Shown: positions 1-64,000 of the stretch, one piece after another
Numbering within the stretch: position 1 is the first letter of the stretch
Layout: every line of letters begins with the position of its first letter
NCBI GenBank assembly: GCA_947306495.1
Contig: CAMZGT010000004.1
Coordinates: 1 to 64,000 of the forward strand
Direction: 5' to 3'
Source: an uncultured Acinetobacter sp.
GTDB lineage: Bacteria; Cyanobacteriota; Vampirovibrionia; Gastranaerophilales; Gastranaerophilaceae
DNA: 64,000 bases
Program-made: the position numbers and the translations under genes
The notes under the pieces: model-generated
The model's input: the letters and a program-made list of their open reading frames with translations, nothing else
Database searches by the model: none
Told to the model about the DNA's origin: nothing

Positions 1-65
1 AGTTTTGTGAGAGGTAAGTTTTGCGTTAGAAAAATACGAAGATACGTTTAATGCCGACAAACAAG

Positions 66-92
66 AAAAGGACTTTATCAAAAAGTCCTTTT
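66..92. terminator. hairpin terminator beside the tRNA-Val fragment
   Basis: Arms AAAAGGACT and AGTCCTTTT flank a short loop, giving an A-tract/T-tract hairpin that can work on both strands. Read on the minus strand it follows the 3' end of the tRNA-Val fragment, so it may be the original terminator of the tRNA gene before an element inserted. A 28-codon open stretch without a start codon (about 11-94, plus) ends in the hairpin; it could be the tail of a decayed gene but cannot be supported. Confidence 0.6.
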
Positions 93-98
93 AAAATC

Positions 99-140
99 TG
101 GGCGCTATAAGACTCGAACTTATGACCCTCTCCTTGTAAG
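99..140 (-). repeat. tRNA-Val 3' fragment (putative attR)
   Basis: This stretch is identical over 42 bases to 1529-1570 and covers the anticodon loop through the acceptor stem of tRNA-Val(TAC). It lacks the D arm and the 5' acceptor strand, so it cannot be a functional tRNA. Identity stops at the discriminator base: the CCA present in the full gene is replaced here by CTG/CAG-context sequence. Confidence 0.8.
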
Positions 141-223
141 AGCGTTTTTTAGGGGGTATTTGAACGAAAAATCAATACTTTCAGCCACATTGAAACACAT
201 TTTTTATGTAGAAATATTATATC

Positions 224-244
224 AAGTGGACACAGAATGGACAT
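224..244. repeat. 21-bp direct repeat, copy 1
   Basis: Contains TGGACACAGAATGGACA and is identical over 21 bases to 1461-1481. Within each copy TGGACA occurs twice, 6 bp apart. The position just inside each end of the tRNA-bounded region suggests recombinase arm-type binding sites; this is inference. Confidence 0.6.
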
Positions 245-275
245 GGATTTTAAGTAAAAATTTTATATAATTTCA

Positions 276-1328
276 TTATTGGAAAAATGGTATTCGCCAA
301 ATGTTTGCAAAATGTTTATATATCTCATCAACTAATGGAGCAGTACCATGTGCTTCTTGTTCTATAATTTGTTCCATGTACTTATCGTGAGTATCTTTAC
401 CACCACCAGTATAGTGCTTAATATCTTCTAAATATTTTTGTGCCAGTTCATATTCTTTAGACCCCTTTTCAATTTTAGGTAATCTGTTCCAGACGTCACC
501 ATACACTCTTTCAAACTCTTTTATGTATTCATTAGTTATTTCTTCATAGTATGATTTATCTTTTGATAAAGAAAAACGAGCTTCTTTAAGAGCATCATAG
601 AATGCTTTTTTGTCTAGTCTATATGCCATTTCATGTTGTTTAGCGTGAGTTAATTCATGAATAATACTTCGAAATATTTCCTGTTTTGACCAATTAGGAT
701 TTACCTGAATTACGGTATCATTAAGATGCATTTCAGTAATCTTTCCATCTGTTTTTCCCCAATTAACTCCAAGAGGTCTGTAGCCACCACCCAATTTAAA
801 ACCTTCTTTTGCAGCTTTATCAATTTCTGCTTGAGGAATTTTGTCTATTTTGATGCTTAGTTTTTCATATCCAAAATCTTTTTTTGCTTGTTCAAAACAT
901 CTCTGAATGAATTTATCTTTATCTTTTTCTTTAAAAATATCTTTGTATTTTTTAATAAGGTTTTGAGCATCTCCCGCAGACATATCTTTTCTAAAAATTT
1001 CTGAGAAATTTTTTGCAACTTTTTCTATGGAAGGTTTTGTCAATGCTCTATGTCCCACAACTGCACCATAAACTGCTGCAGCCGTAACGCCAATTCCAAG
1101 TAGCCATTTTAAGCCTGTGGACATTCCTTTTTCTTTATTCTTTCTAATTTTACTTTCTGCTGATAATTCGAAAGTATCAGGCGGAGTCTTTAAAGAAACA
1201 CTACTTGCATAATTAGTTTGAGGTACTTGTTGTATCGGATTTGTAGCAACAGTTCTATTACTTTGATATGCGTACAAAGTATCATTAATATTATTCGGAT
1301 TGTAATTTGTTACTGAATAATCAGACAT
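276..1328 (-). CDS. membrane-anchored HExxH metallopeptidase-like protein
   Basis: A 350-residue protein that I do not recognise as a named family. Residues 1-70 are polar and low in complexity; 72-93 form a hydrophobic segment (LLGIGVTAAAVYGAVVG) that could be a transmembrane anchor; 100-180 are lysine-rich helices. A zinc-binding HELTH motif lies at 224-228, preceded by the hydrophobic strand typical of gluzincin active-site helices. A possible third ligand is in EQEAH near 323-327. The ATG at 1326-1328 has a weak AGGA upstream and the shared two-box promoter element at 1359-1390. It is the only gene in the tRNA-Val-bounded segment. Metal binding is likely; substrate and location are unknown, and a secreted or phage-type effector role is speculation. 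Confidence 0.7.
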   Translation of the reverse strand: MSDYSVTNYNPNNINDTLYAYQSNRTVATNPIQQVPQTNYASSVSLKTPPDTFELSAESKIRKNKEKGMSTGLKWLLGIGVTAAAVYGAVVGHRALTKPSIEKVAKNFSEIFRKDMSAGDAQNLIKKYKDIFKEKDKDKFIQRCFEQAKKDFGYEKLSIKIDKIPQAEIDKAAKEGFKLGGGYRPLGVNWGKTDGKITEMHLNDTVIQVNPNWSKQEIFRSIIHELTHAKQHEMAYRLDKKAFYDALKEARFSLSKDKSYYEEITNEYIKEFERVYGDVWNRLPKIEKGSKEYELAQKYLEDIKHYTGGGKDTHDKYMEQIIEQEAHGTAPLVDEIYKHFANIWRIPFFQ

Positions 1329-1358
1329 TATTTTTCCTACTTTTAACTAACCTTATAT

Positions 1359-1390
1359 TTATGTAAAGTATTTTGCTTTTTAGAAATTGC
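1359..1390 (-). promoter_or_regulatory. shared two-box promoter element, site 1
   Basis: On the minus strand it reads GCAATTT, ten bases, AAATACTTTA, one base, ATAA. It ends 30 bp before the ATG of the metallopeptidase-like gene. The same two boxes with exactly the same spacing occur at 21008-21039, 36497-36528 and 63296-63327. A palindrome TTTGTAACAAA lies just upstream at 1394-1404. Confidence 0.6.
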
Positions 1391-1460
1391 CTTTTTGTAA
1401 CAAAATTTTATAAAATAATTACAAAATCGTTTCACAAGAAAATATTCATTACATATTAAA

Positions 1461-1481
1461 AAGTGGACACAGAATGGACAT
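1461..1481. repeat. 21-bp direct repeat, copy 2
   Basis: Identical to 224-244 and in the same orientation. It lies 48 bp from the end of the complete tRNA-Val gene, whereas copy 1 lies 84 bp inside the tRNA fragment. Confidence 0.6.
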
Positions 1482-1497
1482 AGAAAATTTAAGCATT

Positions 1498-1522
1498 AAA
1501 AAAGAGGGTTTGAAACCCTCTT
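1498..1522 (-). terminator. terminator after tRNA-Val
   Basis: A perfect 10-bp stem (AAGAGGGTTT paired with AAACCCTCTT, one-base loop) followed on the minus strand by a T-run. It begins three bases after the encoded CCA of the tRNA, the expected position for a single-gene tRNA transcript. Confidence 0.75.
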
Positions 1523-1525
1523 AAA

Positions 1526-1601
1526 TGGTGGGCGCTATAAGACTCGAACTTATGACCCTCTCCTTGTAAGGGAGACGCTCTACCAACTGAGCTAAGCGCC
1601 C
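1526..1601 (-). tRNA. tRNA-Val (anticodon TAC)
   Basis: The 76-base cloverleaf has acceptor strand GGGCGCT pairing with AGCGCCC, a D arm GCTCAGTTGGTAGAGC, anticodon stem TCTCC/GGAGA with loop CTTACAA (anticodon TAC, reading GUA valine codons), and a T arm containing TTCGAGT. Discriminator A and an encoded CCA (1526-1528) complete the 3' end. A hairpin terminator follows directly. Its anticodon-loop-to-3' half is duplicated at 99-140, marking it as the probable integration site of an element. Confidence 0.95.
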
Positions 1602-1751
1602 ATGTTCAGAACTGCCCGTTCCATCTTCTATTTTTATACTTAATTCTGCCAATCTGTTAAAACAACAGAATTAAGTACCCATTTTCAATACCAATGGTTT
1701 ATGTCTATTTACCCTCGGCAAGAATTATAGTAGCCTAAAAGATTTTTAATG

Positions 1752-2441
1752 TCAAGAGCTATTTTTTGTTTTTAACTGCGACAACATCATATCCACAAAC
1801 TCAACTTCTTTTTGTCGTTTTGTTCGCACAAAAGTTTTTCTTGCTTTCATTAATATCCTGCCCGCTTTTTGAGGTTCTTCTTTCATAATTATTTTTGCTA
1901 TATCAACTCTTGTCTTAGCAAGCTCCATTTCGTACCTTTGCTTTTTATTATTCACACGTGAAAACGTTCTAAAATTTTGCTTTGCTTCTCTAAAATTAGA
2001 ACACATTCTGACAAGTTCTTGCTCTTGAGCAATCAAAACATTTTTTCTTCTATGCTTTTGACCGGTCTGCAAATACAACTTTTCCAAATCCACAAGACGA
2101 GCAAGAATATGTATTGAATCTCCCTTTTCATAAGCATAATCCAAAGCCTTTCTAGCATAAAACTCTTTAACATTAGACTTTAAAAACGGCATCTTCATCA
2201 AATAACTATATATAATTCCGGGACAATCAGGAATTCCCATTTTGCGCAGGCTTTCTGCAAATGTAAATATATTCTGAGCGAAACTTCGTTCCAATCCTGC
2301 TTTTTTGTATTGTCTTTGAAACCCTGAAAGCTGGGTAACAAAATAATTTAAATCTTGGTGTTTTGATTTTTCAATACCGTTTCTAAAACGGTAAATTTTT
2401 TCATTTAGCGTTGAAAGTTCTGTTTTGCTTATCTTTATCAT
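1752..2441 (-). CDS. basic helical protein of unknown function
   Basis: A 229-residue, lysine/arginine-rich protein with no signal peptide or membrane segment. It is almost entirely predicted helix, with short helix-turn-helix units of about 30-35 residues (for example around 90-130 and 170-215) that resemble degenerate TPR or SEL1-like repeats. I do not recognise the family. No clear Shine-Dalgarno precedes the ATG. It is a single gene on the minus strand, with the tRNA-Val gene downstream and a strong bidirectional hairpin between it and the DXS-like gene. Base composition matches the neighbours. A cytoplasmic scaffold or protein-binding role is only a guess. Confidence 0.6.
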   Translation of the reverse strand: MIKISKTELSTLNEKIYRFRNGIEKSKHQDLNYFVTQLSGFQRQYKKAGLERSFAQNIFTFAESLRKMGIPDCPGIIYSYLMKMPFLKSNVKEFYARKALDYAYEKGDSIHILARLVDLEKLYLQTGQKHRRKNVLIAQEQELVRMCSNFREAKQNFRTFSRVNNKKQRYEMELAKTRVDIAKIIMKEEPQKAGRILMKARKTFVRTKRQKEVEFVDMMLSQLKTKNSS

Positions 2442-2477
2442 ATTTATAATAAAACCGCTGAAAAATTTTTTTGCTCT

Positions 2478-2520
2478 AAATTAGAGAGGCGCTGCCAAAA
2501 TGGCAGCGCCTCTCTAATTT
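2478..2520. terminator. large GC-rich perfect palindrome, terminator of the DXS-like gene
   Basis: Two perfect 20-bp arms around an AAA loop. The core AGAGAGGCGCTGCCA is far more GC-rich than the surroundings. The palindrome overlaps the stop codon of the DXS-like gene and is flanked by A and T runs. Its outer core AGAGAGGCGC is also found in the hairpin at 38285-38333. Confidence 0.8.
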
Positions 2521-4285
2521 ACAAAACCTTTTTTATATCCTCCACAATCATTTGATTCGTCAGATGATACCTTTCATAAAGTTCATTAATAGGAATTCTG
2601 TCAGTGAATTCTTTATAAGAGCCGAAGTTTAAAACTTTCATACTTGAATCTCCGTAAAATCTTGAAATTTTTTCACCAAAACCACCATCTAACTCTCCGT
2701 CTTCCAGAGTAACAACAACTGAATGATTAGATTTTAGACTATTTAACATATTTTTATCCAAACCTGTAATAAATCGCGGATTAATTAACGTTGCATTTAT
2801 TCCAAATTCTGATTTTAAAATATCTTTAACTTTTTTTCCTTTTTGGAAAAATGTTCCTAAACCGATTATAGCAACTTTTTCACCTTGTTCAACCATTTTA
2901 AATTTATTAAGAATTGAATAGTCTGTATTATCCGCTTCGCCTGAATAAGAAATCTCCATTGGCACTCTAATTACTACAGGATGATCGTTTTGATTAACCG
3001 ACCAATCTAACATACTCAAATATTCTTCTTTACAAGTTGGTGCAAGATAAACAATATTTGGTATATTACTTATAAGCGGAATATCAAAAGTACAAAGGTG
3101 AGTAGCATCAGCACCGGAAATTCCACCCCAAAATACAAGTATTGTTGCCGGACTATTATTGAGCGCCAAATCTTGAGATAATTGGTCATAAGTTCTTTGA
3201 ACAAATGAACTCATGACACCCATAACAACTTTGCCGCCCCTTTTTGCTATACCGGATGCCATTGCCACTGCCTGCTGCTCAGCAATGCCTACGTCTACAT
3301 AGTGCCTGCCCATTTTAGTTCTGAATTCTTTATTCCACCCAAAAACACCGGGAGTTGCAGCATTTATCGCAACAATAGGAGTCCCGTCTTCAATTTTTTT
3401 TAGCAAATATTCTTTTGTTATTGTATTGTAATCCTCGACTCCTTGCGAAGATATTTCTCCCAAATGGTCTAAAGTATTCGGGAGAATCCAATGGAAAGGT
3501 TCTTTATTTTCTTCAGCCGGTTTAAAACCTTTTCCTTTGATTGTATGCATGTGAACTAAAACAGGATGGTCGGAATCTTTAATTTTAGAAAATACTTCAA
3601 TCAAGTTTTCTATATTGTGACCGTCCGGAATATAACGATAATCAAATCCAAGGGCCTTAAAGAAATTGTTTTTAACTTCTCCGTTTGTGTTACGAAGTTC
3701 GGTCAAATGTTCACAAATTCCACCTTGGTTTTCTGCTATAGACATATCATTATCGTTAACTATTATAATAATATTACTGTTTAAAACTGCAGCATTATTT
3801 AATCCTTCTAAAGCTTCTCCGCCTGTTAAAGAGCCGTCACCAATTAATGCGATTACGTTTTCTTTTCCGCCCAGCAAATCTCTTCCCTTGGCTAAACCTG
3901 TAGCAAGACTGATTGAAGTTGAAGTATGACCAATTTTAAACAAATCATGATCTGTTTCTTCAGGAGCAGTATAACCTGTGTATTTTAAATAGCATTCGGG
4001 ATTTGTAAATCCTTCTTTTCTTCCTGTTAATATTTTATGAGTATAACATTGATGTGAAACATCAAATACGAACTTGTCAACAGGTGAATTAAAAACATAA
4101 TGCAATGCAACAGTTGCTTCTACAATTCCCAAATTAGGTGCAAAATGACCGCCTGTTGAATTTACTTTTTTTATAATCAGCTCCCTGACCTCATTTGACA
4201 GTTTGTATAATTCTTCTATGCTTAATTTTCTTAAATCCTCTGGCAAGTTAACTTTATCCAGAACTCGTATTAATGTACCAGACAT
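2519..4285 (-). CDS. dxs: 1-deoxy-D-xylulose-5-phosphate synthase-like enzyme
   Basis: A 588-residue thiamin-diphosphate enzyme of the DXS/transketolase type. The start at 4285 (MSGTLIRVLDK) is chosen over an upstream one because AGGAG lies 6 bases before it. Conserved features are GGHFAPNLG (about 45-53), the ThDP motif GDGSLTGG (149-156) with downstream NDN, and the catalytic Glu of DVGIAEQ (331-337). It is shorter than typical DXS and differs at family positions: the usual AEQHAV is AEQQAV, the DRAG-type arginine stretch is FWGGISG, and the D-x-x-T-H segment is one residue short (DATH, 393-396). DXS makes DXP from pyruvate and glyceraldehyde-3-phosphate for the MEP isoprenoid pathway. The changes leave open a related acyloin-forming reaction. 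Confidence 0.8.
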   Translation of the reverse strand: MSGTLIRVLDKVNLPEDLRKLSIEELYKLSNEVRELIIKKVNSTGGHFAPNLGIVEATVALHYVFNSPVDKFVFDVSHQCYTHKILTGRKEGFTNPECYLKYTGYTAPEETDHDLFKIGHTSTSISLATGLAKGRDLLGGKENVIALIGDGSLTGGEALEGLNNAAVLNSNIIIIVNDNDMSIAENQGGICEHLTELRNTNGEVKNNFFKALGFDYRYIPDGHNIENLIEVFSKIKDSDHPVLVHMHTIKGKGFKPAEENKEPFHWILPNTLDHLGEISSQGVEDYNTITKEYLLKKIEDGTPIVAINAATPGVFGWNKEFRTKMGRHYVDVGIAEQQAVAMASGIAKRGGKVVMGVMSSFVQRTYDQLSQDLALNNSPATILVFWGGISGADATHLCTFDIPLISNIPNIVYLAPTCKEEYLSMLDWSVNQNDHPVVIRVPMEISYSGEADNTDYSILNKFKMVEQGEKVAIIGLGTFFQKGKKVKDILKSEFGINATLINPRFITGLDKNMLNSLKSNHSVVVTLEDGELDGGFGEKISRFYGDSSMKVLNFGSYKEFTDRIPINELYERYHLTNQMIVEDIKKVL

Positions 4286-4340
4286 AACTACTCCTTTTTC
4301 TTTCATTATACTATAAAATTTAATTAACATTTCTGCCATT

Positions 4341-4374
4341 TGTTGCAAACATAACCCCGTGATATAATTTTGAT
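4341..4374 (+). promoter_or_regulatory. uvrA promoter, predicted leaderless
   Basis: A perfect TATAAT at 4363-4368 ends six bases before the ATG of uvrA (4375), so transcription starting seven bases after the hexamer would begin on the start codon. TTGTTG sits 17 bp upstream as a weak -35. There is no Shine-Dalgarno sequence. Confidence 0.55.
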
Positions 4375-7200
4375 ATGACAGATAAGATTACTATAAAAGG
4401 AGCGAGAGAACATAATTTAAAGAATATTTCTTTAGAAATTCCAAAAAATGAGCTTGTTGTATTCACCGGAGTTTCAGGTTCAGGCAAAAGTTCACTTGCT
4501 TTTGATACAATTTTTGCGGAAGGCCAAAGACGTTATATTGAAAGTCTTTCTACATACGCACGGCAATTTTTAGGCCAAATGGATAAGCCTGATGTTGATT
4601 ATATTGACGGATTAACCCCTGCTGTTTCGATTGACCAAAAATCAACCAGCAATAACCCTCGTTCGACAGTCGGAACCGTTACAGAAATTTATGATTATTT
4701 AAGACTTCTGTACGCAAGAATAGGAACTCCATACTGCCCTAATTGCGGAAAACCTATCAAACCGCAAACTATTGATGAAATAGTCGATAGTATTATGCGT
4801 TTACCTATCGGAACAAAAATTCAAATATTAGCTCCTATTGTTAAAGGCAAAAAAGGAGAATATCAATCATTATTTGATGAGTTAAGACAAGAAGGTTTTG
4901 TAAGAGTTAAAGTTGACGGAAATGTCTACAACCTTGACGAAGATGATATTAAACTTGCAAAAACAAAAGCTCATACAATATCAGTTGTAATAGACAGAGT
5001 TGTTATTAAGCTCGAAGCCAGGTCAAGAATAGCTGATTCTGTACAAATAGCACTCAAAAAAGCTGATGGAGTTACAAATATAGATAAACTTGACGGTGAA
5101 GAAATTGTTTACAGCGAAAAACTCGCCTGCCCTGATTGTAATATTAGCTTTGAGGAATTAACGCCCAGAATATTTTCTTTTAATGCGCCATATGGAGCTT
5201 GTGAAAGATGCGGAGGTTTGGGTGTAGATTTTAAAATAGATCCTGATTTAGTAGTCCCTGACAGAAAAAAATCTATTAATGATGGTGCTATATACCCTTG
5301 GAGTAAATCTGCAACATCTTATTATGATGACGTTTTAAAAGCAGTTCAAGCAGAATATAACATAAATTATGATATTCCATTTGAGGATTTATCAAAAAAA
5401 CATCAAGATATAATTTTATATGGTTCACAAGACAGAATACCAATGAGAATCAGAGAATTTGGCAGCCACCGATACAGAACAACTCTACAAAAATTTATTG
5501 GCGTCATTCCTTTTCTTATGAAACATTACAATGTTGAAAGTGAATACTGGAAAGCTGAAATCGAAAAATACATGGTAACTACCCCATGTGAAAAATGCGG
5601 CGGAGCAAGACTTAAACCGTTCCCGCTTGCAGTAAAAATCAACGGCATAAATATTCATGAATTTTGCACTATGTCTATTGATAAAGAATACGATTTTATT
5701 ACTGAATTGTATTTAACTTTAAATGAATTTCAGATGAAAATCGGAAAACAAATTTTAGATGAAATTCGTGCTCGTTTAAAATTCTTAATTGATGTTGGCT
5801 TAAGCTATCTTGATTTGGCAAGAATGGCAGGAACTTTATCAGGCGGAGAAGCTCAAAGAATTAGACTTGCAACTCAAATAGGAAGCGGTTTATCAGGAGT
5901 TTTGTATGTACTTGATGAACCCTCCATAGGACTCCATCAGAGGGATAATGAGCGTTTAATCAAAACTCTTTTTAAATTAAGAAACATGGGAAATTCGGTA
6001 ATAGTAGTTGAACATGACGAAGAAACAATCAGAAATGCCGATTATATCATTGATATAGGGCCAAAAGCAGGAGCCTATGGCGGTAATATTATTGCTAAAG
6101 GCGGGGTAAATAACATTATTGAGAATAAAGAATCGATTACAGGGAAATACCTCTCAGGTGAATTAAAAATTCCTGTTCCTGAAAAAGTTCGTGAAGGGAA
6201 CGGAAATTATCTTCAAATCAGAAATGCATTCAGAAATAACCTCAAAAATATAGATTTAGATATCCCGCTTGGGAAAATCGTTGTGTTAACAGGTGTTTCC
6301 GGTTCAGGCAAATCAACACTCATGCAAGATTTGATTTATGAGTACGCAGTACATAAACTCAGAAAAAATAAACCAAAACCACAAGGTGTAGGTGAAATTC
6401 TCGGATTTGAAAACTTAGATAAAATTATTGATATTGACCAGTCCCCAATCGGGAGAACGCCAAGGTCAAACCCTGCAACTTATACTGATGTATTTACGCC
6501 GATAAGAGAACTCTACGCTAAAACAAATGAAGCTAAAATGAGAGGATACAAACCTGGCAGATTCAGTTTTAACGTAAAAGGCGGTAGATGCGAAGCTTGC
6601 TGTGGTGACGGATTGTTAAAAATTGAGATGAATTTTTTATCGGATGTTTATGTTAAATGTGATGTATGCAAGGGAAAAAGATACAATAATGAAACTTTAG
6701 AAGTTAAATACAAAGGTAAAACAATATCAGATGTCTTAGAAATGAGCGTTAAAGAAGCTTACGAATTCTTTCAAAACATTCCGCAAATTGCAAATAAACT
6801 AAAAACACTGAATGATGTAGGCTTGGATTATATAAAACTCGGACAAAGTGCTACAACTCTTTCAGGCGGAGAAGCACAGAGGATAAAATTAGCATCTGAA
6901 CTAAATAAACGTGCAACAGGTAAAACTTTGTACCTTCTTGATGAACCTTCTGTCGGTTTACATTGGTATGATTTGGACAAGCTTATTAAAATTATCCAAC
7001 AACTTGCAGATAACGGTAATACCATATTAATAATTGAACACAACTTAGATTTAATTAAGGTTGCTGATTATATTATTGACCTGGGTCCTGAAGGCGGTGA
7101 TAACGGCGGACAGATAATTGCTTGCGGAACTCCAAGAGAAGTTTCAAAAAATCCAAACTCATATACAGGCCAGTATTTAAAGCAATATTTTGAAGGTTAA
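4375..7200 (+). CDS. uvrA: excinuclease ABC subunit A
   Basis: The DNA damage-recognition ATPase of nucleotide excision repair, 941 residues, full length. It has two ABC ATPase halves: Walker [14 protein letters not shown] near residue 32 and GVSGSGKST near 640; signature motifs LSGGEAQRI in both halves; and Walker [10 protein letters not shown] and LDEPSVGLH. Zinc modules are visible as CPNCGKP and CPDC in the first half and CEAC...CDVC in the second. The ATG is immediately downstream of a TATAAT box without a Shine-Dalgarno, so it is probably translated from a leaderless mRNA. It is divergent from the DXS-like gene. UvrC (31485-33155) is also in this window, uvrB is not. Confidence 0.98.
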
Positions 7201-7234
7201 TTATATAAATTAAACACACATATATTACATTTAA

Positions 7235-7391
7235 TTTGTTACAAAATTCCCCAATATTAAGAAATGTAAAATTATGCTATAAAAATTTTTAAACATGTAG
7301 CACTTGTTACAAAAATTTAAAAAACCTGAAACATCCATCCTAATTATGTTTCACAATGTTGCAATGTGTTTTTATGAAGATTTGTAACAAA
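7235..7391. promoter_or_regulatory. three TTTGTWACAAA palindromes upstream of a secreted protein gene
   Basis: The 277-bp gap before the gene at 7478 contains the palindrome TTTGTTACAAA at 7235-7245, a near copy (CTTGTTACAAA) at 7303-7313 and TTTGTAACAAA at 7381-7391. Spacing is 68 and 78 bp. The same palindrome occurs upstream of two genes carrying the two-box element (1394-1404, 36532-36542). It may be a binding site for a dimeric regulator; in AT-rich DNA chance occurrence must be tested. Confidence 0.35.
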
Positions 7392-7477
7392 GATTAATAT
7401 TGCAACTCAAGTTTTCGATAAAACAACCGATTAGCCAAATATCGGAAGTTGATTAGGAAACATTAAGGAGTTGTTTT

Positions 7478-8038
7478 ATGAAAAAGTTAGTTGTTTTATT
7501 CGCCGCGTTTGTGTTATTAACATTGAACCAAGCATTTGCTTACAGAGCTTCAGATTTCTCAAATGATACAAAAATCATATCAGCAATCAACTTGCTTGAA
7601 CAAGCAGGTGAAACAGATGTGTTAAGGAATCTTAACAGATTCGCAGTAAGAGTTTCTTTTGATGATTTATCATCATACACATACAATAGTAGCAAAGCTT
7701 TTGCAGTAAGCACTTATAATCAATACGGAACAAGAATTATTGTTATTAATTCTATATACAGAAATGCTCCTGTTGAACAAATAGCTTGTTTAATTGCTCA
7801 CGAAAGCTTCCACACAAAAAGAGTAGCTGATCTTGAAGAAGAAACAATTGCAACTCAAAAAGAAGCCGCAACATGGGTTAGACTTAAAAATACTTCAAAA
7901 GTCTACCCTGATTCAAGATTAACAAAAAGATTAGACAAATTGGGCGGTTTATATCTTGCGTCTACTAACGGTAATAACTTAGTACAACAAAAAATCGCTT
8001 CAAGCGGATTCTACAAAAACCAATTCGGCTTAAACTAA
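7478..8038 (+). CDS. secreted HExxH metallopeptidase-like protein
   Basis: A 186-residue exported protein. Residues 1-21 form a typical Sec signal peptide (MKKLVVLFAAFVLLTLNQAFA, cleaved after AFA). The mature part contains LIAHESFH, a zinc-binding HExxH motif within a hydrophobic helix, followed by acidic residues (DLEEET, then EAATW) that could supply the third ligand. The small size, with the motif after about 110 residues, resembles short gluzincin-like domains, but I cannot name the family. AAGGAG stands 6-7 bases before the ATG. It is a single gene with a long upstream region carrying three TTTGTWACAAA palindromes and a terminator downstream. It probably acts in the periplasm or outside; the substrate is unknown. 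Confidence 0.75.
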   Translation: MKKLVVLFAAFVLLTLNQAFAYRASDFSNDTKIISAINLLEQAGETDVLRNLNRFAVRVSFDDLSSYTYNSSKAFAVSTYNQYGTRIIVINSIYRNAPVEQIACLIAHESFHTKRVADLEEETIATQKEAATWVRLKNTSKVYPDSRLTKRLDKLGGLYLASTNGNNLVQQKIASSGFYKNQFGLN

Positions 8039-8067
8039 ATGTAAACTAACTATTCCAAATCAACTCT

Positions 8068-8099
8068 AATCAGTCCTAAAATCGAGGGCTGATTTTTTT
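8068..8099. terminator. terminator between the secreted HExxH gene and topA
   Basis: AATCAGTCCT pairs with AGGGCTGATT (one G-U pair) around a 7-base loop and runs into seven Ts on the plus strand. It separates two convergent genes. Confidence 0.7.
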
Positions 8100-10428
8100 A
8101 TTCTTCTGATGTTTCAGGTAAAACTTCATTTTGCTTCCGGTATGAACACGTTCTGTTTGAACATAATTCAAATGTTCCGTTTTTACCAACTCTTTTCACT
8201 AAAAGTTCACCACATTCTGGACAAGTGTTGCCGGTTGGTTCATCCCACAAAGCATAAGAGCAATCCGGGTAATGGTTACAACCAAAGAATACTTTTCCAT
8301 ACTTTGATTTTTTTTCTATGATTGTACCTTCTCCGCATTTAGGGCACTTCACACCGGTTGAACGAATGTATTTTTTACGATTATTGCACTCTTTGCATTC
8401 CAAATATTTACCGTACGGACCGATTTTCATAACCATTTCTCCGCCGCATTTATCACATTTTTCATCAACGCGCGGTAGCTCCTCTTTTTCTCCGTCATCA
8501 TTAACACTGTCCAATTCAGTTAAATTATTTATAGAGATTATTGTTTTACATTCAGGATATCCTGAACATCCCAAAAACTGTGTTCCAAAACGGCTTGTCT
8601 TAACAAGCATTACTTTTCCGCAATTAGGACATTTTTTGTCACTTTCTATTGTAACCTTTTTAGCATCCTTCATCACAGAAGACACAACTTCCATAAATGG
8701 GGTATAAAACTCCTTTAACACTATATTCCATACCGCTTTTTTCTCAGCTATCATGTCCAATTTTTCTTCCATGCCGGCAGTAAATTTATAGTCCATGATA
8801 TTTGCAAATTGGCTTACAAGCTGCTTACATACAGTTCTTCCCAATATAGTAGGAATAAGTGCCTTGTCTTTCTTTTCAACATACTTACGAGTTTGGATAA
8901 CAGTAATGATTGTTGCGTATGTTGACGGGCGCCCTATGCCGTGCTCTTCAAGAGCTTTAACTAACGAGGCTTCATTGTATCTTGGAGGAGGCTGTGTAAA
9001 GTGCTGTTTCGGATTTACTTCTTTGCATTTTACTAAATCACCTTCATTTAAATCAGGAATTTTTGCTTCTGCTTCTTGTTCATCTTCTTCAGCATCATTA
9101 TATAGTTTTAAAAAACCGTCGAAGAGCACTTTACTTGTGCCTGCTTTTAGGCTGTACTCACCTGCAGAAATATCTATAGTCTTGTTTGCAATAGTTGCCG
9201 GTGCCATTTGAGATGACATAAATTTTTCCCAAATAAGTTTGTACAATTTATATTGATCAGGTTGAAGGTAAGGTTTTAGACTCTCAGGTGTTCTTTCAGG
9301 ATAAGAAGGACGAATCGCTTCGTGAGCGTCCTGAACGTTTTGTTTACCTTTTACGTACACATTTGTTTTTTCAGGATAATATTCTTTTCCGTAATTATTG
9401 AGAATAAAATCTTTTGCCATTTCATGTGCATCATCAGAAATACGTACGCTGTCTGTTCTCATATATGTGATTAATCCGACCGGTGTTCCGTCAATTTCCA
9501 TACCTTCGTATAGCTTTTGTGCAACTTGCATAGTTTTTTGCACCCCAAAACCAAGCTTTGAACTTGCAGCTCTCTGAAGAGTTGAGGTTATAAAAGGTGC
9601 CGTGGGTTTGCGTTTTGTTTCTTTTTTTGTAACTTTAGCCACCTTAAATTCTGTTGAAGAGTTGAGAAGAACTTCTTTTATTTTATTAGCTTCCTCTTCA
9701 TTATTTATGTCAAACTTTTTACCTTTGTGTTTATTTACTTCCGCTTCAAACAATTTGCCTTCTTTATCCATAATAGTATGGATTGACCAATATTCTTTAG
9801 GAACGAAAGCTTCAATTTCTTCTTCTCTTTCACAAATCATTCTGAGAGCTACTGATTGAACACGCCCTGCCGACAGGTGATAGTTTCCTAACTGCTTCCA
9901 CAAAACAGGAGAAAGTTTATAACCTACGAGTTTGTCTAAAATTTGTCTGGTTTGTTGAGCTTTCACCCTGTCCATATCTATTTCACGGGAATGCTCAACG
10001 GCATATTTTACCGCCTTTGGTGTAATTTCGTTGAACTCGATTCTTTGCACTTTGCTGTCTTCAACCGGCAAAAGTTCTCGAACATGCCATGCTATAGCTT
10101 CTCCCTCTCTATCAGGGTCGGAAGCAAGTAAAACTTTATCAGAACGCTTTGCCAATTCACTTAATTTAGTTACAACCTTTTTCTTTTCAGGAATTATGAC
10201 ATATGTTGGTTTAAAATCATTATGGACATCAAAACCCAAAACGTTATCCGGAAGGTTTCTGACATGCCCAAAGCTGGCTTCGATTTGATATCCGTCGCCA
10301 AGAATCTTTTTAATAGTTTTTGATTTAGCCGGTGACTCGACTATTACCAAAACTTTTTCTTTTTTAGATTTTGTTTGCTTTTCCGCAACAGCTGTCGTCA
10401 TGCTTTTGTAAAATTCTCCCGTATTCAC
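8098..10428 (-). CDS. topA: DNA topoisomerase I (type IA)
   Basis: Relaxes negatively supercoiled DNA. The 776-residue protein has an N-terminal Toprim domain (VIVESPAKSKTIKKILG, then SDPDREGEAIAWH), the active-site tyrosine in GLITYMRTDS, and the central PSTYATII segment. Four C-terminal zinc ribbons of the CxxC...C...C type (from CPNCGKVM to CPECGELL) make up the last 190 residues. Translation probably begins at the GTG at 10428, which overlaps the dprA stop in a GTGA tetranucleotide; an ATG nine codons later is an alternative. It is the last gene of the lptC-lptA-TPR-dprA-topA operon. Confidence 0.97.
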   Translation of the reverse strand: MNTGEFYKSMTTAVAEKQTKSKKEKVLVIVESPAKSKTIKKILGDGYQIEASFGHVRNLPDNVLGFDVHNDFKPTYVIIPEKKKVVTKLSELAKRSDKVLLASDPDREGEAIAWHVRELLPVEDSKVQRIEFNEITPKAVKYAVEHSREIDMDRVKAQQTRQILDKLVGYKLSPVLWKQLGNYHLSAGRVQSVALRMICEREEEIEAFVPKEYWSIHTIMDKEGKLFEAEVNKHKGKKFDINNEEEANKIKEVLLNSSTEFKVAKVTKKETKRKPTAPFITSTLQRAASSKLGFGVQKTMQVAQKLYEGMEIDGTPVGLITYMRTDSVRISDDAHEMAKDFILNNYGKEYYPEKTNVYVKGKQNVQDAHEAIRPSYPERTPESLKPYLQPDQYKLYKLIWEKFMSSQMAPATIANKTIDISAGEYSLKAGTSKVLFDGFLKLYNDAEEDEQEAEAKIPDLNEGDLVKCKEVNPKQHFTQPPPRYNEASLVKALEEHGIGRPSTYATIITVIQTRKYVEKKDKALIPTILGRTVCKQLVSQFANIMDYKFTAGMEEKLDMIAEKKAVWNIVLKEFYTPFMEVVSSVMKDAKKVTIESDKKCPNCGKVMLVKTSRFGTQFLGCSGYPECKTIISINNLTELDSVNDDGEKEELPRVDEKCDKCGGEMVMKIGPYGKYLECKECNNRKKYIRSTGVKCPKCGEGTIIEKKSKYGKVFFGCNHYPDCSYALWDEPTGNTCPECGELLVKRVGKNGTFELCSNRTCSYRKQNEVLPETSEE

Positions 10429-11516
10429 TTTATTAGCTTGTATCTATCACCTTCAGTTTGCTCAATCAGCCCCTCAACCTCCATTATGGTCAAGGTCGTT
10501 AAAAGTTCTTCAGTATCCATACCGGTTTCAGCTTGTAACTCATCAAAACCTTTTGGTTCGATACCTATTATATCAAAAATTAGTAAATATTGTTCAGAAA
10601 AATTTTGAGTGTTTGTTGATTCTGTATTTGCCGTTTTTTCTATCTGCCAATTGAGTGCATTTAATACATCTTCTCCAGTAGTTACCATTGTTGCCCCACT
10701 CTTAAGAAGCTTATAAATCCCTTCAGTATTTTTATTATTAATAGCTCCAGGAATACACATAAGCTCTCTTCCTTGTTCTAAAGTTAAATTAGCAGAAATT
10801 AATGCTCCGCTTTTTATCGCTGCTTCTCCTACAACAGTTCCGTAACTTAAACCTGTAACAATTCTGTTCCTTTGCGGAAACCTAAATTTAATTGCCTTAA
10901 ACGTAGGATAATACTCTGTTAGAACTGCACCAGCACCTTCTCTCAGCATTTTATACAAATCCCTGCTTGATGATGGATATTCAAAATCAAAACCGCTTGC
11001 TATAACACCTATTGTTTTGAGATTATTATCTATTGCACTTCTGTGAGAAATTGCGTCAATTCCTTCAGCTAAGCCTGAAACAACTGTTATATCAGTATTT
11101 TTGAAATCATTAATAACTCGTTTTACACTATCTTTTCCTGCTGTACTTGCTTTTCTTGAACCTACAAAAGCTACAGTTCTGTCAAGGTTGCAGCTGAATA
11201 AATCGCCTTTATAGTACAAAACCATGGGTGGATTTGATATTTGACTCAACATATAAGGATAACGCTTATCATCAAAAGTTAAAATATTTATTCCGCGATT
11301 TTCGACTTCATTAAAAACTTTGTCAATATTGATTTTGTCACGATAAAGCATAAATGATTTTACTTTTGTAACACTGAGTCCTTCGATTTGTTCAAGTTCC
11401 TTTGGAGAAACATTAAAAGCACGCTCAATATCACCAAAATAATTGTACAACCTTTGGATAAAAACAGAATCAATTTCCTCTATAGAAGAAAATGCAACCC
11501 AATACTTAGTGTTCAT
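10425..11516 (-). CDS. dprA: DNA-processing protein DprA
   Basis: DprA binds incoming single-stranded DNA during natural transformation and loads RecA. The 363-residue protein has an N-terminal helix-hairpin-helix-like region (LEQIEGLSVTKVKSF), the Rossmann-fold core with VGSRKAS, SGLAEGIDAISHRSA and the QRNRIVTGLS stretch, and a C-terminal winged-helix domain (about 295-363). The gene lies 24 bp after the TPR gene and overlaps topA by four bases. A dprA-topA pair is a common arrangement in bacteria. DprA alone does not prove competence; no other com genes are in this window, apart from a prepilin-like protein. Confidence 0.95.
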   Translation of the reverse strand: MNTKYWVAFSSIEEIDSVFIQRLYNYFGDIERAFNVSPKELEQIEGLSVTKVKSFMLYRDKINIDKVFNEVENRGINILTFDDKRYPYMLSQISNPPMVLYYKGDLFSCNLDRTVAFVGSRKASTAGKDSVKRVINDFKNTDITVVSGLAEGIDAISHRSAIDNNLKTIGVIASGFDFEYPSSSRDLYKMLREGAGAVLTEYYPTFKAIKFRFPQRNRIVTGLSYGTVVGEAAIKSGALISANLTLEQGRELMCIPGAINNKNTEGIYKLLKSGATMVTTGEDVLNALNWQIEKTANTESTNTQNFSEQYLLIFDIIGIEPKGFDELQAETGMDTEELLTTLTIMEVEGLIEQTEGDRYKLIK

Positions 11517-11540
11517 TGCGTTTTTACTTACCCCTATCTT

Positions 11541-12317
11541 TTATTTACCCTTAATTTTTATTCTGTCTATAAGCTTTTGTACACTGTCTTTTTCTTCATC
11601 CGGAATATCAAATTCCAAATAATTCTCAAAATATTCTATTGCATCATCATAGTCGTTACGTGCAAGGAAAAGTATACCGACTTTTTTATATGCGAGTGTA
11701 AATTTGTCATTTACCGCAATTGATTTAAGATAGTTTGAAATAGCTTTATCTATTTGGTTATTAGCCTCATATGCTTGAGCAAGAGCATAATATAAAAGTT
11801 CGTTATTTTGATTTTGCTCATATGAAATTACATTCTCAAAATTGTCTATAGCTGTTTCATAATCTCCGAGTTCGAAATAAACATGTCCTAAATCGTAATA
11901 AGCATCATAGTTATCAGGCTCCCCATCCAAAACTCTTTCGAGTTCAACAATAGCATCTTCCCACCTTTGGTCTTCTATATAAACTCTGGCTAAAAGATGA
12001 GCAATCGCAAGATTGTTTTCCAACTCATAACTTCCTCTTTGAAGAGTTCCTACAGCAGATGCCAAATCTCCTGCTTTATAATATAAATCCGATAAATTAA
12101 TATAAGCCTGAGCCAACTCAGGATCAAGCTCTATTGCTCTCACGTAACAATTTTCTGCATGTTCAAAATCTCCTACGCAGGAATACGCAACTCCCATATT
12201 ATTATAAACATCCGCATTATCAGGCTCTGTTTCCAAAACAGAACTGAACGCATCGAGTGATTCTTTATATTTACCATCTCTAAAAAGGCTCATTGCTTTA
12301 TCAATTTTTTCAGACAT
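11541..12317 (-). CDS. TPR-repeat protein
   Basis: A 258-residue protein made almost completely of tetratricopeptide repeats. About seven 34-residue units are visible, with consensus residues such as NMGVAYSCVGDFEHAENCYVRAIE and DLGHVYFELGDYETAIDNFENV (each shown here only in part). There is no signal peptide, so it is probably cytoplasmic and mediates protein interactions. Its ATG overlaps the stop of the LptA-like gene by one base (TAATG), indicating translational coupling in the lpt-dprA-topA operon. Its partner is unknown; the position behind two LPS-transport genes suggests an envelope-related scaffold, but that is only inference. Confidence 0.85.
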   Translation of the reverse strand: MSEKIDKAMSLFRDGKYKESLDAFSSVLETEPDNADVYNNMGVAYSCVGDFEHAENCYVRAIELDPELAQAYINLSDLYYKAGDLASAVGTLQRGSYELENNLAIAHLLARVYIEDQRWEDAIVELERVLDGEPDNYDAYYDLGHVYFELGDYETAIDNFENVISYEQNQNNELLYYALAQAYEANNQIDKAISNYLKSIAVNDKFTLAYKKVGILFLARNDYDDAIEYFENYLEFDIPDEEKDSVQKLIDRIKIKGK

Positions 12318-13279
12318 TATAAATTTCCATTCTCGCTTGTATCTACATTATGTATAATTGTTCTAACATTTCCTTCAGCAGTAAAATCTTTAGGATTCAT
12401 TGTCATTTTAATTTTGTCTGCAATAATATCACGCTCGTTTTGGACAATTTTTGAACGCCCGATAAAATAAACTTCATTTGGTTTATTTGTTTTTAAATCA
12501 GGAAATACACTAACCTTGGGACCTTGTGCGTAATAATCATCATACCAAATCTTTACATGACCGCTTCCTATATATGAATTTTGTCTTTTGTTGTACTGCT
12601 GATAATCAGAATGGATTGTAAGTTTTTTTCCATCATCAGAAATTGCAATAGTTTTAGTATTACCAGTAACACTCATTTCTTCGGTCATAGCATTGTACAC
12701 CAAATGATTTCCTTCTGATTCATTTTGTTCTTGTTTTACCTTTGCGTTACCTATCAGATCAATTTTTTTAACTCCACCCTTTTCATCAGCAATGATAACA
12801 GCTTTATCTGATACGGTGTTAATATCCTTATATCTCATTTTTACAGAGCCTGTTGCAACCATAACACTGCTGTTTGTATCATATTCTTGTACATCGGCAT
12901 TAATAACAATTATAGGAGTTTTTCCCTCAGTAATTACAGATTGGCTTTCTCCCTCTGCTCTTACAACTTTATTTATCAATGAAACTTTAAGAATATTAGC
13001 CTTAACTTCTCTTTTTTTATTTTCGTTTATTTCAAATGCATACGGCTTATCATAGAAAGTAGCTGTATCAAGCTTATTATTACGTCTTACCGTAACATCA
13101 GCCCTATCGCTTTCTACTGTTAAATTATCCAATTTAACTTTAACTCCTCCGTCTAACTTGATTTTTCTCTCAGAATCAGAGAACGTTTGAGTTTTTGATT
13201 CTATGATTAAATCAGATGCTATAACGGTCACACCGGAAATAGCTATTAATAACAATAAAAGTAATATCGCTCTTTTCAT
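12317..13279 (-). CDS. lptA: LptA/OstA-like periplasmic protein
   Basis: A 320-residue exported protein with a Sec signal peptide (residues 1-21, hydrophobic core ILLLLLLIAISGVTVIA) followed by repeated beta strands of the OstA type. Typical phrases are LIIESKTQTFSDSERKIKLDGGVKV and TVESDRADV, with the pattern recurring several times. It is about twice the length of E. coli LptA, as in other lineages where the periplasmic bridge protein carries two OstA-like units. It would carry lipopolysaccharide between the inner and outer membranes. It starts directly after the lptC stop (TAGATG) and is coupled to the TPR gene. No lptB or lptD is in view. Confidence 0.85.
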   Translation of the reverse strand: MKRAILLLLLLIAISGVTVIASDLIIESKTQTFSDSERKIKLDGGVKVKLDNLTVESDRADVTVRRNNKLDTATFYDKPYAFEINENKKREVKANILKVSLINKVVRAEGESQSVITEGKTPIIVINADVQEYDTNSSVMVATGSVKMRYKDINTVSDKAVIIADEKGGVKKIDLIGNAKVKQEQNESEGNHLVYNAMTEEMSVTGNTKTIAISDDGKKLTIHSDYQQYNKRQNSYIGSGHVKIWYDDYYAQGPKVSVFPDLKTNKPNEVYFIGRSKIVQNERDIIADKIKMTMNPKDFTAEGNVRTIIHNVDTSENGNL

Positions 13280-13885
13280 CTAATTCCCCTTATTCCATAC
13301 TTGAGTTTTTGTTGCACCGATTATTTTAAATTTATCATAATTAGCCCCTATAACGCATTTATCTGCAATAGAAGTCATTTCTTTGCTTTTCTTAATTTTA
13401 ACATGTCCTTCCGCGACAGTTTCTTTATCAGAACCGGACCAAATCAACTTATCTGCATTTAACGAAACATCATTATCCAGAACAATATACGTATCTTCAT
13501 ACAAAGTTATTACACCGGTTTTTTCATCATACGTACCTTTAGAAGATTGGAAACTCATATATACTTCACCATTCTTGTAAAAGTTTCCCAACACATTATG
13601 CAAGGTTGCAACGCTGTGGTCGTTGCTGTAATGTCCGTTTTCACCGTATATTTCAAAGTATTTTTTACCTTGTTTTGTTTCTGTAATAATTATGCCTAAT
13701 GCATTAACTTTTTGTTCATTTTCATTGCCTTTTACCTGAGATCTGTTGAAATTTTCGGTAATAATACCGGCATATATAAAAGCCCAAAACATTACAAAAA
13801 TAAAAAGAATCAAGGCAGTAACATATACCTTTTTTTTCTTATCAAGTTTTAAAAATCTCTCATATAATTTCTTTAGAGTCCTCAT
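13280..13885 (-). CDS. lptC: LptC-like LPS export protein
   Basis: A 201-residue protein with one N-terminal transmembrane segment (about 20-44, VYVTALILFIFVMFWAFIYAGI) and a periplasmic OstA/LptC-type beta domain. Phrases such as TETKQGKKYFEIYGENGHY, VLGNFYKNGEV and LNADKLIW...ETVAEGHVKI fit the LptC fold, which passes LPS from LptBFG to LptA. It is the first gene of the lptC-lptA-TPR-dprA-topA operon. The ATG has no Shine-Dalgarno but follows an extended -10 box (TGCTAAAAT) at leaderless distance. Confidence 0.82.
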   Translation of the reverse strand: MRTLKKLYERFLKLDKKKKVYVTALILFIFVMFWAFIYAGIITENFNRSQVKGNENEQKVNALGIIITETKQGKKYFEIYGENGHYSNDHSVATLHNVLGNFYKNGEVYMSFQSSKGTYDEKTGVITLYEDTYIVLDNDVSLNADKLIWSGSDKETVAEGHVKIKKSKEMTSIADKCVIGANYDKFKIIGATKTQVWNKGN

Positions 13886-13900
13886 ATGAATATTTTAGCA
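13886..13900 (-). promoter_or_regulatory. extended -10 promoter of the lpt operon, leaderless
   Basis: On the minus strand TGC-TAAAAT (TAAAAT at 13892-13897) is followed by exactly six bases and the lptC ATG. This predicts transcription starting at the start codon. Confidence 0.5.
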
Positions 13901-13937
13901 CATAAAGCAATTTTATGCGCAACATTAAACGAAAATG

Positions 13938-14138
13938 CTAAGAAATTCCATCAAGAGCTTTTATTAAAAGCTTTTGTTTATCTAAAATTATATTGATAAT
14001 TGCGCCAATAGCAGTAATTTCATTAGATTTATCATAATTATTTTCACAGTATGTTTTAGTTATCTCCAATAAATTAATATTTGAGACAATTAATGCTTCA
14101 ATTTCAATTAATTTTTCAATATATTTTCTGTTTTCCAT
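13938..14138 (-). CDS. small protein of unknown function
   Basis: A 66-residue protein, MENRKYIEKLIEIEALIVSN at the N-terminus, predicted as two amphipathic helices without signal peptide or membrane segment. The ATG at 14138 is preferred over an upstream GTG because it lies exactly six bases after a near-perfect promoter (TTGACA, 17 bp, TATACT), which would produce a leaderless mRNA. It stands alone between lptC and the PurH-like gene, all on the minus strand. I do not recognise a family; the strong dedicated promoter is the best evidence that it is real. Confidence 0.55.
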   Translation of the reverse strand: MENRKYIEKLIEIEALIVSNINLLEITKTYCENNYDKSNEITAIGAIINIILDKQKLLIKALDGIS

Positions 14139-14173
14139 ATGTTTAGTATACAAAAACACCTTAATGCTGTCAA
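14139..14173 (-). promoter_or_regulatory. sigma-70-type promoter of the 66-residue gene, leaderless
   Basis: The -35 TTGACA (14168-14173), a spacer of 17 bp (14151-14167) and the -10 TATACT (14145-14150) are close to consensus. The ATG follows six bases after the -10, so the predicted transcription start is the A of the start codon. Confidence 0.7.
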
Positions 14174-14209
14174 GATTTATTTTGGGAAATATATTAATTT
14201 TTTTGCAAT

Positions 14210-15097
14210 TTAGAAAAGCGCATTAGTAAATCCTGTTGTAATTACAGAAATATTGAACTTATCTGCAGCAGAAAGTATTTCTCTTGTAACAGACGGAACA
14301 ATGATAAGTCCGACTCGTCCCTGCGCAGCAACATTAACGTCATGAAGTGTTAACGGCAAATCTGACGCTAAAATCGCATCTTTTGACCTTTCACATGAAT
14401 AGTCCAGTGCATACTCAACAGAGGCTGAATGAAGCCCTTGAGCAATTGCATTTGTTTTTAGATCTTTTGCAATAACTATTGCTTGAGAAAGCGTATGCTT
14501 AGCAACTTTCCAAGCGAATACAGCGTCCTCTATTTGTTCAACAGTAGGTTTTACTTTAGATACAACCTTAAAAGAATCTTTATTTAAATCCGATAAATTT
14601 GGTGCTTGCGTAAGTGTTCCCAACGGAGTTTCTTTAATTTCATTTGACAAGTATTTTTTGTAATCTTTCATAGGAGTTTTAATTGTTACATAACCTATTT
14701 CATGCGTATTCAAATATTCAAGTGCATTTTTTGTAAAATTTGGTGCAACAACCAAATTTGTATTTTTAAGCATTTTAACAATCTCACTGTCAACTTCTTT
14801 TGACAGAGTTATTGTTGATGATAAAAAATCTATAGGATTTGAATCTATAACACTCATCAAAGCCTCTTCCTGCATTTTACCCAAACTTACGGCACAAATT
14901 CCTATAGCATTAGTTGAGGCAACTGAGATAACATCATAGAATTCACTTATAACATTTAATCCGTGAGTAATACTAATAATCTCAGAATAACTCAAATTTC
15001 GACTTGACTCATAGTCTATAGTTCTGTCATTTTCTTCAAAACAAGCATTCTGAAAATTATTGACACCAACAGACACTTTAATATCATTTACTTTCAT
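14210..15097 (-). CDS. degenerate AICAR-transformylase-like protein (PurH C-terminal domain only)
   Basis: A 295-residue protein that follows the C-terminal AICARFT domain of PurH from end to end but lacks the IMP cyclohydrolase domain. Matching segments are NLSYSEI (PurH LSYNN), VVSKVKPTVEQIEDAVFAWKVAKH (shown in part), SQAIVIAKD and ILASDLPLTLHD. Catalytic positions are lost: the KHANPCG-type Lys-His pair is Ala-Ser at about 60-61 (ASTNAIG), the SNAIV asparagine is Gln, GAGQMSR is changed, and the C-terminal RHFRH is absent. It therefore probably lacks transformylase activity. GAGAGGAA precedes the ATG. It lies 15 bp after the PBP1A gene, which suggests co-transcription. The present role is unknown. 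Confidence 0.7.
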   Translation of the reverse strand: MKVNDIKVSVGVNNFQNACFEENDRTIDYESSRNLSYSEIISITHGLNVISEFYDVISVASTNAIGICAVSLGKMQEEALMSVIDSNPIDFLSSTITLSKEVDSEIVKMLKNTNLVVAPNFTKNALEYLNTHEIGYVTIKTPMKDYKKYLSNEIKETPLGTLTQAPNLSDLNKDSFKVVSKVKPTVEQIEDAVFAWKVAKHTLSQAIVIAKDLKTNAIAQGLHSASVEYALDYSCERSKDAILASDLPLTLHDVNVAAQGRVGLIIVPSVTREILSAADKFNISVITTGFTNALF

Positions 15098-15112
15098 TAT
15101 AAAATTCCTCTC

Positions 15113-17254
15113 TTACTGTCCAACCGGTGCTGAAGTTAGAGGAATTGGCGCATAATTTGCCTGCGCCGGTTCAATCCTTTCTTGTTTAACCTCAACAGTC
15201 GGAATGTCCTTCTTTTTTACAAGCGGTAGTGTTTGTTGAATAATTTCAGCAGGATTAACAGAATCCGGTTTTATTATTTCATTATCCTCATCTTTTGATG
15301 ATTTATCTTCATCTTCTTCAAAAGACTTTTTCGCATCATTCTGATTAATAACCTTCACTCCTGATGCTTTAAAAGGATTTAATATAACTTCAGGATACTC
15401 AAAATCTGAATTTGCATATGGTTCAGTCGCCACAAGCATTACATCTCGCCAAATTTGCGCGGGGATTGTACCTCCTGTAATCCCTCCCATTTTCGAGTTA
15501 TCATCATTTCCAACCCATACACCTGTTACAATATCAGGAGTAAAACCGATAAAATATGCGTCTTTACTATCATCTGTAGTTCCGGTTTTACCTGCAGCAG
15601 GTTTTCCTATATTTGCAGCCCTGCCGGTTCCGCTTGTTATAACGGTTTTCATAATAGCTGTCATTGTCGCAGCAGTATTTATATTTAAAACTTTGCTCGT
15701 TCTTGCTTTTTTAGCTTCATACAATACAGTTCCCCTTGAAGATTCTATCCTTTCAATGGCATAAGGTTCCACTTTATAACCTCCGTTTGCAAAAACGCCG
15801 AACGCTCTTGTCATTTCATAAAGTTTAACACTGTTTGACCCCAAAGCAATCGTGTAATCAAAAGGTATAGGGGTTGATATGCCCATAACTCTTGCAAGTT
15901 GAATAACCGGCCTTACGCCTATTTCATCCATAAGTCTCGCTGCGCATACATTTGAAGATACCATTAAAGCTGTATACAACGGTATTTTCCCTCTGTATTT
16001 ATTACCGTAGTTTCTCGGCGTCCAATTACCGATTTTAACCGGCATATCATCCAACATATCATTTGGAGAAAATCCTTTTTCTATGGCAGCCGTATAGATA
16101 AAAGGCTTAAATGCCGAACCTGACGGTCTTTGAGATTGCGTGACCCTATCATATTGACTCTTTGTATAGTCTTTACCTCCAGCATAAACCAATATTCTGC
16201 CATCTATTGGTGAAAATGAGAATACCGCAGCTTGGTTTATGTCTTTATTCATCCCCCAAGCATTAAGATTTTTAATTATAGCCTCATTCGCTTTTATTTG
16301 AGCTTTATAATCAAGAGTTGTTATAATCTTATAACCGCCGTTAACGATATCGTCTTCCGAGAATCCTAATTTTTGTAATTCTTTCATAACGTAATCACAA
16401 AAATATGGAGCTTTGTTTGTTGCGTACATAACAGGCATTGTCGAAAGCTTTATCGGCTCTTTTTTAGCTTTTTCATAGGTTTCTTTGTTGATATACCTCA
16501 TTTTGTACATTCTTAATAAAACTTGATTCCTGCGTTTTTCAGCAAGTTTTATATTGTTATATGGAGAATATACAGAAGGTGCTTGAGGCAAACCTGCAAT
16601 TAAAGCCATCTCCGGCAAAGTTAATTCATTTAAATTTTTATTAAAATATATTCTTGCAGCACCTTTTACTCCATATGCACCTGAACCCAAATATACGTTA
16701 TTCAAATACATTTCCAAAATTTTGTCCTTGGAAATAGTTTTTTCAATCTGAGCAGCAACTTGCAGTTCTTTGATTTTTCTAGTAAAAGTTCTTTCGTTCG
16801 ACAAGAACAAAATTCTTGATAATTGCTGAGTTATTGTGCTCGCACCTTGCACAACCTTACCTGCAAGAGCATTTGCAACCATAGAACGCACAAGACCAAA
16901 CATGTCATAACCTGAATGTTTATAAAAATTCTTATCTTCGGTAGCAATGAGTGCTTTAACCAATTGTTCCGGCACTTCTTTTAACTCTACATTAGAATAT
17001 GTATATGCAGCAAAAGTTTTGATAATTTGACCGTCACCTGCACAAAAAGTTGTTACAATATTGGGTTTAAGTGAATTTAAATTTTTAATCGGAGGCAATG
17101 ACATCAAATAGAGCTTGAAAGCTATCATGCCTGCCAACACTACGCCAAGAGCAAATACAACTGCCGTTGTAATAAATCCGACAGCAGGATTGTCCACATT
17201 AACCCTCTTGTAACTTCCTCTCTTCCTATTTCTAGGAATACTGTAATTTCCCAT
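15113..17254 (-). CDS. class A penicillin-binding protein (PBP1A type)
   Basis: A bifunctional peptidoglycan synthase of 713 residues. A transmembrane segment (about 25-50) is followed by a GT51 glycosyltransferase domain with EDKNFYKHSGYD, GASTITQQL and KILEMYLNNVYLG. The transpeptidase domain has SAFK with the nucleophile near 381, SSN, and KTGTTDD near 555. A proline/acidic tail of about 90 residues follows the last motif. AAGGAG precedes the ATG. It is followed after 15 bp by the PurH-like gene. It polymerises and cross-links glycan strands at the outer face of the inner membrane. Confidence 0.95.
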   Translation of the reverse strand: MGNYSIPRNRKRGSYKRVNVDNPAVGFITTAVVFALGVVLAGMIAFKLYLMSLPPIKNLNSLKPNIVTTFCAGDGQIIKTFAAYTYSNVELKEVPEQLVKALIATEDKNFYKHSGYDMFGLVRSMVANALAGKVVQGASTITQQLSRILFLSNERTFTRKIKELQVAAQIEKTISKDKILEMYLNNVYLGSGAYGVKGAARIYFNKNLNELTLPEMALIAGLPQAPSVYSPYNNIKLAEKRRNQVLLRMYKMRYINKETYEKAKKEPIKLSTMPVMYATNKAPYFCDYVMKELQKLGFSEDDIVNGGYKIITTLDYKAQIKANEAIIKNLNAWGMNKDINQAAVFSFSPIDGRILVYAGGKDYTKSQYDRVTQSQRPSGSAFKPFIYTAAIEKGFSPNDMLDDMPVKIGNWTPRNYGNKYRGKIPLYTALMVSSNVCAARLMDEIGVRPVIQLARVMGISTPIPFDYTIALGSNSVKLYEMTRAFGVFANGGYKVEPYAIERIESSRGTVLYEAKKARTSKVLNINTAATMTAIMKTVITSGTGRAANIGKPAAGKTGTTDDSKDAYFIGFTPDIVTGVWVGNDDNSKMGGITGGTIPAQIWRDVMLVATEPYANSDFEYPEVILNPFKASGVKVINQNDAKKSFEEDEDKSSKDEDNEIIKPDSVNPAEIIQQTLPLVKKKDIPTVEVKQERIEPAQANYAPIPLTSAPVGQ

Positions 17255-17365
17255 TTTTTACTCCTTGTATACAATACACCGTATTTCTTGACCAAAAATA
17301 TTTTGTAAGTATATTGTTATTAATATTCTATCAGATAAATAATATAGTGGTGCAATTTTAGAATA

Positions 17366-17758
17366 ATGTTAAGTTTTTTGACAATTTTAAAAAATGAAAT
17401 ATTGTCATACTTTGTTCCCGAAAGAATGGAGTATAAAATTACAGGTAAATGCTTAAAATGCGGGAAATGCTGTCGTTATATGTACAGCTTTGACACTTAT
17501 ACGACTACTGACTTTAAAATTATGCAATTCTTGTTTCCTTCATACAGAAGATTTTATATAAGAGGAAAAGATGAAGAAGGAAACCTCGTTTTTGCTTGTA
17601 AATACGTTACAGATGAAGGCTTATGCTCAGTTTATGATAAAAGGTTGAGAATGTGCCGAAACTATCCCGCAAAAAAAATCACGTACCAAGGAAAATTACA
17701 TGAAGGATGCGGGTATAAGATTGAAGACAAAAGTTTTAAAACATATTTAAAGAAGTAA
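17366..17758 (+). CDS. YkgJ-type CxxCxxCC cysteine-cluster protein
   Basis: A 130-residue protein with the motif CLKCGKCC (about 29-36) followed by further cysteines in FACKYVTDEGLCSVYDKR and MCRNYPA and a last one in EGCGY. This spacing is that of the YkgJ/UPF0153 family, thought to bind zinc or an iron-sulfur cluster; the physiological function is unknown. It has no signal peptide. No Shine-Dalgarno is clear before the ATG. It lies divergent from PBP1A and upstream of tyrS, with a separate transcript likely. A second family member lies at 38817-39275. Confidence 0.8.
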   Translation: MLSFLTILKNEILSYFVPERMEYKITGKCLKCGKCCRYMYSFDTYTTTDFKIMQFLFPSYRRFYIRGKDEEGNLVFACKYVTDEGLCSVYDKRLRMCRNYPAKKITYQGKLHEGCGYKIEDKSFKTYLKK

Positions 17759-17856
17759 TTACCCGGTATTATTTTGATACTGCAAATAGCATATTATACG
17801 CCCCCGTTTTTTGTGTTAGTATTAAATTAATACACTAAAGCAAAAAAGGAGATAAA

Positions 17857-19080
17857 ATGAATATTTTTGAAGAGCTTCAGGCAAGAGGGTTAATAGCACA
17901 AGTAACCGATAATGACGAAATCAGGGAGCTTATTAATAACGGAGGCGCAAGATTTTATATAGGATTTGACCCAACTGCTGATTCCCTTCATGTAGGTCAT
18001 TTTATGGCTCTTTGTTTAATGAAAAGGCTTCAGATGGCAGGCAATAAACCTGTTGTATTAATCGGAGGCGGTACAGGATACATAGGAGATCCCTCAGGAC
18101 GTTCTGATATGCGTTCTATGATGACTCCGGAAACTATCCAACACAACTGTAACTGTTTCAAAAAACAAATGGAAAGATTTATTGAATTTGGCGAAGATAA
18201 AGCTATAATGGTTAATAACGCCGACTGGTTACTAAAACTTAACTATATAGATTTGCTAAGGGAAGTTGGTGCTTGCTTTTCCGTTAACAACATGCTAAGA
18301 GCCGAATGTTACAAACAAAGAATGGAAAAAGGTTTAAGTTTTTTAGAATTTAATTATATGATTATGCAGGCATTTGACTTTTATCATTTGCATCAAAATT
18401 ATGGCTGCAATATGCAGTTTGGCGGCGATGACCAATGGAGCAACATGCTAGCAGGAACTGAATTAATTCGAAAGAAAACAGGAGATGATGCCTATGCTAT
18501 GACAATAACACTTCTTATGAACAGCGAAGGCAAGAAAATGGGTAAAACGGCTAAAGGTGCTGTTTGGCTTGACCCTAATAAAACCTCACCGTTTGAATTC
18601 TATCAATACTGGAGAAACGTTGATGATGCAGATGTTATGAAGTGTATAAAAATGCTTACATTCCTTCCTATGGATAAAATTTATGAAATGGAAGTGTGGG
18701 AAAACAGCAGAATCAATGAAAAGAAAGAAATTTTAGCATACGAATTAACTGAACTGGTTCATGGTAAAGATGAGGCAGATAAAGCAAAAGCTGCTGCATA
18801 TGCTCTTTTCTCCGGCTCCGGAGATAGCGAAAACATGCCAACAACAGAGTTTTTGCAAGAAGATTTGTTTGATGACAAGATTAGTGTCGTTAATCTGGTT
18901 GTAAAATGTGGCTTTGCTTCAAGCAAAGGTGAAGCAAAAAGATTAATTCAACAAGGCGGAATCAGCGTAAACGATAAAGTAATAAATGCATTAGATACGG
19001 TGTTTACCAAATCAGAACTTCAAGACGGCTTAAAGATTCGCAAAGGAAAAAAACATTTCCACAAAGCTGTATTGGGTTAA
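17857..19080 (+). CDS. tyrS: tyrosyl-tRNA synthetase
   Basis: Class I aminoacyl-tRNA synthetase of 407 residues. The HIGH-type motif is HVGH in DSLHVGHFMAL; the active-site region continues with GGGTGYIGDPSGRS. The KMSKS-type loop is KMGKT near residue 227, as usual in bacterial TyrRS. A C-terminal S4 RNA-binding domain (about 340-400, GFASSKGEAKRLIQQGGI) is present. AAAGGAG stands 7 bases before the ATG. It charges tRNA-Tyr in the cytoplasm. No T-box is visible in the short upstream region. Confidence 0.97.
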   Translation: MNIFEELQARGLIAQVTDNDEIRELINNGGARFYIGFDPTADSLHVGHFMALCLMKRLQMAGNKPVVLIGGGTGYIGDPSGRSDMRSMMTPETIQHNCNCFKKQMERFIEFGEDKAIMVNNADWLLKLNYIDLLREVGACFSVNNMLRAECYKQRMEKGLSFLEFNYMIMQAFDFYHLHQNYGCNMQFGGDDQWSNMLAGTELIRKKTGDDAYAMTITLLMNSEGKKMGKTAKGAVWLDPNKTSPFEFYQYWRNVDDADVMKCIKMLTFLPMDKIYEMEVWENSRINEKKEILAYELTELVHGKDEADKAKAAAYALFSGSGDSENMPTTEFLQEDLFDDKISVVNLVVKCGFASSKGEAKRLIQQGGISVNDKVINALDTVFTKSELQDGLKIRKGKKHFHKAVLG

Positions 19081-19100
19081 GTGATTATATATTGCTATGC

Positions 19101-19135
19101 TTGATACATTATCCATCTGGTAATATAATATTAAT
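19101..19135 (+). promoter_or_regulatory. promoter of the histidine kinase gene, leaderless
   Basis: TTGATA (19101-19106), 17 bp, TATAAT (19124-19129), then six bases to the ATG at 19136. The match to a sigma-70 promoter is strong and there is no Shine-Dalgarno, so the mRNA is predicted to begin on the start codon. Confidence 0.65.
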
Positions 19136-20797
19136 ATGGGGAAGTTTGATTTACTAAACAAGTTTAACACCGCTGTCATAGTATTGGATGAAAACAAGCA
19201 AGTTGTTTTTCGCAACAATGTTTTTAAACGCATTTTCAGTGATTTTGATGATATAAAAAAATTTTCACACAAATTGTATTACGACGTATATGCACTGGTA
19301 AGCAATGATTTAAGTGTACATTCACCTATTTTACAAGCAATAGAATCCAAAGAAGATTTTTCTGCACACGTTATGTACCAAACATCAAGCAACGACTATT
19401 TCTACTACGATATAAATGCTACAAAAAGGGGGAAATATACAATAATAGTTTTTTCAGATGTTACTGCAAAAATAAACCTTGAGAATATGGCAAAAAGAAA
19501 TTCTGTATTGCAAACTAAAACAGCATTTCTGGAAGAAGAAAATAAAAACTTGTCAAAAATAAAACTGCAAGCACAATCGCAAGCTATGAAACTTCTTTTG
19601 TTGAATAATATATCAAATATTATTCGAGAATCCATAGATACATCTGTTATTCTCACATCAGCCCTTCAGGAACTTTCTCAGATGTTTGCCGCATTTAGAG
19701 GATACTATGCAGCCGTAAATAAAGATGCAGATTTTATAATTAAAGAATCTTTGGCTAAAGAAGATATCGGAAAAATTATTTCATTCGACAAAGATGTAAG
19801 TGAATATATAAATAAAGCAAAAGTATCATGTCTTACATGCAGAAAAGAATACCTTGAAGCAGAACCGTTTAAAGAAAATGTTCAAAGAATTGTTCTTCCG
19901 ATTTACCATCTAGCTCAGAAAATCGGAATAATTGTACTTTCTACAAAACAAAAAATCAGACTGGATGACACATTAGAAGTCCTTGACGGAGTTTCCTCAC
20001 AACTTGGAAATGCAATTATACAAGCCGAACTGTATAAAAAAAACGCTCAAATGGTACAGGACTTGAGGAAAGCTCTTAAAGAACTGCAAGAAACACAGTT
20101 GCAATTAATTAATTCTGAAAAAATGGCTTCTTTGGGTCAATTGGTTGCCGGAGTGGCACACGAGATAAATACTCCGGTTGCATCAATAAAATCAAATAAT
20201 GAAATAACTAAGAAACTTATAAGCCAAATAACAGACCCTGATACGGCAGATTTATTAAAAGAACTTAACGATATTGATACAGAAGCAATAGCAAGAATAA
20301 ACAGACTTGTTATTTCCCTGCGCAAATTTGTTCGCTTGGATGAAGCAGAACTTCAAGAAGCAGATATAAACAAAGAAATCGATTTAACTTTAGATCTTAT
20401 ACGTCATGAAACAAAAAATGTAATAGAAATAATAAAGCACTATGGAGATATTCCTCCTATAAAATGTTATCCAAACATGTTAAATCAAGTCTTCATGAAT
20501 ATCCTTGTAAATGCAACCCACGCAATAAAAGAAAGCGGAAAATCCTGTGGCACAATAACTATTGACACAGATTTTGAAAATAACAACTTAATCGTAAAAA
20601 TAAAAGACGACGGCTGCGGAATTAAAGAACCATCCAAGATTTTTGATGCAGGATACACCACAAAAGGAGTTGGGGTTGGAACCGGCTTAGGACTTGCAAT
20701 TTCGCACAAGATAATTGAAAAACATAAGGGAAAAATTAATGTCAAAACAAAAGTTGGCATAGGCAGCGAGTTCTATATTACTATCCCTAGTGAGTAG
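19136..20797 (+). CDS. orphan sensor histidine kinase (PAS-GAF-HisKA-HATPase)
   Basis: A 553-residue soluble sensor kinase. Residues 1-110 resemble a PAS domain (FNTAVIVLDENKQVVFRNNVF, partial), then a coiled coil (115-150) and a GAF-like domain (about 160-300) with a CLTCRKEY cysteine pair. The HisKA helix contains the phospho-acceptor His342 in GVAHEINTP. The ATPase domain has the N box (NILVNATHAI), G1 DDGCGI and G2 GVGTGLGLAISHKI. No transmembrane segment is visible, so it senses a cytoplasmic cue. No response regulator lies next to it. Predicted to be expressed from a leaderless transcript. Confidence 0.9.
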   Translation: MGKFDLLNKFNTAVIVLDENKQVVFRNNVFKRIFSDFDDIKKFSHKLYYDVYALVSNDLSVHSPILQAIESKEDFSAHVMYQTSSNDYFYYDINATKRGKYTIIVFSDVTAKINLENMAKRNSVLQTKTAFLEEENKNLSKIKLQAQSQAMKLLLLNNISNIIRESIDTSVILTSALQELSQMFAAFRGYYAAVNKDADFIIKESLAKEDIGKIISFDKDVSEYINKAKVSCLTCRKEYLEAEPFKENVQRIVLPIYHLAQKIGIIVLSTKQKIRLDDTLEVLDGVSSQLGNAIIQAELYKKNAQMVQDLRKALKELQETQLQLINSEKMASLGQLVAGVAHEINTPVASIKSNNEITKKLISQITDPDTADLLKELNDIDTEAIARINRLVISLRKFVRLDEAELQEADINKEIDLTLDLIRHETKNVIEIIKHYGDIPPIKCYPNMLNQVFMNILVNATHAIKESGKSCGTITIDTDFENNNLIVKIKDDGCGIKEPSKIFDAGYTTKGVGVGTGLGLAISHKIIEKHKGKINVKTKVGIGSEFYITIPSE

Positions 20798-21007
20798 CAT
20801 ATATTAAGAAAGATTAAGCCGTACAATTCATTCGCCAATGAGGTTTTTGCCGATTAAAAGTAATCTGAAGATAAAATTTTGTAAAAATATCCAACTTACC
20901 AAACAAAAAAATGCAAAAATATGTTATATTGATATTACTGAGAATAAGTGTAAATTTTACCCTTATCGACAAAATGTAACAAAAAATTTACAAAACGAAA
21001 AAAAAAA
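20798..21007. other. AT-rich intergenic region before the HEAT-repeat gene
   Basis: No convincing gene. A 61-codon open frame (20838-21023) is lysine/asparagine-rich, lacks a ribosome site and runs into the promoter element at 21008-21039, so it is not called. AATGTAACAAA at 20973-20983 is a one-mismatch relative of the TTTGTWACAAA palindrome found upstream of two other genes with the same promoter element. Confidence 0.4.
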
Positions 21008-21039
21008 GCAATTTTCAAAATAAAGAAAACTTTATATAA
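21008..21039 (+). promoter_or_regulatory. shared two-box promoter element, site 2
   Basis: GCAATTT (21008-21014), ten bases, GAAAACTTTA (21025-21034), one base, ATAA. Two bases differ from the AAATACTTTA box of the other three sites, but spacing is identical. It ends 47 bp before the HEAT-repeat gene. Confidence 0.55.
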
Positions 21040-21086
21040 CTGTGTAGAAGTTAGATAATCCATGTTTACATTCGGAGGTAAAGTGT

Positions 21087-21944
21087 ATGACAATTACAGT
21101 AAACAGTAAAAAGAAACAAGTTAAGAAAACTTTTCAAGAATTAATCAATGACCTTATGGGTTCAAGTTCTGAAAAAGTTAGATATAACGCGGCCCGTGTC
21201 TTGGGAGAAATGGGAGATTCTAAAGCTGTTGAACCATTAATTAATGTTCTTAAAAATGACAAGAACGGTTCGGTTCGTCTTTATGCAGCACGTGCATTAG
21301 GAGAATTAGGTGATTCTAAAGCAACAGAACATTTAATTGAATCATTACGCGAAGACAGAAACGTTGACGTAAGAGTTCGTGCAGCGCGTGCATTAGGTCG
21401 TTTAGGCGGTAAAATTGTTGTTGAACCTTTGGTTGAAGCTTTAAATGATGAGAATTCACAGGTTTGTATTACAGCAACAGATGCTCTTATTGAAATCGGC
21501 GATGTTGCAACAGACGCCCTGATGAAATCCTTAGACCACGAAAAAGTTAATGTAAGATGTGATGCAACTCGTGCATTAGGTGAAATCGGTAATCCAAAAT
21601 GTGTTGATAAGATTATTAACATGTTATATGACGAATGGGTTAACGTAAGAATTTATGCGGTAACATCTTTAGGCAAATTAAATGACAAAAAAGCTGTTCC
21701 TGCACTAATTGACGTCATGAAAAATCGTTCTGAAAATGATTTAGTAAGAGCTGGTGCGGCTGCTGCATTGGGCGTTTTAAGAGATCAAAGAGCCCTTCTG
21801 CCTTTGAGAGAACTTATTATGGAAGCAGAAGAACTTGGTGAACTTGAAGATACCGCTCTAAAATCATTTAAGAAAATTATGGCAGCTAACTGGCAAGCTA
21901 TTCCGGGTGCAACACAACAACAAAAGAAACCCGCAACTGTTTAG
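21087..21944 (+). CDS. HEAT-repeat (PBS-lyase-like) protein
   Basis: A 285-residue protein built from about seven 31-residue HEAT-like repeats. The unit is visible as VRYNAARVLGEMGDSKAVEPL, then near copies beginning VRLYAARALGELGD, VRVRAARALGRLGG and VRCDATRALGEIG. Such proteins form right-handed helical solenoids that bind other proteins; the PBS-lyase type includes cyanobacterial phycobilin lyases, but the fold alone does not imply that activity. No signal peptide or membrane segment. CGGAGGTAAAG precedes the ATG. It is a single-gene transcript with the two-box element upstream and a hairpin terminator downstream. Confidence 0.88.
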   Translation: MTITVNSKKKQVKKTFQELINDLMGSSSEKVRYNAARVLGEMGDSKAVEPLINVLKNDKNGSVRLYAARALGELGDSKATEHLIESLREDRNVDVRVRAARALGRLGGKIVVEPLVEALNDENSQVCITATDALIEIGDVATDALMKSLDHEKVNVRCDATRALGEIGNPKCVDKIINMLYDEWVNVRIYAVTSLGKLNDKKAVPALIDVMKNRSENDLVRAGAAAALGVLRDQRALLPLRELIMEAEELGELEDTALKSFKKIMAANWQAIPGATQQQKKPATV

Positions 21945-21967
21945 CCGGAAAAATAATTTTAATATAA

Positions 21968-21997
21968 AAAAAAGAACTCTTTCTAGAGTTCTTTTTT
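21968..21997. terminator. bidirectional terminator
   Basis: AAAAAAGAACTCT and AGAGTTCTTTTTT pair perfectly around TTCT. It serves the HEAT-repeat gene on the plus strand and the dehydrogenase gene on the minus strand. Confidence 0.85.
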
Positions 21998-22002
21998 ATT
22001 AA

Positions 22003-22977
22003 CTACATTTTCACTAAAATCTTTATTGTATCTTTCAGTTTATTTGCTTCAAACGCTTCTATAGCTTTGTCTATTGTATAAATTTTTGATATCATTCGTG
22101 AAAAATCTATTCTGTTGTTTTCAAGCAATCTGAGCGCAGGGGGAAATTGTCCGCAGCGAGAACCGAGAACTGTAATTTCGTCAATAACAATCGGCGCAAG
22201 ATTCAACTCTTTACCGGTAGCAACAGTACTCTTTAAAACAAGCGTTCCCCTTGGCTTGGTCAACGCCATTGAGGTTTCAAATCCACTGGCAGTACCCGTT
22301 GCTTCCACAACCACATCATAAATTTTTTGAGGTATAAATTCATGCAAAAGCTGAGTTTTTAAACCTTGAGCTTGAGCTATTTCCAATTTATTTTGGTGCT
22401 TTCCGACCAAAAGGACATCAACATTCTGTGCATGTAAAGCTAAAGCTGTTGTTAAACCTAACTTTCCGTCTCCAAGAACTAAAACCTTAAACATTGGTTC
22501 AATGTGTAATTGTTCAGTTATTTCGCAAGCCGCTGCAAGTGGTTCAACAAAAACTGCTTGTTCATCTTTTACTTTATCAGGAACCTCGAATAACACTTTT
22601 AAAGGCATTGTCAAGTATTCGGCAAAACAACCGTCTTTTCTCCATATACCGAGTGTATGCCTCTTAGGACAATGCCTGTAATTCTTTTTAGCACACCACT
22701 CACATGACGGGTCATCACAACCGTAACTTATTTCAGCAACAACTCTTTTTCCAAGCCATTTACTATCTTCACGATTAGAACTGTTAACTTCCTCAACAAC
22801 TCCCACAAATTCATGTCCTAATATTCCTACATATCCCATGTACCCTTTGGTAATTTCATAATCTGTGTTACAAATTCCGGCAAGCGTGACTCTAATTAGT
22901 GCTTCGCCCTCATTGGGCTTTGGTTTCGGATAATTATTATCTAATTTTAAACCGTTATCAAAAACGATGGCTTTCAT
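22003..22977 (-). CDS. zinc-dependent medium-chain alcohol dehydrogenase-like protein
   Basis: A 324-residue MDR-family oxidoreductase. The start MKAIVFDNG is chosen because AAGGAG lies 7 bases upstream. Catalytic zinc ligands are Cys in GICNTDYE, the His-Glu of GHEFVG, and a later Glu in VEPLAAA. The structural zinc loop is CDDPSCEWCAKKNYRHC with four cysteines. The Rossmann motif is VLVLGDGKLGL. It would oxidise an alcohol or polyol with NAD(P). The gene overlaps no neighbour but begins 19 bp after the stop of the UbiA-family gene, so the two are probably co-transcribed; the substrate may be linked to prenyl products but that is inference. Confidence 0.85.
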   Translation of the reverse strand: MKAIVFDNGLKLDNNYPKPKPNEGEALIRVTLAGICNTDYEITKGYMGYVGILGHEFVGVVEEVNSSNREDSKWLGKRVVAEISYGCDDPSCEWCAKKNYRHCPKRHTLGIWRKDGCFAEYLTMPLKVLFEVPDKVKDEQAVFVEPLAAACEITEQLHIEPMFKVLVLGDGKLGLTTALALHAQNVDVLLVGKHQNKLEIAQAQGLKTQLLHEFIPQKIYDVVVEATGTASGFETSMALTKPRGTLVLKSTVATGKELNLAPIVIDEITVLGSRCGQFPPALRLLENNRIDFSRMISKIYTIDKAIEAFEANKLKDTIKILVKM

Positions 22978-22996
22978 TTTTATCTCCTTAAAATTT

Positions 22997-23980
22997 TTAT
23001 AAGTCACTAAGGATTATCCCCAGCGTTAATAAAATAGAGTAATACCCCATAAGATTTCTTGATTGATACATTCTTATCATGAAAGGCCAAGCTTTCATTT
23101 TTTCTAAATTTTCTCTATTTTCCATTGGAAAATGATACCATTTTTTTTCAGGAATTGAATCCTTGTCTGTTGAATAATCCACCATTGATTTATACAAATC
23201 AACAGCAAGAGGAATCGTGAGATATGTAAGCATAAGCTGCCAATCAGCAATATCAAAAATACATAATAATATTGGCGCAAGATACGCTAAAACTAAAAGC
23301 ATTTTCAAAATAATTAATGAGTCAAGCTGAGAGTCAAATGAATTTGCAATTGTCTGATGTCCCTCGTTTATATCATAATCAAAATCCATTACAGTATGTA
23401 TATAAAGCAAAATAACTGTCATGAACATTGTCGGCAGTGACAGTATAAAGATTTCGTCAGAAACTGTTTTTGTCATAACAAAATAAACACCGCCATATAG
23501 AAGAGGTCCATATGCTAATGCAACAGCAACTTCAGACAGTTTGATTTTGGAAAGTGCAGAATAAGAAATAGCAATAATCCCTCCAAATAGCGCATAATAC
23601 AGAACCGGTACTCCGCATTTTATAAAGAAAAACAGACCAATTATGCCTGCAAACCCGAGATATACAAGAGCAAGTCCCAATACTTCACCTTCACTGAGTA
23701 ATCCTGATACTAAATATCTGCACTTAGTTTTTTGTGAATTATTCAGATATTCTTTTTTATCAAATCCTACTTGCTTGATAAGTGACTTATAATCAAAATA
23801 GTCGTCAAAAATATTCGTTGCCAAATGCGCAAAGCATATTCCTAAAAGACAAAGAATACCATAAGACACTTTTCCTGAAGAAAGTGCCGCAAAAACAAAA
23901 ACCACTAACCAAGACATAATCGTCATTGGCAGTGAAAAGATTCTGGAGCACTCCATAATTATCGCAAACTTTTTATTCAT
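22997..23980 (-). CDS. UbiA-family prenyltransferase
   Basis: A 327-residue integral membrane protein with about eight or nine hydrophobic helices. The first aspartate-rich motif is NIFDDYFDY (about 56-64) and the second is DFDYDINEGHQTIA (about 199-212), matching the two prenyl-diphosphate-binding motifs of UbiA/MenA-type enzymes. The family attaches isoprenoid chains to quinone or chlorin head groups. The acceptor cannot be told from sequence by eye; MenA-like is the closest impression. Its ATG follows an extended -10 (TGCTAATAT) at leaderless spacing. It is the first gene of a two-gene unit with the dehydrogenase. Confidence 0.82.
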   Translation of the reverse strand: MNKKFAIIMECSRIFSLPMTIMSWLVVFVFAALSSGKVSYGILCLLGICFAHLATNIFDDYFDYKSLIKQVGFDKKEYLNNSQKTKCRYLVSGLLSEGEVLGLALVYLGFAGIIGLFFFIKCGVPVLYYALFGGIIAISYSALSKIKLSEVAVALAYGPLLYGGVYFVMTKTVSDEIFILSLPTMFMTVILLYIHTVMDFDYDINEGHQTIANSFDSQLDSLIILKMLLVLAYLAPILLCIFDIADWQLMLTYLTIPLAVDLYKSMVDYSTDKDSIPEKKWYHFPMENRENLEKMKAWPFMIRMYQSRNLMGYYSILLTLGIILSDL

Positions 23981-23995
23981 ATGCTTATATTAGCA
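23981..23995 (-). promoter_or_regulatory. extended -10 promoter of the UbiA-family gene, leaderless
   Basis: Minus-strand TGC-TAATAT (hexamer at 23987-23992), then six bases and the ATG at 23980. No Shine-Dalgarno. Confidence 0.45.
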
Positions 23996-24039
23996 TAAAT
24001 TTATCATCTTATAAATCACTCCTAATTAGCTTAATAAAA

Positions 24040-24074
24040 TTGACTTATACGCAACTTTAGGGTTAAATTAAGCT
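24040..24074 (+). promoter_or_regulatory. trkA promoter, leaderless
   Basis: TTGACT (24040-24045), 17 bp, TTAAAT (24063-24068), then six bases to the ATG at 24075. The good -35 and exact spacing support a promoter whose transcript starts at the start codon. Confidence 0.55.
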
Positions 24075-25415
24075 ATGAAGATTGTAATTTTTGGTGCTAA
24101 TGAAATCGGTTTTATGATAGCTTCAGGCTTTTATACCGATAACGATATAACCGTAATAGATGAAGAGAAAAATAAAGTCGATTCATTTAATAAACTTGAT
24201 GTTGGTTTCGTATACGGAAACGCATCCAGCATAGAAGTTTTAAAACAAGCTGATATAAAAAACGCAGATGTTTTTATTGCTTGTAATGATTCAGATGAAT
24301 TAAATATCGTTGCATGTTTAACAGTAAAGCGTCTGAGCAAAGCAAAAACCCTTTGTTTTGTAAGAAAAGAGGAGTATAAGTCTTCTTTGGGAATAGCAAA
24401 AGATGCTGAATACAATGGAGATTTATATATAGATAACGTAATTTGGCCGGAAGAACTTTTAACACAAGAAATTTACAGAATAATCACAGTAGCAAAGGCT
24501 CTTGACGTAGAGAACTTTGCAGACGGAAGAGCAAGACTTCTGGAGTACAAAATCGGAAAAAATTCGGTTTTGATTAACTGTACATTAAAAAACTGTGAAT
24601 TTCCGAAAGATACTCTGATTGTAGGTATTACTCGTGATGATGAGCTATTTATTCCTAACGGTAATACTTCACTGAAAGAAGATGACAAAGTTATATTTAT
24701 GGGATTGTCCCACTCATTAAATATTTTGGCAGGAAAATTCTTCCACGAAAAAGAATTTGAGAAATATATTACAATTATTGGCGGAGGCAGCGTCGGTTTA
24801 AAACTTGCAAAAAGCCTTGAAAATCTGAAATTAAAAATAAAAATAATTGAACAAAATGAAGAAAGATGTAATTTCCTTTCTCAAGAACTGAATAATGTGT
24901 TGGTCATAAACGGTGACGGTACAGATTTAGAATTACTGAACGAAGAAGATATTGCTTATTCTGATGTAGTGGTAAGCGTAACCGATAATGATGAGAAAAA
25001 CCTGCTGTGCTCATTGCTGGTAAAACAAATGGGAGCTAAACGAGTTATTTCAAGAGTATCAAAGAATACTAACGTTTCATTATTTGAAAAAGTCGGAATA
25101 GATATTGCAATTTCTTCAAAAACTGCATCAATCAATGAGATAAAAAATAGCATTAAAGACACTAATATCGGCATTTTAGCGACAGTAGAACAAGGCAAGG
25201 GTGAAGTTCTTAAAATAGAGATTCCTGAAACATTTGAAACAAAAAAAATTATGGAAATGCGCTTGCCTGCTAAAGCTATTGTAGGAGTAGTACAAAGAAG
25301 AAAGAGAATAATAATTCCAAACGGTGCTACACAAATAATGGGCGGTGACAACTTGATTATATTTACTACAAGTGAAAATGCGCCAATTATTAAAAATTTC
25401 TTTGAGGACATATAA
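24075..25415 (+). CDS. trkA: Trk potassium uptake regulatory protein TrkA
   Basis: The peripheral NAD(H)-binding subunit that gates TrkH. The 446-residue protein carries two RCK units, each with a Rossmann domain and a TrkA-C domain. The first begins MKIVIFGANEIGFMIA, the second has ITIIGGGSVGLKLAKSLE (about 231-248) followed by IEQNEERC and VINGDGTD. The C-terminal domains end near PNGNTSLKEDDKVIFMG and PNGATQIMGGDNLIIFT. Its stop overlaps the trkH start by one base (TAATG), so the two subunits are translationally coupled. Confidence 0.95.
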   Translation: MKIVIFGANEIGFMIASGFYTDNDITVIDEEKNKVDSFNKLDVGFVYGNASSIEVLKQADIKNADVFIACNDSDELNIVACLTVKRLSKAKTLCFVRKEEYKSSLGIAKDAEYNGDLYIDNVIWPEELLTQEIYRIITVAKALDVENFADGRARLLEYKIGKNSVLINCTLKNCEFPKDTLIVGITRDDELFIPNGNTSLKEDDKVIFMGLSHSLNILAGKFFHEKEFEKYITIIGGGSVGLKLAKSLENLKLKIKIIEQNEERCNFLSQELNNVLVINGDGTDLELLNEEDIAYSDVVVSVTDNDEKNLLCSLLVKQMGAKRVISRVSKNTNVSLFEKVGIDIAISSKTASINEIKNSIKDTNIGILATVEQGKGEVLKIEIPETFETKKIMEMRLPAKAIVGVVQRRKRIIIPNGATQIMGGDNLIIFTTSENAPIIKNFFEDI

Positions 25416-26878
25416 TGAGACCTGCGTATTTAGCATATACTTTCAGCCTTGTTATGAAGTACTTTAGTCTGGTGCTTCTTGTTCCGATTATTGTAGCTCT
25501 TTTCTATCATGAATATGAAGCTGTTTTGCCGTTTGTTATAGGCTCATTTAGTGCGCTTTTAACATCATCTTTGATAAAAAGAATAGTAAACGGAGCCGAG
25601 CAAATAAAATCGATAAATGACATAAAAAAATCTGAAGGTCTTTGCTCAGTGACTTTCACTTGGATATTTGCCGCAATTTTCGCATCGATTCCGTATTTAT
25701 TTTTCGGGTTAACTCCAATAAACGCAGTATTTGAAGCTACATCAGGAATTACAACAACAGGTGCAACAACTCTGACGCATTTTGATTATCCGCATGCAAT
25801 GTTTTTTTGGCGTTCTTTCACACAATGGCTTGGCGGAATGGGAATTATCGTATTATTTATAGCTGTCTTACCACAGTTTGCAATCGCAGGACGACAACTG
25901 TTTTTTGCAGAAGCTCCTGGACCTACCGAAGAAAAATTTACACCCAGAATAAAAAGTACAGCTGCCGCACTATGGAAGATATATGCAGGCTTAACAATTG
26001 TTGAAATAATCTCATTAAAACTATGCGGAATGGGATTGTTTGAAGCTGTGTGCCATTCATTTTCATCGCTGTCAGGAGGAGGTTTTTCTACAAACCATAC
26101 AAGTATCGCAAATTATTCTTACACAATAATGTGGATAATAACATTTTTTATGTTTTTTGCCGGTGCAAACTTTAACCTGCAATATAAAGCTTGGAGCAAA
26201 TTTAATCCGTTTTTGTTATTTAAAAACGAAGAGTTTAAAGTATATTTTGGAGTTGTAACTTTTATAGCTATTTTGCTTGCTTTTTCACTCTTTGCAAATA
26301 TGCATTATACAATTAATGATAGTTTTACACACGCATTTTTCAATATTTCTTCGCTTGTTTCCTCAACAGGTTTTTGCTCAGTAGATTGGGCAAACTGGGA
26401 TTACGGAAGCAAAATTCTTTTATTTGTAATTATGCTTTTCGGCAGCTGTGCAAGCTCGGCAGGCGGCGGGTTAAAAGTAACCAGATGGCTTCTGATTATT
26501 AAAATAATGAAATCAGAAATGATGAAAATTTTGCACCCTAAAGCTATTTATAATATAAAAATAGGAAACTATTCAGTTCCTAAAGAAATTTTGTATCAAA
26601 CATTGATGTTTGTATCTTTTTATTTTGCGCTCATTGCATTGTCAGCTCTTTTAACAGCATTTGCTGAAAAAGATACTGTAATAGCCTTTGTAGGTTCTGT
26701 CGCATCTGTCGGGAATATTGGTCCGGGACTCGGGCATATAATCGGGCCGATGGGAAATTTTGCAGAACTCACAACATTTACCAAGACAATATTTATTATT
26801 GATATGCTTGCCGGGCGTCTTGAACTGATACCATTTTTAGTATTATTCCAAAAAGATTTGTGGCTCTTTAAAAAATAA
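25415..26878 (+). CDS. trkH: Trk potassium uptake protein TrkH
   Basis: The potassium-conducting membrane subunit, 487 residues with about ten hydrophobic helices arranged as four M1-P-M2 repeats. Pore-loop signatures are visible: TSGITTTGATTL, SLSGGGFSTN, SSLVSSTGFCSVD and SVASVGNIGPGLG, each with the conserved filter glycine. It forms the translocation pathway in the inner membrane and is gated by TrkA. The gene is coupled to trkA by a TAATG overlap. Full length for the family. Confidence 0.95.
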   Translation: MRPAYLAYTFSLVMKYFSLVLLVPIIVALFYHEYEAVLPFVIGSFSALLTSSLIKRIVNGAEQIKSINDIKKSEGLCSVTFTWIFAAIFASIPYLFFGLTPINAVFEATSGITTTGATTLTHFDYPHAMFFWRSFTQWLGGMGIIVLFIAVLPQFAIAGRQLFFAEAPGPTEEKFTPRIKSTAAALWKIYAGLTIVEIISLKLCGMGLFEAVCHSFSSLSGGGFSTNHTSIANYSYTIMWIITFFMFFAGANFNLQYKAWSKFNPFLLFKNEEFKVYFGVVTFIAILLAFSLFANMHYTINDSFTHAFFNISSLVSSTGFCSVDWANWDYGSKILLFVIMLFGSCASSAGGGLKVTRWLLIIKIMKSEMMKILHPKAIYNIKIGNYSVPKEILYQTLMFVSFYFALIALSALLTAFAEKDTVIAFVGSVASVGNIGPGLGHIIGPMGNFAELTTFTKTIFIIDMLAGRLELIPFLVLFQKDLWLFKK

Positions 26879-26890
26879 ATTCAATATATA

Positions 26891-27109
26891 CTAAACATCT
26901 TTTACAAGAACTTTAATGTCCACGCCTAATGCTTCAGAAATGTCTATCATTTTTGTAATAGTTGGGTTCAACTTGCCTGTTTCAATTAAGCTTACTGAAT
27001 TTCTTGATATGTTAGTTAGTTCTGCTAACTTCTCTTGAGAAATACTTTTTCTCAATCTTTCACTTTTTATATTTATACCTAAATTTTTTAATCTGCCTTT
27101 TATTTCCAT
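26891..27109 (-). CDS. small XRE-type HTH regulator
   Basis: A 72-residue protein consisting of one Cro/CI helix-turn-helix: RLRKSISQEKLAELTNISRN, then VSLIETGKLNPTITKMIDI. It is a DNA-binding regulator with no sensor domain. It is a convergent neighbour of trkH, 12 bp apart. A -10 TAAAAT (27116-27121) lies six bases before the ATG, another candidate leaderless promoter. Such stand-alone regulators often control their own gene or a nearby element; no target site is evident. Confidence 0.88.
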   Translation of the reverse strand: MEIKGRLKNLGINIKSERLRKSISQEKLAELTNISRNSVSLIETGKLNPTITKMIDISEALGVDIKVLVKDV

Positions 27110-27121
27110 AATCTAATTTTA
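27110..27121 (-). promoter_or_regulatory. -10 box of the XRE gene at leaderless spacing
   Basis: Minus-strand TAAAAT at 27116-27121, six bases from the ATG. No good -35 is visible, so support is weaker than for the other sites. Confidence 0.35.
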
Positions 27122-27294
27122 AGTAATATAAAATGTTTTTCTATAACATTTATTATGATAAATCATAGTATACTGTTTAAACTTTGTATACACTAAATCA
27201 TACTCTCCGACACGTTAATTAAATTTTGTTCAATTGTTTAATATAAGTTTTTCTTCTAATAAATAAAATTATTATATAAAGGAGATAAAATTTT

Positions 27295-29382
27295 ATGAAA
27301 AGAAAACTGCTGTCATGTTTAGTTCTAATAATGCTTTTGCTAAATCCTTGCTTGTTTGCCGCAGAAGAAATCATTTATAACGAAAACTCTATTGATATCC
27401 AAGCTGTAGAAACCAGCGATAAACCGCGTTATCCGGATTATGCAAAAATGTATGTCGGCGAAGATAAGCATGAAAAATTTAACCGCAAAATGTTCAACTT
27501 AAATTCCGGATTGAATAAATATATTGCCCGTCCTGTGCATATAATTTGGTCATCAGTAATGCCAAAGTTTGGAATAGAACGAATTCAGGATGCATATAAC
27601 AACATTGAATACCCAAAAAGATTGGTGAGTTCGATAATACAGCGTGACGGACAAGCAGTAAAGGCTGAAACATTAAGATTTTTGACAAATACTACACTGG
27701 GACTGGGCGGATTATTTGACCCTGCCGATAGGATTTTCAAAATTAAACCTACAAATGAAAATATGGAGCAAGCGCTTGGAAAGTGTAAATTGCATTCCGG
27801 TTCATACCTTGTTATGCCCGGATTACATTCATGTACTCCGCGTTCACTATGCGGAAGAGCCTTGGAAGCGGCTCTTGATCCTGCAGTATATTTAGCCTCA
27901 CCGATTGTTTCAATCGTTAAAGCAGGACTAATGATAAACAGAACTTCTTATATGCAGCCCCTCGCAGAAATGATTGAAAATACTTATGCAGACCCTTACG
28001 ATATCCACAAAAAACTCTTCGGGTTGGAAAATTACATAAGAAACGAAAATTTGGACAGACAAGACTGGCTTATAGCCGAAAAACAATTAGTTGAAGAAGG
28101 TCATCCTGAAATGGCAGAAAAATTAATAGAAAAAATAGGCTTAACAGGAGCAGCCGCAAATATAACTTCATCATCGTTAGAAGAAATACTGCCGCTAAGC
28201 AAACCGGAAAATTTTGCAAACATAACACCTGATATTGTTTTAAACGGATATAATCCTCAAACTCCTGTTGTTGATTCTATGAGAACAGCGTTATTTGAAA
28301 ATCCTGAAATTAACAAATCAATGTGGAACGAACTTTCTATTTGGAACAGAAGCTTTGCAAAACGGATCAGAACAGGAAAAATAGGTATTACAGATAATCG
28401 TGATAACTATAAATTCAAATATATATTACAAAAAGACAAAGCTGCACCTATAGTGATTCTATATCCTTCTATAGGAGAAGGTGCAGGTGCTCACCATTCC
28501 ATTGTTTTTGCAAAATTCTTTTATGACCATGGGTATTCAGTAATCATGCAGGGAAGTCATTTCCACTGGGAATTTGTAAAAAGCATGCCGGAAGGATATA
28601 GTCCCGGCATTCCTACAAAAGATGCAGAAAAAATAAAACTTGTTACAACAAAAATATTAGAAAACTTACATAAAAAATACGAGATAGAGCCTTCTAAGAA
28701 AGTTGTTGTAGGGACTTCGTTCGGCGCAATGGCAACTTTATTCTTGGCAGACATGGAAAATAAAAATAACACATTAAACATCAGCAAATATATAGCAATT
28801 AGTCCCCCGATTGAGCTAAAATATGCTCTTGAGCAATTGGACAAAAACAGCAACGAATTCGATAAAAGTTCGGATGAAGTCAAACAAAAAACAGCAGTTA
28901 CTGCAGCTAAAATTATGCAGCTATACCAATTAAAAGACGCAGGAGATTTAAAGTTTGAGCAACTTCCGTTTACGGATGAAGAAGGTAAAATGATAACCAC
29001 GTTCATTTTAAGGCAAAAACTTTCTGATTTGGTGTTTACGATAGAAAATGTGCAAAAAAATCAAAAAACAGACATATATGAAAAAATTAATAACATGAGC
29101 TACCAAGATTATGCGGAAAAATATCTTGGCATAAACAAATGGAGCGATAAAGGAGAGAAATTTTTGAAAGATAATGCTTCATTGTTCGCTTTGTCAGACT
29201 ACTTTAGCTCAAATAATAATTATAAAATATTCCACTCCTTGGATGATTATTTTGTAAATAAAACACAAATATCCAAATTAAAAGATTTCACAGGTAAAAA
29301 CCTAATTTGCTTAAATTGCGGTGCTCATTTGGGATTTTTATACAGAAAAGAATTTGAAGAAGCTTTAAAAAAAGAGCTTTAA
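27295..29382 (+). CDS. MlaA (VacJ)-like domain fused to an alpha/beta-hydrolase
   Basis: A 695-residue exported protein. Residues 1-23 form a Sec signal peptide. Residues 40-265 match MlaA, the outer-membrane protein that removes mislocalised phospholipids: EKFNRKMFNLNSGLNKYIARP (partial), DAYNNIEYPKRLVSSIIQ, RFLTNTTLGLGGLFDPA. From about 370 an alpha/beta-hydrolase follows, with oxyanion-type ILYPSIGEGAGAHHS, nucleophile Ser475 in GTSFGA, acid Asp650/651 in SLDDYF and His678 in GAHLGF. A canonical lipobox is not visible. AAAGGAG precedes the ATG. The fusion suggests a protein that both captures and hydrolyses phospholipids or lipids at the outer membrane; this function is inferred. Confidence 0.85.
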   Translation: MKRKLLSCLVLIMLLLNPCLFAAEEIIYNENSIDIQAVETSDKPRYPDYAKMYVGEDKHEKFNRKMFNLNSGLNKYIARPVHIIWSSVMPKFGIERIQDAYNNIEYPKRLVSSIIQRDGQAVKAETLRFLTNTTLGLGGLFDPADRIFKIKPTNENMEQALGKCKLHSGSYLVMPGLHSCTPRSLCGRALEAALDPAVYLASPIVSIVKAGLMINRTSYMQPLAEMIENTYADPYDIHKKLFGLENYIRNENLDRQDWLIAEKQLVEEGHPEMAEKLIEKIGLTGAAANITSSSLEEILPLSKPENFANITPDIVLNGYNPQTPVVDSMRTALFENPEINKSMWNELSIWNRSFAKRIRTGKIGITDNRDNYKFKYILQKDKAAPIVILYPSIGEGAGAHHSIVFAKFFYDHGYSVIMQGSHFHWEFVKSMPEGYSPGIPTKDAEKIKLVTTKILENLHKKYEIEPSKKVVVGTSFGAMATLFLADMENKNNTLNISKYIAISPPIELKYALEQLDKNSNEFDKSSDEVKQKTAVTAAKIMQLYQLKDAGDLKFEQLPFTDEEGKMITTFILRQKLSDLVFTIENVQKNQKTDIYEKINNMSYQDYAEKYLGINKWSDKGEKFLKDNASLFALSDYFSSNNNYKIFHSLDDYFVNKTQISKLKDFTGKNLICLNCGAHLGFLYRKEFEEALKKEL

Positions 29383-29476
29383 AGGATAAAAATGATAGTA
29401 TTATGAGATTTTCGCAACCCAAATGGTTATTGTTGCTTTGAATGACGGGGAACTTAATGTTTTGATATGATTTCTA

Positions 29477-29519
29477 TTAAAAGTGTGGTAGCAAAGGAAC
29501 TTTGCCACCACACTTTTAA
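29477..29519. terminator. strong hairpin terminator
   Basis: Twenty-base arms (AAGTGTGGTAGCAAAG with one mismatch against CTTTGCCACCACACTT) around GAA, between convergent genes. The surrounding 29383-29539 holds nothing else. Confidence 0.75.
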
Positions 29520-29539
29520 CATAATTACAAACCATAAAT

Positions 29540-30340
29540 TTAATAATTCATCTTGTATCCTTCTTCAATAACTCTGGCCGTACATTTATCACCATAACCC
29601 ATATTGCTTGAAGTACATCCGCTATGTGCAGTCCAAAGTTTTTGCTGTGCTGGATCTTTGTTGCCATTCTCATCATATAACGCGACATCTAAACCACCAA
29701 AAGGATACAATGTACCATTATCGCTTAGATAAAAAACAAAAATATCTCTTCCGAGCCTGTTTGGTTGGTCAGTGCCATTAATGTCAATTACTACAGTAGC
29801 TACTCTTTTTAAAAGAGAACCTCCATTGTTTATAATTAAATCCTTAATGTAATCTTGCTTTTGATCAGCACCTGACGTTGTATTGTTAATAAAAACAGCT
29901 GCACCATTTTTTAACAAAATCGGTTCGGCTGTAGAAAATATTTGACCAGTTTCATATGCATTACCGTTGATGTCATAAGGACCATTCGTCCCTTTAGATG
30001 TTGTCTCCTCTCCTGGTTTATTATCAAAATTCCCACCATAATAAACTGCAACATTTTCATTTTTATGCCCCATTGTTTGTAAATACTGACCCAAATGGCC
30101 GGCCAGTGCTGCTTGATCGTTACCTGTCATCCAAGAAAGATTTGATAAAGTTTCAACGTTCTCTTTTATCATAGCGTTAGAAAATGCATTCTCCAAATTA
30201 GATACATTTACTGCCAATCTTGCAGCATTTGCTTCATTTCTACTGCTGAGCACCAAGCTCGGTGCTGTAAGTGCCGCAACAACCCCGATAATACCCAGAG
30301 TAATCAAAACTTCTGCAAGTGTGAATCCAAATTTTTTCAT
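29540..30340 (-). CDS. type IV prepilin-like (pseudopilin) protein
   Basis: A 266-residue protein with a classic class III signal: MKKFG followed by FTLAEVLITLGIIGVVAALTAP (written here in part), with cleavage expected after the glycine at position 4 and the conserved Glu at +5. The first hydrophobic helix is followed by a globular domain rich in Gly, Asn and Thr, with two cysteines near the end (SGCTSSN, DKCTAR). It would be processed by a prepilin peptidase and assembled in a type IV pilus or type II secretion pseudopilus. No assembly ATPase is in this window. A weak GGAG lies upstream of the ATG. Confidence 0.82.
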   Translation of the reverse strand: MKKFGFTLAEVLITLGIIGVVAALTAPSLVLSSRNEANAARLAVNVSNLENAFSNAMIKENVETLSNLSWMTGNDQAALAGHLGQYLQTMGHKNENVAVYYGGNFDNKPGEETTSKGTNGPYDINGNAYETGQIFSTAEPILLKNGAAVFINNTTSGADQKQDYIKDLIINNGGSLLKRVATVVIDINGTDQPNRLGRDIFVFYLSDNGTLYPFGGLDVALYDENGNKDPAQQKLWTAHSGCTSSNMGYGDKCTARVIEEGYKMNY

Positions 30341-30485
30341 AATAATTCAACTCTCCTATAAAATAAACTTTCCGTTCGGTGTCACAAAATCACCAAGCCT
30401 AATAGTATTGATACCATTATATCATATGTTTCAGACTTTTAGAAGTGTTTTTACGTGTCGAGCACAAAATCTTTATTTTTACATA

Positions 30486-31433
30486 TTATACTTCTGCGAA
30501 TTGTTCTTTTAAAGACGCAACAGTGCTATCAAGAGAGGCTTTATCAAACACACTGTAACAAACAGCTTCCGGTGCAATTTTTTTGTTTAATCCAGAAAGA
30601 ATTTTTCCGGGACCAATCTCTACAAATGTGTCCACTCCTTGTTCAATCATATTTTGTATCGTTTGAGTCCAGTGAACAGAAGAATATATCTGCTGAGGCA
30701 TTTTGCTTCTAAAATCTTCAGCATTAGTAGTAATTTTAGCATCAATATTGGTTATTACAGGAATAGACACGTCGGATAAATCAACCTCTTTTACAAATTC
30801 AGCAAATATTACACCTGCTTCTTGCATAAATTTAGAGTGAAAAGCTCCTGACACAGGAAGCGGAACTACTCTTCTGACCCCGTTTGCAATCATATATTCT
30901 CCGGCAGCCTTCACTGCTTCTGTATCCCCTGTTATTACAACTTGAACAGGAGAATTATAATTTGCTATATCAACATAACCGATTTTTCTGCCCTCTTCTA
31001 AACCTGCTTTTAATACATCTTCTGAAGCATTAAGTACTGCAGACATGCTGCCGCCTGTAGAAGAATTCATTAAATCTGCCCTTTTCTGTATAAGTTTTAA
31101 CGTCGTTTCTAAATCCATAACACCCGCAGCGTACATAGCAGGATATTCTCCTAAGCTGTGTCCTGCTACGTAATCCGGAGAAATATTTAATTCTGCACGA
31201 AAAGCTTCCAACAGAGCAATTGATGTTGTTACAATACAGGGCTGCGTATTAACAGTTTGTTTCAGAGCATCTTCCGGCCCCTCAAAACATAATGTTGATA
31301 TGCTCTTACTTAAAACAGAATCCGCCTTGTCATAAACATTTTTTGCAGATTCGCAAATATCATATATATCTTTTCCCATGCCAACTGATTGTGCGCCCTG
31401 CCCCGGGAATAAAAAAGCTATTTTTTTTACCAT
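30486..31433 (-). CDS. fabD: malonyl-CoA:ACP transacylase
   Basis: Transfers malonyl groups to acyl carrier protein for fatty-acid synthesis. The 315-residue enzyme has the N-terminal FLFPGQGAQSVGMG, the nucleophile elbow GHSLGEYPA with Ser near 92, and the catalytic His in SGAFHSKFM near 200. It is full length. AGAGGAG stands about 7 bases before the ATG. uvrC lies 51 bp upstream in the same direction, so the genes may share a transcript. Other fab genes are not present in this window. Confidence 0.96.
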   Translation of the reverse strand: MVKKIAFLFPGQGAQSVGMGKDIYDICESAKNVYDKADSVLSKSISTLCFEGPEDALKQTVNTQPCIVTTSIALLEAFRAELNISPDYVAGHSLGEYPAMYAAGVMDLETTLKLIQKRADLMNSSTGGSMSAVLNASEDVLKAGLEEGRKIGYVDIANYNSPVQVVITGDTEAVKAAGEYMIANGVRRVVPLPVSGAFHSKFMQEAGVIFAEFVKEVDLSDVSIPVITNIDAKITTNAEDFRSKMPQQIYSSVHWTQTIQNMIEQGVDTFVEIGPGKILSGLNKKIAPEAVCYSVFDKASLDSTVASLKEQFAEV

Positions 31434-31484
31434 TTAAATCTCCTCTTTTAGTCTTCTTTTATTATACCACAAGCCGAAATCATG

Positions 31485-33155
31485 CTATTTTTTGATGGCT
31501 TTGGAACGCAAATCTCTATGGTAAGTTATTGCAAATCTGTGCGCTTCATCACGAATTCGTTGAATTAAATATAATGCATTTGAATCTCTTGGAAGTAAAA
31601 TTGATTTCGATTTATTTGGGAGAAAAACTTCTTCTTCTCTCTTGGCAAGCGAAACAAAATCAATACCGCCTTCACCTGTCTTTATTCCCATTTCTTGAAC
31701 AATTTTCATAACACTTGAAAGCTGCCCCTTGCCTCCGTCAATAATTATTAAATCCGGTTTTTCCCATTTCGGTTCACCGAGTCTTGCAAGACGTCTTGAT
31801 AAAACCTCTTTCATTGATAAGAAATCATCAGGCTTGCCTTCTGTTATACGAATTTTAAATTTGCGATAAGCAGTTTTTTTAGGGAGACCATTCTGAAATA
31901 CAACCATTGAGGCAACCGTATTAGTTCCTTGAATATGTGAAATATCATAACATTCGATTCTGTTAGGAAAATTTGTTAGTTTAAGTTTTTCTGCTAAGTA
32001 TGAACCGACTTCATTAAAATCATCTCTGATTTGAACCATTTTTTTAAGCTTTGCATTTTCTAAAAGATTAGATGCATTTTTAAGAGCAAGTTCATACAGC
32101 TCACCGTATTTTCCTCTGCCATTCCCGTAATTAATTGTAATTTTTTTACCTGAAATTACTTTTAACCAATCTTGATACAGTTCTTTACTTCCGATTTCTT
32201 CAAGATCTTTTGAAACAATTTTATCAGGATATTCAAGTTTTAAACTTGTATAATAATCTCTGAAAAATGTTTCAAAATACTCATTCTTGTCAATATTATC
32301 AACAAAATATACAAAGTCTTTTTTATCTATCAATCGTCCTTCACGAATCATCATAATTACGATTGCAAGAATTCCGCCCTCATACAAAACAGCAAGGATA
32401 TCTTCATTAAGTTTCGTATTTTCGTATACAACTTTTTGCCGCTCAAGAGTTTTTAATAAATCATTGTAGCTGTCACGCATTTTTGCAGCTTTTTCATACT
32501 GTTCAGAGGCTGCATATTTTTGCATTTGTTCTTGAATTTGTTTTAAAAGCTCTGTTTGTTTCCCGCTTAAAAATAATTCAACTTGCTTAATAAGCTCTTG
32601 ATATTCCTTTGGAGTCACTTTCCCCTGACAAGGAGCAAGACATTTGCCTATGTGATAATAAAGGCATGGGCGATTAGAAAACTTTGGTGTTTTACACTGT
32701 TTTAACGGAAAAAGCTTTTTTAAAAAATCCAAAGTTGCATACATTGCGCCTACATCGGTATAGGGACCATAGAATCTTCCTTTGTCAGGATTTAAATTTT
32801 TTTTTCTGACAACTTGAATTCGCGGAAAGTCCTCATCTGTAATTAAAAAATATGGATATTTTTTATCATCTTTTAACAAAATATTGTAGCGAGGTTTATG
32901 CTTCTTTATCAGATGTGATTCAAGTATAAGAGCTTCAACTTCGGAATCGGTTATTATGTATTCCATACGCTCAATTTGCGAAACCAAAACAGTAACTTTA
33001 ACGCTGTCGTGCTGTTTGTGGAAATAGCTATATACTCGTCTTTTGAGATTTTTAGCTTTCCCGACGTAAATAATCTCACCCTCTTTGTTATAGTATATAT
33101 AACAACCCGGCTGAGTAGGAACAAGTTTAATAGTTTCTCTTAATTGGTCATTCAT
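31485..33155 (-). CDS. uvrC: excinuclease ABC subunit C
   Basis: The dual-incision nuclease of nucleotide excision repair, 556 residues. The N-terminal GIY-YIG domain contains GCYIYY and IIYVGKAKNLKRR; a UVR motif lies near 200-235; the C-terminal RNase H-like endonuclease has ECYDISHIQGTNTVASM and LIIIDGGKGQL. It is shorter than typical UvrC by about 40-50 residues and appears to end near or just after the nuclease domain, without a clear C-terminal helix-hairpin-helix repeat. The ATG at 33153-33155 is preferred over the adjacent upstream TTG. A TATAAT lies seven bases upstream. Confidence 0.95.
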   Translation of the reverse strand: MNDQLRETIKLVPTQPGCYIYYNKEGEIIYVGKAKNLKRRVYSYFHKQHDSVKVTVLVSQIERMEYIITDSEVEALILESHLIKKHKPRYNILLKDDKKYPYFLITDEDFPRIQVVRKKNLNPDKGRFYGPYTDVGAMYATLDFLKKLFPLKQCKTPKFSNRPCLYYHIGKCLAPCQGKVTPKEYQELIKQVELFLSGKQTELLKQIQEQMQKYAASEQYEKAAKMRDSYNDLLKTLERQKVVYENTKLNEDILAVLYEGGILAIVIMMIREGRLIDKKDFVYFVDNIDKNEYFETFFRDYYTSLKLEYPDKIVSKDLEEIGSKELYQDWLKVISGKKITINYGNGRGKYGELYELALKNASNLLENAKLKKMVQIRDDFNEVGSYLAEKLKLTNFPNRIECYDISHIQGTNTVASMVVFQNGLPKKTAYRKFKIRITEGKPDDFLSMKEVLSRRLARLGEPKWEKPDLIIIDGGKGQLSSVMKIVQEMGIKTGEGGIDFVSLAKREEEVFLPNKSKSILLPRDSNALYLIQRIRDEAHRFAITYHRDLRSKAIKK

Positions 33156-33191
33156 CAATATAATTATACTCTTCTGTTTAGTTTTGGGAAA

Positions 33192-34352
33192 CTATTTTAT
33201 ATATTCTTGCGTTTTAATACTAAGTATTTTTTCAATTTCTTTTCTTGAAGCAGTATGCCCAAATACAACTGCAAACAAAGGATTTTTGCGATAATTTATA
33301 TAACGAACCTCTGAAATATTTGAATAATTAGCCAAACATCCGTCATAATCAAAACCGTTAATTCTATCATTGCTGATTCCATTCGGAACTTCTAACATAG
33401 AAAAATAGAATGTATCCCTGCCCGCCATAGAAAGAATATTATTCCAGTCCGGACGTTTTTGATAATAGAAATATTCATACGGATTTATACCCCAAGCATA
33501 TTTTGCGACATCTGTTGTGCACCACCCTGCAAATCTCATCGGATTCACTTCAATAGGAATAATATCACCATTTTCTGTTACTCTTATCTCCATATGCATA
33601 GGAAAATTTTTAATTTGCTTAACTTGTGACATTTCTCTTAAGAATATACCAAATTTTGCCATATGTTTTATCATAATTTCAGTTGACATAAGATATATTC
33701 TGTCACGAACATCATTATTATCCAAAAACGGATGCTGAAAAATATTGAGAATAACCGGTTCTCCGTTTCTGTCGAAATATGCGTCAACCGCAAACTCATC
33801 TCCTTCAACATATTGTTCAATTATAAATCTGGAAGTATTAACGACTTGTTCAGGATATATTTCTTTGGCTTGTTTCACCTCTTTATCTATTTGAGCAAAA
33901 ACGGATCTCCAATCCTTATCCGTTCTTACCGTATGTACACCAAAGCTTAAAAAACCAATGGCAGGCTTTATTACAACAGGAAGTTTTATTGAATCAATAT
34001 TTATCTTTTTTAATTCACTATACTCAATTGTTTGGTAATAAAAATCAGGGAAAATACTTTGAAATTGTTCTCTAAAAAGAGCTTTATCTTTGAAAAAATT
34101 GATGTATTCACTAAGATTAGATTTTGGCAAATTTTCTAAAACCCAACTTATAGCGGTTTCGGAATTTGAGTAAATTAAAGGGTACTCCTGCTTTAAATAA
34201 TAATCTCTTGCAGCTTCTGAAGATACAAAATCAAAAGCACCTTCTTCTATTGCCGCTTCCTTTATGGCAGTACTTTCCAGAACCGGCCAATCATTCTGCA
34301 CAATAGTATCTATTAAAAATTCTGATGCATATGGTTTTTCTATAATAAACAT
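33192..34352 (-). CDS. ATP-grasp domain enzyme of unknown substrate
   Basis: A 386-residue protein with an ATP-grasp fold. VVIKPAIGFLSFGV gives the nucleotide-binding lysine and glycine-rich loop, FIIEQYVEGDEFAVDAYF is the second binding strand, and IPIEVNPMRFAGW carries the metal-binding Glu-x-Asn. Family members join a carboxylate to an amine or thiol through an acyl phosphate, for example in purine, peptide or peptidoglycan-precursor synthesis. I cannot assign the substrate. GGAGAG precedes the ATG and a TATAAT lies further upstream. It follows the FHA-type gene's terminator and precedes uvrC on the same strand, perhaps as a separate unit. Confidence 0.8.
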   Translation of the reverse strand: MFIIEKPYASEFLIDTIVQNDWPVLESTAIKEAAIEEGAFDFVSSEAARDYYLKQEYPLIYSNSETAISWVLENLPKSNLSEYINFFKDKALFREQFQSIFPDFYYQTIEYSELKKINIDSIKLPVVIKPAIGFLSFGVHTVRTDKDWRSVFAQIDKEVKQAKEIYPEQVVNTSRFIIEQYVEGDEFAVDAYFDRNGEPVILNIFQHPFLDNNDVRDRIYLMSTEIMIKHMAKFGIFLREMSQVKQIKNFPMHMEIRVTENGDIIPIEVNPMRFAGWCTTDVAKYAWGINPYEYFYYQKRPDWNNILSMAGRDTFYFSMLEVPNGISNDRINGFDYDGCLANYSNISEVRYINYRKNPLFAVVFGHTASRKEIEKILSIKTQEYIK

Positions 34353-34397
34353 TTTCTCTCCGAATCCTTAATAATTATACCACTAAATTTGTAAACT

Positions 34398-34426
34398 AAA
34401 AAGGCGGTTTTTCAAACCGCCTTTTT
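34398..34426. terminator. terminator after the FHA-type gene
   Basis: AAAAAGGCGGTTT and AAACCGCCTTTTT pair perfectly around a TTC loop. It works on both strands and lies 15 bp past the stop of the FHA-type exoprotein gene. Confidence 0.88.
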
Positions 34427-34441
34427 ATCCATCTTTCATCT

Positions 34442-36463
34442 TTATTTACCCATCGGATATGCTCTTACGACTGTTACCGAACCATCAACGTTCTTTCTTA
34501 CGGGAGCTTCAACTTCGTCATCATCAAGGTCTGCTGCGAATGCTACCGGTGTATTAACTGGTGATTGCATTATGTCATCAGGAACCCACTGAGTCATTAA
34601 GTTTTTAGCGTTTTCATTGTCCGGAATATTTTGATTTGGAACAGGTGTCGGTTTCGGATCCGGTGTTGGCGGAATTGGTTCGTTAGGACCAATTAAGTAT
34701 GTTGTGTTTTCTGATGGTTTTAATGTTAGTTGGTTATAACCGTTAGGACCATCTGTTAATTCGTATGTTATTACTTCATCAGGTCTGATTGTTGTAACTA
34801 CACCATCTCTGATATTTGTGTAGTTAGTTGTGAAATCTCTTCCCGGAAAATCAAGTTTCAGGTAATCTGTTTCTGAGCCTACGTTAATATTTTTAGCGTG
34901 TACGTCAGGACCTGTGATTTCAATTTTTGAACGATATGCTGTTAAGTTTACATCATTAGCATTTGCTCCTGTTACTTTTAAGTCGCCGTTTGATGAGATA
35001 TATGCATTACCCGGAGTGTTAATTTGAGTAATTTCACCACCTGCAACTTTGAGATAATCGTGACTCTTAATGTCTTTTGGAATGAATGTGTAATTTTCCA
35101 TTACACTGATTATTTGTTGAGCAGTTGTTATAGTATCACCCGTTTCTGTTGTGTAATCTGCCAAAGAACCGATGTAGCCGTTTGATGAAAATTTATATTC
35201 ATTAGCTGTCAAAACAGCTTTTCCGTCTGATAATACATTCAAATTATCTGATTTTAAATCAATTTTATTTGCTTTAGTATCAATAGTTACCGTAACATGA
35301 CCGTCTTGAGCGTGTGCTGATAAATCACCACCAACTGTCAAGCTGCCATCTAGTATTCTGCCTTCTTCAAAATTGTAGTTGCCGATGTGTATATTATCTT
35401 TTGATTGAATATTAACATTTCCTCCAACAGTGTTGTTACCAACTACGTGGGTGAAGTGCTTGTATCCGTATGGATTTTCAGATTGAGCAACTGTTGTAAG
35501 GTTCATATCCTTTCCAACTTGTACATTACCAACTTCTAAGAAGCCGCCGCCGTTTTGCATATTCAAATTACCATCAACTTTTGTATTTCTTGCATACATT
35601 AAAACACCGTTACCGGTCGCATTAACATCACCTGTCACGTGAAGAGCTTTACCGTTATCCACATAGTTAAGTACAATGCTGTCATCTGATTTCACTGTTA
35701 AGTTACCTTTTATTTCACCACCTGTAACTGTTTTTACATAGCCTTTATCCGAAACGATATATACATCGCCGTCAATTATCATAGCTTCAAGCCTAACAGC
35801 ATCCGTTGGTGCTGCATTACCTGTTGACAAATAGTCTTGACCGTTAGCTGTTATTAACTTAACACCGTTACCTGCTTTAATATTAGACGAAATCGCATTT
35901 ACAGCAGGAGACAGAATGTTGTATTCTCCGCCAACAGTGAAGTTTGAATCTTTAATTGTAACAACGCCAACCGCATCTGCTGTTGCAACATTTACTACGT
36001 TCATTGCGCCGTTAACAAAGCTTGCTGTCATTGGTTGAGTTGTAATCATTGTATCACCCGCAGTAGTAAATCTTGCCCCGTCAAATAAAACACCGTTCGG
36101 GTTTGAAATAATTAAGTTGCTTATACCGCTGTTTGCGTTAATCTGTCCGTAAATATTTGACATGCCTTGATTAACTGTGTTTAAAACAGTAAGATTATTT
36201 GCTCCGTTTACTGCATTAAAGTTAAGAGTTTCTCCTTTATCTACGTTCAAAGTGTTCCAGTTAACGTGGGTGTTAGCATTAAAATTTAAAGTTGCAGAAC
36301 CTGCACCTTTTGTCACATCAACTAAACCGCCTGAAGCCGAGTTAATGACTGCACCGCCGTTTTGTGTGCCAAGTCCGGTGTCAATAGCTGCCATTGATAC
36401 TTGCATTGACGCAAAAACCATTGTCAAAACAATTGTTGATAATTTTTTCTTAAAGTTTTTCAT
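34442..36463 (-). CDS. filamentous haemagglutinin-type exoprotein (TPS domain)
   Basis: A 673-residue secreted protein. Residues 1-27 form a long Sec signal peptide ending MAA. The next 150 residues form a TPS/haemagglutinin activity domain, with NLTVLNTVNQGMSNIYGQIN, LIISNPNGVLFDGA (the hallmark NPNG) and AGDTMITTQPM. Beta-helix-like repeats with many G-N-L/V-x-V strands follow up to about 590, then a proline-rich linker (PIPPTPDPKPTPVPN) and an acidic C-terminus. Such proteins cross the outer membrane through a partner TpsB channel, but none is encoded here. Much shorter than classic FhaB. It carries the shared two-box promoter element. Likely a surface adhesin. Confidence 0.82.
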   Translation of the reverse strand: MKNFKKKLSTIVLTMVFASMQVSMAAIDTGLGTQNGGAVINSASGGLVDVTKGAGSATLNFNANTHVNWNTLNVDKGETLNFNAVNGANNLTVLNTVNQGMSNIYGQINANSGISNLIISNPNGVLFDGARFTTAGDTMITTQPMTASFVNGAMNVVNVATADAVGVVTIKDSNFTVGGEYNILSPAVNAISSNIKAGNGVKLITANGQDYLSTGNAAPTDAVRLEAMIIDGDVYIVSDKGYVKTVTGGEIKGNLTVKSDDSIVLNYVDNGKALHVTGDVNATGNGVLMYARNTKVDGNLNMQNGGGFLEVGNVQVGKDMNLTTVAQSENPYGYKHFTHVVGNNTVGGNVNIQSKDNIHIGNYNFEEGRILDGSLTVGGDLSAHAQDGHVTVTIDTKANKIDLKSDNLNVLSDGKAVLTANEYKFSSNGYIGSLADYTTETGDTITTAQQIISVMENYTFIPKDIKSHDYLKVAGGEITQINTPGNAYISSNGDLKVTGANANDVNLTAYRSKIEITGPDVHAKNINVGSETDYLKLDFPGRDFTTNYTNIRDGVVTTIRPDEVITYELTDGPNGYNQLTLKPSENTTYLIGPNEPIPPTPDPKPTPVPNQNIPDNENAKNLMTQWVPDDIMQSPVNTPVAFAADLDDDEVEAPVRKNVDGSVTVVRAYPMGK

Positions 36464-36496
36464 ATAAAAATCCTCTTTCTCATTTGTATACCTTAA

Positions 36497-36528
36497 TTAT
36501 TTAAAGTATTTCTATTTTGAGAAATTGC
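36497..36528 (-). promoter_or_regulatory. shared two-box promoter element, site 3
   Basis: Minus strand: GCAATTT (36522-36528), ten bases, AAATACTTTA (36502-36511), one base, ATAA. It ends 33 bp before the ATG of the FHA-type gene. TTTGTTACAAA (36532-36542) lies just upstream, as at site 1. Confidence 0.6.
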
Positions 36529-36611
36529 TTTTTTGTTACAAAGATTTACAATCAATAAAAAAGCTACAGTAATAACTGTAACTTAAGACACTAACTATTA
36601 ACAAAAATTTA

Positions 36612-37814
36612 TTATCCTACGATACTCTTATATATGAGAGCGGATGCCTTCACTATAAAATCTTTTCCTTGAGGTGCATTATACGGCCGGTTTGCAAGTA
36701 TAACAATTATGTATTTTTTACCGTCCGGAGCATAAACGATTCCAGCATCACCTAACATTGTCCCTATATCGCCTGTTTTATGAACGAATAATGCACCAGA
36801 ACCAAGACCTGCTGCTATAAGTTTATTATTCTTTACGTGACTCATATAATCTATAATATATTCCCTTGAATTAATATTTAAAAATCCTGGGTTATCTAAA
36901 TTATAAAGAATTTTTGCCAAATCTTTTGCTGTAGTTTTGTTTGTTCCTTTTAAATCAGGAAGCCAAGTTCTGACATATGTTTTAGAAATACCCCAATCTC
37001 TCAGACCTGCATTAACGTCATCCATTCCGCCCATCTTAGCCATAATCATATTTGTTGCGGAATTATCAGAATCTTGAATCATTGTCTTAGCTAAAGCATC
37101 AAGAGAATACTTTCTGCCTGTTTGAGCATACTGCAAATCTCCGGAACCGGAAGCTTTATAGTAATTTGTCAGTGTCATTTCATCATATATTGTCATTTGA
37201 TTAGCTTCAATTGACTTAAACATTCTTACAAGAACAGGAAGCTTAATTATACTTGCTGCAGAATATTGTATATCTGCATTTATATCAACATATTGACCGT
37301 TTTCATATTCCCAAACGTATATTGCAGGTTTAACGGTTGAATACTCTGCCATTAATCCTTGAAGTGATTTTTTTAAGCCTGTCATTTCTGATGTTTGGTA
37401 CATTGTAGTAACTTCACTATGTGTTTTTTGAACGGTTGGTGTCATTAAATTTCTGTTCAGGAATAAATCATTATACAAATAATTTGATACAGGATTCATT
37501 AAAGAATACAAATTAACAGAAGAAGATTTTTTATAATCAACTTGTGCCATATTTTTAGGAACTGAAGTTGTCATATTCAAATTATTAGGATAAAAAACCT
37601 GCTTTATCAAATTGTTGTAACAAAAAGGATGAACATATACAGCAAATAAATAAAAACAAGAAAGAACCATACCTAATCTAAGTAAATAGAATAGAGGGTT
37701 AATTCTTTTTTTACGCTTAACAACTTTTTTGGAACGAACTACTCGTTTTGGTATAGGCCGCACGACATGCAGTCTTCTCTCTTCTCTTCTTACTTGTTGT
37801 TGATAAGCGTACAA
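36612..37814 (-). CDS. membrane-anchored class A beta-lactamase-fold serine hydrolase
   Basis: A 400-residue protein. An arginine/lysine-rich N-terminus (1-38) precedes a transmembrane helix (about 41-62), then a linker and a penicillin-recognising domain from about 150. Motifs are S188-I-I-K191 (SxxK), SDN at 249-251 and KTG at 346-348. The omega-loop position of class A beta-lactamases, normally WEPELN, reads WLPDLK (284-289): the deacylating Glu166 and Asn170 equivalents are missing. A DD-peptidase or other peptidoglycan role is therefore more likely than beta-lactam hydrolysis. The start is TTG, supported by GGAGG eight bases upstream. Confidence 0.82.
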   Translation of the reverse strand: MYAYQQQVRREERRLHVVRPIPKRVVRSKKVVKRKKRINPLFYLLRLGMVLSCFYLFAVYVHPFCYNNLIKQVFYPNNLNMTTSVPKNMAQVDYKKSSSVNLYSLMNPVSNYLYNDLFLNRNLMTPTVQKTHSEVTTMYQTSEMTGLKKSLQGLMAEYSTVKPAIYVWEYENGQYVDINADIQYSAASIIKLPVLVRMFKSIEANQMTIYDEMTLTNYYKASGSGDLQYAQTGRKYSLDALAKTMIQDSDNSATNMIMAKMGGMDDVNAGLRDWGISKTYVRTWLPDLKGTNKTTAKDLAKILYNLDNPGFLNINSREYIIDYMSHVKNNKLIAAGLGSGALFVHKTGDIGTMLGDAGIVYAPDGKKYIIVILANRPYNAPQGKDFIVKASALIYKSIVG

Positions 37815-37978
37815 CTAACTAACCTCCGCTGTCCCCAACATTATATTAACATTTCTTAACAAAAGACAAATCATACGAAAAGATGAAGTCTGCTTACTTA
37901 TTATACTTATTGGCTAGAATTGTAGGGTAATGTTTAAGGAGTTAAAACATTTAAAATGTAAAAGAAAAGGAGTTTGGT

Positions 37979-38290
37979 ATGAAAAAGTATTTGATAATTA
38001 TAGCATTTTTTACATTACCTTCATTTGCAGCTTGTCCGATTGAAAGTGGTGAAACTGTTTGTTCACTGCCTTCCTTTAGGGAACAAATTAAACCCACTTA
38101 TCAATCTAATTCTCCAAGCAACGCTAATTCGGAGCCTAACAGTCCGCTCCAGCCTCTAAGCAGACAAGACCCGATTAACCAAATGCGAAGTCCAAATAAT
38201 AATCTTAACTACAATTCAGGGTGTCAATTTGGAGTTTGTTTGCAAAATCCGAACGAATCGAGGCTGCCTATTAATAGCGATATTGATTAA
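37979..38290 (+). CDS. small secreted Pro/Asn/Ser-rich protein
   Basis: A 103-residue exported protein with a clean signal peptide (MKKYLIIIAFFTLPSFAA). The mature part is low in complexity, rich in Asn, Pro, Ser and Gln, with four cysteines in two pairs: ACPIESGETVC near its start and GCQFGVC near residue 80. The spacing could support two disulfides. AAAGGAG is 6 bases before the ATG. I do not recognise the family. The gene is alone on the plus strand and ends inside a perfect palindromic terminator. Confidence 0.65.
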   Translation: MKKYLIIIAFFTLPSFAACPIESGETVCSLPSFREQIKPTYQSNSPSNANSEPNSPLQPLSRQDPINQMRSPNNNLNYNSGCQFGVCLQNPNESRLPINSDID

Positions 38291-38333
38291 AAAAGAGAGG
38301 CGCACGCATTGCGTGCGCCTCTCTTTTTTAATC
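38285..38333. terminator. 49-base perfect palindrome, bidirectional terminator
   Basis: Two perfect 24-base arms around a single base: an A/T outer part and a GC-rich core GAGAGGCGCACGCA. It includes the stop codon of the upstream gene and serves the convergent gene at 38339. Its AGAGAGGCGC core is shared with the palindrome at 2478-2520. Confidence 0.85.
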
Positions 38334-38338
38334 AAACC

Positions 38339-38734
38339 TTATAACATATTTTTTCTGATTTTTTCTTTTGCCTTATCGATTTCTTTAATTCTTCTTTCAA
38401 TAGAACGAACTTGTTTTTTAAGTGCTGCTCTTTCGCTTTTTACAAGCTTATATTGAGCGTCAACGTCTGCATATTTTGTTTTGCAATTTAATAAATCGTT
38501 ACGAATATCAACCTGAGCGTTATCTAATTGTTCAATTGCATTTTGAATATTTCCGTTTCCAATAGCATCTCCGTTAAGAGAAGTTGCTGCCGCAGGAGCA
38601 GAATTCTTGTTGGTAAGAGTTGTTGTACCGTAAGACGTATCATTAAAATTCAATGGTGTAAAAGCATTTCCATCGGCATAAGCTGCACAGCTTAATAAAA
38701 CACAGATGCTTAAAGCTAAAACTGTTTTTTTCAT
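38339..38734 (-). CDS. small exported coiled-coil protein
   Basis: A 131-residue protein with a Sec signal peptide (MKKTVLALSICVLLSCAAYA, cleavage after AYA). A Ser/Thr/Asn-rich stretch follows, then a heptad-like coiled coil from about 70 to the end, ending in a very basic run (KKQVRSIERRIKEIDKAKEK). Probably periplasmic or surface-located, and possibly membrane- or peptidoglycan-interacting through its charged helix. GGAGAAA precedes the ATG. Family not recognised. Confidence 0.65.
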   Translation of the reverse strand: MKKTVLALSICVLLSCAAYADGNAFTPLNFNDTSYGTTTLTNKNSAPAAATSLNGDAIGNGNIQNAIEQLDNAQVDIRNDLLNCKTKYADVDAQYKLVKSERAALKKQVRSIERRIKEIDKAKEKIRKNML

Positions 38735-38816
38735 ATTTAGTTTCTCCTATTTTTACTTAATTATATTATATTTTTTACAATTTGCCTATCCTTTAATAAA
38801 TGTATAATATATAAAT

Positions 38817-39275
38817 ATGGAAAATAATTATTGTAACAAATGCGGAGAATGCTGCCGCAACATCAGAGCTGATTTTAAAAGAAATATATTATATTTTGAC
38901 GGAATTCAGGAACTTGACCCAAAGTTTAAAGATATGTTGATTGAGAAAAGTAAAGACGGAGATATTTCCGAATGCACTTGCAGATATCTAAAAGGAAATT
39001 TATGTACAAATCCTCAGAAACATATATTTTGTGCATTGTACCCTTCACACCCTTTTGCTAATCTGCCTGAGGATTGTGACTTTCGCGGAATCATTTTTAT
39101 GCAAAGTGAAAAAATAAAAAAAACAATAAGAAAAATGAAAGAAGAAATTATACACTACAGCTCTTTAATTGAATCAGGCGTTTCAAAAACAGAACAAAAT
39201 CAATACCAGAAGATAATAAATTCTCACCAAAGTTATATTAACAGATATTTAATGTATGGTTCTAATGATTGGTAA
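38817..39275 (+). CDS. second YkgJ-type CxxCxxCC protein
   Basis: A 152-residue protein beginning MENNYCNKCGECCRNI, so the CxxCxxCC cluster is at the N-terminus. Further cysteines follow in CTCRYLKGNLC, FCALYPSHP and EDCDFRG. The pattern is that of the YkgJ/UPF0153 metal-binding family; the function is unknown. A TAATAT box (38805-38810) lies six bases before the ATG and a TATAAT eight bases before it, with no Shine-Dalgarno, suggesting a leaderless or nearly leaderless transcript. It is divergent from the coiled-coil gene. Confidence 0.78.
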   Translation: MENNYCNKCGECCRNIRADFKRNILYFDGIQELDPKFKDMLIEKSKDGDISECTCRYLKGNLCTNPQKHIFCALYPSHPFANLPEDCDFRGIIFMQSEKIKKTIRKMKEEIIHYSSLIESGVSKTEQNQYQKIINSHQSYINRYLMYGSNDW

Positions 39276-39427
39276 TACAAACGTATGATTTTTCGACAAA
39301 CACCTACATCAAATATATGATTTTTCATTTTTACAAATATTAATTTTTGTAAAGATATTTTATAATACAATTAGGAAAATTGACTTATAGTACATTTCCA
39401 TTAAGAGAAAGATAGAAACAAGAACAC

Positions 39428-39492
39428 AGTGCACTAAGAACAAGGTGCAAAAGCAGATTGATTCGCATAATCACTTAGTTGCTTAGTCACTT
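39428..39492 (+). repeat. imperfect inverted repeat in the 5' leader, octamer-related
   Basis: AGTGCACTAAGAACAAGGTG (39428-39447) pairs with most of TCACTTAGTTGCTTAGTCAC near 39471-39490 around a 20-base loop. The right arm is made of octamers (TCACTTAG, TTGCTTAG, TCACTTCA) related to the repeats before fliG. An AAAAGGAGAT ribosome site follows directly. The rest of the 235-bp leader (39276-39510) is AT-rich and shows no gene. Confidence 0.45.
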
Positions 39493-39510
39493 CAAAAGGA
39501 GATACCGCTT

Positions 39511-41118
39511 ATGGGTATGGCAGCATCACAGGCAAGGTATTTGGCACTTGTCGCAAGAAAATCAAATTGTGAATATGAAGGACAACAGATAAACCAAGCA
39601 AGGTTGAACCTTTCCAATCAATCTGCGAATTTATTCAACCAGATGTTAGGATTAAAGGTTCCTGTTCCGCCGAGTACACAGGATTTCACAAAAACACAGT
39701 ACTCGTTCTCTGACGGAATTAATAATGCTGTAATAGATTACTGGAATCAGCTTGCAGAGCCTGATAGTAACGGTTATAACTATGTTGTAAATTATCACTA
39801 TAATGCAAACATTTATACAGGTTCTCAAAAGAAGATGAACGACCCGCAAGTACAGTTTTCTTGGGATGTTCCGCCTAGCAGCGAATGGGCGGCTAATGTT
39901 GCAACAATTGAAGCAGCATTAAAGAAAATTACAGAAAAACAAAAAGCTGTTGATGATGCGGAAGCTGCGCTGAGCAAAATAACATCTCAAGCAGCAAAAT
40001 TGTCTACATATGCAGATAAAGCAACATATAAAGAAAACATGACCGCGAGTTATGATTCTGATAACAATAGCTACAAAATATATCAAAGTGCAGCAGAAAA
40101 AGAAACATATGTAGCATATGATAAATTAGGAGAAAACCCTAAAACTGAAATTGACGGTTACATAGAAGAACTTAAACAAAATGGTGTAAGCATTGACACT
40201 GCAAATGTGTATTATGATGCAACAAACAAACGTATTGCATTTAAAGAGGATTTGGAAGCCTTAAAACCTAAAGGAGCAGCAACAGCTCCAAATGGTAATA
40301 AAACCAGTCTTACTGTTTATCGTATGACAGGCGCCAAAACAGACAATTACAACACTCTAGCAAGTATTAATAATGATATAGCAAAAGCTAAACAAGCTCT
40401 AAGGGATGCAAATACTGCGCTAGATGAAGCAAAAGAAGAATACGAAGCTCTAAGCGTACCAAGTTATATAGGTAACAACAAATTAACACCTCTTGAAGAA
40501 CTTACCGATGCACAGGCAGCAGAAATTCAGCAGGTAATAAAAGATATGCAAGCTCAGGACGTTCAAACCACAATACCAAAGTGCTTTGCAAACGGTACGT
40601 ATTCAAAAAATGACTACATAGGCGGTTTGTATTCTTTTGTTCTTAATGGTGTTACATATTATGCAACATACTACGATTTAGCAAAAACTGCATCAGAAGG
40701 TACCGGCATAAATCACATTGACGACCAGCCGCAGTTACCTTATTATAACGCATCGTACATAAATACCAGAGTAGATAAACAAGAAAAAGCTATTCTCGAA
40801 ACAGATGCTAACGGCAGATTTGTATCAGTCCGACTAAGTAATGATACCGTTAAATATACGCTTAATGTTGAAACCATAACAGACGATGTGGCATATGAAG
40901 ATGCAATGAACAAGTATTATTACGAAAATGCCCAATATGACAAAATGGTTCAAGATATCAACGCTAAGACCTCAATAATTCACGCAGAAGACAGAACGTT
41001 AGAGTTGAGATTAAAGCAGCTCGAAACAGAACAAAATGCTCTGTCAAACGAAATGGAAGCAGTACAAAAGGTTGTCAAAGAAAACGTTGAAAAATCATTT
41101 AAAACATTCGGCGGGTAA
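39511..41118 (+). CDS. large filament-like secreted protein candidate
   Basis: A 535-residue protein without a Sec signal. Its N-terminus (MGMAASQARYLALVARKSNC) and C-terminus (about 490-535, LELRLKQLETEQNALSNEM...SFKTFGG) are helical and able to form a coiled coil, while the middle is a larger Tyr/Asn/Thr-rich domain. This terminal-helix layout is like flagellin-type and type III-secreted axial proteins. The N-terminus aligns without gaps to that of the 110-residue protein at 42742 (12 of 34 identical). AAAAGGAGAT precedes the ATG. It stands beside the flagellar fli operon. Export through the flagellar apparatus is inference. Confidence 0.6.
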   Translation: MGMAASQARYLALVARKSNCEYEGQQINQARLNLSNQSANLFNQMLGLKVPVPPSTQDFTKTQYSFSDGINNAVIDYWNQLAEPDSNGYNYVVNYHYNANIYTGSQKKMNDPQVQFSWDVPPSSEWAANVATIEAALKKITEKQKAVDDAEAALSKITSQAAKLSTYADKATYKENMTASYDSDNNSYKIYQSAAEKETYVAYDKLGENPKTEIDGYIEELKQNGVSIDTANVYYDATNKRIAFKEDLEALKPKGAATAPNGNKTSLTVYRMTGAKTDNYNTLASINNDIAKAKQALRDANTALDEAKEEYEALSVPSYIGNNKLTPLEELTDAQAAEIQQVIKDMQAQDVQTTIPKCFANGTYSKNDYIGGLYSFVLNGVTYYATYYDLAKTASEGTGINHIDDQPQLPYYNASYINTRVDKQEKAILETDANGRFVSVRLSNDTVKYTLNVETITDDVAYEDAMNKYYYENAQYDKMVQDINAKTSIIHAEDRTLELRLKQLETEQNALSNEMEAVQKVVKENVEKSFKTFGG

Positions 41119-41150
41119 TTAAGATAAAAGTAAAAAAAGAAAGAAAAACA

Positions 41151-42008
41151 ATGTCTTACAAAAACGATGGATACCTAGTAATAGCAAACAGATACGGCTC
41201 AGCTTCTTCAGACGCCAAAGTAATGCTTTATGAAACCTATGACAGATTAAGAGATTTAACTGTATCAGGTTCAGGAAGCTCAGGAACAGGCTTTGAAGCA
41301 GCCGGAGGATTCTTGTATCAATTGGCTAGTTTATTTGCGCCATCTGCCTTTATGACAACATTGGGCGGAACCACAGCAATGAACATTCCTGGAACTTCAT
41401 ACTGGAGTCAATACACCGGCGGTACTGGCGGACTTACAGGAACATATTCATCTTTTGGTGTAAATTCTTTAGGAAACTATTCCGGATTTCCTAGCGGCTA
41501 CGCTGCTAACATAGGGAATCGTATGAGCGGATACACAACAGGTGGTGCAAGCGGAATCGGTGACTTACTAAACGGTTTTGGCTCATCGGATGGTGCTACA
41601 ACAGGTTTTGCTTCGGGCATAGGTAGTATTGCAGATATCGCAAGTACTGCAGCTTACGGAATTGGTACTGCAAATGGTTATGGTATTGGTGCTAAAAACA
41701 TATTAATGCCTCTTGCAGGTATCGTATCAGGTTGGGGCGGTATTATGACAGCTGCTGCTCCTTATTTGGGAGAATTCGGACTCCCTGCAGTTGTTATGGG
41801 TAACTTAATGCAAGGAACAACATCAGCCGCATTATCGGCCTACCAAACCGTATCAAGTAACATTGTAGCGAACGCTGACGCAATACTTTCTCAGAAGGTT
41901 GCAAACATTGAAACTGTTTGTAAAATGTTAGATACACAGAGTGATGTAGTAAGAAAAATGCTCAAAGACGATGTTGAGTCCAAGGGCAAAGATATTCAAG
42001 ACATGTAA
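41151..42008 (+). CDS. Gly/Ser/Thr-rich protein, possibly exported
   Basis: A 285-residue protein starting 32 bp after the preceding gene. A short helical N-terminus is followed by 150 residues rich in Gly, Ser, Thr and Tyr, a hydrophobic stretch (about 180-225, ILMPLAGIVSGWGGIMTAAAP) and a helical C-terminus (SQKVANIETVCKMLDTQSDV). No Sec signal. Hydrophobic centre plus helical ends resembles translocator proteins of type III secretion, but similarity is only in layout. Likely co-transcribed with the filament-like gene. Family not recognised. Confidence 0.6.
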   Translation: MSYKNDGYLVIANRYGSASSDAKVMLYETYDRLRDLTVSGSGSSGTGFEAAGGFLYQLASLFAPSAFMTTLGGTTAMNIPGTSYWSQYTGGTGGLTGTYSSFGVNSLGNYSGFPSGYAANIGNRMSGYTTGGASGIGDLLNGFGSSDGATTGFASGIGSIADIASTAAYGIGTANGYGIGAKNILMPLAGIVSGWGGIMTAAAPYLGEFGLPAVVMGNLMQGTTSAALSAYQTVSSNIVANADAILSQKVANIETVCKMLDTQSDVVRKMLKDDVESKGKDIQDM

Positions 42009-42064
42009 CGAATAGGAGATAAAAATATAAATATCACCTGTTGAATTAAAAGAGAAGAGAGAAA

Positions 42065-42268
42065 ATGCAAGGACGCACATTTTACAGAACAATGCTGGAT
42101 ATATTTTTAAACAACGTTATCGTAAAATCGATAACGTCAGTTGTAAATTTTTGTAAAGAACAGCGTTATTATTCACGAAAAGAATTAAAGTTTTTTCAAA
42201 ATGTGCCGATAAATAATGTAAAAGTCGATAAATACGATAATCGATTTTTGTTTCAAGTAACAAAGTGA
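42065..42268 (+). CDS. possible small basic protein
   Basis: A 67-codon frame with an AGAGAG sequence 5 bases before its ATG. The product is basic (MQGRTFYRTMLDIFLNNVIV) and has no recognisable motif. It contains an internal hairpin (CGTTATCG/CGATAACG, about 42115-42136), so the region could instead be untranslated leader. Codon use is ordinary for the window. Weakly supported. Confidence 0.3.
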   Translation: MQGRTFYRTMLDIFLNNVIVKSITSVVNFCKEQRYYSRKELKFFQNVPINNVKVDKYDNRFLFQVTK

Positions 42269-42460
42269 CAAAGCTTTGCAATTATATTTTAAAGTATTAA
42301 GAAAGAAATATCATGCAAAATATTAATTCAAAGACAGTATTTAATACCCTCTTAACAACTTTATTAAGAAATGTAACAAATACCCTAAAAATTAGGCAAT
42401 TATTAAAGATTACATGTTTTATAATACATGTAGGTCTGTATTGCATAGGAGCAAAAAACC
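42269..42460 (+). other. intergenic region with a candidate promoter
   Basis: No gene seen. TATAAT at 42420-42425 is flanked on both sides by ACATGT (42412-42417 and 42426-42431), so the -10 hexamer sits inside an inverted repeat that could be an operator. GCAATT lies 18 bp upstream (42396-42401), recalling the first box of the two-box element. ATGTAACAAA occurs at 42370-42379. Confidence 0.4.
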
Positions 42461-42730
42461 ATGCGTGAAGAACTACAAGATAATATAAAACGGTTAGTGA
42501 ACTTTGTGAATTTTACACGCTCGTTCTTCAAGCGAAAAAATCCGTTTAAGGCACTTGCTGTTAATATTATATCGGCCTTAAAGGACATGCTTACCATAAG
42601 ACAAAAGTTAAAAATGGCAAAGTATAGGGTAAGTTACCACCAGCACCAGCTTCACAAAATGGAAAGTTTGATAGCAGAAAGTAATGAACACACATTCCTG
42701 AAAGGCAAAAACTTAAACGAAACAAGATAA
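42461..42730 (+). CDS. small basic helical protein in the flagella-adjacent cluster
   Basis: An 89-residue, lysine/arginine-rich, helical protein without a signal peptide. TAGGAGC stands 9 bases before the ATG. It is followed after 11 bp by the 110-residue filament-like gene, so the two form an operon. Small basic helical proteins beside secreted substrates are often chaperones, but most type III chaperones are acidic, which argues against a simple assignment. Family not recognised. Confidence 0.6.
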   Translation: MREELQDNIKRLVNFVNFTRSFFKRKNPFKALAVNIISALKDMLTIRQKLKMAKYRVSYHQHQLHKMESLIAESNEHTFLKGKNLNETR

Positions 42731-42741
42731 AGGAACCGATT

Positions 42742-43074
42742 ATGGGATTAATTGCCTCAAGTTTCAGAATGATGTATCTGACAGCGTATAAAATTACGCT
42801 GGAATCTAAGATTCAGTGGATAGCATCCGCTAAAATGGAATTAGTTGCTTCCTCCGATGAAATTATGGCTCTCGGAAATGATTTGGATCCGGAGAATCCG
42901 GCCGTCAAACAATTAGAGATGCGAAGGGACAAGCTTACAGTTTTAGAGAAGAAATTAGATCTTCAAATGCAAGAATACTCTAACAGATTAAAGATGGTTG
43001 ATGCAGAACTTCAATCCGCACAAGGTGCTGTAGATTCAGCCATTAAGAATTCATTCTCGTATAATTTTCAATAA
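42742..43074 (+). CDS. small helical filament-like protein, paralogue of the 39511 gene's ends
   Basis: A 110-residue helical protein, MGLIASSFRMMYLTAYKITL at its start, with a long C-terminal coiled coil ending in AVDSAIKNSFSYNF. Both termini resemble those of the 535-residue protein at 39511 (MG..AS..R...L.A.K...E...Q.I..A...L, and a C-terminal SF..F), as if the larger one had a domain inserted between the two helical ends. AAAGGAAC precedes the ATG. Position beside fli genes suggests an axial, rod or needle-like component. Function unproven. Confidence 0.62.
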   Translation: MGLIASSFRMMYLTAYKITLESKIQWIASAKMELVASSDEIMALGNDLDPENPAVKQLEMRRDKLTVLEKKLDLQMQEYSNRLKMVDAELQSAQGAVDSAIKNSFSYNFQ

Positions 43075-43090
43075 ATAAGTTTTAAATACT

Positions 43091-43125
43091 AAAAAACTCC
43101 TGATAATAATTATCAGGAGTTTTTT
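43091..43125. terminator. bidirectional terminator
   Basis: AAAACTCCTGATAAT and ATTATCAGGAGTTTT form a strong stem between the convergent filament-like and cyclo-ligase genes. Confidence 0.85.
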
Positions 43126-43636
43126 ATACGGAAATTATTTTATCAATCTTAATATCGTGTTTTTCTGGGAAAATATTATCAACAATCAGTTCTTTAGGAA
43201 TACAAACAAGCGTTTTACCTTTAAAACCTTTAAGAAACCTGTCATAAAATCCTCCTCCGTATCCTAGTCTGTATCCGTTCTTATCAACCGCTAAAGCAGG
43301 AACTACAACTAAATCAATTAAGTCTTTTGAACAGGGTTCTGTTAAAGGTTCACAAGTTTTAAAACAAGATAGGCATGTTTTATCACCTTCGGAAAATGGA
43401 CAGCAAATAAGATTTTCTTTATCAATTTTCGGAAGATAAAAAGTTTTGGAATTATCTTTTAAAAGAGGAAGCAGGTTAATTTCGTTATCAAGCGGGTAAA
43501 ATATTAAAATATGTTTTGATTTTTTATAATCGTCAGATACTTGAAGCGCAACAACTAATTTTGCACTGATACTATTTATATCAAGCTTATTACGCTCTGT
43601 TTTTGCCCATTTACGAAGTTGTTGTTTTGTTTCCAT
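43124..43636 (-). CDS. 5-formyltetrahydrofolate cyclo-ligase
   Basis: A 170-residue enzyme that converts 5-formyl-THF to 5,10-methenyl-THF with ATP. Recognised by the N-terminal LRKWAKTERNKL basic stretch, IFYPLDNEINLLPLL, and the hallmark VPALAVDKNGYRLGYGGGFYDRFL (partial) near 110-135. Slightly short but complete for the family. It stands 43 bp downstream of fliI on the same strand and may be read from the flagellar operon. Cytoplasmic. Confidence 0.93.
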   Translation of the reverse strand: METKQQLRKWAKTERNKLDINSISAKLVVALQVSDDYKKSKHILIFYPLDNEINLLPLLKDNSKTFYLPKIDKENLICCPFSEGDKTCLSCFKTCEPLTEPCSKDLIDLVVVPALAVDKNGYRLGYGGGFYDRFLKGFKGKTLVCIPKELIVDNIFPEKHDIKIDKIISV

Positions 43637-43679
43637 ATTATTCTATATACATCAAAATAGTATTTCACTTAATTAAAGC

Positions 43680-45002
43680 TCAGCCTGCAGATTGTCCTAA
43701 TTGAATAAGTGTTTCCACAGTGTTATTATATTCTATTTTCTCGCTGGTAGATTGTAATAAAAATGCATTAATATCATTCATCATATCAATTGCTTTATCA
43801 CAATTTGGGTCAGAACCACGAACATAAGCTCCGATATTAATCAAATCTTCATTCTTTTTGTGTACAGCAAGTAAATTTCTTATCGCACCTGCAGCATCTC
43901 TATGTTCTTTTGTCGTAACATCTCCCATAACACGACTTAATGACTGCAAAACATCTATCGCGGGATAATGGTTTTTGTGCGCCAAATCTCTGGATAATAC
44001 TATGTGTCCATCCAAAATACTTCTTGCCGTATCTGAAACCGGTTCATTAAAATCATCACCTTCTACTAATACTGTATATAAACCTGTAATAGTTCCGAAT
44101 TCATTAGTTCCTGCTCTTTCCATGAGTTTTGGCATAAGAGCAAATACTGACGGAGTATATCCCCTTGTTGCCGGTGGTTCACCAATAGCAAGCCCAACTT
44201 CTCTTTGAGCCATTGCAATACGCGTAACCGAATCCAACATGAATAATACATCCATACCCTTGTCACGAAAATATTCAGCAATTGTTGTCGCAACAAAAGC
44301 TGCTTTAATTTTGACCAAAGATGGTTGCTCTGACGTTGCTGCAACAACTATTGACCGTTTCATGCCTTCAGGACCTAAAATATCTTCTATAAATTCTTTA
44401 ACCTCTCTTCCGCGTTCACCTATTAAAGCAATAACATTGAGGTCAGCAGAAGTATTTTTTGCCATCATACCGATAGTCGTGCTTTTCCCGACTCCTGAAC
44501 CTGCAAAAATCCCGACTCTTTGTCCCTTTCCTACGGTTATAAATCCATCTATTGCTTTTATACCTAACGATAGAGATTCAGATATACGTTTCCTTTTCAA
44601 TGGATTAATAACATCTGCTTGAGTTGAGCGGAAATCTGAGAAACGAAGCTCTCCTAACGTATCTATCGGGTTACCTAAACCATCAAGAACTCGTCCTATT
44701 AATTGATTTCCTACACCTATTTTCATTGCTCCTCCGGAATTCACAACAATTGCCCCGGGACGTATTCCATCAGGAGAAGCTAACGGCATAAGCAAGATTT
44801 TATCCTTCTTGAACCCTACAACTTCTGCCATAGTAGGTGTATCATTATAATCATTGTATATATAGCACAAATCCCCTATAGAAGATTTCGGACCGTCAGA
44901 CTCAATTGTCAAACCGATAATTTCAGTAATTTTACCGATTTCTTTTATTGTTTGGGTATTATTTATTATATCAAGATATTTATTCTTGTTCCAATCCATC
45001 AT
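43680..45002 (-). CDS. fliI: flagellar export ATPase FliI
   Basis: The hexameric ATPase of the flagellar type III export apparatus, about 440 residues. Walker A GIFAGSGVGKST (near 160-171), the Walker B-type VLFMLDSVTRIAMAQREVGLA (partial), and the family signature PPATRGYTPSVFALMPKLMERAG (partial) identify it. The ATG at 45002 (or 44999) is preferred to a GTG two codons earlier; AGGTG lies just upstream. It overlaps the end of fliH by about 23 bases. FliJ, which usually follows, is not present. Confidence 0.95.
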   Translation of the reverse strand: MMDWNKNKYLDIINNTQTIKEIGKITEIIGLTIESDGPKSSIGDLCYIYNDYNDTPTMAEVVGFKKDKILLMPLASPDGIRPGAIVVNSGGAMKIGVGNQLIGRVLDGLGNPIDTLGELRFSDFRSTQADVINPLKRKRISESLSLGIKAIDGFITVGKGQRVGIFAGSGVGKSTTIGMMAKNTSADLNVIALIGERGREVKEFIEDILGPEGMKRSIVVAATSEQPSLVKIKAAFVATTIAEYFRDKGMDVLFMLDSVTRIAMAQREVGLAIGEPPATRGYTPSVFALMPKLMERAGTNEFGTITGLYTVLVEGDDFNEPVSDTARSILDGHIVLSRDLAHKNHYPAIDVLQSLSRVMGDVTTKEHRDAAGAIRNLLAVHKKNEDLINIGAYVRGSDPNCDKAIDMMNDINAFLLQSTSEKIEYNNTVETLIQLGQSAG

Positions 45003-45738
45003 CAGCACCTGTTAACATTTTCTGTGCAATTTCATTTATTTGAGAAGACACCCTGGAATCAAGTCTTATATCAGGAGTTTCAACTATAACACCATCAACA
45101 GATAAAGAAGTATCTTCGGTAATTTTTATACTTTGAAGATTAGGGATTTCTTCCCTCACTTTATTTGCAATATTATTGATGTTTTCAACTAACTGCGGAT
45201 TAACTATAATTGTTATATTTTCTTTATCATTCAACTGTTTTATTGCATCAACAGTAATTTTGTACAAGATTTCATCATTAAAACTTATATGACAAACTTT
45301 GTCTGCTATTGTTGCAACTAATTCCACAATATCTCTCGCAGCTGAATCTATTATATTCTTTTTTACATCAAAAGAAGAAGAAGCAAGTGTTTCCAAAGAA
45401 TTCAAACTATCCTCGGCATCTTTCTTAAATTGCTCCATTCCGTCAGCTTTTCCTTTTTCGAAACCTTCTTGATATGCCTGCTGTTTTATTGATTCATATT
45501 CTTGCTCACCTTTTTTGTGAGCATCATCAATAATTCTTGTAGCTTCAGTATTAGCCGTTTCAATTATAATTTGAGATTTGTTCTCAGACGCAGCAATTAT
45601 CTGCTGAGCTTTAGCATCAGTTTCCTCTAAGATTTGTTGTACTTTTGCCTGAGAACGGGTTACTTTTGATTGCTCAATTGGTAAAACATAACTGTCACCA
45701 ACTTGAATTTCCCGACCTTGTATTCTGTTACTACTCAA
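44980..45738 (-). CDS. fliH: flagellar assembly protein FliH
   Basis: The FliI regulator and stator-like subunit, 252 residues. A helical, Gln/Glu-rich N-terminal half (about 25-110, QAKVQQILEETDAKAQQIIA) is followed by the conserved C-terminal domain that contacts FliI, with IVNPQLVENINNIANKVREE (partial) and VDGVIVETPDIRLDSRVSSQ. The start is TTG with GAGGA eight bases upstream. It overlaps fliG by eight bases and fliI by about 23, indicating coupled translation. Confidence 0.88.
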   Translation of the reverse strand: MSSNRIQGREIQVGDSYVLPIEQSKVTRSQAKVQQILEETDAKAQQIIAASENKSQIIIETANTEATRIIDDAHKKGEQEYESIKQQAYQEGFEKGKADGMEQFKKDAEDSLNSLETLASSSFDVKKNIIDSAARDIVELVATIADKVCHISFNDEILYKITVDAIKQLNDKENITIIVNPQLVENINNIANKVREEIPNLQSIKITEDTSLSVDGVIVETPDIRLDSRVSSQINEIAQKMLTGADDGLEQE

Positions 45739-46780
45739 TTAATTCATCCTCAACACTAGCACGAGTAATCGTAATTTCACCTGTAGCTTCAAGATTTCTG
45801 ATAGCATTAACAACCGCAGTTTGAGCCTCTTGAACTTCTTTAGCACGGACTGGACCAAGGTACTCCATGTCATCAAGCAACATTTGACGTGCTCTCTCAG
45901 ACATATTTCTGAATATCTTATCCTTAATCTCTTCTTTAGTACCTTTAAGAGCTGTTGCGAGTTGTTTTGTATCGATTTCTCTAAGCAATCTTTGAATTGC
46001 TCTGTCATCAAGGATAATAATATCTTCAAATACAAACATCAAGTCACGAACTTCTTGAGCCATTTGTTGATTTTCTATATCTAACCATTCCATTATGTTC
46101 TTTTCTGTTCCCCTGTCACAACAGTTAAGTATATTTGCTAGTGATTCAACTCCACCTGCGTTTGAGAAGTCTTGCACCAAAAGGGCAGAGAACTTTTTCT
46201 GAACAATATCTTCGATTGTTGTTAAAATTTCTGGATTTGTAGGAGTCATATCTGCAATCTTCATTGAAACAACAGCCTGAACATCAGGCGGTAAAAAAGC
46301 CAATACTTGAGCTGCCAATTCAGGTCTTATATATGCAAGAATTAATGCTAATAATTGCGGATTTTCAGATGCGAAGGTGTTTGCAAGCTGCGAAGGATCT
46401 GCTTCATTAAGAAAATAAAAAGGATTAGTGTTAACCATTGAGTTAACTTTTTCAAGCATTTTTGCTGCTTCATTATCACCATATGCTTGTGATAACAATT
46501 GCTTTGCATAACTTACACCGCCAAGTGCAACATAATTTTTTGCCTGAAAAACGGTTTTAAACTCGTCCAAAACTTCGTTTAAATCTTCGTCTGTTACTTT
46601 ACCAAGATTAGCAATATCCAGAGTTATTTGTTCAAGCAAATCTTCATCTTTTATATTTTTAAGGATTTCAGAAGCCGTTGCCGGACCAAGCGCAATCAGA
46701 AGCGCAGCAACCTTTTGGCTGGGGCGCGTAATTACCTTTTTGGCTTCTTCTTTGGCCTTTTTAATCTCTTCTATACCCAT
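45731..46780 (-). CDS. fliG: flagellar motor switch protein FliG
   Basis: Part of the C-ring switch that converts stator motion to rotation, 349 residues. FliG repeats are clear: KVAALLIALGPATASEILK (N domain), PQLLALILAYIRPELAAQVL with middle-domain EHPQ-type motif as ENPQ, and the C-terminal FEDIIILDDRAIQRLLREID containing charged torque residues. The ATG has no Shine-Dalgarno next to it; instead AAAGGAGG occurs beyond a long octamer-repeat hairpin (46784-46861). It lies between fliF and fliH in one operon. Confidence 0.95.
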   Translation of the reverse strand: MGIEEIKKAKEEAKKVITRPSQKVAALLIALGPATASEILKNIKDEDLLEQITLDIANLGKVTDEDLNEVLDEFKTVFQAKNYVALGGVSYAKQLLSQAYGDNEAAKMLEKVNSMVNTNPFYFLNEADPSQLANTFASENPQLLALILAYIRPELAAQVLAFLPPDVQAVVSMKIADMTPTNPEILTTIEDIVQKKFSALLVQDFSNAGGVESLANILNCCDRGTEKNIMEWLDIENQQMAQEVRDLMFVFEDIIILDDRAIQRLLREIDTKQLATALKGTKEEIKDKIFRNMSERARQMLLDDMEYLGPVRAKEVQEAQTAVVNAIRNLEATGEITITRASVEDELIE

Positions 46781-46783
46781 TGT

Positions 46784-46861
46784 AGTGAAGTGATTGAGTG
46801 ATTAAGTGATTAAGTGATTTAATTTCACCTGTTCACCTGTTTACTTGTTCACTTTCTCACT
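46784..46861 (-). repeat. octamer-repeat hairpin between the SD and the fliG start
   Basis: On the plus strand four AGTGATTN octamers (46784-46817) face octamers of the type TCACCTGT/TCACTTGT (46825-46861) across a 7-base loop. The arms are largely complementary, with regularly spaced mismatches and wobble pairs. In the mRNA AAAGGAGG (46867-46874 on the plus strand as its complement) precedes the hairpin and ACA-AUG follows it. Looping out the hairpin leaves eight bases between SD and AUG. Confidence 0.65.
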
Positions 46862-46872
46862 ATTTTCCTCCT

Positions 46873-48450
46873 TTAGTCTCTTATGAATGATGTCAATAAC
46901 TTAGCTGCTTCATCAGGAGCTGCCATTACTGCCTCATTTAACTCATTTATATTTTGATCTTTTTTAGATCGAATCTCTTTTTTATTTAACTCTATTCTTG
47001 GGATTTCTTCTTCCTGTTCGATTTCTTCTTGTTGCGCTTCAGGAATTTCTTCATGAATTCTTCGTTCTACACGTTTTGCAGTTGGCATCTTAGAAACAAA
47101 ATTCTTAAGAATAAGCAAAGCAAATCCGCCAAGTAGAACAACAATAATAAGCGGGATTACAGAAGACGTTATGAAGTAGAACATTTGTTCTTGTTGATAC
47201 TGCTTTGTAAAATCTTCTTGAGCCATCTTATCTATAGAAGCACCCTCAAATTGTAATCCTGAAATAGATATAACATCTCCTCTTGAGTAGTCTACACCTG
47301 AAGCAGAAAGTACAAGGTTTTTGATTTCTTCTTTTTCCGAATCAGTCAAAACTTTGTTAACCGCAACTGCTATAGAAAGTCTTTTTACGGTTCCCGGCGC
47401 ATAAACTACCTGCTTCACTTCTTTTGTTACACTATAGTTAACTGCTGTTTTTTGTTTTGAATAATTTAAATTTCTGCTTGTAACACCTGGAGTTGGAACG
47501 CTTTGAGACGGGATATTATTTAGGCTCGCAGCATTATTTGGGTTCTCATACGTTTCGACTTCTGTTTGAGAACTTGTTACTACACCAACACCCTTATCAT
47601 CGTTAAGCGGTACATAACTTTCAATCGTAGATTTTGCCGAATTAAAGTCTATATCCGCATTAACTTGAACTGTTACGTTTCCTTTTCCTACAATTTTTTC
47701 TAATACCGTTGCTACTTTTTTAGCTGTATCTTTTTCCAGATTGGATTTGAAACTTTCCATATCAGTAGAATTTTTTGATGTTTCATCAGAAAGAGTATTC
47801 CCCTTTTGGTCAGTAATAAAGACTTGTTCCGGAGTCATTCTCGGTACGGCATATGCAACCAAATTTTTTATAGCTTTAACTTGAGAACTTTTTAATTTAT
47901 ATCCGGGTTCTAGAACCAACATAACAGAAGCCGTTGGTTTTTCGTCATTTTCCTCAAATATAGAACGCTCCGGTTCTGCAAGTTGGACACGAGCATATTT
48001 TACACCTTGAATTTTTTCAATAGAACGAGTTAATTCGCCTTGAAAAATTCTTTGTCTTGTCAACTTGTTTTTAAAATCTGTTGAACCCAATTGTAATTCA
48101 TCTACAAGTTCAAAACCCTTATTTTCATTTTTGATTAAATCATTTTCCGCAACAAAAACCCTCATGTCATCACGAACATTTGAAGGTACCAAAACAGATT
48201 TATGATCCTCAGACAGTTTGTATCTGTAACCATTCTTTTTCATTCCTTCTACAACATTTATTGCATCAACTTCATTTAAATCCGAATATAAAACAACCCA
48301 ATCCGGTTCCATAGCTTTAGATAGAAAAAACGTCGCAGCGATAATAGTAACGACAATAAGAGCCAGCATGCCAAGCTTCTGGTTACCGTCCAAACCGTTC
48401 CAAAGTTTCTTCATATCATTAGCTAATAGTGCAAGATAATTATTTTCCAT
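46873..48450 (-). CDS. fliF: flagellar MS-ring protein FliF
   Basis: The membrane ring that nucleates flagellar assembly, about 525 residues. It has an N-terminal transmembrane helix (about 20-42, LGMLALIVVTIIAATFFLS), ring-building motifs DWVVLYSDLNEVDA, RIFQGELTRSIEKIQGV and VQLAEPERSIF, a second transmembrane helix (about 420-450), and a C-terminal FliG-binding tail (NELNEAVMAAPDEAAKLL). The ATG at 48450 (MENNYLALL) is preferred to an upstream TTG, with GGGGAG just before it, unusually close. First gene of fliF-fliG-fliH-fliI. Confidence 0.94.
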   Translation of the reverse strand: MENNYLALLANDMKKLWNGLDGNQKLGMLALIVVTIIAATFFLSKAMEPDWVVLYSDLNEVDAINVVEGMKKNGYRYKLSEDHKSVLVPSNVRDDMRVFVAENDLIKNENKGFELVDELQLGSTDFKNKLTRQRIFQGELTRSIEKIQGVKYARVQLAEPERSIFEENDEKPTASVMLVLEPGYKLKSSQVKAIKNLVAYAVPRMTPEQVFITDQKGNTLSDETSKNSTDMESFKSNLEKDTAKKVATVLEKIVGKGNVTVQVNADIDFNSAKSTIESYVPLNDDKGVGVVTSSQTEVETYENPNNAASLNNIPSQSVPTPGVTSRNLNYSKQKTAVNYSVTKEVKQVVYAPGTVKRLSIAVAVNKVLTDSEKEEIKNLVLSASGVDYSRGDVISISGLQFEGASIDKMAQEDFTKQYQQEQMFYFITSSVIPLIIVVLLGGFALLILKNFVSKMPTAKRVERRIHEEIPEAQQEEIEQEEEIPRIELNKKEIRSKKDQNINELNEAVMAAPDEAAKLLTSFIRD

Positions 48451-48542
48451 GTCTCCCCACGCACAATTATTCAATAATAATCATATCCCAAGTAGTAAAT
48501 CTTTTCAAATAGTTAAGATATTTTAAGCAAAATGTAATATAA

Positions 48543-48695
48543 TTAGCGATTTTGTTTATTTTTAGGAACGAAAGTCGGATCTTCCATCCATATTATAGTC
48601 ACGGGCATATTAACTTGCCTAAAAGGATTTGAGGCAAATTTATCGTACTTATTTATCTTATGATTAAGAATTTTAAAAAATCGAAACATTTTCAT
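48543..48695 (-). CDS. candidate 50-residue small protein
   Basis: An open frame in the 320-bp gap between BioY and fliF, reading MKMFRFFKILNHKINKYDK and ending MEDPTFVPKNKQNR. The composition looks protein-like: a basic amphipathic N-terminal helix followed by VNMPVTIIWMEDP, with few of the low-complexity features of shadow frames. No Shine-Dalgarno or clear promoter was found. No recognisable family. The rest of the gap (48475-48542 and 48696-48794) is AT-rich with no further feature. Confidence 0.4.
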   Translation of the reverse strand: MKMFRFFKILNHKINKYDKFASNPFRQVNMPVTIIWMEDPTFVPKNKQNR

Positions 48696-48794
48696 ACATA
48701 TATGGTGACATTGTGATTAAACTCATAAATCACCAAAAAAGGTTAAAATAACATTTTTCATATTATCAAATATAACTACATCAAATGTATAAAA

Positions 48795-49472
48795 TTAACA
48801 CATTACTATCCAAAGCAACTTCCTTGTTTGTTTCCCAAGATAAATACCAACGACAGTAAAAAATATGTCATAAAAAACTTGAACACCACTTTGAGATGAA
48901 ATCCAGCTTATAATAAGTTCAACAGGCGCATGACGGAGAGTTGCCACAAATAGCATATATAAAATCCCTAATACATGTATCGTAAGAACACCAATTGCAG
49001 AAATCATAAGAACTCTAAGAAAATCCGGTTTTCCTTTTAGGAGAGTCCCGGCAAAAAATATTGCCGGCAAATACGCCAATATATATCCGAATCCATATTC
49101 AAACAAATAACTAACTCCACCTCCTAAAGCAAAGATGGGGAAAAACAAACCCAAAATGATGTAACCGATTATAGCCAACATACCGAACTTTCTTCCCATC
49201 AAAGAAACTATAAAAAATAAAACAGGTATCTGAGGAATGTATTGATATCTTTTTAAAAAATGATGTAAAATTTCCGTATCAGTCAATTCCTGGGACAAAT
49301 AAGATAAAGAATCCGCAGGAATATAAGGATGAACAATATTTAATTGCGTAAATGTTGCAACAATAATTAAAAGAACGCTTAATCCTATAAGAACTAAAGT
49401 TCCTAAAGTTATCTTGATAGGCTCTCCCTTATATTTGAAACTGTTTAATTGTTTCTCTACTCGTTTTGTCAT
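48795..49472 (-). CDS. bioY: BioY-family biotin transporter
   Basis: A 225-residue membrane protein with about six hydrophobic helices. The signature region of BioY is recognisable: IPVLFFIVSLMGRKFGMLAI, IILGLFFPIFALGGG and FGYILAYLPAIFFAGTLL. BioY is the substrate-binding S component of ECF transporters or acts alone in biotin uptake. The N-terminal 25 residues are polar and longer than usual. The ATG overlaps the stop of the rimI-like gene (ATGA). Last gene of a six-gene envelope operon. Confidence 0.78.
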   Translation of the reverse strand: MTKRVEKQLNSFKYKGEPIKITLGTLVLIGLSVLLIIVATFTQLNIVHPYIPADSLSYLSQELTDTEILHHFLKRYQYIPQIPVLFFIVSLMGRKFGMLAIIGYIILGLFFPIFALGGGVSYLFEYGFGYILAYLPAIFFAGTLLKGKPDFLRVLMISAIGVLTIHVLGILYMLFVATLRHAPVELIISWISSQSGVQVFYDIFFTVVGIYLGKQTRKLLWIVMC

Positions 49473-49996
49473 TTTATTTCTATCAAACTTCTTAATTTTT
49501 CACAATTTAATGCATATAATAATTTAAATTTATCGTAAAAAATATTTTCAGTCCACATTATCAACGCATCCTCATTGTTATCCTGATAATATCCTTTTCG
49601 TGTTCCTAAAGATTTAAATCCGTATTTTTCGTATAATTTAATTGCCGGAATATTAGATACCCTAACTTCTAACGTTAAATACTTTATCTCTGACTTATAA
49701 CAATCATCTATAATAGTTTTAAGAATTGCTTCTCCTATATGATTCCTTAAATATTCTCTTTTTACTGCTATAGTTGTAAGATGCCCTTCATCAATAATAT
49801 GCCAAGTTCCTGCATAACCTACAATTTCACCGTTTGGTATTCTTGCAACGTAATATTTAGCCAAATTATTTGACATTTCATCATAAAATGATGATTTTGC
49901 CCAATGGTGTTTGCCGTAAGCTTCTTCCTCTATCCTGATAACAGCTTCGACATCCTCTTTATTCATTTGTTCTATTTTAATTTCTGAAATTTTCAT
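49469..49996 (-). CDS. rimI: RimI-like GNAT N-acetyltransferase
   Basis: A GNAT acetyltransferase of about 175 residues. The core shows IVGYAGTWHIIDEGHLTTIAV (beta4-5), the acetyl-CoA loop REYLRNHIGEAIL, LEVRVSNIPAIKLYEKYGFK (partial) and the C-terminal YYQDNNEDALIMW that is typical of RimI, which acetylates the N-terminus of ribosomal protein S18. The start is placed at the ATG overlapping the previous stop (TGATG); upstream starts are possible. It lies between a HicB-like gene and bioY. Confidence 0.88.
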   Translation of the reverse strand: MKISEIKIEQMNKEDVEAVIRIEEEAYGKHHWAKSSFYDEMSNNLAKYYVARIPNGEIVGYAGTWHIIDEGHLTTIAVKREYLRNHIGEAILKTIIDDCYKSEIKYLTLEVRVSNIPAIKLYEKYGFKSLGTRKGYYQDNNEDALIMWTENIFYDKFKLLYALNCEKLRSLIEIK

Positions 49997-50271
49997 CACG
50001 GGCATATGCTTTCCCAATCTATATCTTCTTCTGTTTCTTCTCCGGGTTCAACTATGTGTTCACCATCTTCCAACATAATCATAAGTGATAAACGCAGTTG
50101 TTTTTTATAGTTTTCCAAAGCTTTTTCTCTTGTTTTAGCACAAAATGCAAAACTTGGGATTTCTTTGATTTCAATATAATAATACGGATTTCCGTTAAAA
50201 TCTAAGTCAGTTCCTTCAATAAGAGTCCAAGGAAGATTCATATAATATTCTAAATCTTTTTCATCACTCAT
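49996..50271 (-). CDS. HicB-like protein without a HicA partner
   Basis: A 91-residue protein with a HicB-type partial RNase H-like fold: WTLIEGTDLDFNGNPYYYIEIKEIPSFAFCAKTREKALEN (partial), that is, strand-turn-strand followed by the A-x-T-x-E-A-x-x-N helix. HicB proteins are antitoxins for the HicA mRNA interferase, but no hicA-sized gene is adjacent and there is no HTH extension. The acidic C-terminus (EPGEETEEDIDW) is unusual. AGAGG lies seven bases before the ATG. Embedded in an envelope operon, so a toxin-antitoxin role is doubtful. Confidence 0.72.
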   Translation of the reverse strand: MSDEKDLEYYMNLPWTLIEGTDLDFNGNPYYYIEIKEIPSFAFCAKTREKALENYKKQLRLSLMIMLEDGEHIVEPGEETEEDIDWESICP

Positions 50272-50860
50272 CCAATGACCTCTCATTTAAAGGTTGCTTA
50301 ATCATAACACCTTCACCACCGATAACATTTGCCTGTTTTCCGTTTACATAGAGAAAAACTGGTAATTTAGTATTTGAATTAGCGGTTTTAATAAGCTGAC
50401 GAACTCTTGTATAAGTACTTTCCGCACCGCCACCGCTTTCAAAGTTTGATGACAAATCTATCAAAATATTCCTTGAATCTTCTCTAATTGATAAAATTTT
50501 TGTATCAGGCGGTATTTCTGAATTCAAACCTTTTGATTTTTCCCATTTTGTAGGAGCTGAAATGAGTTCTTTTATTGCGTATTCAAAACATGATTTTTCG
50601 ACTGCCAAATTGCAATTTCTGTTAACCGAGCGCAACTTTCCGTTAGAATCTGTTATATATATTTTAACCGTCTTTGACTTATCTTTTTGTTTTTCATCAG
50701 AAGGTTGTTCATTGCCGTTGATTGAAGGGGTTTCCTCAATTGAATATTGAGTACCATTACCAAAAAAATCAAACCCTTCTTTATTAAAAAAAGAGAAATA
50801 CACATAAACTACTGTTATTAATACGAGGCAAAAAATTCCAAATCTTTGAGAAAAATTCAT
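50264..50860 (-). CDS. GerMN-domain protein, membrane-anchored
   Basis: A 198-residue protein with an N-terminal transmembrane or signal-anchor segment (about 8-22, IFCLVLITVVYVYFSFF) and a C-terminal GerMN domain (about 65-190): VKIYITDSNGKLRSV, AIKELISAPTKWEKSKGL, IPPDTKILSIREDSRNILIDLS (partial) and LPVFLYVNGK. GerMN domains occur in extracytoplasmic proteins outside spore-formers too, often linked to peptidoglycan or lipoproteins. It starts three bases after the LmeA-like gene and overlaps the HicB-like gene by eight bases. Confidence 0.85.
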   Translation of the reverse strand: MNFSQRFGIFCLVLITVVYVYFSFFNKEGFDFFGNGTQYSIEETPSINGNEQPSDEKQKDKSKTVKIYITDSNGKLRSVNRNCNLAVEKSCFEYAIKELISAPTKWEKSKGLNSEIPPDTKILSIREDSRNILIDLSSNFESGGGAESTYTRVRQLIKTANSNTKLPVFLYVNGKQANVIGGEGVMIKQPLNERSLDE

Positions 50861-50863
50861 TTG

Positions 50864-51694
50864 CTACTCTCCCTTTTTAATATATATTTTACCATCAACC
50901 TTAATAATATTGTCAACAATATTTACATTCTCAATATTTCCCTTGCAATCTTCTATATTTATCAAATCCAAAGTGAATTCAAGCGGATTGAGAATATTTA
51001 TTAAATTCGCAACTTTGTCCAGAGGAATGTTTCCATATACACTGTCAATTTTAACATTTTTAGCTCTTATCTCACGGTTAACAAAGCTAAAATCACATGA
51101 AGAAATAAAAGATCTGTCCTTTGACGTTTTTATAATCGGGAAATTATAATCAACAATAATATACATTCTGTTATCAAGTAATTTTACACGCACACCACTA
51201 ACAACAAACAAAGGCGAAGCAATTTTATTTACTCTGTTTATTGTTTTTTTATATTTTGAATTTTGAAGAGCAGTATTAACAGAATCTTCAGAAAGTTTCA
51301 TGTTATACGCAAAAGTCATGTCAGATTTAAAAACAGGTGGTTTTTGCTTATAATCAATATAATTATAATCCGTCAAAGATCTCATATTGAAATATGGAAC
51401 AGGGACTCCGTCAACCTTCAAATCTTCACCTGTAATTTCAAGATATTTAAAAATACCCTTTTTCATACTGGAAGTTGTATATCCGTAAAATTTTACCTTA
51501 AATTTACTCCCTGTTTCTTTTTTTAGGGCAGATTTAATTACACGCTGGGCTATTTTTTCGGCAACAGGTTTTGTTAGCGAATAGTGTTTTTTGCCTTGTA
51601 AATATTCCTGTGAATACTTATCATGTGCAGAATTTACAGCCGGAACTGCTAATATAAAAGATAATATAATTAATATGATTTTATTCGCTTTCAT
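50864..51694 (-). CDS. LmeA/DUF2993-like exported lipid-binding protein
   Basis: A 276-residue protein with a Sec signal peptide (MKANKIILIILSFILAVPAV). The mature part has alternating strands of the DUF2993/LmeA type, for example LEITGEDLKVDGVPVPYFNM, FKSDMTFAYNMKLSEDSVN and SGVRVKLLDNRMYIIVDYNF. The family is related to BPI/SMP-type lipid-binding folds and is common in Cyanobacteria and Actinobacteria. Start chosen for GAGG five bases upstream; an upstream ATG would overlap the previous gene more. Probable role in envelope lipid handling. Confidence 0.72.
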   Translation of the reverse strand: MKANKIILIILSFILAVPAVNSAHDKYSQEYLQGKKHYSLTKPVAEKIAQRVIKSALKKETGSKFKVKFYGYTTSSMKKGIFKYLEITGEDLKVDGVPVPYFNMRSLTDYNYIDYKQKPPVFKSDMTFAYNMKLSEDSVNTALQNSKYKKTINRVNKIASPLFVVSGVRVKLLDNRMYIIVDYNFPIIKTSKDRSFISSCDFSFVNREIRAKNVKIDSVYGNIPLDKVANLINILNPLEFTLDLINIEDCKGNIENVNIVDNIIKVDGKIYIKKGE

Positions 51695-52292
51695 GAACAC
51701 CTCTGCAGAATTCATTCGTTATAAGTTGTGAATATTTTTTCTTCTCGTTTAAGGAAATTGCCAGTTTTTCGTTTCCGTCAGAAGTTTGAATGCTCGCAAT
51801 AATACCGCTAAGATCAGAAATAGGTAATTTTGTTACATGAGCTTCAAATTTAGCATAAGGTACTGTTTGACCGTATAAAACTATTGTTCCTCTGTCGGTG
51901 ACTTTTAAATCCTGAACCCGAACACCCTGATATTTAAATTTTTCAGATAAGTCTTTTAATTTTTTATCAACATTATTTCCTTTAATATCTAACTGTGTCA
52001 GCAAAGGTTTTTTCCCTGAATCAAGTATAATCATTTTTTGTCCGGAAGCTTTATGTTCAGCAATTACAGCCTTATATCCGGCAATATTCATTGTATTATC
52101 AATTTGAAATTCTTCATTCATCTTTGAAAAATCTCCAATTTTTTTAGCACTGTTAAAATTATATTGTTGAACAATATTAACAATTGATTCTTTAACAGCT
52201 TCAACATATTTTTGTCCGCCGATTGCATTAAATCCTATTAGTGCCAGTACTATAACAGTTGCATTAAAAACAATTTTAATTAATCTAAACAT
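51681..52292 (-). CDS. membrane-anchored protein of unknown function
   Basis: A 203-residue protein with one N-terminal hydrophobic helix (about 5-25, IKIVFNATVIVLALIGFNAI), then a helical segment and a beta-rich region with strands such as GTIVLYGQTVPYAKFEAHV. The beta part faintly resembles the LmeA-like product of the next gene, suggesting a related lipid-binding domain; this is only an impression. AGGAG precedes the ATG and a TAAAAT box lies upstream. First gene of the operon ending in bioY. Overlaps the next gene by 14 bases. Confidence 0.65.
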   Translation of the reverse strand: MFRLIKIVFNATVIVLALIGFNAIGGQKYVEAVKESIVNIVQQYNFNSAKKIGDFSKMNEEFQIDNTMNIAGYKAVIAEHKASGQKMIILDSGKKPLLTQLDIKGNNVDKKLKDLSEKFKYQGVRVQDLKVTDRGTIVLYGQTVPYAKFEAHVTKLPISDLSGIIASIQTSDGNEKLAISLNEKKKYSQLITNEFCRGVHESE

Positions 52293-52408
52293 ATTCAGCT
52301 CCTATGTGTATTTTATCACAAAATTAACAGCAAAGGCTATTTGGCTCTAATTCTACAAAATATGTATTTATTGCATAACATTACTTTTAGTAATCTTAAT
52401 TTGTTCAT

Positions 52409-52422
52409 GCTAAAATCCAAGT
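52409..52422 (+). promoter_or_regulatory. extended -10 promoter of mutS, leaderless
   Basis: TGC-TAAAAT (hexamer 52411-52416) followed by exactly six bases and the mutS ATG at 52423. No Shine-Dalgarno. Confidence 0.5.
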
Positions 52423-54993
52423 ATGACAAAATCAGAAATCAATATGCTTAATACTGTGGATTTGTGTATGGAAGACTTAACTCCTGCAATGCAACGCTAC
52501 CTTGAAATCAAAAGAGAAAATCCTGATTGTTTGCTGCTATACAGGATGGGTGACTTTTACGAGACTTTTTTTGAAGATGCCTCCGTTATGTCACGAGAGC
52601 TTGAAATTACCTTGACCGGAAGAGAATGCGGCAAATTAGGAAAAATTCCTCTGGCAGGAATCCCTGCAAAAGCCTTGGACAGTTATCTGGAAAAACTGAT
52701 TGCAAAAGATATAAAAATAGCTATATGCGAACAACTCGAAGATCCTAAAACAACAAAAGGTATTGTTAAACGAGGAGTTGTGAGAATAATAACGGCAGGA
52801 ACTCTTATTGAAAGTAATTTTCTCAATCAAAACAGCAACAACTACATGTGCGCATTACATAAAAATAAGGATAAATGGGGCTTTGCATATACGGACATTT
52901 CTACAGGAGAATTTAAAGCAACTCAATTGGATTACGAAACAGTTTTGACAGAGTTGGCCAGAATTCAACCTGCCGAAGTAATAGCTGCTTCGAAAAAATT
53001 AGAACTGCAACCGTTTCAAATTGTACCGGAAGAAACCGTAGACTTACCTGAAGAAATATTAAATAATTACAATTGTTCCAAAGTACCTGAAAAAGTTTTT
53101 GAAGAAAATTTTGCCAAGAATAATTTAAAACAAGTTTTTAAACTCTCATCCCTTGACTCTATAGGGTACAATTCCTGCCCGCTTGGTTACAGAACAGCAG
53201 CCGGTTTACTTGCATACATTTGGGAAAACATGAAAGACGTATTTCCTAAATTTGAAAAAATAGACATCTATGAACTAACAAAATATGTCTCTTTAGATAA
53301 TTCAACAATTAAAAATCTTGAACTCACCCAAACAATGCATGAAAAAAATAAATATGGTTCTCTTTTATGGGCAATTGACAGAACATCAACAAATATGGGG
53401 GCAAGGCTGCTTAGACAATGGGTTTGCCAGCCTCTTAAAGACATTGATACAATAAAAAACAGACAAAATACCGTACAAAAACTAGTCGAAAACTCTAATA
53501 CAAGATTAGAAATAATAAGACATTTAAAAAATATTTATGATATTCAAAGATTATCCACAAAATTAAGTAATACATCAGCTAATCCGAAAGATTTTTTAAG
53601 TTTAAAAATGTCATTGGATTTTTTGCCAAGTTTGGTAGAATGCGCTAAATCGATAGGTTTAGACGTATTTCATCCTATTGATGAATATGTCTGTGATTTG
53701 CAAGAATATGCTGATTTAATTCAAAGGACAATAAAAGAAGATGCTCCGATTCAGGTTAAAGAAGGCGGACTTATAAGAGAAAATGTAAACTCAGATTTAG
53801 ATTATCTGCGTGACTTGATGTCTAACGGAAAAAACTGGCTAAGAGAATTTGAACAAAAAGAACGCGAAAGAACCGGAATTAATATACTTAAAGTCGGATA
53901 CAATAGAGTTTTTGGTTATTATATAGAGGTAACAAATTCAAACCTTAACAGAGTACCGTCTGATTATATAAGAAAACAAACTATATCCGGTGCCGAAAGA
54001 TTTATTACAGAAGAACTTAAAAAACATGAAGACGAGGTTCTGACAGCTCAAGTAAAGGCATATGAACTTGAATATAAATTGTTTAGTGATTTTAGAAATT
54101 ATTCAAAAGAGTTTGTTTCCATAATAAGAAAGACTGCCGATTGTATTGCAAATCTTGACGTATTCTCGTCTTTTGCAACTATTGCAGTAGAACATAACTA
54201 CGTATGTCCAAAAATAAAAGATGATGGCGATTTTATTATTAAAAACGGAAGACATCCTGTTTTAGAGCAAATTTTACCATTGGGAACGTACGTGTCTAAT
54301 AATTTGGAGTTATCATCAACAGATTCTTCAAAAACACTATTTATGATACTTACCGGCCCTAATATGGCAGGAAAATCCACCTATATGCGTCAAAATGCAT
54401 TAATAGCAATACTGGCACAAATAGGTTCTTTTATACCTGCTGATTACGGCGAAATAGGTATTATAGATAAAATTTTTACTCGCGTAGGTGCCAGCGATGA
54501 TCTAACTTTGGGTAAATCAACATTTATGGTCGAAATGACAGAAACAGCTTGTATTTTAAACAACGCTACGGACAAAAGTTTAATATTGATAGATGAAATC
54601 GGTCGCGGTACAAGCACTTATGACGGAGTCGCAATTGCTTGGTCAGTTGCCGAATATATCGCAACAAAGGTCAAAGCAAAATGTATTTTTGCAACTCATT
54701 ATCATGAGCTTAATGTCATGACAAAATCATACCCGCAAATGAAAAACTACAGAATAACCATAAGCGAAGAAAACGGAACGATAGAATTTCTGCGAAAAAT
54801 AGTTGAAGGCGGGGCAAGTAAAAGTTACGGCATACAGGTTGCAAAAATGGCAGGATTACCAAATTGCGTAATATCCCGTTCAGAAGAATTAATGCAGCAA
54901 ATGCAAAAAGATTATTCCAAGAACTTGTCAAATCGCAAAAAAACGACTGATATTGACGTTGACAATCTGACACCGCAATTAAATTTATTCTAA
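52423..54993 (+). CDS. mutS: DNA mismatch repair protein MutS
   Basis: The mismatch-recognition ATPase, 856 residues. The N-terminal mismatch-binding domain has the Phe-x-Glu wedge in MGDFYETFFEDA. Connector and clamp domains follow, and the ABC-type ATPase carries Walker A GPNMAGKSTYMR (about 645-656), TRVGASDDLTLGKSTFMVEM (signature), Walker B LILIDEIGRGTSTYDG and FATHYHEL. The Phe-x-Glu wedge and full length indicate a repair-type MutS1, not MutS2. Predicted leaderless. An optional nearer ATG (Met9) exists. MutL is not in the window. Confidence 0.98.
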   Translation: MTKSEINMLNTVDLCMEDLTPAMQRYLEIKRENPDCLLLYRMGDFYETFFEDASVMSRELEITLTGRECGKLGKIPLAGIPAKALDSYLEKLIAKDIKIAICEQLEDPKTTKGIVKRGVVRIITAGTLIESNFLNQNSNNYMCALHKNKDKWGFAYTDISTGEFKATQLDYETVLTELARIQPAEVIAASKKLELQPFQIVPEETVDLPEEILNNYNCSKVPEKVFEENFAKNNLKQVFKLSSLDSIGYNSCPLGYRTAAGLLAYIWENMKDVFPKFEKIDIYELTKYVSLDNSTIKNLELTQTMHEKNKYGSLLWAIDRTSTNMGARLLRQWVCQPLKDIDTIKNRQNTVQKLVENSNTRLEIIRHLKNIYDIQRLSTKLSNTSANPKDFLSLKMSLDFLPSLVECAKSIGLDVFHPIDEYVCDLQEYADLIQRTIKEDAPIQVKEGGLIRENVNSDLDYLRDLMSNGKNWLREFEQKERERTGINILKVGYNRVFGYYIEVTNSNLNRVPSDYIRKQTISGAERFITEELKKHEDEVLTAQVKAYELEYKLFSDFRNYSKEFVSIIRKTADCIANLDVFSSFATIAVEHNYVCPKIKDDGDFIIKNGRHPVLEQILPLGTYVSNNLELSSTDSSKTLFMILTGPNMAGKSTYMRQNALIAILAQIGSFIPADYGEIGIIDKIFTRVGASDDLTLGKSTFMVEMTETACILNNATDKSLILIDEIGRGTSTYDGVAIAWSVAEYIATKVKAKCIFATHYHELNVMTKSYPQMKNYRITISEENGTIEFLRKIVEGGASKSYGIQVAKMAGLPNCVISRSEELMQQMQKDYSKNLSNRKKTTDIDVDNLTPQLNLF

Positions 54994-55000
54994 AATAAGT

Positions 55001-55024
55001 GCGTGTATTCTAAAGAATACACGC
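55001..55024. terminator. hairpin after mutS
   Basis: GCGTGTATTC and GAATACACGC pair perfectly around TAAA. The T-run is poor (CCCTTAA), so termination strength is uncertain. Confidence 0.6.
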
Positions 55025-55052
55025 CCTTAAAAGACCTTAGAAATTTCGTTAA

Positions 55053-55331
55053 CTATTTTCCGTTAACAACTTCTTTGAATTTTTTACCAGCTGAGAATAC
55101 AGGAACGGTCTTGGCAGGGATCTTAATAGCTTTACCTGTTTGAGGATTTCTGCCGTTTCTAGCAGCTCTCTTACGTGGTTCGAAAGTACCAAAACCAACT
55201 AAAGTTACCTTTTTACCTTTAGAAACTGCTTTTTCAACAGATTCAATCAAAGCTGACAATACTTCATTAGCTTCTTTTTGAGTAACTTTTGATTTTTTTG
55301 AAATTTCTGCTACTAATTCTTCTTTGTTCAT
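55053..55331 (-). CDS. hup: HU-family DNA-binding protein
   Basis: A 92-residue nucleoid protein, starting MNKEELVAEISKKSKVTQKE. The DNA-binding arm contains GFGTFEPRKRAARNGRNPQTGK (partial) with the conserved RNPQTG and the proline that intercalates at its tip. Length and residues are typical of HU rather than IHF, although the two cannot be separated with certainty. AAAGGAG precedes the ATG and a sigma-70 promoter lies upstream. Single-gene transcript. Confidence 0.95.
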   Translation of the reverse strand: MNKEELVAEISKKSKVTQKEANEVLSALIESVEKAVSKGKKVTLVGFGTFEPRKRAARNGRNPQTGKAIKIPAKTVPVFSAGKKFKEVVNGK

Positions 55332-55359
55332 TATAAAACTCCTTTCTTACATTTACAAA

Positions 55360-55398
55360 ACAATTATACAAGGTTAATAAAAGAATGCAAGTACTTTT
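55360..55398 (-). promoter_or_regulatory. sigma-70-type promoter of the HU gene
   Basis: Minus strand TTGCAT, 16 bp, TATAAT, followed by about 30 bases of leader containing AAAGGAG. It is a conventional leadered promoter, a useful contrast to the leaderless ones. Confidence 0.6.
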
Positions 55399-55559
55399 TT
55401 TAAGTCGTAGACAATAATAGAGGCATGACACTATGCATGAAACATTCTCACAGAGAGTTAAAAGCCAATATTCATAAGCTTTAAAGCCTCTCAGCGTCTT
55501 TAAAAGACCTATTTATAAGTTTTACAGCATGTTAATAATGCTAAAGTTCAGTAATCTTT

Positions 55560-55934
55560 TCATTCTTGAACATTTACTATGCTGCCTGCTGAATCAATAT
55601 CAGATTCATATGCTTGTTGGAGCTTTTGAGTCCTTTGCATTTTTGCAAGTTCCATTTGAACTTCTTCCATGCCTTTTTCAAGTTTTTTAATATTTTTTAA
55701 CTCAAGCTCACGTATTTCATCAACAATTTTATCAACTTCCTGAGTTTGGACAGGGGTAAGCTCTAAATAATTACGTATGCATTTACAGCTTATATATAAC
55801 TGTTCTCTGTTTTTGAGCATACTAATAGCACTGTCATAATCATCACTGTCAATCATGCCTGCAATATCTTCTGCTCCATTCTTTAGTTGTTGGTATAAGA
55901 GCATTAACTGATTATATTGCTGCTCATCCTGCAT
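55560..55934 (-). CDS. FliT-like flagellar chaperone
   Basis: A 124-residue all-helical protein with a helical bundle pattern: QYNQLMLLYQQLKNGAEDIA, YDSAISMLKNREQLY, then a long helix (VDEIRELELKNIKKLEKGME). Size, position directly after fliS and helical arrangement suggest FliT, the FliD-cap chaperone, but sequence similarity is weak. It overlaps fliS by 11 bases, implying coupled translation. The 230-bp space downstream to the HU gene holds only small palindromes (for example 55496-55508). Confidence 0.62.
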   Translation of the reverse strand: MQDEQQYNQLMLLYQQLKNGAEDIAGMIDSDDYDSAISMLKNREQLYISCKCIRNYLELTPVQTQEVDKIVDEIRELELKNIKKLEKGMEEVQMELAKMQRTQKLQQAYESDIDSAGSIVNVQE

Positions 55935-56409
55935 TATTATTTCCTCCGTCTAATGCAGAATTATCCTGAGGCTTTAAATCAAGCATCTGTTCTTTCATAG
56001 CATCTTCAACGGTAGTAACACCGCTTTGAATTTCAATAGCCTTCTGAAATCCCCATCTTATATTGGTCAAATCTTCAATAACTTCATCAATTTTTACACT
56101 GTCACGCTGAACATTTGCCTTTATAAGATTCATGGCCATTCTGTTATAAAGACGAAAAAGGCGTTTGGAAACATCATTACCGTTTTCCAAATCAATAGTG
56201 CGCATGAGTTCTCTTATAATTTTTCTGGCACCTTCAATATTAGTTGAACGTTCCTGATAATTTTTTTCATCAAGAGCGGTTTTTGCCTTCTGTAAAAACT
56301 GTATTGCTCCGTCAAAAAGTAAAATCATTAACTTTTCAGGCGTAGCAGTATTAACATTATTTGCTTGATATTGTTTTATGTATTTATTATATGGATTTAC
56401 AGGTGGCAT
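55924..56409 (-). CDS. fliS: flagellin export chaperone FliS
   Basis: A 161-residue protein that binds flagellin C-termini before export. Recognised by NPYNKYIKQYQANNVNTATPEKLMILLFDGAIQFLQKA (partial): the N-terminal YxxxQV-like segment, the T-PEKLI-LYDGAI core and the following helices to about 125. The C-terminus is about 30 residues longer than usual and Asp/Asn-rich. Begins immediately after the FlaG-like stop (TAAATG). Flagellin itself is not in this window. Confidence 0.92.
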   Translation of the reverse strand: MPPVNPYNKYIKQYQANNVNTATPEKLMILLFDGAIQFLQKAKTALDEKNYQERSTNIEGARKIIRELMRTIDLENGNDVSKRLFRLYNRMAMNLIKANVQRDSVKIDEVIEDLTNIRWGFQKAIEIQSGVTTVEDAMKEQMLDLKPQDNSALDGGNNNAG

Positions 56410-56862
56410 TTATACCCTCTTATTCACGAATATGCCGGAAGCCATATTCAGTTTTTTTACTAATTCTCCGAGCTCAGCACCGGATATTGATTCAATTAAT
56501 CTGTCTGTCGAGCTATCGTATAATTCTATTATATCATCTTTTAAATTTAGTTTAACATAAAATTCTTTGTCTGTGTTTTCAATTTCTTCAATACTGAATT
56601 CTTCGATTTCATCATCAAAGTTTTCTTCAATCAAACCATCTTCAAAAACGTCCCCTTCTTTTGCTTGGCGTCCGTTTTGTTTGCCTGACTGTTCATCTTC
56701 ATCTTTTTCCCGAACTCTTTGATTTGTGCTTAACCCTTGAACTTGGCGTGACGAATTTGCAGGATCTGCGTTCATTGCTTGCTCTGTTCTGTTTGTATAC
56801 TCAGCAGAGGTTTGTTCTTTAATTGCTCCTGTATTTGCTATGGAAATGCCATCCAAACCCAT
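56410..56862 (-). CDS. FlaG-like protein
   Basis: A 150-residue protein with a disordered, charged N-terminal two thirds (rich in Glu, Asp, Gln and Asn) and a C-terminal FlaG-type domain: FYVKLNLKDDIIELYDSSTDRLIES(partial)ISGAELGELVKKL. FlaG proteins influence filament length in several bacteria. AAGGAAG precedes the ATG. First of three genes flaG-like, fliS and fliT-like. Confidence 0.78.
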   Translation of the reverse strand: MGLDGISIANTGAIKEQTSAEYTNRTEQAMNADPANSSRQVQGLSTNQRVREKDEDEQSGKQNGRQAKEGDVFEDGLIEENFDDEIEEFSIEEIENTDKEFYVKLNLKDDIIELYDSSTDRLIESISGAELGELVKKLNMASGIFVNKRV

Positions 56863-56950
56863 ATATAAAACTTCCTTTACAAATATTAACTTTTATTATC
56901 TTATGATATAATTGTAAGAAAGACATCATATAAAAGAAGGGTTATTTGTT

Positions 56951-57715
56951 ATGAGTAAAAGTTTGTTTATAGATTATATGGAAAAATTACTGGCTTTTCC
57001 TCTATGGATTAAGCAAACAATTTTTTTAAACTTGTCTAATGATTTAACAAATTATCTTAGTAATGAATTTTTGGATGTTGAAGAAGGAGAATTATTCCAC
57101 GTCTATAAACCAACTCTTTCAGAATTTGGACAGAATGAACTTTTAACAAAAGAATCAAAATTTGATGAAAGTATTTATTCTTTTATGAACTGCTGTTCAA
57201 AGGGCATGTCGCTTATTGAAATTGCTATTGAAAACCAATTTTCACTTGAAGAAGTCGCCAAAGCTTTTACATTTTGCAGGACATCAGGATTTTTCTCGAA
57301 GGAGGTTCCGAATCTTGTAAGTGCAATTGCAGGATTTATTGCCGGTAAGTACCGTACCGGTGAATATTTTATTCGCGCAGGCAAAATGACTATAGAACAG
57401 CTTGATGAAGTATTAAATAAACAACAAGAGATTAGTGCTTCGGGGAAACACGTTTTTATTGCTGAACTTATGGTACAAATGGGTTTTGTAAGAGATTTAG
57501 ATGTAAAAAGTATTATTTTTATGAAAGAGGAAGCAGGAAAAAGATTTTCTTTAAATCCAAACGAACTTCCAAATATAACTCTTGAAAAAGAAAACTATGA
57601 TATAAGAGTTGAGAACACTAAACTAAAAGAAGAAAACGAAATCTTAAGACAAAAAATGGATGCTATTTTGACTTTCATAAAAGACCACAAGGAAAGTGAT
57701 TCGGTTACGGAGTGA
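56951..57715 (+). CDS. protein with a GspE N-terminal-like helical domain and coiled coil
   Basis: A 254-residue soluble protein. Residues about 135-190 (GEYFIRAGKMTIEQLDEVLN, then a stretch ending LMVQMGFVRDLDV) resemble the N-terminal domain of type II secretion/type IV pilus ATPases (MshEN-like: 'G.LL...G.I...QL.EAL......G..L.EIL...G.V....'). The last 45 residues are a coiled coil. Without an ATPase domain, it could be a regulator or adaptor; similar domains bind cyclic di-GMP in some proteins, though the key motif cannot be confirmed here. GAAGGG precedes the ATG. Probably co-transcribed with the asparaginase gene. Confidence 0.6.
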   Translation: MSKSLFIDYMEKLLAFPLWIKQTIFLNLSNDLTNYLSNEFLDVEEGELFHVYKPTLSEFGQNELLTKESKFDESIYSFMNCCSKGMSLIEIAIENQFSLEEVAKAFTFCRTSGFFSKEVPNLVSAIAGFIAGKYRTGEYFIRAGKMTIEQLDEVLNKQQEISASGKHVFIAELMVQMGFVRDLDVKSIIFMKEEAGKRFSLNPNELPNITLEKENYDIRVENTKLKEENEILRQKMDAILTFIKDHKESDSVTE

Positions 57716-57719
57716 CTAA

Positions 57720-58625
57720 GTGACTAAATCTTTTGTAGTTAATTATATTCGTGACGGACTAATAGAAGAATCACATGAAGGTATATTTGCAGAGAATAGC
57801 TCTAAAAATTACGATACTGCACCATTTTATCTGCGTTCTTGTGCTAAACCGCTGCAAGCAACGTTATTAATTGACTATGATGTTGATTTGACGGAAAAAG
57901 AACTTGCGATATGCTGCGGTTCACATGCCGGAGAAGATTGTCATATAGAAACTGTCCGCAATATTTTAAATAAAAATAATTTAGATGAAAGTCTCTTAAA
58001 ATGCGGCGTTCATGCACCACTGTCAAGAACAATGCAAGATAAAATGCTTATTAACCATCAAAAACCTACTGCTATACATAATAATTGTTCGGGGAAACAT
58101 GCCGGTTTTCTTGCCATATGCAAAAAAATGGGGTGGGATTTGAAAACATATGATGAGCCGTCACACCCTCTTCAAACAGCCATAAAAAATAAAGTAAACA
58201 AACTATGCAAAGTAAAAGATAAATTCCCGACAACAACAGACGGTTGCGGAGTTCCTATATTGAGCATGCCTCTTTATAATATTGCCCAAGGGTTTATTTC
58301 TTTGCTTGAATACCCAAGAATAATTGAAGCTATATTAAGAAATCCTTATATCTACGGAGGTGAAAACCGCACAGATACAGAAATTATTCAAAAAAGTGAA
58401 GGTTTAATCGCAAAAGTCGGCGCAGGGGGTCTTTGTACAATTCTAAATGTAGATAAACAACAAGCTTTTGTTTTAAAAATACATGATTGCTCATATGAAG
58501 CAAGAAGAATAGCCGCTTTTGAATATATTAAAAGACTTGGGTGGGGAAATCTAAGCTACGATAATAATATAAAAACTATCTCAGGCAAAATCGTGGGAAA
58601 AGTCAAAGTTATTTTTGAAGGATAA
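57720..58625 (+). CDS. L-asparaginase II-type amidohydrolase
   Basis: A 301-residue member of the asparaginase II family that includes Rhizobium AnsA. Conserved segments are YLRSCAKPLQATLL, ELAICCGSHAGEDCHIETV, LSRTMQDKMLIN, NNCSGKHAGFLA, DEPSHPLQ and TTTDGCGVPILSMPL. It hydrolyses L-asparagine to aspartate and ammonia. The start is GTG, with GGAG seven bases upstream, four bases after the preceding stop. A tandem octamer (AGTGACTA twice) spans stop and start. Confidence 0.9.
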   Translation: MTKSFVVNYIRDGLIEESHEGIFAENSSKNYDTAPFYLRSCAKPLQATLLIDYDVDLTEKELAICCGSHAGEDCHIETVRNILNKNNLDESLLKCGVHAPLSRTMQDKMLINHQKPTAIHNNCSGKHAGFLAICKKMGWDLKTYDEPSHPLQTAIKNKVNKLCKVKDKFPTTTDGCGVPILSMPLYNIAQGFISLLEYPRIIEAILRNPYIYGGENRTDTEIIQKSEGLIAKVGAGGLCTILNVDKQQAFVLKIHDCSYEARRIAAFEYIKRLGWGNLSYDNNIKTISGKIVGKVKVIFEG

Positions 58626-58941
58626 TCATTTTTTTGAACTGCTCATCATTTGCAAATTTTTCAATAGCTTCATATGCTTTACGCAAGAAAGGTTTTTTAT
58701 CATCTTTAACAAAACTGATCATAGAAAGCGCTGTCTTTGAATTATTCGACGCAATTACATTGATTTTTTTAAAATCAAACACATCATTATAAAAACTAAC
58801 AGTAAAGTTTTTATCTCTGAGGTAGTTATTCATGACTCCTTTAGCTTGTTCCAGTTGTTCACTATACGGAGAAGAAACTGAAGGATGGATAAATACTCTA
58901 TTTGGAACAGGTTTTACAAATAATGTTTTAAATATTTTCAT
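58609..58941 (-). CDS. protein of unknown function
   Basis: A 110-residue protein that overlaps the end of the convergent asparaginase gene by 17 bases. It has the helical C-terminus FLRKAYEAIEKFANDEQFKK and a beta-rich middle (KNFTVSFYNDVF). No signal peptide, motif or family recognised. AGAGG stands before the ATG. It lies on the minus strand downstream of miaA and may be co-transcribed with it. Confidence 0.6.
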   Translation of the reverse strand: MKIFKTLFVKPVPNRVFIHPSVSSPYSEQLEQAKGVMNNYLRDKNFTVSFYNDVFDFKKINVIASNNSKTALSMISFVKDDKKPFLRKAYEAIEKFANDEQFKKMIILQK

Positions 58942-58978
58942 ATAATAACCTCTTGTACAACCAAAATCATATCACAAA

Positions 58979-59827
58979 TTATATGTTAATGTTTAATTTT
59001 GGATTTTTTCTGAACCAAGTTAGTTGACGCTTTGCATAATTTCTTGTATGTTGCTTTAATTTATCTGTAGCTTCTTCTAAAGAGCTTTCACCATCCAGAA
59101 AAGCTAAGATTTCTTTGTAACCTATTGTACATACAAAATTTTTTATTCTGCCATGTTTTTTCAAAAGTTTTTTAGTTTCATCAACAATACCCTGTTCAAC
59201 CATCACATCTACGCGTTTGTTAATTCTGCTATAAAGCTCCTCTCTTGAATTTAGTTCAGGCATAATCCATTCCACATTGTATTCAGGTTCTTTTTGCATT
59301 GAAATTTTCGATAGCGGCTTGTTTAATGTCATTATAAGTTCAAGTGCGCGAACTATTCTTCTTTTATTAGCTTCTTTTACTCGTTCGTATGTTATAGAAT
59401 CTATTTTTTTTAACCTCTCTAATAACTTTGCTTTATCCTCCGAATCCAGTTCTTTTCTTAGTTCATAATCTGTCTCAACTTCCGGCAAATTATAATTTTC
59501 AAGCAGAATTCTTAGATATAAACCTGTACCTCCTACAATAATTGGCACCTTGCCTCTTGATAAAATATCTTTAATAGCATTTTTTGCATCTTTGTAATAA
59601 TCTCCTGCAGAATAATCATACTCCGGTTCAACAATATCAATAAGGTAGTGAGGAACGCCGTGCCTTTCTTCCAAAGAAGGCTTTGCGGCTGCTATATCAA
59701 AGCCTTTGTATACAAGTCTTGAATCTGCTGAAACAATTTCTCCGCCTGTTTTAAGTGCAATATCTATAGATAAAGATGTTTTTCCGCTGGCTGTCGGACC
59801 GACAACTGCAATGACTTTCGGTTTCAT
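58979..59827 (-). CDS. miaA: tRNA dimethylallyltransferase
   Basis: Adds a dimethylallyl group to A37 of tRNAs that read UNN codons. The 282-residue enzyme has the P-loop VVGPTASGKTSLSIDIA, the D-S-R motif (SADSRLVYKGFDIAAAKP), GGTGLYLRILL, and the C-terminal RQLTWFR. In most MiaA the third residue after SADS is Gln (MQVYRG); here it is Leu. It uses DMAPP, thus the isoprenoid pathway. A TAGAAT box lies seven bases before the ATG, without a Shine-Dalgarno. Confidence 0.94.
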   Translation of the reverse strand: MKPKVIAVVGPTASGKTSLSIDIALKTGGEIVSADSRLVYKGFDIAAAKPSLEERHGVPHYLIDIVEPEYDYSAGDYYKDAKNAIKDILSRGKVPIIVGGTGLYLRILLENYNLPEVETDYELRKELDSEDKAKLLERLKKIDSITYERVKEANKRRIVRALELIMTLNKPLSKISMQKEPEYNVEWIMPELNSREELYSRINKRVDVMVEQGIVDETKKLLKKHGRIKNFVCTIGYKEILAFLDGESSLEEATDKLKQHTRNYAKRQLTWFRKNPKLNINI

Positions 59828-59857
59828 ATATTACATTCTACCCTAAAATCTAAAAGT

Positions 59858-59873
59858 ATGGTATAATCTCTAT
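59858..59873 (+). promoter_or_regulatory. extended -10 promoter of the TPR/propeller gene, leaderless
   Basis: TGG-TATAAT (hexamer 59862-59867) followed by six bases and the ATG at 59874. No good -35 or Shine-Dalgarno. Confidence 0.5.
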
Positions 59874-60701
59874 ATGTTTAAGAAATTAGCTGCCATTCTC
59901 GTTTTATTAGTAATGCTGCCTTTGAGTGCGGCAGAAATTCCTGTAGATGCGAAACTTGATTATAATCAGGGTATTGATTTTTATAAACTCGGAATGTACG
60001 AAAGAGCTATTGAATCTTTTCGTTCTGCAGTCAGAACTTATCCTGATTATATTGATGCATATTATAATTTAGGTACTGTGCTGGAATATTTGAAACAATA
60101 TGCTGAAGCTGTTTCTGTATACAAACAAGTTTATATCAGAAACCCTAACGATTATGAAGTAATCTATAAATTGGCATCGTTAAGCGCAAAGCTTGAAGAT
60201 TACAATAAGGCAAGTGAATATATAAAACTAATACCGCCCTCAAACAGTTACTACCAAAGAGCTCAAGAATTAGCAGAATCCGTTAAGATGAATGTATCAC
60301 TTCCGCCTAAACAAGTTAACTTACCATCGAAAATTTCGACGGTGTCCGGCATTTATGAGAATATACTTAGTCCTACTGGTGTAACAACTGACAAAGACGG
60401 CAATGTTTATGTTGCGACTTTTTCTGACAACACTATTTTGAAAATTACTCCTGACGGAAAAAGACAGGTATTTCTAAAAAGCAGTTTAATAAGCGGCCCA
60501 ATTAGCTTGGCAAGTGATGACATTGGCAATATATATGTTTCAAATTACAGTGCAAATAATGTAGTGAAAATAACCCCTCAAGGCATTGCTTCAGTTTTAG
60601 TTACAAAAGTTGACAAACCATATGGCTTGCACGTTGAAGGAAATATGTTATTTATAACTTGTCAAGGCTCTAATTCCATACTCAGACACAAACTTCAATA
60701 G
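59874..60701 (+). CDS. exported TPR and NHL/beta-propeller protein
   Basis: A 275-residue protein with a Sec signal peptide (MFKKLAAILVLLVMLPLSAA), three TPR units (about 25-130, YNQGIDFYKLGMYERAIESF, YYNLGTVLEYLKQYAEAVSV) and a C-terminal series of NHL/SMP-30-like blades: PTGVTTDKDGNVYVATFSDN, PISLASDDIGNIYVSNYSAN, PYGLHVEGNMLFITC. Only about three blades are present, too few for a closed monomeric propeller, so it may be truncated or oligomeric. Divergent from miaA. Periplasmic location is likely; binding partner unknown. Confidence 0.8.
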   Translation: MFKKLAAILVLLVMLPLSAAEIPVDAKLDYNQGIDFYKLGMYERAIESFRSAVRTYPDYIDAYYNLGTVLEYLKQYAEAVSVYKQVYIRNPNDYEVIYKLASLSAKLEDYNKASEYIKLIPPSNSYYQRAQELAESVKMNVSLPPKQVNLPSKISTVSGIYENILSPTGVTTDKDGNVYVATFSDNTILKITPDGKRQVFLKSSLISGPISLASDDIGNIYVSNYSANNVVKITPQGIASVLVTKVDKPYGLHVEGNMLFITCQGSNSILRHKLQ

Positions 60702-60767
60702 CTTCTTTTTGTATCAAATTCATAAACTGGATATTTGTGTTATGATTAAATAAGAAGTGAGGTTACT

Positions 60768-62216
60768 ATGACAAATTTAAGAGATAAATATGAAGTCGTT
60801 ATAGGTTTAGAAGTTCACGCTCAGTTGAAAACTAAATCTAAAATTTTTGCACCGGATTCAGCAGAATTCGGAAATGAGCAAAATACACAAATAAGTCCTA
60901 TAACTCTGGGCATGCCCGGTGTATTACCTGTGTTAAATAAAGAATGTGTTAATATGGGTATTTTGTTGGGCTTGGCACTAAATTGCGAAATTCCTGCTAG
61001 ATGTAAATTTGACAGAAAACAATATTTTTATCCGGACCTTCCGAAAGGATACCAGATTTCACAATATGATGAACCTATTTGCGTAAACGGATTTATCAAC
61101 GTAAAAGGAAAAAGAATCGGAATTACCCGTGCGCATTTGGAAGAAGATGCAGGGAAGCTTGTGCACGCAGGATCTGCCGGAATTAACGGTTCTACTTACT
61201 CCCTTGTCGACTTAAACAGAGCCGGAACTCCGCTTTTGGAAATAGTATCAGAACCTGATATGCGCTCAAGTGAAGAAGCCAGAAACTACATGGAAGAACT
61301 TCGTAATATTGTAAGATACCTTGGTGTATGTGACGGAAACCTTGAAGAAGGCTCAATGAGATGTGATGCAAATATCTCTATCATGCCTAAGGGTTCAAAA
61401 GAATTTGGTACAAGGGCAGAAATTAAGAATGTTAACAGTTTTTCAGCTCTTCAAAGAGCTATTGAATATGAAATTGACAGACAGATAGAAATTGTTGAAG
61501 AAGACGGAGAAGTTGTTCAAGAAACAAGACTTTGGGATGATAACCTTAAAGAAACACGTTCTATGAGAGGAAAAGAGGATGCACACGATTACAGATACTT
61601 CCCTGAACCGGACTTGATGCCTTTAGAAATCTCAAGAGAATGGGTTGAAGAAATTCGTGCAAAAATGCCGGAGCTTCCTGAAGCAAAAAGACAAAGATAT
61701 ATGGGCTTAGGTTTAAGTGAGTATGATGCTTCAGTAATTGTTGAACAAATGCCGTTAGCTTTATTCTTTGATAAAGTTCTTGAGTTAGGCGCAAATCCAA
61801 AAGCTGCCGTAAACTTTATGATGGGTGAAATCGCGGCATACTTAAAAGAAAATAAACTTGAGATTACAGAAACTAAATTGACACCTGAAAATCTTGCTGA
61901 ATTAATATGCTTGATAGAAAAAGGAACTATTTCCAATAATATCGGTAAACAAATACTTGTTGAAGAAATGCTTCCAACAGGAGCAAAAGCGTCTGCAATA
62001 GTTGAAAAGAAAGGCTTGAGCCAAATAAGCGACGAAGGGGCAATAAAAGAAATTGTGGAAAAAGTTGTTAATGCTCATCCTGCAGAAATTGAAGCTTACA
62101 GAAACGGAAAAACTAATCTGTTAGGTTTCTTTGTCGGTCAAGTTATGAAAGAAACCAAAGGAAGAGCCAACCCAAAAACCGTAAATGAACTTATCAGAAA
62201 AATTCTTGAAGGATAA
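60768..62216 (+). CDS. gatB: aspartyl/glutamyl-tRNA amidotransferase subunit B
   Basis: Part of GatCAB, which converts Glu-tRNA-Gln (and Asp-tRNA-Asn) to Gln/Asn-tRNA. The 482-residue protein starts with YEVVIGLEVHAQLKTKSKIF and has FDRKQYFYPDLPKGYQISQYD (partial), the GSMRCDANIS metal and amidation motif and the KDAHDYRYFPEPDL-type KEDAHDYRYFPEPDL. The C-terminal helical tRNA-binding domain with KGRANPKTVNELI completes it. GAGG precedes the ATG. gatA and gatC are not in the window. Confidence 0.97.
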   Translation: MTNLRDKYEVVIGLEVHAQLKTKSKIFAPDSAEFGNEQNTQISPITLGMPGVLPVLNKECVNMGILLGLALNCEIPARCKFDRKQYFYPDLPKGYQISQYDEPICVNGFINVKGKRIGITRAHLEEDAGKLVHAGSAGINGSTYSLVDLNRAGTPLLEIVSEPDMRSSEEARNYMEELRNIVRYLGVCDGNLEEGSMRCDANISIMPKGSKEFGTRAEIKNVNSFSALQRAIEYEIDRQIEIVEEDGEVVQETRLWDDNLKETRSMRGKEDAHDYRYFPEPDLMPLEISREWVEEIRAKMPELPEAKRQRYMGLGLSEYDASVIVEQMPLALFFDKVLELGANPKAAVNFMMGEIAAYLKENKLEITETKLTPENLAELICLIEKGTISNNIGKQILVEEMLPTGAKASAIVEKKGLSQISDEGAIKEIVEKVVNAHPAEIEAYRNGKTNLLGFFVGQVMKETKGRANPKTVNELIRKILEG

Positions 62217-62248
62217 AAAAAGAGCGATTTTAAAATCGCTCTTTTTTT
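62215..62248. terminator. bidirectional terminator
   Basis: A perfect palindrome (AAAGAGCGATTTT/AAAATCGCTCTTT) with A- and T-runs between convergent gatB and the hypothetical gene. Confidence 0.88.
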
Positions 62249-63270
62249 TATTTTCGTTTTTTGCCGTTTAAATCAAAATTTTGTCCATCCTTAATAATTT
62301 CTACCTGATGTGTTTGTGTATTATAGAATTTTCCATTTGGACTTTCTTCATTTTCCTGAGTAAGATTAATACCTGTAGCATTATACTTTTCAAAAAGGGC
62401 TTCTTTAAAAGATTCTCTGACAATTCCGCTTGAAAGATTATCTATTGCGTTTTCTGTAAGTATATAATCCTCGTCTGTATAATCAACAAGTTGAACAGAT
62501 GCATCTGAATATTTCCTTGTTTCATCCGATAATTTTTCACCCCAGTCCCAACGTGTATTTTGGAGTTCATCTCGCGCTAATTTTTTTATTTCTTTTACAT
62601 AAGCTCTTGCTTTATCGTAGATTATCTTTTGCTCATTATTTAAATCATTTATTGTCGTTGACTTAGTAAATTCTAAATCATAAGAATTTATAAATTCCTC
62701 ATAGCTCATTCCCAATATTCTGTTTGCTATTTCATCCAAATCGTATTGAGTCATTTCAGGAATTGTATGTTTCTTTACTCCGTTTGCATTTTCTATAATC
62801 TTCTGTAATTTATCCTTCAATTCATTAAGAGATTTCAGCGCCTTATCTACATCATCATGGACTTCTTGAAAATCAAATCTGATTTTATCTTCAAACCTAT
62901 CAGGACGTGCTTTTATTAACTTATATGCTTCACATTGTTCAAAGGCTGAATTATAATCCTGCTCCATTTTTGAACATCTTTGATAACCTAATTCGCCTGT
63001 GCGAGTCATTACATCGGAACGTTCATAATATGAGAGTTTGTTGAAATAATCAATAGCTTTAGCGAGTTGCCCGTTATCATATTCTTTTAGAGATGATTTT
63101 ACCAAATTATCTATCATATCGGTTTCAAATCCGGCATCTTCAGCTTTTTTTACAAAAACAGATACCTCTTCTTTGCTTAAACCAAAAATATCGTCTGTGT
63201 CTGCACACTCAACTGCCCTCTTTACTAAAGGATTAGACCACTGCGAATAATCAATATTAAATTCAAACAT
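62248..63270 (-). CDS. acidic helical protein of unknown function
   Basis: A 340-residue protein starting MFEFNIDYSQWSN, with GAGGGC about six bases upstream. An earlier TTG start is rejected because it would lie inside the promoter element. The protein is acidic and mostly helical with many Asp, Glu, Lys and Asn, with one long coiled region (about 120-165). Residues 20-50 (DTDDIFGLSKEEVSVFVKKA) read like an EF-hand-type or calcium-dockerin-like turn, but the spacing is not canonical. No signal peptide. It carries the shared two-box element and lies downstream of rsmG. Family not recognised. Confidence 0.65.
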   Translation of the reverse strand: MFEFNIDYSQWSNPLVKRAVECADTDDIFGLSKEEVSVFVKKAEDAGFETDMIDNLVKSSLKEYDNGQLAKAIDYFNKLSYYERSDVMTRTGELGYQRCSKMEQDYNSAFEQCEAYKLIKARPDRFEDKIRFDFQEVHDDVDKALKSLNELKDKLQKIIENANGVKKHTIPEMTQYDLDEIANRILGMSYEEFINSYDLEFTKSTTINDLNNEQKIIYDKARAYVKEIKKLARDELQNTRWDWGEKLSDETRKYSDASVQLVDYTDEDYILTENAIDNLSSGIVRESFKEALFEKYNATGINLTQENEESPNGKFYNTQTHQVEIIKDGQNFDLNGKKRK

Positions 63271-63295
63271 ATTTTGCCCTCGTTTTTTAATATAT

Positions 63296-63327
63296 TTATA
63301 TAAAGTATTTTTCCGAAACAAAATTGC
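63296..63327 (-). promoter_or_regulatory. shared two-box promoter element, site 4
   Basis: Minus strand: GCAATTT (63321-63327), ten bases, AAATACTTTA (63301-63310), one base, ATAA. It ends 26 bp before the ATG at 63270. The TTTGTWACAAA palindrome present near sites 1 and 3 is not conserved here. Confidence 0.6.
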
Positions 63328-63345
63328 TTTTTTCTTATTAAAAAT

Positions 63346-63948
63346 TTACTTTTGGATTATAACAAGATTTCTGTCATAAAATTCATTCAGCGGTAAAGTA
63401 TATTTGATAATATCAACAACTTTGGCATTATACTTTTTGAAGACAGGTTGAGCTTCATCTATTTCATCTAACGCTTTTTTGGATTTATATGCAACAAAAT
63501 AACCTTTGTCATTTAATAGCGGCAATGCATATTCAGAAATTTTTGATAAATTTGCAACAGCACGAGATGTAATTATATCAAATTTTATATTCTTAACATT
63601 TTCTGCCCTTTCACATATAACGGTTAAATTCTGTATTTTAAGAGCTTCTTTAATATTATTCACCGCATTTATTTTTTTTCTTATACTATCTATTCCTGTA
63701 ACATTAAATTGAGGATACGCTAATGCAATAGGAACACAGGGGAATCCGCCTCCACAACCTATATCTAAAATATTACCGTTTATAATATTATATTTTTCAA
63801 AAAATAACTTTATTCCTAATGAATCGTATATATGCTTTTCATATAAAAATTTTTCTTCTTTTGGAGATATAAGATTCACTCTGTGATTCTCAGAAATAAA
63901 TATACGCATATACTCAGTAAAATCTTTATCTGTTAATATTTTATCCAT
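63346..63948 (-). CDS. rsmG: 16S rRNA (guanine-527-N7)-methyltransferase RsmG
   Basis: A 200-residue SAM-dependent methyltransferase. The SAM-binding motif is ILDIGCGGGFPCVPIALAYP (with the GidB-type GGGFP), followed by VTGIDSIRKKINAV and the family-typical DIITSRAVANLSKISEY. It methylates G527 in 16S rRNA. AGAGAAA lies before the ATG as a weak Shine-Dalgarno. The gene ends in the promoter region of the next gene. The last 50 bases of the window show no further feature. Confidence 0.95.
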   Translation of the reverse strand: MDKILTDKDFTEYMRIFISENHRVNLISPKEEKFLYEKHIYDSLGIKLFFEKYNIINGNILDIGCGGGFPCVPIALAYPQFNVTGIDSIRKKINAVNNIKEALKIQNLTVICERAENVKNIKFDIITSRAVANLSKISEYALPLLNDKGYFVAYKSKKALDEIDEAQPVFKKYNAKVVDIIKYTLPLNEFYDRNLVIIQK

Positions 63949-64000
63949 ATTTTTTCTCTATAGTATTAAACGTTTCTGCGTCTAACCGATATTTCATATC

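Follow-up and report, generated by a model that had tools for sequence, protein, structure and literature searches.

A predicted PurH-derived pseudoenzyme retained under purifying selection in gut Gastranaerophilales

PurH (ATIC in humans; Pfam PF01808) is a bifunctional enzyme that joins an N-terminal IMP cyclohydrolase (IMPCH) half to a C-terminal AICAR transformylase (AICARFT) half. Histidine synthesis releases AICAR as a by-product. According to the available part of Brown et al. 2011 (PMC3261824), the last two purine steps are expected to accompany the histidine pathway; the same text describes archaeal stand-alone PurH1 domains, i.e. AICARFT without IMPCH, which keep the AICAR-contacting residues (with one Asp to Glu exchange) and have PurO or PurN as partners. 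A use of PurH other than catalysis is known from MRDF of Methanosarcina acetivorans, a PurH-aEF2 complex that dimerises 50S subunits (PMC12605026, PDB 9ou7). As far as the accessible text of that paper goes, both PurH halves touch the 50S subunit, dimerisation goes through the N-terminal half and the active sites are empty, and the accessible text of PMC13324472 states that PurH-mediated 50S dimerisation has so far been observed in methanogens only. For Gastranaerophilales or Melainabacteria, we found no report of a degenerate PurH in the open-licence literature; in the portion of PMC5877343 at hand, partial amino-acid pathways of a termite-gut member are mentioned and PurH is not.

Here we describe a PurH relative encoded in the window, i.e. 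the whole 64,000-nucleotide stretch of DNA that was analysed. On the minus strand (14210..15097), an open reading frame with an ATG start encodes a protein of 295 aa which, based on profile matches and a structure model, is predicted to be a PurH-derived pseudoenzyme consisting of the AICARFT half only. The host is a gut Gastranaerophilales bacterium, many relatives of which come from rumen and gut, and its genome assembly comprises 1.65 Mb on 60 contigs (91.6% complete). Since the gene is carried by 33 of the 34 genomes of the window's genus, a chance ORF can be set aside. Against PF01808 the protein scores 97.9 bits (cut-off 25) over profile positions 81-300 of 311, which makes it a PurH homologue, whereas it stays far under the cut-offs of the PurH equivalog models TIGR00355 (95.7 vs 528 bits) and NF002049 (103.3 vs 402 bits). 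The closest structure to its AlphaFold model (pLDDT 92.7, pTM 0.90) is PurH of M. tuberculosis (3zzm_B; Z 34.0, rmsd 2.0, 286 residues), the match being confined to the AICARFT half; human ATIC (1pkx) reaches Z 30.3, and the next different fold is LpxI, with Z 13.8 over 114 residues. The IMPCH half is absent from the protein by profile search and was not found in its genome by an IMPCH query either. A preliminary description of this DNA had recognised a PurH-like AICARFT domain without IMPCH, and the profile match and the structure prediction confirm it.

Residue losses were defined against 28 intact relatives, in all of which the catalytic Lys and His, the Asn of the SNAIV motif and the tail Arg are invariant. 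Alignment with intact relatives places Asn-Ala (codons 63-64; 14906..14911, minus strand as for all positions in this paragraph) at the catalytic Lys-His pair, i.e. K266>Asn63 and H267>Ala64 in human numbering, and Gln at the SNAIV Asn (codon 205, 14483..14485; N431>Gln205). The RHFRH tail is replaced by TNALF (codons 291-295, 14213..14227; R588>Thr291, H589>Asn292) and the AICAR-binding Arg-Tyr by Ser-Val (codons 9-10, 15068..15073; R207>Ser9, Y208>Val10). For some of these active-site positions, we use what we take to be the human numbering. The numbering of the others and the list of AICAR-contacting residues follow the available part of PMC3261824. The Gln, the missing tail and the missing IMPCH half had been noted correctly before, whereas the Lys-His pair had been read as Ala-Ser, which is a few columns off. 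In relatives the pair is Thr-Pro or Ser-Gly, and across the degenerate genera K, R, N, T, S, G, P and further residues occur in the two columns. Conservation is highest in codons 183-200 (14498..14551; KPTVEQIEDAVFAWKVAK), where 13 of 18 columns are invariant among 51 aligned sequences, and 24 positions are fixed throughout the degenerate and canonical proteins. Five further positions, Gly>Gln220 and His>Asn292 among them, are common to the degenerate proteins yet unlike canonical PurH, as might be expected if the cytidine-deaminase-like fold now carried another reaction. Since the degenerate genera share no single set of polar residues at the former active site, however, we regard such a neofunctionalised enzyme as quite unlikely. 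Judged by its sequence, the window protein is a predicted pseudoenzyme: an enzyme homologue whose conserved catalytic motifs are gone and which is under selection.

The loss of residues goes along with a loss of the pathway. The window protein is the sole PF01808 match in its genome, so there is no second PurH, and profile searches found no purC, hisF or hisD there; purF gave a 19-bit fragment match only. Without purC and without the histidine pathway, the genome has no AICAR source. At the curated cut-off, purF was detected in none of the 34 genomes of the window's genus (G000 included). Most of the purF matches in this genus are N-terminal and lie in ORFs of about 610-640 aa, which we take to be typical of GlmS. 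A 483-aa ORF in G015 (contig C41:3461-4630) has a below-cut-off purF match of 188.8 bits that is unique in the genus. Across the order, purC is present in 15 of 192 genomes, two of them in the window's family, and most of this gut Gastranaerophilales family lacks de novo purine synthesis as judged by purC. PurO, the alternative IMP cyclohydrolase, was found in none of the 192 genomes. We also considered a separately encoded IMPCH as a substitute and rejected it on the IMPCH query, which was negative in all 13 short-PurH genomes tested and positive in four of four full-length controls. According to the preliminary description, the absence of a second purH might mean that this protein is the active enzyme with a different mechanism. 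A second purH is indeed absent, but with the entire pathway gone this does not imply that the protein is the active enzyme. That it serves the organism as a functional PurH through an altered mechanism is hardly credible: no other PurH exists in the genome, but neither do an AICAR source, an IMPCH or a PurO.

Next, we compared PurH across the order. A PF01808 protein was present in 188 of 192 genomes, and rpoB, which served as dropout control, in 181. The PurH proteins of the order form a series of INTERMEDIATES, comprising intact, eroded, IMPCH-less and residue-less forms. Intact proteins measure ~500-540 aa. In genera g18, g25, g27 and g29, 11 full-length proteins are damaged at both active sites; of their IMPCH residues, K66 has been deleted or exchanged for N, E, D or A, and Y104 exchanged for C, R, K or P; all 11 proteins retain K137, and 9 of 11 retain D125. 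IMPCH-less proteins of 308-349 aa with varied residue loss occur in g20-g24, g26, g28 and parts of g18, g30, g33 and g36. The ~295-aa class, which has lost nearly all catalytic and AICAR-binding residues, comprises the window's genus and its relatives. The short forms of g30 retain K, H, N and the tail Arg-His in seven of seven proteins, so the loss of IMPCH can come first. Our search for relatives of the window locus yielded 94 loci, 80 of which were kept, and the fetched loci represent 80 of the 188 genomes in which PF01808 was matched. Every truncation among the retrieved loci took the N-terminal half and left the C-terminal half, with no case of the reverse.

The state of PurH follows the histidine pathway. 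Above cut-off, hisF was detected in 54 and hisD in 55 of the 192 genomes (the same set plus G051). Intact PurH occurs in 51 of the 55 genomes with histidine genes (his+) and in 4 of the 137 without (his-), leaving 133 his- genomes without an intact form. Within the family alone (170 genomes), 31 his+ genomes have intact PurH and two do not, against 4 and 133 of the his- genomes. Even within the mixed genera g30, g33 and g36 (32 genomes) the pattern recurs, with 15 his+ intact, 15 his- short, one his- eroded (G163) and one his+ short (G200). The association is strong on raw counts that ignore shared ancestry (Fisher p 8.6e-37), and the tree-based counts given below are the fairer evidence. The four his+ genomes without intact PurH are G035 and G037, in which none was found, and G193 and G200, in which it is short; the four his- genomes counted as intact are G120, G145, G209 and G163, the last being eroded.

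Several of these exceptions are worth describing, and those of g32, G200 and G193 speak against the explanation favoured below. In both genomes of genus g32 (G120 and G145; loci L125 and L128), neither hisF nor hisD nor purC was detected, although the bifunctional PurH is intact. In G200 (L151, g30), histidine genes accompany an IMPCH-less PurH and no PurO, so that no known enzyme would be left to process formylated AICAR. G193 (L175, g22) carries hisD and hisF on one contig (C10) together with a degenerate PurH and is nested among his-less relatives. Its hisD scores 570 bits, the highest of the 192 genomes (at most 496 in the others), and its his operon was probably regained horizontally. In G209 (L138, g45), purC is present and PurH, which falls outside the family clade, is split over two neighbouring reading frames; it is a probable case of transfer or contamination.

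In order to count the losses, two trees were used: an rpoB tree of 80 genomes, for which the length label of g19, g31, g37 and g44 was set to 300 by assumption, their matches not being among those listed, and a PurH tree built from 94 sequences, namely those of the window, L003, L021, the 80 fetched loci and 11 of the 58 loci L032-L089. By Dollo count, the rpoB tree contains 12 clades with IMPCH loss, one of which also holds G209, set aside here; the PurH tree contains 13 IMPCH-less clades, or 12 without G209. Short forms sit with the intact forms of their own genus, i.e. g36 in g36, g33 in g33 and g30 within or beside g30, and this nesting indicates that the changes were vertical and local. 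The genus nodes of these three have supports of 91-100 in both trees, and some inner nodes are weak (43-67). Dollo counting puts the deletions of the IMPCH half at about 12, a number that may be too high at poorly supported nodes (g30, g20-g27). At least six losses are well supported, namely g36, g33, g30, g18, g24 versus g25, and the clade with g1 and g23. A count of 17 histidine losses on the rpoB tree was set aside, because regain is forbidden there and G193 probably regained its operon.

To assess constraint, dN/dS was estimated by NG86 on the AICARFT part for pairs with dS of 0.15-1.8; dS medians lie near 1.5, so the values are rough. Over all groups with usable pairs, median dN/dS ranged between 0.035 and 0.232. 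Intact PurH showed 0.161 (63 pairs), and the full-length proteins showed 0.070 in g18 (3 pairs) and 0.232 in g25/g27/g29 (2 pairs). Short forms gave 0.051 in g30 (9 pairs), 0.035 in g36 (1 pair), 0.141 in g33 (7 pairs) and 0.207 in g20-g28 and g46 (26 pairs). The remaining medians were 0.231 for PurH of g23 (2 pairs), 0.046 for L084-L088 (7 pairs) and 0.172 for the ~295-aa class (416 pairs); g35, the short forms of g18 and the his-less intact group yielded no usable pairs. In the window's lineage the gene is less constrained than its PBP1A neighbour (0.164 vs 0.089 on the same 158 pairs, with dS near saturation). The AICARFT half is under purifying selection. The earlier proposal of a retained fold without chemistry is thus borne out, and the relaxed selection that would have indicated a pseudogene was not seen. 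A decaying pseudogene caught before removal could account for the missing catalytic residues and the missing domain, and for the absence of PurH from two his-less genomes (G079 and G154), in which the gene was not found even with a family-specific profile and may therefore be dispensable. Nevertheless, the open frame, dN/dS far below 1 across many genera and a PurH-like gene kept in 135 of 137 his-less genomes (including the four counted as intact) make decay very improbable, and selection comes close to refuting it.

The gene neighbourhood differs between lineages. Located 15 nt upstream of the PurH remnant, at operon-like spacing, is a PBP1A-family gene (15113..17254, minus strand), which is a neighbour in this lineage only. 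It is present upstream in 56 of the 58 ~295-aa loci L032-L089, the two others being L046, which starts at a contig edge, and L043, a true exception, and at none of the 22 loci L090-L111 of other genera. Beside PBP1A in the window (17366-17758) lies a gene for a putative metal-chelating CxxCxxCC protein, conserved in most loci of the lineage (71-94% identity, tblastn). In several genera, an MFS transporter (cluster c10, 36 loci) follows intact and short PurH, and dCMP-deaminase and fliE genes occur near purH in some genera other than the window's. Cluster c2 (55 loci) is an unknown gene divergent from purH in other genera; this family of ~208 aa (L106:8591-9217 and 54 further loci) has no Pfam match above cut-off. 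A conserved operon partner was rejected, as the neighbours change by lineage. Since PurH persists where its neighbours change, PBP1A is not what explains its retention, and the suggested regulation of cell-wall synthesis finds no support in a linkage confined to one lineage.

The preliminary description had also proposed a sensor of AICAR/ZMP, which is not supported in view of the loss of the AICAR-contacting residues and of a genome without purC, hisD or hisF and with only a fragment match to purF. A more general small-molecule sensor, whose emptied pocket would recognise a folate or a nucleotide and control a partner protein or gene, would fit the retained fold and the 24 fixed positions. 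We consider it unlikely, given the missing AICAR contacts and AICAR source, the neighbours that differ by lineage, and the fact that neither the window nor the surroundings of purH in 10 relatives yielded a purine or ZTP riboswitch. The scan for regulatory RNAs in these regions returned tRNAs and one L10 leader only, and the promoter scan was near chance (21 found vs 15.5 expected).

Taken together, the reading that we favour with moderate confidence is that the protein is a remnant of a bifunctional PurH, inherited vertically, which lost catalysis in parallel with its relatives and whose AICARFT half is kept for a function other than catalysis. Most of the family lacks purC, so where the histidine pathway persists, this pathway is the remaining source of AICAR. 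Where it too is gone, PurH has lost the IMPCH half, the catalytic residues or both, repeatedly and in parallel, and the AICARFT half has stayed as a protein under purifying selection. Near-universal retention, often without catalytic residues, suggests a non-enzymatic second job of PurH, and it is from retention alone that we infer it. Such a function would need neither AICAR nor formyl transfer nor IMP cyclisation. Our guess is a scaffold, probably dimeric, or a partner of another macromolecule rather than a small-molecule sensor. Whether PurH of this family already had an important non-enzymatic role borne by the AICARFT half before catalysis was lost, for example on the ribosome, is a tentative suggestion that we hold to be possible, though not probable.

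If this explanation is true, these genomes represent a natural experiment exposing a hidden second function of a very widespread metabolic enzyme, left bare in dozens of species by the parallel loss of purine and histidine synthesis. Pseudoenzymes are known; in this case, an enzyme of core metabolism seems to have been inactivated in many parallel events, with the protein retained in nearly all of them. The retained dead PurH would separate a non-catalytic role from the chemistry without mutant work. As a caution, such genes in gut genomes should not be annotated as purine-biosynthesis enzymes.

Compared with the described systems, the window protein resembles PurH/ATIC in the fold of the C-terminal half and by common descent in the PurH tree, but lacks the IMPCH half and the catalytic and AICAR-binding residues. 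With the archaeal PurH1 domains, as described in the available part of PMC3261824, it shares AICARFT without IMPCH; in contrast to them, it has lost both the residues and the pathway. With MRDF, whose active sites are empty as far as the accessible text of PMC12605026 tells, it would share the non-enzymatic use of a PurH homologue. MRDF, however, uses full-length PurH dimerised via the N-terminal half, and the window protein, which lacks this half, falls outside that system. A ribosome-associated factor of this type could be envisaged by analogy, since PurH is seen in the 50S dimer of PDB 9ou7 and its C-terminal half also touches the 50S subunit with empty active sites. It is nonetheless improbable here, considering the missing dimer-making half, the observation of dimerisation in methanogens only, as stated in the available part of PMC13324472, and an ordinary HPF in 33 of the 34 genomes of the window's genus, which leaves no visible gap in ordinary hibernation. 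The PurH-aEF2 complex, the only non-enzymatic PurH precedent that we found, may by analogy serve as a lead rather than as a group to which the window protein belongs, and it would direct a search for partners of the retained AICARFT half to the translation machinery first.

Follow-up and report, generated by a model that had tools for sequence, protein, structure and literature searches.

A candidate hairpin-bridged ribosome binding site before fliG and a dispersed octamer-hairpin family in a genus of Gastranaerophilales

The fliF-fliG junction

The window, by which we mean the whole stretch of 64 000 nucleotides analysed, carries on its minus strand the genes fliF and fliG. The parts of the junction between them are as follows.

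46873..48474, minus strand: fliF, the upstream gene (Pfam YscJ_FliF and YscJ_FliF_C; list of open reading frames)
46875-46873, minus strand: fliF stop codon TAA (sequence)
46867..46874, minus strand: Shine-Dalgarno (SD) sequence AAAGGAGG, overlapping the fliF stop (sequence; anti-SD duplex energy −11.6 kcal/mol)
46825..46862, minus strand: 5′ arm of the hairpin, GTGAACAG-type octamers (Tandem Repeats Finder, period 8, 3.6 copies; fold)
46818..46824, minus strand: apical loop AAUUAAA (fold)
46783..46817, minus strand: 3′ arm of the hairpin, TTAATCAC-type octamers (Tandem Repeats Finder, period 8, 4.0 copies; fold)
46773..46871, minus strand: whole split ribosome binding site cassette, as predicted (covariance model R2, 31.8 bits, E-value 2.4e-4)
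45731..46780, minus strand: fliG, the downstream gene, with start codon ATG at 46780-46778 (Pfam FliG_N/M/C)

Read on the minus strand, the junction consists of TAA, AGGAGG, AAAA, the hairpin, CA and ATG, in this order; the fliG start is kept as MGIEE among relatives. Tandem Repeats Finder detected a period of 8 in both arms (46788-46819, 4.0 copies with 91% matches; 46824-46852, 3.6 copies with 85% matches). The sequence GTGANNNNGTGA occurs eight times in the window, with 0.94 occurrences expected, and five of the eight are inside the fliF-fliG hairpin.

Positions 46862-46783 were predicted to fold into a single stem-loop of −22.3 kcal/mol (z −2.84), with none of 200 dinucleotide shuffles as stable; the stem is imperfect, having mismatched internal loops every ∼8 nt. 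When the spacer was folded from the end of the SD core, the z value was −4.96. The unpaired distance between SD and AUG is 86 nt in the linear sequence and 6 nt in the folded one. There is no proximal SD: the duplex energy is +2.6 kcal/mol at the proximal site, against −11.6 kcal/mol for the distal SD.

The original prediction, which placed a long imperfect hairpin of inverted octamers between an SD and the fliG AUG, agrees with these observations: sequence, Pfam, Tandem Repeats Finder and the fold all give this layout, with two period-8 arms. Small corrections are that the SD overlaps the fliF stop and that the imperfections of the stem are regularly spaced internal loops. It had also claimed that no other ribosome site serves fliG, and this too held. 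A scan of 46500-47200 found no promoter-like or terminator-like site, and an internal promoter or an intrinsic terminator was rejected on this result. Searching Rfam with the hairpin and with other fliF-fliG inserts produced sub-threshold chance matches only and no family. The 16S anti-SD tail could not be recovered from this genome; the sole match, in genus member G058, may be contamination.

Gain and loss of the hairpin in relatives

The closest FliG relatives with named records are largely metagenome-assembled genomes of Candidatus Gastranaerophilales, an order of Candidatus Melainabacteria, and many of them come from rumen and gut. We compared 72 fliF-fliG junctions, i.e. the window and 71 of 72 further loci (L193, being unreadable, was left out). 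The order SD-hairpin-AUG was present in 22 of the 72, the window included, and none of these 22 has a proximal SD; all 50 hairpin-less junctions have one, mostly weak. Hairpin and proximal SD are thus mutually exclusive in all 72 junctions. In 34 of the junctions the gap is short (2-39 nt) and the proximal SD weak to moderate; the remaining hairpin-less ones hold other inserts, every one with a proximal SD.

In the 22 hairpin junctions a strong or fair SD adjoins the fliF stop, and octamer arrays, which come in several sequence types, make up most of the stem-loop. A strong SD just 3′ of the fliF stop was seen in 19 of the 22, against 5 of the 50 junctions without hairpin. The sequence from SD to AUG was predicted to fold as a single stem-loop in 22 of 22 cases; SD and AUG lie 39-114 nt apart in the linear sequence and 3-21 nt apart (median 9) in the folded one. 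Individual fliG hairpins are not all beyond chance (z from −1.2 to −5.3, n = 22).

The state of the hairpin has changed at least 17 times on the FliG tree. Among independent pairs on supported branches, the proximal SD agrees with the exclusion in seven of seven (sign test, p 0.016), and a strong distal SD tracks the hairpin in 5.7 of seven pairs on average.

The junction gives the impression of a hot spot for insertions. In the gaps of L213, L201, L203 and L206 the same hairpin position holds another octamer family (TTGAGAAG / CTTCTAAA), which suggests that one array type was replaced by another. Non-octamer inserts separate fliF and fliG in L209, L223, L230, L189, L202, L205, L216, L218, L222 and L241; several of these share a structured-looking GTCAGCAGAGG..GACC segment, followed by a proximal SD, that has no Rfam match.

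The further proposal that the octamer number changes by slippage and so tunes or switches fliG found no support. The arrays of the near-identical L201 and L203 are equal in length, as are the inserts of L209 and L223, a close pair with another (non-octamer) insert; the comparison was made between species, and it is only between species that differences in array length were seen.

A dispersed octamer-hairpin family with two branches

Arrays of GTGANNNN octamers were found in 48 of 65 genomes of the genus; the number of triplet matches in a genome ranges from 0 to 278. Arrays paired in inverted orientation greatly outnumber those of the reversed-pattern control, and in a sample of 40 inverted-array sites the majority lie in short intergenic gaps. 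A right arm directly 5′ of ATG was found at ∼70 places in 25 genomes, while the reversed control gave a handful; 42 of these places precede open frames, most with recognizable N-termini, and most of the 42 have AAAGGA(GG) ∼90-100 nt upstream and no proximal SD. The genes that follow the AAAGGAG-[octamer hairpin]-AUG cassette include flhA, flhB, flgI, flgB, atpG, atpF, asd, lpxC and recR, as well as ABC transporters, MacB-like permeases, a four-carbon-acid sugar kinase and others (outside the window, gene names come from recognition of the N-terminal sequence, not from a family search).

Other short repeats were also seen. In genome G026 long intergenic mosaics (L067-L096), mostly of direct repeats, combine GTGANNNN octamers, GTGAAGG-like heptamers and CTTCTCAA-like octamers. 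A short GTGACTAA array in the window (57700-57730) spans the border between two consecutive frames, overlapping the stop of the first and the GTG start of the second (GAGTGACTAAGTGACTAAA). At an oppA-oppB-like junction on contig C7 (L005, ∼1495-1540) a GTGA octamer array gives the upstream TGA stop and a possible GTG start.

Aligned cassettes share a common sequence. The covariance model R2 was built from 13 homogeneous cassette copies of relatives, with the window site left out; it replaced a first model, from a mixed alignment, that had no pairs and was rejected (RNAalifold found no consensus structure in the mixed alignment either). Matches to R2 are present in 40 of 65 genomes and number up to 48 in a single genome (some sites match on both strands), and the model found the window site at E-value 2.4e-4 even though this site had no part in building it. 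An order-wide search gave strong matches only in this genus, and weaker ones in other genera of the family. A covariation test within the homogeneous cassette family was nil, as is expected of recently dispersed copies; support for the pairing therefore comes from its persistence across different octamer families rather than from compensatory changes at aligned columns.

Reading 52 sites found by R2, we assigned 20 to type I (SD-hairpin-start, arms with a recurrent mismatch per octamer) and 23 to a hairpin followed by a start at a distance, with nine unclear. Type II has the order stop-hairpin-SD-start and better-matched arms: its right arms are mostly TATTAAC, matching the left arm, whereas type I right arms are TATT(C/T)AC, with one mismatch to the left arm per octamer. 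Re-scoring was done on 40 sites split by the proximal SD, so that the difference at the proximal site is there by construction. The median energy of the distal SD was −9.2 kcal/mol in type I and −5.2 kcal/mol in type II (p 2e-6), and type I stems are the weaker ones (median −15.8 versus −21.9 kcal/mol, p 1e-4). Type II hairpins precede rpsM, rpsK, rpsD, rplM, rplQ, tsf, plsX and others; the second R2 site of this genome, before plsX, is of this type (L380). Type II sites lack the distal SD and have a proximal one, which indicates that the SD changes position according to the side on which the hairpin lies. In the ribosomal protein operons of G058 and G014 (L357, L373, L375), well-matched octamer hairpins stand upstream of the SD between many genes (rpsM, rpsK, rpsD, rplM, rplQ). 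From these sequences the fliG hairpin is, as we read it, a member of a genus-wide dispersed octamer-hairpin family with two branches.

Type I spacers, 50 in number (the 22 of fliG and others), were predicted to fold into a single stem-loop in 49 cases. Their median SD-AUG distance is 90 nt linear and 9.5 nt folded; a folded distance of no more than 21 nt as a single stem was obtained for 98% of them and for 26% of shuffles, with median fold energies of −15.5 and −7.1 kcal/mol, respectively. A control of 816 genes, located in stretches that had been chosen for carrying arrays, was scored for bridging: a start of the bridged kind was predicted for 52 of 143 genes with an upstream array, for 10 of 673 others and for 5 of 673 shuffles. 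Most of the ten array-less genes turned out to be type I sites that had been missed.

A proposed split ribosome binding site and its precedents

Comparison among relatives establishes the arrangement, its recurrence, its exclusion of a proximal SD and the foldability of the spacer; folding in the cell, use by the ribosome and effects on expression are what we infer from these. Judging from sequence, we consider it rather probable that translation of fliG, and of many further genes in the genus, starts from a split ribosome binding site whose two parts a hairpin brings together. A strong SD (AAAGGAGG) would lie 5′ of an imperfect octamer stem-loop and the AUG 3′ of it; the stem-loop would fold during mRNA synthesis and then be looped out, the 30S subunit would meet SD and AUG ∼5-13 nt apart instead of ∼90, and initiation would occur at this AUG without a second SD. 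Comparison lends good support to the claim of the original prediction that folding puts SD and AUG at a normal distance: SD, hairpin and AUG are kept, despite varied arms and with no proximal SD, at 22 junctions, hairpin-less species carry a proximal SD and, for the most part, a short gap, and the cassette recurs at other genes.

Of the other explanations, the one that survives best, unlikely as we find it, is that the hairpin is an intercistronic repeat that is merely tolerated, similar to REP or BIME elements and perhaps guarding fliF mRNA, while fliG would be translated without an SD, through S1 and the A/U-rich stretch that precedes the AUG, or by reinitiation from fliF. The octamer family is indeed dispersed and mostly intercistronic, and the gaps of hairpin-less relatives go down to 2-15 nt, as is typical of translational coupling. 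Against it speak the strong SD by the fliF stop, concentrated in hairpin junctions and rare in the others, the lack of a distal SD at type II hairpins, and type I cassettes that have no detected upstream gene within ∼200 nt (L267, L280, L295).

It is quite improbable that the SD drives a mini-ORF (GTG AGA AAG TGA in the window) whose translation, or stalling on it, opens the hairpin and regulates fliG. In 11 of the 22 fliG cassettes, the window included, a GTG lies 3-6 nt downstream of the SD and a stop follows 2-11 codons later, so there the SD could also serve a mini-ORF; this explanation is weakened because 34 of the 50 type I cassettes lack any start codon in the interval 3-13 nt downstream of their SD. 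A conserved mini-ORF was rejected, as its codons and length vary. Least probable of all is a standby site or thermosensor: the 30S subunit would wait at the SD until the hairpin opened, so that the hairpin would lower translation and its stability (octamer number) would set the level. Type I stems are weaker than type II stems, as if easy opening had been selected, but an opened stem would leave SD and AUG ∼90 nt apart with no proximal SD, and SDs are not known to work at such a distance.

More tentatively, we propose beyond the hairpin-bridged site itself a portable ribosome-binding-site cassette, with its own SD, a mismatch-bearing octamer hairpin and an end at the AUG. Such a cassette may spread between genes of the genus, by a mode that we can only infer, converting coupled or weak-SD starts to hairpin-bridged ones and governing the rate of initiation at genes for the flagellum, ATP synthase and the envelope. 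If confirmed, hairpin bridging would characterize a bacterial lineage with such starts at about a dozen genes in its richest genomes; the natural set of gains, losses and length variants would allow tests of the length of looped-out insert that the 30S subunit tolerates. It would also bear on the prediction of gene starts and ribosome binding sites, which misses SDs located 90 nt upstream.

Several components of this arrangement have precedents, namely the bridging mechanism, dispersed intergenic hairpins and heptamer repeats close to starts; their combination, a dispersed octamer-hairpin cassette with a far-side SD across many bacterial genes, was not found described in the open-licence literature, where a search for repeats of Gastranaerophilales or Melainabacteria also gave nothing relevant. 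The octamer hairpins resemble REP/BIME/REPIN and ERIC/IRU elements in being hairpin-forming, in having many intergenic copies per genome and in lying in transcribed intercistronic gaps; they differ in their arms, which are built of variable octamer arrays, and in that one branch contains an SD and ends at a start codon. REP units have a GTAG/GAGG-type head and a linked RAYT transposase, and the octamer arms do not resemble them. Cyanobacterial STRR heptanucleotide repeats, from a related phylum, are also tandem repeats of a short unit that are scattered through intergenic DNA; their unit length differs, and we know of no split ribosome binding site among them.

TAACTGA heptamer repeats of Beggiatoaceae, Cyanobacteria and Bacteroidetes are likewise short tandem repeats near the starts of many genes, just upstream of the start codon, and a translational role has been proposed for them; they are direct, have no predicted fold, overlap the expected ribosome binding site and mostly replace the SD (PMC4679880). 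The octamer arrays, in contrast, are inverted and predicted to fold, with a strong SD retained on the side away from the start codon.

Two T4 genes are, to our knowledge, the only ones for which an SD bridged to its AUG by a hairpin has been described. In genes 25 and 38 of T4, for which the mechanism has been demonstrated, a stem between SD and AUG reduces a spacer of 27 nt to 11 nt and one of 22 nt to 5 nt, respectively, and helps initiation (PMC3014915, reviewing Nivinskas et al. 1999; Malys and Nivinskas 2009). As there, an over-long SD-AUG spacer is shortened by an RNA stem: in all 22 hairpin junctions the SD is too distant and no closer SD is present, and the predicted stem brings SD and AUG to 6 nt at the window fliG (median 9.5 nt in the 50 sites), within the ∼5-11 nt expected of a T4-type site. 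While T4 has one short stem in each of two phage genes, the spacers described here are 39-114 nt long, consist mostly of tandem octamers, are dispersed in a bacterial genus before many unrelated genes, and have been gained or lost repeatedly at one site.
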